A stretch of 7,336 bases of DNA from JBHIBR01 sp046759145 [NCBI: Nitrospinota bacterium]. Its GTDB lineage: Bacteria > UBA8248. The position numbers were made by a program, and so were the translations under genes. Numbering within the stretch: position 1 is the first letter of the stretch; each line of letters starts with the position of its first letter. Where the stretch lies: assembly GCA_046759145.1 (NCBI GenBank), contig JBHIBR010000086.1, forward strand, positions 1 to 7,336, in the 5' to 3' direction. Of the stretch, positions 1-7,336 are shown piece after piece. The notes beneath the pieces were generated by a model that ran no database searches, was not told the origin of the DNA, and was given only the letters and a program-made list of their open reading frames with translations.

Positions 1-326
1 CATCTCGCCTGCGCCCTCACCGTGCTGAAAAGGGTTTTGGGATGACTTCTAGGAACCAGATCCGCCTTTGCTCGCTTAGGATAGAACGTGGAGTCGTAGA
101 TCTGATTGCCATCTTCGCCCTGGTTTCCTTGACAAGTCCACGCAGCATCAAGCGTCCCAGTATCACATCCCAAACATACCCAGAAACGATATTCAATTTC
201 TTCCCAGAAGCTCCAGGGCCCTTCTTCCTCGGGCATGAACCGCCTATGGACAGCCTTGAGTTCGTGATGAGTCTCCCGACGGCAAGTATTACAGTGGATG
301 TGTCTACGCTGCGGCGCGTTCGTCAT
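1..326 (-). CDS. DUF4145-like protein with N-terminal zinc-knuckle region (partial, 3' end outside window)
   Basis: The first 108 codons of a minus-strand gene are visible; the frame is still open at the left edge. The protein starts MTNAPQRRHIHCNTC and carries two CxxC knuckles (C12-x2-C15 and C51-x2-C54) with several His between them, consistent with one zinc site. After these come an aromatic-rich stretch (WSFWEEIEYRFW, about 38-49), the segment CDTGTLD (54-60) and GNQIYDSTFYPKR (73-85). From memory this layout matches the N-terminal part of DUF4145 proteins, whose later domain has been placed in the HEPN superfamily of predicted RNases; that domain lies outside the window, so no catalytic residues can be checked. 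An in-frame TGA at about 347-349 bounds the start. ATG at 324-326 is chosen; the GTG immediately upstream is possible, and a GGAGG lies 9-12 nt upstream. It follows the RusA-like gene on the same strand after 143 bp. Base composition is closer to balanced than in the rest of the window. Confidence 0.72.
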   Translation of the reverse strand, partial: MTNAPQRRHIHCNTCRRETHHELKAVHRRFMPEEEGPWSFWEEIEYRFWVCLGCDTGTLDAAWTCQGNQGEDGNQIYDSTFYPKRAKADLVPRSHPKTLFSTVRAQAR

Positions 327-469
327 CACCAGCCAACGCCTCCAGAGTCAGCCAACCAAAGAAGGCGCAGTTTGAACATCTCCCGACCATTGCGGGGCTT
401 GCATGAAGGAAGACTTGGGCGCATGCACGCAGGACTACGCAACGCCATGGAATTCGACCCCTCCCTCTC

Positions 470-1033
470 TTACCCAATGATCGGCATGTTGTCATAGCTG
501 ATGCTAGTGCCTCTTACGCGAACACAGATCAAGAGGATCACTTCCGAAGGATTGGCAGGATTCACAGGCTCTAGGAGGCGGTCTGTCGTAACTGAAAGTC
601 CGGTTACGAGTGCATCGTCTTCCAGCAAACAAAAGAAAGGAGTCTCCTTGTCTTTTGGGGCGTCGTTACTAGGAAGCTCGTTTTCCTTGGGCATCCTTAG
701 GGCGTCAAGCAGTGTCTTGAGACGGTTATCGATATCACCGCCCTTGGTGACACCGGGTGGCCCAGGCCGGAGGAGAGTAATATCGAGTTGAGCGATCAAT
801 TTCAGATGCTCGTTAACAAGGGGGACAAACTGAAAGCCGCCGACGTTCTCGACCAAGGATATATTGCTAGGGGCAGCCCTCAGGAATTCAGGATGCTTAT
901 CGGCCACCACCTTTAGCGGAGGTTGCTCCCAGAGCTCCCGCAATTGCGGGTGGAACGCTCGACGAAGCTTCTGCTTGTGCTTCACATCGCCGTTTGGCTT
1001 GAGTTGCCCTCGATAAGCCAGTCTGAACTCCAT
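470..1033 (-). CDS. RusA-like Holliday-junction resolvase family protein
   Basis: This is a 187-aa protein. Its core matches the RusA signature: D100-I-D102-N103-x-x-K106-x3-D110-A-L, then E138-D139-D140-x2-V143. E. coli RusA has D70, D72, K76 and D91 in the same arrangement (DLDN...K...DAL...DD..V). RusA enzymes are homodimeric, Mg-dependent nucleases that resolve four-way DNA junctions and are common in prophages and mobile elements. The N-terminal 60 residues (MEFRLAYRG, then a basic stretch, then HPQLRELW) and about 28 residues between D110 and D139 are longer than in the 120-aa E. coli protein, so this is a divergent branch. ATG at 1031-1033 is chosen because GGAGG lies 9 nt upstream; a TTG seven codons earlier would place that Shine-Dalgarno inside the gene. 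It lies 29 bp downstream of the HicB-like gene and probably shares its transcript. The family call is by motif; activity is inferred. Confidence 0.72.
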   Translation of the reverse strand: MEFRLAYRGQLKPNGDVKHKQKLRRAFHPQLRELWEQPPLKVVADKHPEFLRAAPSNISLVENVGGFQFVPLVNEHLKLIAQLDITLLRPGPPGVTKGGDIDNRLKTLLDALRMPKENELPSNDAPKDKETPFFCLLEDDALVTGLSVTTDRLLEPVNPANPSEVILLICVRVRGTSISYDNMPIIG

Positions 1034-1062
1034 ACCTGCCTGCCTCCTTCCCAAAAAAACGT

Positions 1063-1260
1063 CTAATCGACGCGCTGTCCTTCTAGGCTCTGGGGCTTCT
1101 TGATCCTGGAGTCGCCCTGCATCATCCGATACGCGTCCCGGATATTCTCCTCAAGCTCCGCGAGGGTCTCCCCCTGGCTGAAGACGCCGGGCACTTCGCG
1201 GATGCGGCCGACGTACCAGTCTTCATCGAGCCAGTACTCGAGCGTGAACTTGGCGGGCAT
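1063..1260 (-). CDS. HicB-family antitoxin-like small protein, no HicA partner visible
   Basis: This 65-aa protein has the HicB N-terminal fold signature: a beta strand (KFTLEYWLDEDWYVGRI), then EVPGVFSQGETLAELEENIRDAYRMM (about 22-47), the strand-loop-helix typical of HicB/UPF0150 proteins. Known HicB antitoxins bind and inhibit HicA mRNA interferases, and many add a C-terminal DNA-binding domain that autoregulates the operon. No such domain is present here: the tail after residue 48 is a short basic stretch ending in VD. No HicA-like ORF (small, double-stranded-RNA-binding-like, with a catalytic His) lies on either side. The start is ATG with a weak GGGGA seven nt upstream, 17 bp after the preceding gene; 29 bp separate it from the RusA-like gene. 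It may be a solitary HicB or a partner of one of the neighbours. Confidence 0.8.
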   Translation of the reverse strand: MPAKFTLEYWLDEDWYVGRIREVPGVFSQGETLAELEENIRDAYRMMQGDSRIKKPQSLEGQRVD

Positions 1261-1277
1261 CAGCCGATCCCCAATTT

Positions 1278-1583
1278 CTAGCCATGCTCCAAAAACTCTT
1301 TGGGAACCTCCAGCCTCGGTCCCTTCGTGATCGCCGGCTGCGGCAGGTCCACCAGCGCCGTCTCCGCATTCTTCTTGAATTCAACCACCCGAACCCTCAC
1401 CCGGCCGAGGACCACCTTGCCGGGCTCCGGCCCGCGTTCCACGGTGACGTCGCGTTTGTCCACAAAAGCCGAGATTGTCTCCCCATCCGGCAGATCAATG
1501 CGCACTCCTCTCTCGCTTGAGAACATCCCGCGTGAGACTTTGCATGGGATGGAAGTCGCTCTGTTGCGGTTTGCTCGTTTCAT
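1278..1583 (-). CDS. Conserved-looking small protein of unknown function
   Basis: This is a 101-aa protein I do not recognise with certainty. The first dozen residues are basic (MKRANRNRATSI). They are followed by a beta-rich body: PCKVSRGMFSSERGVRI (13-29), DGETISAFVDKRDV (about 33-46), VVLGRVRVRVVEF (about 58-70) and a closing ALVDLPQPAITKGPRLEVP. Alternating hydrophobic strands with a polar N-terminus suggest a small beta-barrel or SH3/OB-like fold (inference from pattern only). The frame stays open to 1715, but ATG at 1581-1583 is preferred because the upstream part is proline-rich, runs through the likely promoter and terminator region, and GAGG lies about 11 nt before this ATG. It is the first gene of the minus-strand cluster, 17 bp before the HicB-like gene, so co-expression is likely. 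No membrane segment or signal peptide is seen. Confidence 0.65.
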   Translation of the reverse strand: MKRANRNRATSIPCKVSRGMFSSERGVRIDLPDGETISAFVDKRDVTVERGPEPGKVVLGRVRVRVVEFKKNAETALVDLPQPAITKGPRLEVPKEFLEHG

Positions 1584-1643
1584 TGATCCGTGATCCTCGC
1601 TCCCGGGCGGTGGATTGGGAGGCTCACTTTCTCTCTCGCCCAC

Positions 1644-1672
1644 CTTATACGCCTTCTGCGGGTTTCCAGCAA
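1644..1672 (-). promoter_or_regulatory. Putative sigma-70 type promoter of the left cluster
   Basis: Read on the minus strand, a -35 box TTGCTG (1667-1672) is followed by a 17-bp spacer and a -10 box TATAAG (1644-1649), which matches TATAAT at five of six positions. Transcription would start near 1637 and give a leader of about 54 nt before the ATG at 1583. The spacing is ideal and the -10 stands out in this GC-rich sequence. The -35 is weak, so an activator may be needed. Confidence 0.5.
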
Positions 1673-1677
1673 TCTCG

Positions 1678-1692
1678 GCAAGGGGCCCTTGC
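1678..1692. promoter_or_regulatory. Near-perfect palindrome just upstream of the putative promoter
   Basis: The 15-bp sequence GCAAGGGGCCCTTGC has 7-bp arms (GCAAGGG/CCCTTGC) around one central base. It sits about six bases upstream of the putative -35 box of the left cluster, a typical place for an activator or repressor dimer site. An 11-base core, AAGGGGCCCTT, recurs at 6074-6084 in the intergenic region before the plus-strand genes. No known regulator can be named. Confidence 0.35.
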
Positions 1693-1702
1693 CCAGGACC
1701 AC

Positions 1703-1740
1703 AAAAACCCGGCACCCCGCCGGGCGGCGGCGGTGCCGGG
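1703..1740 (-). terminator. Rho-independent terminator of the peroxiredoxin-like gene
   Basis: On the minus strand a very stable GC hairpin has outer arms 1732-1740 and 1708-1716 (nine perfect pairs, CCCGGCACC/GGTGCCGGG). Five more inner pairs follow after one bulged base, with a GGGC loop at 1722-1725 (plus-strand reading). The hairpin is followed directly by five T residues (1703-1707). It lies 55 bases after the peroxiredoxin stop codon and isolates that gene from the cluster below. Confidence 0.85.
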
Positions 1741-1795
1741 CTTCGTTGGTGCAGCTTGGGCCGTTTGATGCGGCCGGCACTTGCCCTCCCCTCCC

Positions 1796-2284
1796 CTACT
1801 TCCTGCTCTTATAAAACTGCACCATCTTCAGCACGTCCTGCCACACAAGCCGGCCGATGGGGCCGGAGCTATAGACGGCGACGGCGATGGTCTTGTCGGG
1901 CTTGAGGACAAAACCCGTGGCCTGGAGGAAGTCGCGGGCCTCTTCGTAGAAGGCGCCGATCTTGGCCACGGTCTCTTTCAGGTCGAGGCCATAGGCCACC
2001 GGGAAGGTGATGCCATGCTCTTTGACCGTCTCCTGGGCCTTCTCGAGGGGGTCCACCGAGGCGGCCACAACGCCGATCCCCTCGTCCTTCAGCTTGCCCG
2101 CCTTCGCAAAGGCAGCCAACTGCGCCTTGCAATAAGGTCACCAGTGGCCTCGGTAGAAGAGCAGAACGTTCCAATCCTCTTTCAGGCCATCGGGGAGCTG
2201 GAGGGTGCCCCCGTCCACGAGGTTGAGGGTCATATCGGGAAAACGGTCGCCGCTGTCGAGGAGGAAAGAGCCCGCGCGCGTCAT
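1796..2284 (-). CDS. AhpC/TSA (peroxiredoxin-like) family protein, probable selenoprotein with in-frame TGA at codon 49
   Basis: Read with TGA as selenocysteine, the frame gives 162 residues with the redoxin fold. An N-terminal segment (GDRFPDMTLNLVDG, about 12-25) leads to LLFYRGHW-U49-PYC52-KAQL, where family members normally read RGHWCPYC. Then come ASVDP, FPVAYGL, TGFVLKPDKT and YSSGPIGRL. The TGA (2138-2140) therefore replaces the first Cys of the CxxC redox motif, giving UxxC, the usual position for selenocysteine in redox enzymes. The start is ATG at 2282-2284, with AAAGGAGGT seven nt upstream, so the 48 codons before the TGA are clearly meant to be translated. An 11-pair hairpin lies just downstream of the TGA. 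Expected role: thiol/selenol-dependent reduction of peroxides or disulfides in the cytoplasm; no signal peptide is seen. The gene is monocistronic, with its own terminator. Alternatives: a pseudogene or a sequencing error (TGC to TGA). A standard gene finder would call only a truncated product starting at TTG 2119. Confidence 0.85.
2105..2131 (-). promoter_or_regulatory. Candidate bacterial SECIS element
   Basis: Directly downstream of the TGA, inside the coding sequence, bases 2131-2125 plus 2123-2120 pair with 2115-2105 to form 11 base pairs (including G-U), with a single bulged C at 2124 and an apical loop of UUGG (2119-2116). The loop begins about 19 nt after the TGA, within the range known for bacterial SECIS elements (roughly 16-37 nt). 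The upper stem is GCAG/CUGC; opening its closing pair gives a GU-starting loop. SECIS elements bind SelB, which delivers Sec-tRNA to the UGA. Folding was done by eye. Confidence 0.65.
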
Positions 2285-2291
2285 GCAGTAG

Positions 2292-2300
2292 ACCTCCTTT
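2292..2300 (-). promoter_or_regulatory. Ribosome binding site deciding the peroxiredoxin start
   Basis: AAAGGAGGT on the minus strand ends seven bases before ATG 2284. This near-consensus site fixes the start 48 codons upstream of the in-frame TGA and argues against initiation at the TTG downstream of it. Confidence 0.8.
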
Positions 2301-2375
2301 CGACTTGCCAAGGAACCTCGGGCCCGCCCCTGGGCGACAGAGTCACCCCTCCCCCGCGGCCCCGCGATGATCCAT

Positions 2376-2410
2376 TCTCTCCGAAGGAACTGAGACCCTT
2401 CGCTCGGCTC
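2376..2410. repeat. Dispersed intergenic repeat-like unit (copy A)
   Basis: The unit contains the hairpin CGAAGG (2382-2387)/CCTTCG (2397-2402). On the minus strand, bases 2410-2392 read GAGCCGAGCGAAGGGTCTC. This resembles 4646-4667 on the plus strand (TCCGAGCG, then TAG, then CGAAGAATCTC). Short elements of this style recur between genes in many high-GC environmental bacteria as far as I recall. Confidence 0.45.
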
Positions 2411-2444
2411 ATGTGACAGCCGTAGCGCCGCCGTCTCGGCGACA

Positions 2445-2468
2445 TCCCCCCACCTAGCCTCCCCCCAC
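2445..2468. repeat. Short direct repeat TCCCCCCAC
   Basis: The nonamer TCCCCCCAC occurs at 2445-2453 and again at 2460-2468, a period of 15 bases, in the intergenic region between the peroxiredoxin-like and transketolase genes. It is C-rich on the plus strand and G-rich on the minus strand. Confidence 0.4.
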
Positions 2469-2502
2469 GGCTCGACTGAGCCCTCGGCCTGAGCTCGGGC
2501 CG
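2469..2502. repeat. Paired palindromes in intergenic region
   Basis: Two adjacent inverted repeats are seen: GGCTC (2469-2473) with GAGCC (2478-2482), and CGGCC (2485-2489) with GGCCG (2498-2502). They are followed by AAGGCTCGCCGAAGTCC, the style of small mobile palindromic elements found in gene-free regions. The role may be mRNA 3'-end structure after the transketolase operon. Confidence 0.45.
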
Positions 2503-2515
2503 AAGGCTCGCCGAA

Positions 2516-2545
2516 GTCCGGGGGGAGGGAGGAGGGGGGCCGGAC
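2516..2545. other. Hairpin with purine-rich loop after the transketolase operon
   Basis: Perfect arms GTCCGG (2516-2521) and CCGGAC (2540-2545) enclose 18 bases made only of G and A on the plus strand. It lies 23 bases after the stop codon of the transketolase C-subunit and could act in termination or 3'-end protection. No T-tract follows on the minus strand, so it is not called an intrinsic terminator. Confidence 0.35.
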
Positions 2546-2567
2546 GCCAGCGCTACAATCTCCCCCC

Positions 2568-3554
2568 TCACCTCTTCTTTTTCTTCACGACCTCGCGCAC
2601 CGCGTCTGCGAGCTCGACGTGGGTTAGGCCGAAGTGGGCGAGGAGCGCCTTCGCCTCGCCCGAGACGCCGAAGCGGTCGCGCATGCCGAAGCGCACGAAG
2701 GGGACGGGGCAGTCTTCCATCAGCACCTCGGCCACAGCACCCCCCAGGCCCCCGTAGATGTTGTGCTCCTCGGCGGTCACTATTCCTCCGCTCTCGCGGG
2801 CGGCCTCGGCCAGGGTCTCGCGGTCGATGGGTTTGATGGTCGAGAGGTTCACCACGCCCACCTCGATGCCCTCCCCGGCCAGGAGCTCGGCGGCTTTGAG
2901 GGCCATGCTCACCATGATGCCCGCCGCCACGACCGTCGCGTCGCGTCCTCGGCGCAGGACCCGCGCCTTGCCCAGGGTGAAGGGGCAGGGGTCGGGGTTG
3001 ATGACCGGAAATTTGGCCCGGGCGAGCCGCACGTAGCAGGGCCCGACGCGCTCCGCCACTGCCCGGATGGCGGCGGCCGTCTCGGGCCCATCCGAGGGGA
3101 CGACTACAGTCATGTTGGGGAGAACGCGCATGAGGGCGATGTCCTCGAGCATCTGGTGGCTCGTCCCATCCTCGCCCACGGTGATCCCGGCGTGGGTGGC
3201 CACGATCTTTACGTTCAAGGCGGGGACCGCGATGGACTGGCGCACCGACTCCCAGGCGCGGCCTGTGGCGAAGATGGCGAAGCTGCTCGCGAAGACCACC
3301 TTGCCCGTCGAGGCGAGGCCCGCGGCGGCGTCCATCATGCCCTGCTCGGCCACCCCCATGTTGAAGAAGCGATGGGGGAATTTCTTGGCGAAGTAGACGG
3401 TGCGGGTGGAGCCGCTGAGGTCTGCGTCCAGCACCACGATGTCCTCGCGCTCCTCGCCCAGCTGCGCCAGGGTCTTGCCGTAGACGTCCCGGATGGCGAC
3501 CTCTTGGGGCTTCTCGGCCGCGGCGGTTGGGGCAGAAGGGCCGGGCTCTGCCAT
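2568..3554 (-). CDS. Transketolase, C-terminal subunit
   Basis: This 328-aa protein carries the pyrimidine-binding and C-terminal domains of a split transketolase. Recognised parts: VLDADLSGST (41-50), FFNMGVAEQGMMDAAAGLA (63-81) with E70 as the likely glutamate that activates thiamine diphosphate, FASSFAIF (88-95), and HAGITVGEDGTSHQMLEDIALMR (121-143). A C-terminal domain ends with EEHNIYGGLGGAVAEV and a Lys-rich tail (KKKKR). With the N-subunit it should transfer two-carbon ketol units between sugar phosphates in the cytoplasm, linking pentose phosphates to glycolysis; assignment to a specialised sugar pathway cannot be excluded. The first 18 residues are Ala/Pro-rich and probably disordered. 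ATG at 3552-3554 follows a GAGG, 12 bp after the N-subunit stop, so the two genes form an operon. Length and motifs are complete. Confidence 0.92.
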   Translation of the reverse strand: MAEPGPSAPTAAAEKPQEVAIRDVYGKTLAQLGEEREDIVVLDADLSGSTRTVYFAKKFPHRFFNMGVAEQGMMDAAAGLASTGKVVFASSFAIFATGRAWESVRQSIAVPALNVKIVATHAGITVGEDGTSHQMLEDIALMRVLPNMTVVVPSDGPETAAAIRAVAERVGPCYVRLARAKFPVINPDPCPFTLGKARVLRRGRDATVVAAGIMVSMALKAAELLAGEGIEVGVVNLSTIKPIDRETLAEAARESGGIVTAEEHNIYGGLGGAVAEVLMEDCPVPFVRFGMRDRFGVSGEAKALLAHFGLTHVELADAVREVVKKKKR

Positions 3555-3566
3555 GCGCTCCTCTCC

Positions 3567-4525
3567 CTACCTCTCCCCGAGCTGGCGAAGCGCCTCGGCC
3601 AGCTCCTCGTCGTTGGGGGCGATGCCGTGCCAGTTGGGGGTGTTCTCCATGAAGTCCACCCCCTTGCCCTTCACAGTGCGGGCGACGCCCACGCCAGCGC
3701 CTCGAGCACCTGGGCGATGTCGTGCCCGTCCACCTCCCGCACCGCCCACCGGTGGGCGCGCCACTTGTCGGGGAGGGGGTCCAAGTCGATGGTCTCCTTC
3801 ACGTAGCCGTCGAGCTGGACGCCGTTGAAGTCCAGGATGCCCGTGAGGTTCTCCAGCTTGTAGTGGGCGGCCGACATGGCGGCCTCCCAGGTGGAGCCCT
3901 CCTGGCACTCCCCGTCGCTGATGAGGCAATAGACCCGAGAGGGCCGCCCGTCGAGCCTAAGGCCCAGGGCAAGCCCCACCGACTGGGCGAGGCCGTGGCC
4001 GAGGGAGCCGGTGCAGACCTCCACCCCGGGGGTCATGCGGCTGTGGCAGTGGCCCTCGAGGATGCCCCCCACCTTGCGCAGGCGGTTCAGCTCGTCGGGG
4101 TCGAAGTAGCCGAACTGGGCCAGGATAGTGTAAAGCGCGGGGCAGCCGTGCCCTTTCGAGAGGACGAAGCGGTCGCGGTCGGGCCAGGCCAGGTCCTCGG
4201 GGCGGTGGCGGAGCTTCCCGTAGTAGAGGGCCACCAGGATCTCCGTCGCCGAGAAGGAGCCGCCCGGGTGGCCCGCCTGGGCCTTGTGGATCGCCTTGAT
4301 GGTGGTGACGCGGGTCTGTCGGGCGACCTCCTTGAGGGTCTCGAGGAGGGCCTGGGCGCCTTCCCAGGAGTCGATGTCGAAGGCATCGGCCCGGAGGTCC
4401 ACCGGGGGTCCACCGCGGGAGTGGTATTTCTCCCAGGGGCGGGATGCGACGAAGAGCAGCCGCTCCGCAATCCGGGCGCGCGTCTTGCGAGAGATCAATT
4501 TCAGCGTGCCAGCTTCCAGGGCCAT
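3567..4525 (-). CDS. Transketolase, N-terminal subunit, with apparent frameshift near the 3' end
   Basis: This is the thiamine-diphosphate pyrophosphate-binding subunit. Numbered from the chosen start, it shows GHPGG (85-89), SKGH (123-126), GSLGHGLAQ (from 173), the metal-binding SDGE (203-206) with N234 closing the GDG-x(n)-N motif, and DGHD (267-270). The frame then reaches TGA at 3671-3673. The family's conserved end, [14 protein letters not shown] followed by [15 protein letters not shown], is found in another frame and stops at 3567. Around 3675-3695 about ten codons expected in the family are missing and the frame is shifted, so a deletion or an assembly error is likely; the entry spans both parts. 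ATG 4523-4525 is preferred to the GTG at 4588, because AGGGGGAGG stands just before it and the GTG has none. Even so, about 60 residues precede usual family homology. The C-subunit follows 12 bp later. Confidence 0.85.
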
Positions 4526-4540
4526 CCTCCCCCTCCCCAG
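4526..4540 (-). promoter_or_regulatory. Purine-rich ribosome binding region deciding the transketolase N-subunit start
   Basis: The minus strand reads CTGGGGAGGGGGAGG directly before ATG 4525. The first GGGGAGG lies six bases from the ATG, an ideal distance, and favours this start over the in-frame GTG at 4588. Confidence 0.6.
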
Positions 4541-4616
4541 GGTCTCGACGGAAGGAAGCGAGAGCGCCGATTTTTTACCGGCCAGCACAAAAGGCCGACC
4601 CAGCTAAATCTTACCC

Positions 4617-4639
4617 GAGCTGGAATTCCCTCTCAGCTC
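4617..4639. other. Hairpin after the TPR gene
   Basis: GAGCTG (4617-4622) and CAGCTC (4634-4639) form a six-pair inverted repeat just beyond the TPR gene stop at 4642-4644. It may mark the transcript end. Only a mixed A/T-rich stretch (AAGATTT on the minus strand) follows, so intrinsic termination is uncertain. Confidence 0.4.
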
Positions 4640-4668
4640 TGTCAGTCCGAGCGTAGCGAAGAATCTCC
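4640..4668. repeat. Dispersed repeat-like unit (copy B) overlapping the TPR gene end
   Basis: The plus-strand core TCCGAGCG-TAG-CGAAGAATCTC (4646-4667) resembles the minus strand of copy A at 2392-2410. I recall close relatives of this sequence as abundant dispersed elements in environmental bacterial genomes. It encodes the last residues of the TPR protein and supplies its TGA stop. Confidence 0.5.
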
Positions 4669-5937
4669 CGCCCGCCGTCTCTCCAGGACTTCGAGCCAGC
4701 GCTCGAGCTCCCCAATCACCCGCGCGCGGCTCTCGGCGTCGAGGGGGACCATATCTGCCCCCTCCATCCCCTCTTCCCCCGGCTCGCCAGGGGCGCCCAC
4801 TCCGACCTCTCCCGCCGGCACCTCGCCCGGGGCGACGCGGGCGAGCTCCCACTCGAGCGCCTCCATCCGGGCGGCCAGCGCGGGGCTCTCAGGGTGCAAT
4901 GAGCGCGCCCTTTTGTAAAGGTCCAGGGCGCGGTCCACCAGGCCGTCCTGGATGTAAAGGTTGGCGAGCGCCTCCACCGTGGCCTCGAACTCGGCCTCTA
5001 GGGCTACCCCTTCCGCCTTCTCCTCGGGAGCCGAGGGGGGCGGGGCCACAGGTCCTTCCTCTGCGTCCCGGGAGACAGGAATGGTCTCCAACCCGGGGAG
5101 GCCGACTCCCTCCTCCCCTTCAGCCTCAAGGGCTGGCGGGGCCTCCAGCTCCTCCTCCAATACGCTTTCCACCTCGCCAGCGGGCCCGAGGGGAGATTCC
5201 GCCTCCCCTGCGACCAAGAGGCTCTCCAGGGCCACCGCATCTTCCACCCCCGCACCCGGTCCAGGGGAAATCCCCTCCAGCTCCCCTCCGACGGCCGCCC
5301 CTTCCAGTTCCTCCAGGCGCGCCCTGTAGCGTTCGTTAGCGGGCTCCCGCTCGAGGAGCCTCTCATAGACGCCCATAGCCTCAGCAACGTGTCCCTGTCG
5401 GACATAAAGCTCCGCGAGCGCTTCGGTGGGCAGGGGCTCCCCGGCCGGCGGCTCGGCCCCCTCGGCGACCTCGGCCGCATCGGCAACCCCGGTCGCACCG
5501 GCGACCCCGGTCTCAGCGAGCCCCTCCGGGGGAGGCAGGGCAAGGGGGGCAAGGGTGGAGGCCCCGGGCTCAAGGAGGGCCAGCCTATCGGCGGCCAGGG
5601 CCGCCCGCCCCTCATCCCCCGCCCGTTCGTAGCAGCGGGCGAGCAGGCGCCGGGCGGCCAAGTTGAGAGGGGCCAGCCTCACCGCCCGCCCGAGCTCGGC
5701 CTGCGCCTCCTCCCACCGGTCGCTCTCGGCCAGGAGCGCCCCCAGGGCCGCCCCGGCTTCGGCGAAAAGCGGTTGGACCTCCAGGCCCCTGCGGAGGATC
5801 CCCTCCGCACGATCGGGCATCCCCGCCCGCCGGTAGAGCCGGGCGAGCGCGAGGAAGAGAGGCGATTGGGGATTTTGCTCGAGGAGGCGGGTGTACTCGT
5901 CTATGAGGCGGGCCTCATCCGCAGGCCGGCGTGCCAT
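4642..5937 (-). CDS. Tetratricopeptide-repeat protein with long acidic/proline linkers
   Basis: This 431-aa protein has an N-terminal block of TPR units (about 8-125: LIDEYTRLLEQNPQSPLFLALARLY, then RAEGILRRGLEVQP, then EEAQAELGRAVRLAP). A fourth unit follows at about 170-213 (LAELYVRQGHVAEAMGVYERLLEREP) and a fifth at about 320-365 (LANLYIQDGLVDRALDLYKRARSLHP). Linkers at 126-169, 214-318 and 368-400 are rich in Ala, Glu, Pro and Gly and likely disordered. A final amphipathic helix (VIGELERWLEVLERRR, 407-422) is typical of this protein type. TPRs mediate protein-protein contacts; the partner is unknown. There is no signal peptide, so it is probably cytoplasmic. The ATG follows GAGAGGG at five bases. 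The last residues (GDSSLRSD) come from a repeat element and look foreign to the family. It is transcribed divergently from the beta-propeller gene. Confidence 0.82.
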   Translation of the reverse strand: MARRPADEARLIDEYTRLLEQNPQSPLFLALARLYRRAGMPDRAEGILRRGLEVQPLFAEAGAALGALLAESDRWEEAQAELGRAVRLAPLNLAARRLLARCYERAGDEGRAALAADRLALLEPGASTLAPLALPPPEGLAETGVAGATGVADAAEVAEGAEPPAGEPLPTEALAELYVRQGHVAEAMGVYERLLEREPANERYRARLEELEGAAVGGELEGISPGPGAGVEDAVALESLLVAGEAESPLGPAGEVESVLEEELEAPPALEAEGEEGVGLPGLETIPVSRDAEEGPVAPPPSAPEEKAEGVALEAEFEATVEALANLYIQDGLVDRALDLYKRARSLHPESPALAARMEALEWELARVAPGEVPAGEVGVGAPGEPGEEGMEGADMVPLDAESRARVIGELERWLEVLERRRAGDSSLRSD

Positions 5938-6154
5938 GAAGCCCTCTCGGGGCGGAGAACATCGGCGATCCCTCCCGCCTCACGCTAGCAGACTCCCCGG
6001 CACCGCGCAAGCAGCTCCCGGCGCCGTCTCGAAGGGGTACCCGGCAGTAAAGGGGGCCCGCCCTGCACTGAGTAAGGGGCCCTTGGCGGGAGGCCCTCCA
6101 TCCCCCATACTAGGGGAGTCCTCCCCAGCCGCGTTTCAACCCAGAGGTCGTTCG
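5938..6154. other. Divergent intergenic region
   Basis: These 217 bases separate the minus-strand TPR gene from the plus-strand beta-propeller gene and must hold promoters for both. No clear -35/-10 pair is visible. CCCGCC (6058-6063) can pair with GGCGGG (6085-6090), and AAGGGGCCCTT (6074-6084) repeats the palindrome core seen at 1680-1690. A plus-strand frame is open through the region but is proline/glycine-rich with no Shine-Dalgarno and is not taken as coding. Confidence 0.4.
6143..6147 (+). promoter_or_regulatory. Ribosome binding site for a TTG start
   Basis: AGAGG ends seven bases before TTG 6155. It decides the start of the beta-propeller gene: the first in-frame ATG downstream (6194) lies inside the hydrophobic signal segment and has no such site. 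Confidence 0.6.
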
Positions 6155-6949
6155 TTGCGGAACTCCGCCCGCTTCCTTTTCTTTCTCCTGCTGATGGGGT
6201 TCCTACTGCCTGCGCGATCTCTCTCCGGGCGAGCCTTGGAGGCCGAGGGCGGGGAGCGAGCCCCTTACAGGACTTTTCCTCTCTCTGTGGCGGAGCCATC
6301 GGGCCTCGCCTACGACCCCGAGCGGGACGCCCTCTGGGTGGTCTCGGACGAGGGCGGCTTCGGCCTCATCTCGAAGGAGGGAAAGCTACTGGAGTGGCAC
6401 GAGCTGGAAGGAGACCTGGAGGGTGTGGCGCTGGACGCGCGCCGAGGGGTCCTCTACATCGCCGAGGAGCAGACGCGCACCCTCTTCCGCATCCACCTCA
6501 CGAGTGGCAGGCGCCAGGCGCTGCGCCTCAAGCTGGAGGGCTACCGGGGCCCCGACAACCGGGGGGCAGAGGGGCTCGCCCTCGACCCGGAGAGGGGCCA
6601 CATCTTCGTCGCCAAGGAGCGGCAGCCCCACTTCACCCTCGAGCTCGACGGCGAGGGCCGGAGGGTGAGGCGGTTTGAGGTCCCCACGGTGGAGGATATC
6701 ACGGGCCTTTGCTACGATGCGGTCGGGCGGAGGCTGCTGATTTTGAGCCGCGGCTCGAAGCAGGTGATCGCTCTCTCGCGGGAGGGGAAGCCCCTGGGCA
6801 CCGTGCTCCGCCTCGACTTCCGGGGCGCCGAGGGGATCGCCCTGGACCCGAAGGGCCGGGTGTACATCGCGGTGGATAACAATCTGCCTTGGGGGAACTA
6901 CATGGCCGTCTTCCCAGAGCTCCTGTCGGAGGGGAGGCCATCGCCGTGA
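6155..6949 (+). CDS. SdiA-regulated/YjiK-type secreted beta-propeller protein
   Basis: This 264-aa protein begins with a signal peptide: basic RNSAR, then a hydrophobic core FLFFLLLMGFLLPA (about 7-20) and a likely cleavage region near residues 22-30. The mature part has five evenly spaced repeats of the form GLAYDPERDALWVVSDEG (about 50-67, 90-106, 140-156, 184-200, 227-243), each a blade of a beta-propeller. Family members (SdiA-regulated, YjiK) are periplasmic or secreted; their ligands are poorly known and an esterase-like or calcium-binding role is only suggested. The TTG at 6155 is the start, because AGAGG precedes it and the full signal peptide is then included. The C-terminus ends on a proline-serine tail. 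The stop overlaps the next gene's GTG (GTGA at 6946-6949), so the two are translationally coupled. Confidence 0.75.
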   Translation: MRNSARFLFFLLLMGFLLPARSLSGRALEAEGGERAPYRTFPLSVAEPSGLAYDPERDALWVVSDEGGFGLISKEGKLLEWHELEGDLEGVALDARRGVLYIAEEQTRTLFRIHLTSGRRQALRLKLEGYRGPDNRGAEGLALDPERGHIFVAKERQPHFTLELDGEGRRVRRFEVPTVEDITGLCYDAVGRRLLILSRGSKQVIALSREGKPLGTVLRLDFRGAEGIALDPKGRVYIAVDNNLPWGNYMAVFPELLSEGRPSP

Positions 6950-7336
6950 GGCAGAGCTTCGTCGGGGTGGACCTCTCGGGGACGGAGAGGAGGCCATCGG
7001 GTTTTTGCCTCCTCCAGGGGAGGCGCGCGGAGACGCGGCTCCTCTTCGCGGACGAGGAACTCACCCGCTCCCTTCCCTCCACCCCGACGGTGATCGTGGT
7101 CGATGCCCCTCTCTTCCTCCCCCGGGGGCGCTGCTGCCTGAGGGAGGACTGCGCCTGTCGGAAGGTCGGGGAGGCCCACTTCCGGGCTTGTGACCGCGCG
7201 CTCCGGGGGCGCGGCATCCGCTTCTTCCCCATCACCCTCGGGCCCATGCGGCGGCTCACCCTGCGGGGGATGGCGCTCCGGGCGCGGTGGGAGAGCCTGG
7301 GCCACCCGGTGCTGGAGGGTTTTCCGGGCGGGGCGC
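6946..7336 (+). CDS. DUF429 domain protein (partial, 3' end outside window)
   Basis: 130 codons are visible. The frame starts at GTG with GGAGGGGAGG eight bases upstream. It shows FVGVDLSG (5-12) with D9, VVDAP (51-55) with D53, a cysteine cluster at 63-71 (C63, C64, C69, C71), then RGIRFFPITLGPMRRLTLRGM (about 87-107) and EGFPGGA at the window edge. These are the hallmarks of DUF429 proteins, which are predicted to have an RNase H-like fold with acidic active-site residues and are described as putative nucleases; activity is not proven. The cysteine cluster may bind a metal. It overlaps the beta-propeller gene by four bases and is surely in the same operon, although the two proteins act in different compartments. 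The remaining C-terminal part is not in the window. Confidence 0.82.
   Translation, partial: MRQSFVGVDLSGTERRPSGFCLLQGRRAETRLLFADEELTRSLPSTPTVIVVDAPLFLPRGRCCLREDCACRKVGEAHFRACDRALRGRGIRFFPITLGPMRRLTLRGMALRARWESLGHPVLEGFPGGA

What the first reader, a model, noticed from the sequence alone, without database searches (positions are those of the whole stretch)
1796..2284. Peroxiredoxin-like selenoprotein hidden by an in-frame TGA at the active site
Seen directly: one frame runs from an ATG with a near-perfect Shine-Dalgarno, through 48 codons of redoxin N-terminus, to TGA, and goes on without another stop to a complete redoxin C-terminus. The TGA falls exactly where the family has the first Cys of CPYC. 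Established knowledge: selenocysteine replaces catalytic Cys in UxxC redox motifs in several AhpC/TSA-like proteins. Standard annotation would give a 107-aa fragment starting at TTG and miss the active site.
Basis: partly seen in the sequence, partly recalled or inferred. Interest (0 to 1): 0.85.

Follow-up and report, generated by a model that had tools for sequence, protein, structure and literature searches.

The report
Selenocysteine version of a small redoxin
This bacterial gene encodes a small redox enzyme whose active-site stop codon (TGA) is very probably read as the rare amino acid selenocysteine, because 20 relatives in other genomes carry the same codon at the same place; it is a real gene that routine annotation would cut short, but it belongs to an already known kind of selenoprotein.

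Summary
On the minus strand, 2284-1796 is one frame of 162 codons plus TAG, with a single in-frame TGA at 2140-2138, codon 49. Seven Cys relatives, 43-48% identical, align across the TGA with Cys at column 49.

Decisive evidence: in 385 genomes of one class, 32 hold a relative at E<=1e-20; 20 of these carry exactly one TGA, always at this codon. All 20 have selA and selB above cut-off; of the other 12 only 1 does. Two phylum-wide samples gave no TGA form. The RNA after the TGA has a covarying hairpin, although single-sequence folding shows it as best fold in only 10 of 20 relatives and not in the window.

Verdict: a UxxC peroxiredoxin-like selenoprotein, a new member of a known kind (PMC1088965, PMC2398784, PMC13188914). 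The window's own genome is not held, so its Sec machinery is untested. The window protein groups with the Cys clade, not the other Sec forms (AU p 0.0065), which fits ancestral Sec with a later change to Cys.

The parts
1796..2284 (-). Redoxin (PF00578) selenoprotein gene, 162 aa, U49-P-Y-C52
2138..2140 (-). In-frame TGA, codon 49, read as Sec
   Evidence: same codon in 20 relatives
2099..2140 (-). Putative bacterial SECIS hairpin; CAGUUGG core shared with 18 of 20 TGA-bearing relatives (the other 2 read CAGUUAG)
   Evidence: against:
2129..2131 (-). TGC, C52, presumed resolving Cys of UxxC
2293..2298 (-). AGGAGG ribosome binding site, 8 nt before ATG
   Evidence: read directly
1701..1740 (-). 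Terminator-like hairpin with a T run, 55 nt after the stop codon
   Evidence: 2 such sites in the 1 kb scanned, shuffles mean 1.1, so not above chance by count; longer stem read

Best explanation
A gene, probably transcribed alone, encodes a peroxiredoxin-like oxidoreductase with a Sec-Pro-Tyr-Cys active centre. Shown: the reading frame, the TGA column shared with 20 relatives, a covarying hairpin right after it in the family, and co-occurrence with the Sec machinery in those relatives. Inferred: in its own host, SelB bound to the hairpin brings Sec-tRNA(Sec) to the UGA; the selenolate of U49 attacks a peroxide or disulfide, C52 resolves it, and a thioredoxin- or glutathione-type donor recycles it.
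For: 1. Full-length homology across the TGA. 2. 20 of the 32 relatives found in 385 genomes carry exactly one TGA, all in the motif W-U-P-[YF]-C. 3. selB and selA over cut-off in 20 of 20 TGA genomes and 1 of 12 non-TGA genomes; selD over cut-off in 19 of 20 and 1 of 12; tRNA-Sec at 66 bits or more in 19 of 20 and 1 of 12, all other listed scores being under 53 bits (the split at 66 is mine). 4. In 7 of 20 the redoxin gene lies on the same contig as selA and selB, within about 8 kb (G767, G838, G684, G596, G836, G765, G505). 5. Hairpin pairs over the 21 sequences: 94% of cells paired, covariation score 0.348 against 0.146 shuffled (0 of 500) and at most 0.087 when slid (related sequences can beat the shuffles without structure, as the tool warns). 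6. A model built from the 20 relatives alone finds the window hairpin at 15.6 bits, E 0.0027 (rough); best of 8 Cys loci 6.9 bits, E 1.1. 7. The Leu codon in the hairpin loop is TTG or TTA in 20 of 20 Sec relatives and TTG in the window, against 37 of 248 at their other Leu codons and 0 of 6 in Cys relatives with Leu there. 8. 0 of 2000 synonymous recodings fold as well at 38 nt, and 0 of 2000 at 40 nt. 9. Three neighbouring genes with Pfam matches end in TGA, so TGA is a normal stop in this organism.
Against: The window's genome is not held, and no sel gene was seen among the window genes that I scanned. With 45 nt the synonymous test weakens (57 of 2000). A 51-nt stretch starting one base upstream of the TGA folds otherwise and is unremarkable (z -0.85, 37 of 200 shuffles as good); at 55 and 60 nt the best fold also lacks the hairpin. 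The window's best fold at 38-48 nt has loop UUGG, which fails the 'G in the first two loop positions' rule of PMC13188914; the family-like AGUUG loop, which meets it, costs 2.6 kcal/mol more. In the relatives the consensus hairpin is part of the best single-sequence fold in 10 of 20. Phylum-wide samples gave no TGA form: 0 of 299 and 0 of 398. A neighbouring gene is split across frames, so base errors in this contig are possible. No Rfam family reached its gathering score, and the one match in the lax search looks like a chance one (E 2.2, far below its gathering score).
Confidence: 0.93

Rival explanations
1. Sequencing or assembly error: the true codon is TGC or TGT and this is an ordinary Cys redoxin.
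For: Cys relatives exist at 43-48% identity, the protein groups with the Cys clade, and a neighbouring transketolase gene is split over two frames.
Against: The base error would have to fall on the one codon that is TGA in 20 relatives; at other codons of this gene 50 single-base changes make a stop and only 5 of them make TGA. The hairpin match and its TTG codon would be unexplained.
Confidence: 0.04
2. Young pseudogene or relic: the host has lost the Sec machinery, so the TGA now stops translation.
For: The window genome cannot be searched for sel genes.
Against: Frame intact, good ribosome site, similar codon pattern on both sides, hairpin recognisable, and a short end branch of 0.072 in the tree.
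Confidence: 0.03
3. TGA is reassigned to an ordinary amino acid throughout the genome.
For: An open frame across TGA.
Against: Three neighbouring genes with Pfam matches end in TGA, and the column is Cys in all 7 relatives of A1, not Trp or Gly.
Confidence: 0.005

Closest known systems
Prx-like UxxC selenoproteins (Sargasso Sea 'Prx-like', PMC1088965, passages seen; GOS 'Prx-like 1', PMC2398784, passages seen; 'Prx-like thiol:disulfide oxidoreductase', PF00578, PMC13188914, section 5, part 1 of 3 of section 7 and passages seen)
   Same: PF00578 domain, UxxC in place of the TxxU of Sec peroxiredoxins, Cys homologues known.
   Different: I did not have their sequences to compare with, so which published subfamily this is stays open. 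The window copy lies beside the Cys clade in the tree.
Cys redoxins on plasmids of Deinococcus, Agrobacterium, Lichenihabitans, Mycobacterium and Mycobacteroides ('peroxiredoxin family protein' or 'redoxin domain-containing protein')
   Same: 43-46% identity over the full length, same CP[YF]C motif.
   Different: TGC at the site in the five intact copies read; best hairpin-model score of any of the 8 Cys loci 6.9 bits.
SelL-related redox protein (NF040769) and PrxU (NF040737)
   Same: Distant similarity.
   Different: 30.9 bits against a cut-off of 120, and 25.9 against 270.

Membership tests
Bacterial selenoprotein gene | In-frame UGA with homology on both sides, aligned to Cys or Sec of relatives | tested here: met
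Bacterial selenoprotein gene | SECIS model of PMC13188914 (loop 3-9 nt, upper stem 4-16 bp, G in first two loop positions, 16-37 nt from UGA, at most -7.5 kcal/mol) | tested here: inconclusive
   Best fold at 38-48 nt (-14.7 to -17.3) meets loop length, spacing and energy but not the G rule; the family-like fold (loop AGUUG, 16 nt from UGA, -10.6 to -14.7 for 36-46 nt, two bulged U) meets the G rule but is not the minimum; at 55 and 60 nt another fold is best
Bacterial selenoprotein gene | selA, selB, selC, selD in the same genome | not testable with these tools
   No genome held for the window; in relatives
Bacterial selenoprotein gene | Selenium in the purified protein | not testable with these tools
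   needs mass spectrometry or 75Se labelling
Prx-like UxxC selenoprotein (PF00578) | PF00578 above its cut-off | tested here: met
   73.5 bits, cut-off 26
Prx-like UxxC selenoprotein (PF00578) | UxxC active centre | tested here: met
   U49-P-Y-C52
Classical Sec peroxiredoxin (TxxU) | Thr three residues before the catalytic Sec | tested here: not met
   U49 aligns with that Thr and C52 with the peroxidatic Cys (alignments to 5xbs and 7kuu)
SelL-related (NF040769) | Score above curated cut-off | tested here: not met
   30.9 against 120
PrxU (NF040737) | Score above curated cut-off | tested here: not met
   25.9 against 270

The most novel reading that the evidence does not exclude
A single clade of all Sec rows is rejected (p-AU 0.0065), and the window shares the SECIS loop core with the other Sec forms. 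An independent gain of Sec in the window lineage is not excluded.
Probability: 0.35. Interest if true: 0.5.

Novelty: new member of a known kind. Interest (0 to 1): 0.4.

Why it matters
It is a clear case of a gene that standard calling truncates to a 107-aa fragment without its active site. The family gives a usable test bed for Sec-to-Cys exchange: comparable Sec and Cys forms exist, the 20 Sec forms found all lie in genomes with selA and selB, and in 7 of those 20 the gene is near them.

Tried and rejected
Searches that led nowhere: viral contigs with P0002, with A1 and with a DNA pattern (none); phages (none); genome contigs with P0002 alone (11 distant relatives, used only as doors to genomes); the motif as a DNA pattern in 398 genomes (0). 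Results that cut against a wide spread: in a phylum-wide sample, 16 of 398 genomes match the Sec alignment and none of the listed matches has an internal stop; with P0002 alone 3 of 299 match, none with a stop inside. In 97 genomes of the phylum of G002 (reached through an archaeal record), 23 match A1 at E<=1e-12, none with a stop inside; the ten that I translated look, by eye, like classical peroxiredoxins.

Structure prediction from the single sequence failed (mean pLDDT 42) and was not used. The window's host was not identified: the best transketolase match in 249 genomes of G001's phylum is 43% identical. Literature: a search for 'upyc' gave noise; 'selenoprotein' with 'Tectomicrobia' gave 0 papers; two other searches gave the listings from which I took papers. 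Term searches within PMC8124441 (no hit for Prx, peroxiredoxin, redoxin, thioredoxin) and PMC12013277 (no hit for Prx-like, peroxiredoxin, redoxin, UxxC) showed nothing on this family. I make no claim that this family is absent from print.

Rows left out of the 38-row tree: the distant rows L001-L011, the archaeal-phylum rows L018 and L024-L033, the duplicate L034 and the broken L015; two of the 12 non-TGA matches (G777, G598) came without a locus; L064-L075 were fetched later.

Mended on checking: linkage distance is about 8 kb; the single-sequence folds of the relatives and the 55-60 nt folds were added as evidence against.

Full report
What is there. The minus strand from 2284 to 1796 reads 48 codons from ATG, then TGA (2140-2138), 113 sense codons and TAG. 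An AGGAGG lies 8 nt before the ATG. A GC-rich hairpin with a T run lies 55 nt after the stop (such sites are not clearly rarer in shuffles, mean 1.1 against 2 found). Upstream is a two-gene transketolase, 283 nt away, so the gene is probably transcribed alone (inference). Three neighbours with Pfam matches (2568-3554, 4642-5937, 5891-6949) end in TGA, so TGA is a normal stop here. No tRNA gene and no Rfam family at gathering score were found in the window.

Is it one protein? PF00578 spans the TGA (residues 12-134, 73.5 bits, cut-off 26). Third-position GC is 0.81 before and 0.86 after the TGA.

Sec relatives. With the Cys alignment plus the window (A1) I searched 385 genomes drawn from the class of G001. 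The tool does not name the class; the record through which G001 was reached is titled 'Proteobacteria bacterium'. 32 genomes match at E<=1e-20; 20 of the 32 rows hold exactly one stop, TGA, and 12 none. In all 20 the TGA is in W-U-P-[YF]-C at the window's column. In two phylum-wide samples no TGA form was found (0 of 398; 0 of 299 with P0002 alone), so the Sec form is patchy, or those samples thin out the right lineages.

Machinery. In the 32 genomes, selB and selA are over their cut-offs in 21, namely all 20 TGA genomes and G001. selD is over cut-off in 20: 19 TGA genomes and G001; G505 misses it. tRNA-Sec scores 66 bits or more in 19 TGA genomes and G001. G826 reaches only 47.5, and every other score listed is under 53; 28 of 32 genomes pass Rfam's gathering score of 47, so that score does not separate the groups, and I take the lower matches to be tRNA-Ser (inference). 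Completeness of these genomes is not told. In 7 of 20 the redoxin gene lies on the same contig as selA and selB within about 8 kb, in G767 less than 1 kb from selA. In G596 it sits between a second UGA gene, deiodinase-like with motif TUPPF, and tRNA-Sec/selB/selA.

Hairpin. Aligning 42 nt from the TGA in 21 sequences (A2) gives a consensus hairpin with loop AGUUG (AGUUA in two relatives) and three pairs with double changes. 94% of cells are paired, and the covariation score is 0.348 against 0.146 (sd 0.032), reached by 0 of 500 shuffles. Two measures are weaker: pairs with double change 20 of 500, further pair types 108 of 500. Single-sequence folding of 40 or 46 nt shows this hairpin in the best fold of 10 of 20 relatives, not in the other 10 and not in the window. 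In the window the lower stem is shifted by a bulged U; the family-like fold costs 2.6 kcal/mol more than the best fold, though on the isolated 20-nt hairpin it is the best fold, at -6.9. A covariance model built without the window finds the window copy as best hit (15.6 bits, rough E 0.0027), against 6.9 bits for the best of 8 Cys loci. Synonymous recodings reach the real energy in 0 of 2000 (38 nt), 0 of 2000 (40 nt) and 57 of 2000 (45 nt). Folding 51 nt starting one base upstream of the TGA shows no excess stability, and at 55-60 nt another fold wins. The Leu codon in the loop is TTR in 20 of 20 Sec relatives and TTG in the window, but TTR in only 37 of 248 of their other Leu codons and in 0 of 6 Cys relatives with Leu there; two more Cys relatives have Val or Met. 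My reading: the comparative signal for a SECIS is good, the thermodynamic one moderate.

How it works. The phmmer alignment to solved peroxiredoxins puts U49 on the Thr of TxxC and C52 on the peroxidatic Cys, matching the description in PMC1088965 (passages seen) of a UXXC motif in place of TXXU. Sec attack followed by Cys resolution is inferred from general knowledge of UxxC and CxxC chemistry; substrate and reductant are unknown.

Evolution. In a 38-row tree the window protein sits on a short branch (0.072) beside 8 Cys proteins (100/99), outside the other Sec forms. Holding all Sec rows as one clade is rejected (p-AU 0.0065; the test assumes that the group was named before the tree was seen, which holds for the Sec label). 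With L052 (Sec) basal in this clade (93/76 for the rest), the simplest reading is ancestral Sec with one change to Cys; an extra gain in the window lineage is the alternative. The root was set at the midpoint, beside a distant HCPxC group, and is not secure.

Known or new. UxxC Prx-like selenoproteins have been described since at least 2005: PMC1088965 (passages), GOS 'Prx-like 1' with 225 sequences in PMC2398784 (passages), and the 2026 inventory in PMC13188914 (section 5, part 1 of 3 of section 7, passages). This is therefore a new member of a known kind; I did not have their sequences to compare with.

Noticed in passing
window 3567-4588, minus: The N-terminal transketolase subunit is split over two frames near 3671-3700 (real frameshift or deletion, or an assembly error).
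   Followed up: partly
L077 5582 to about 6250, minus (G596): A deiodinase-like gene with its own in-frame TGA (motif TUPPF) beside the Sec redoxin and the tRNA-Sec/selB/selA genes.
   Followed up: partly
G749, G662, G820: One selD copy carries one in-frame TGA in these three genomes, which also hold a second selD without TGA.
   Followed up: no
L015 1468-1960 (Deinococcus sp. QL22 plasmid): The redoxin copy has Arg at the first Cys position (WRPFC) and is annotated as two overlapping ORFs; it looks like a decayed Cys form.
   Followed up: no
G001: This genome has selA, selB, selD and a strong tRNA-Sec but the redoxin match found in it is the Cys form.
   Followed up: no
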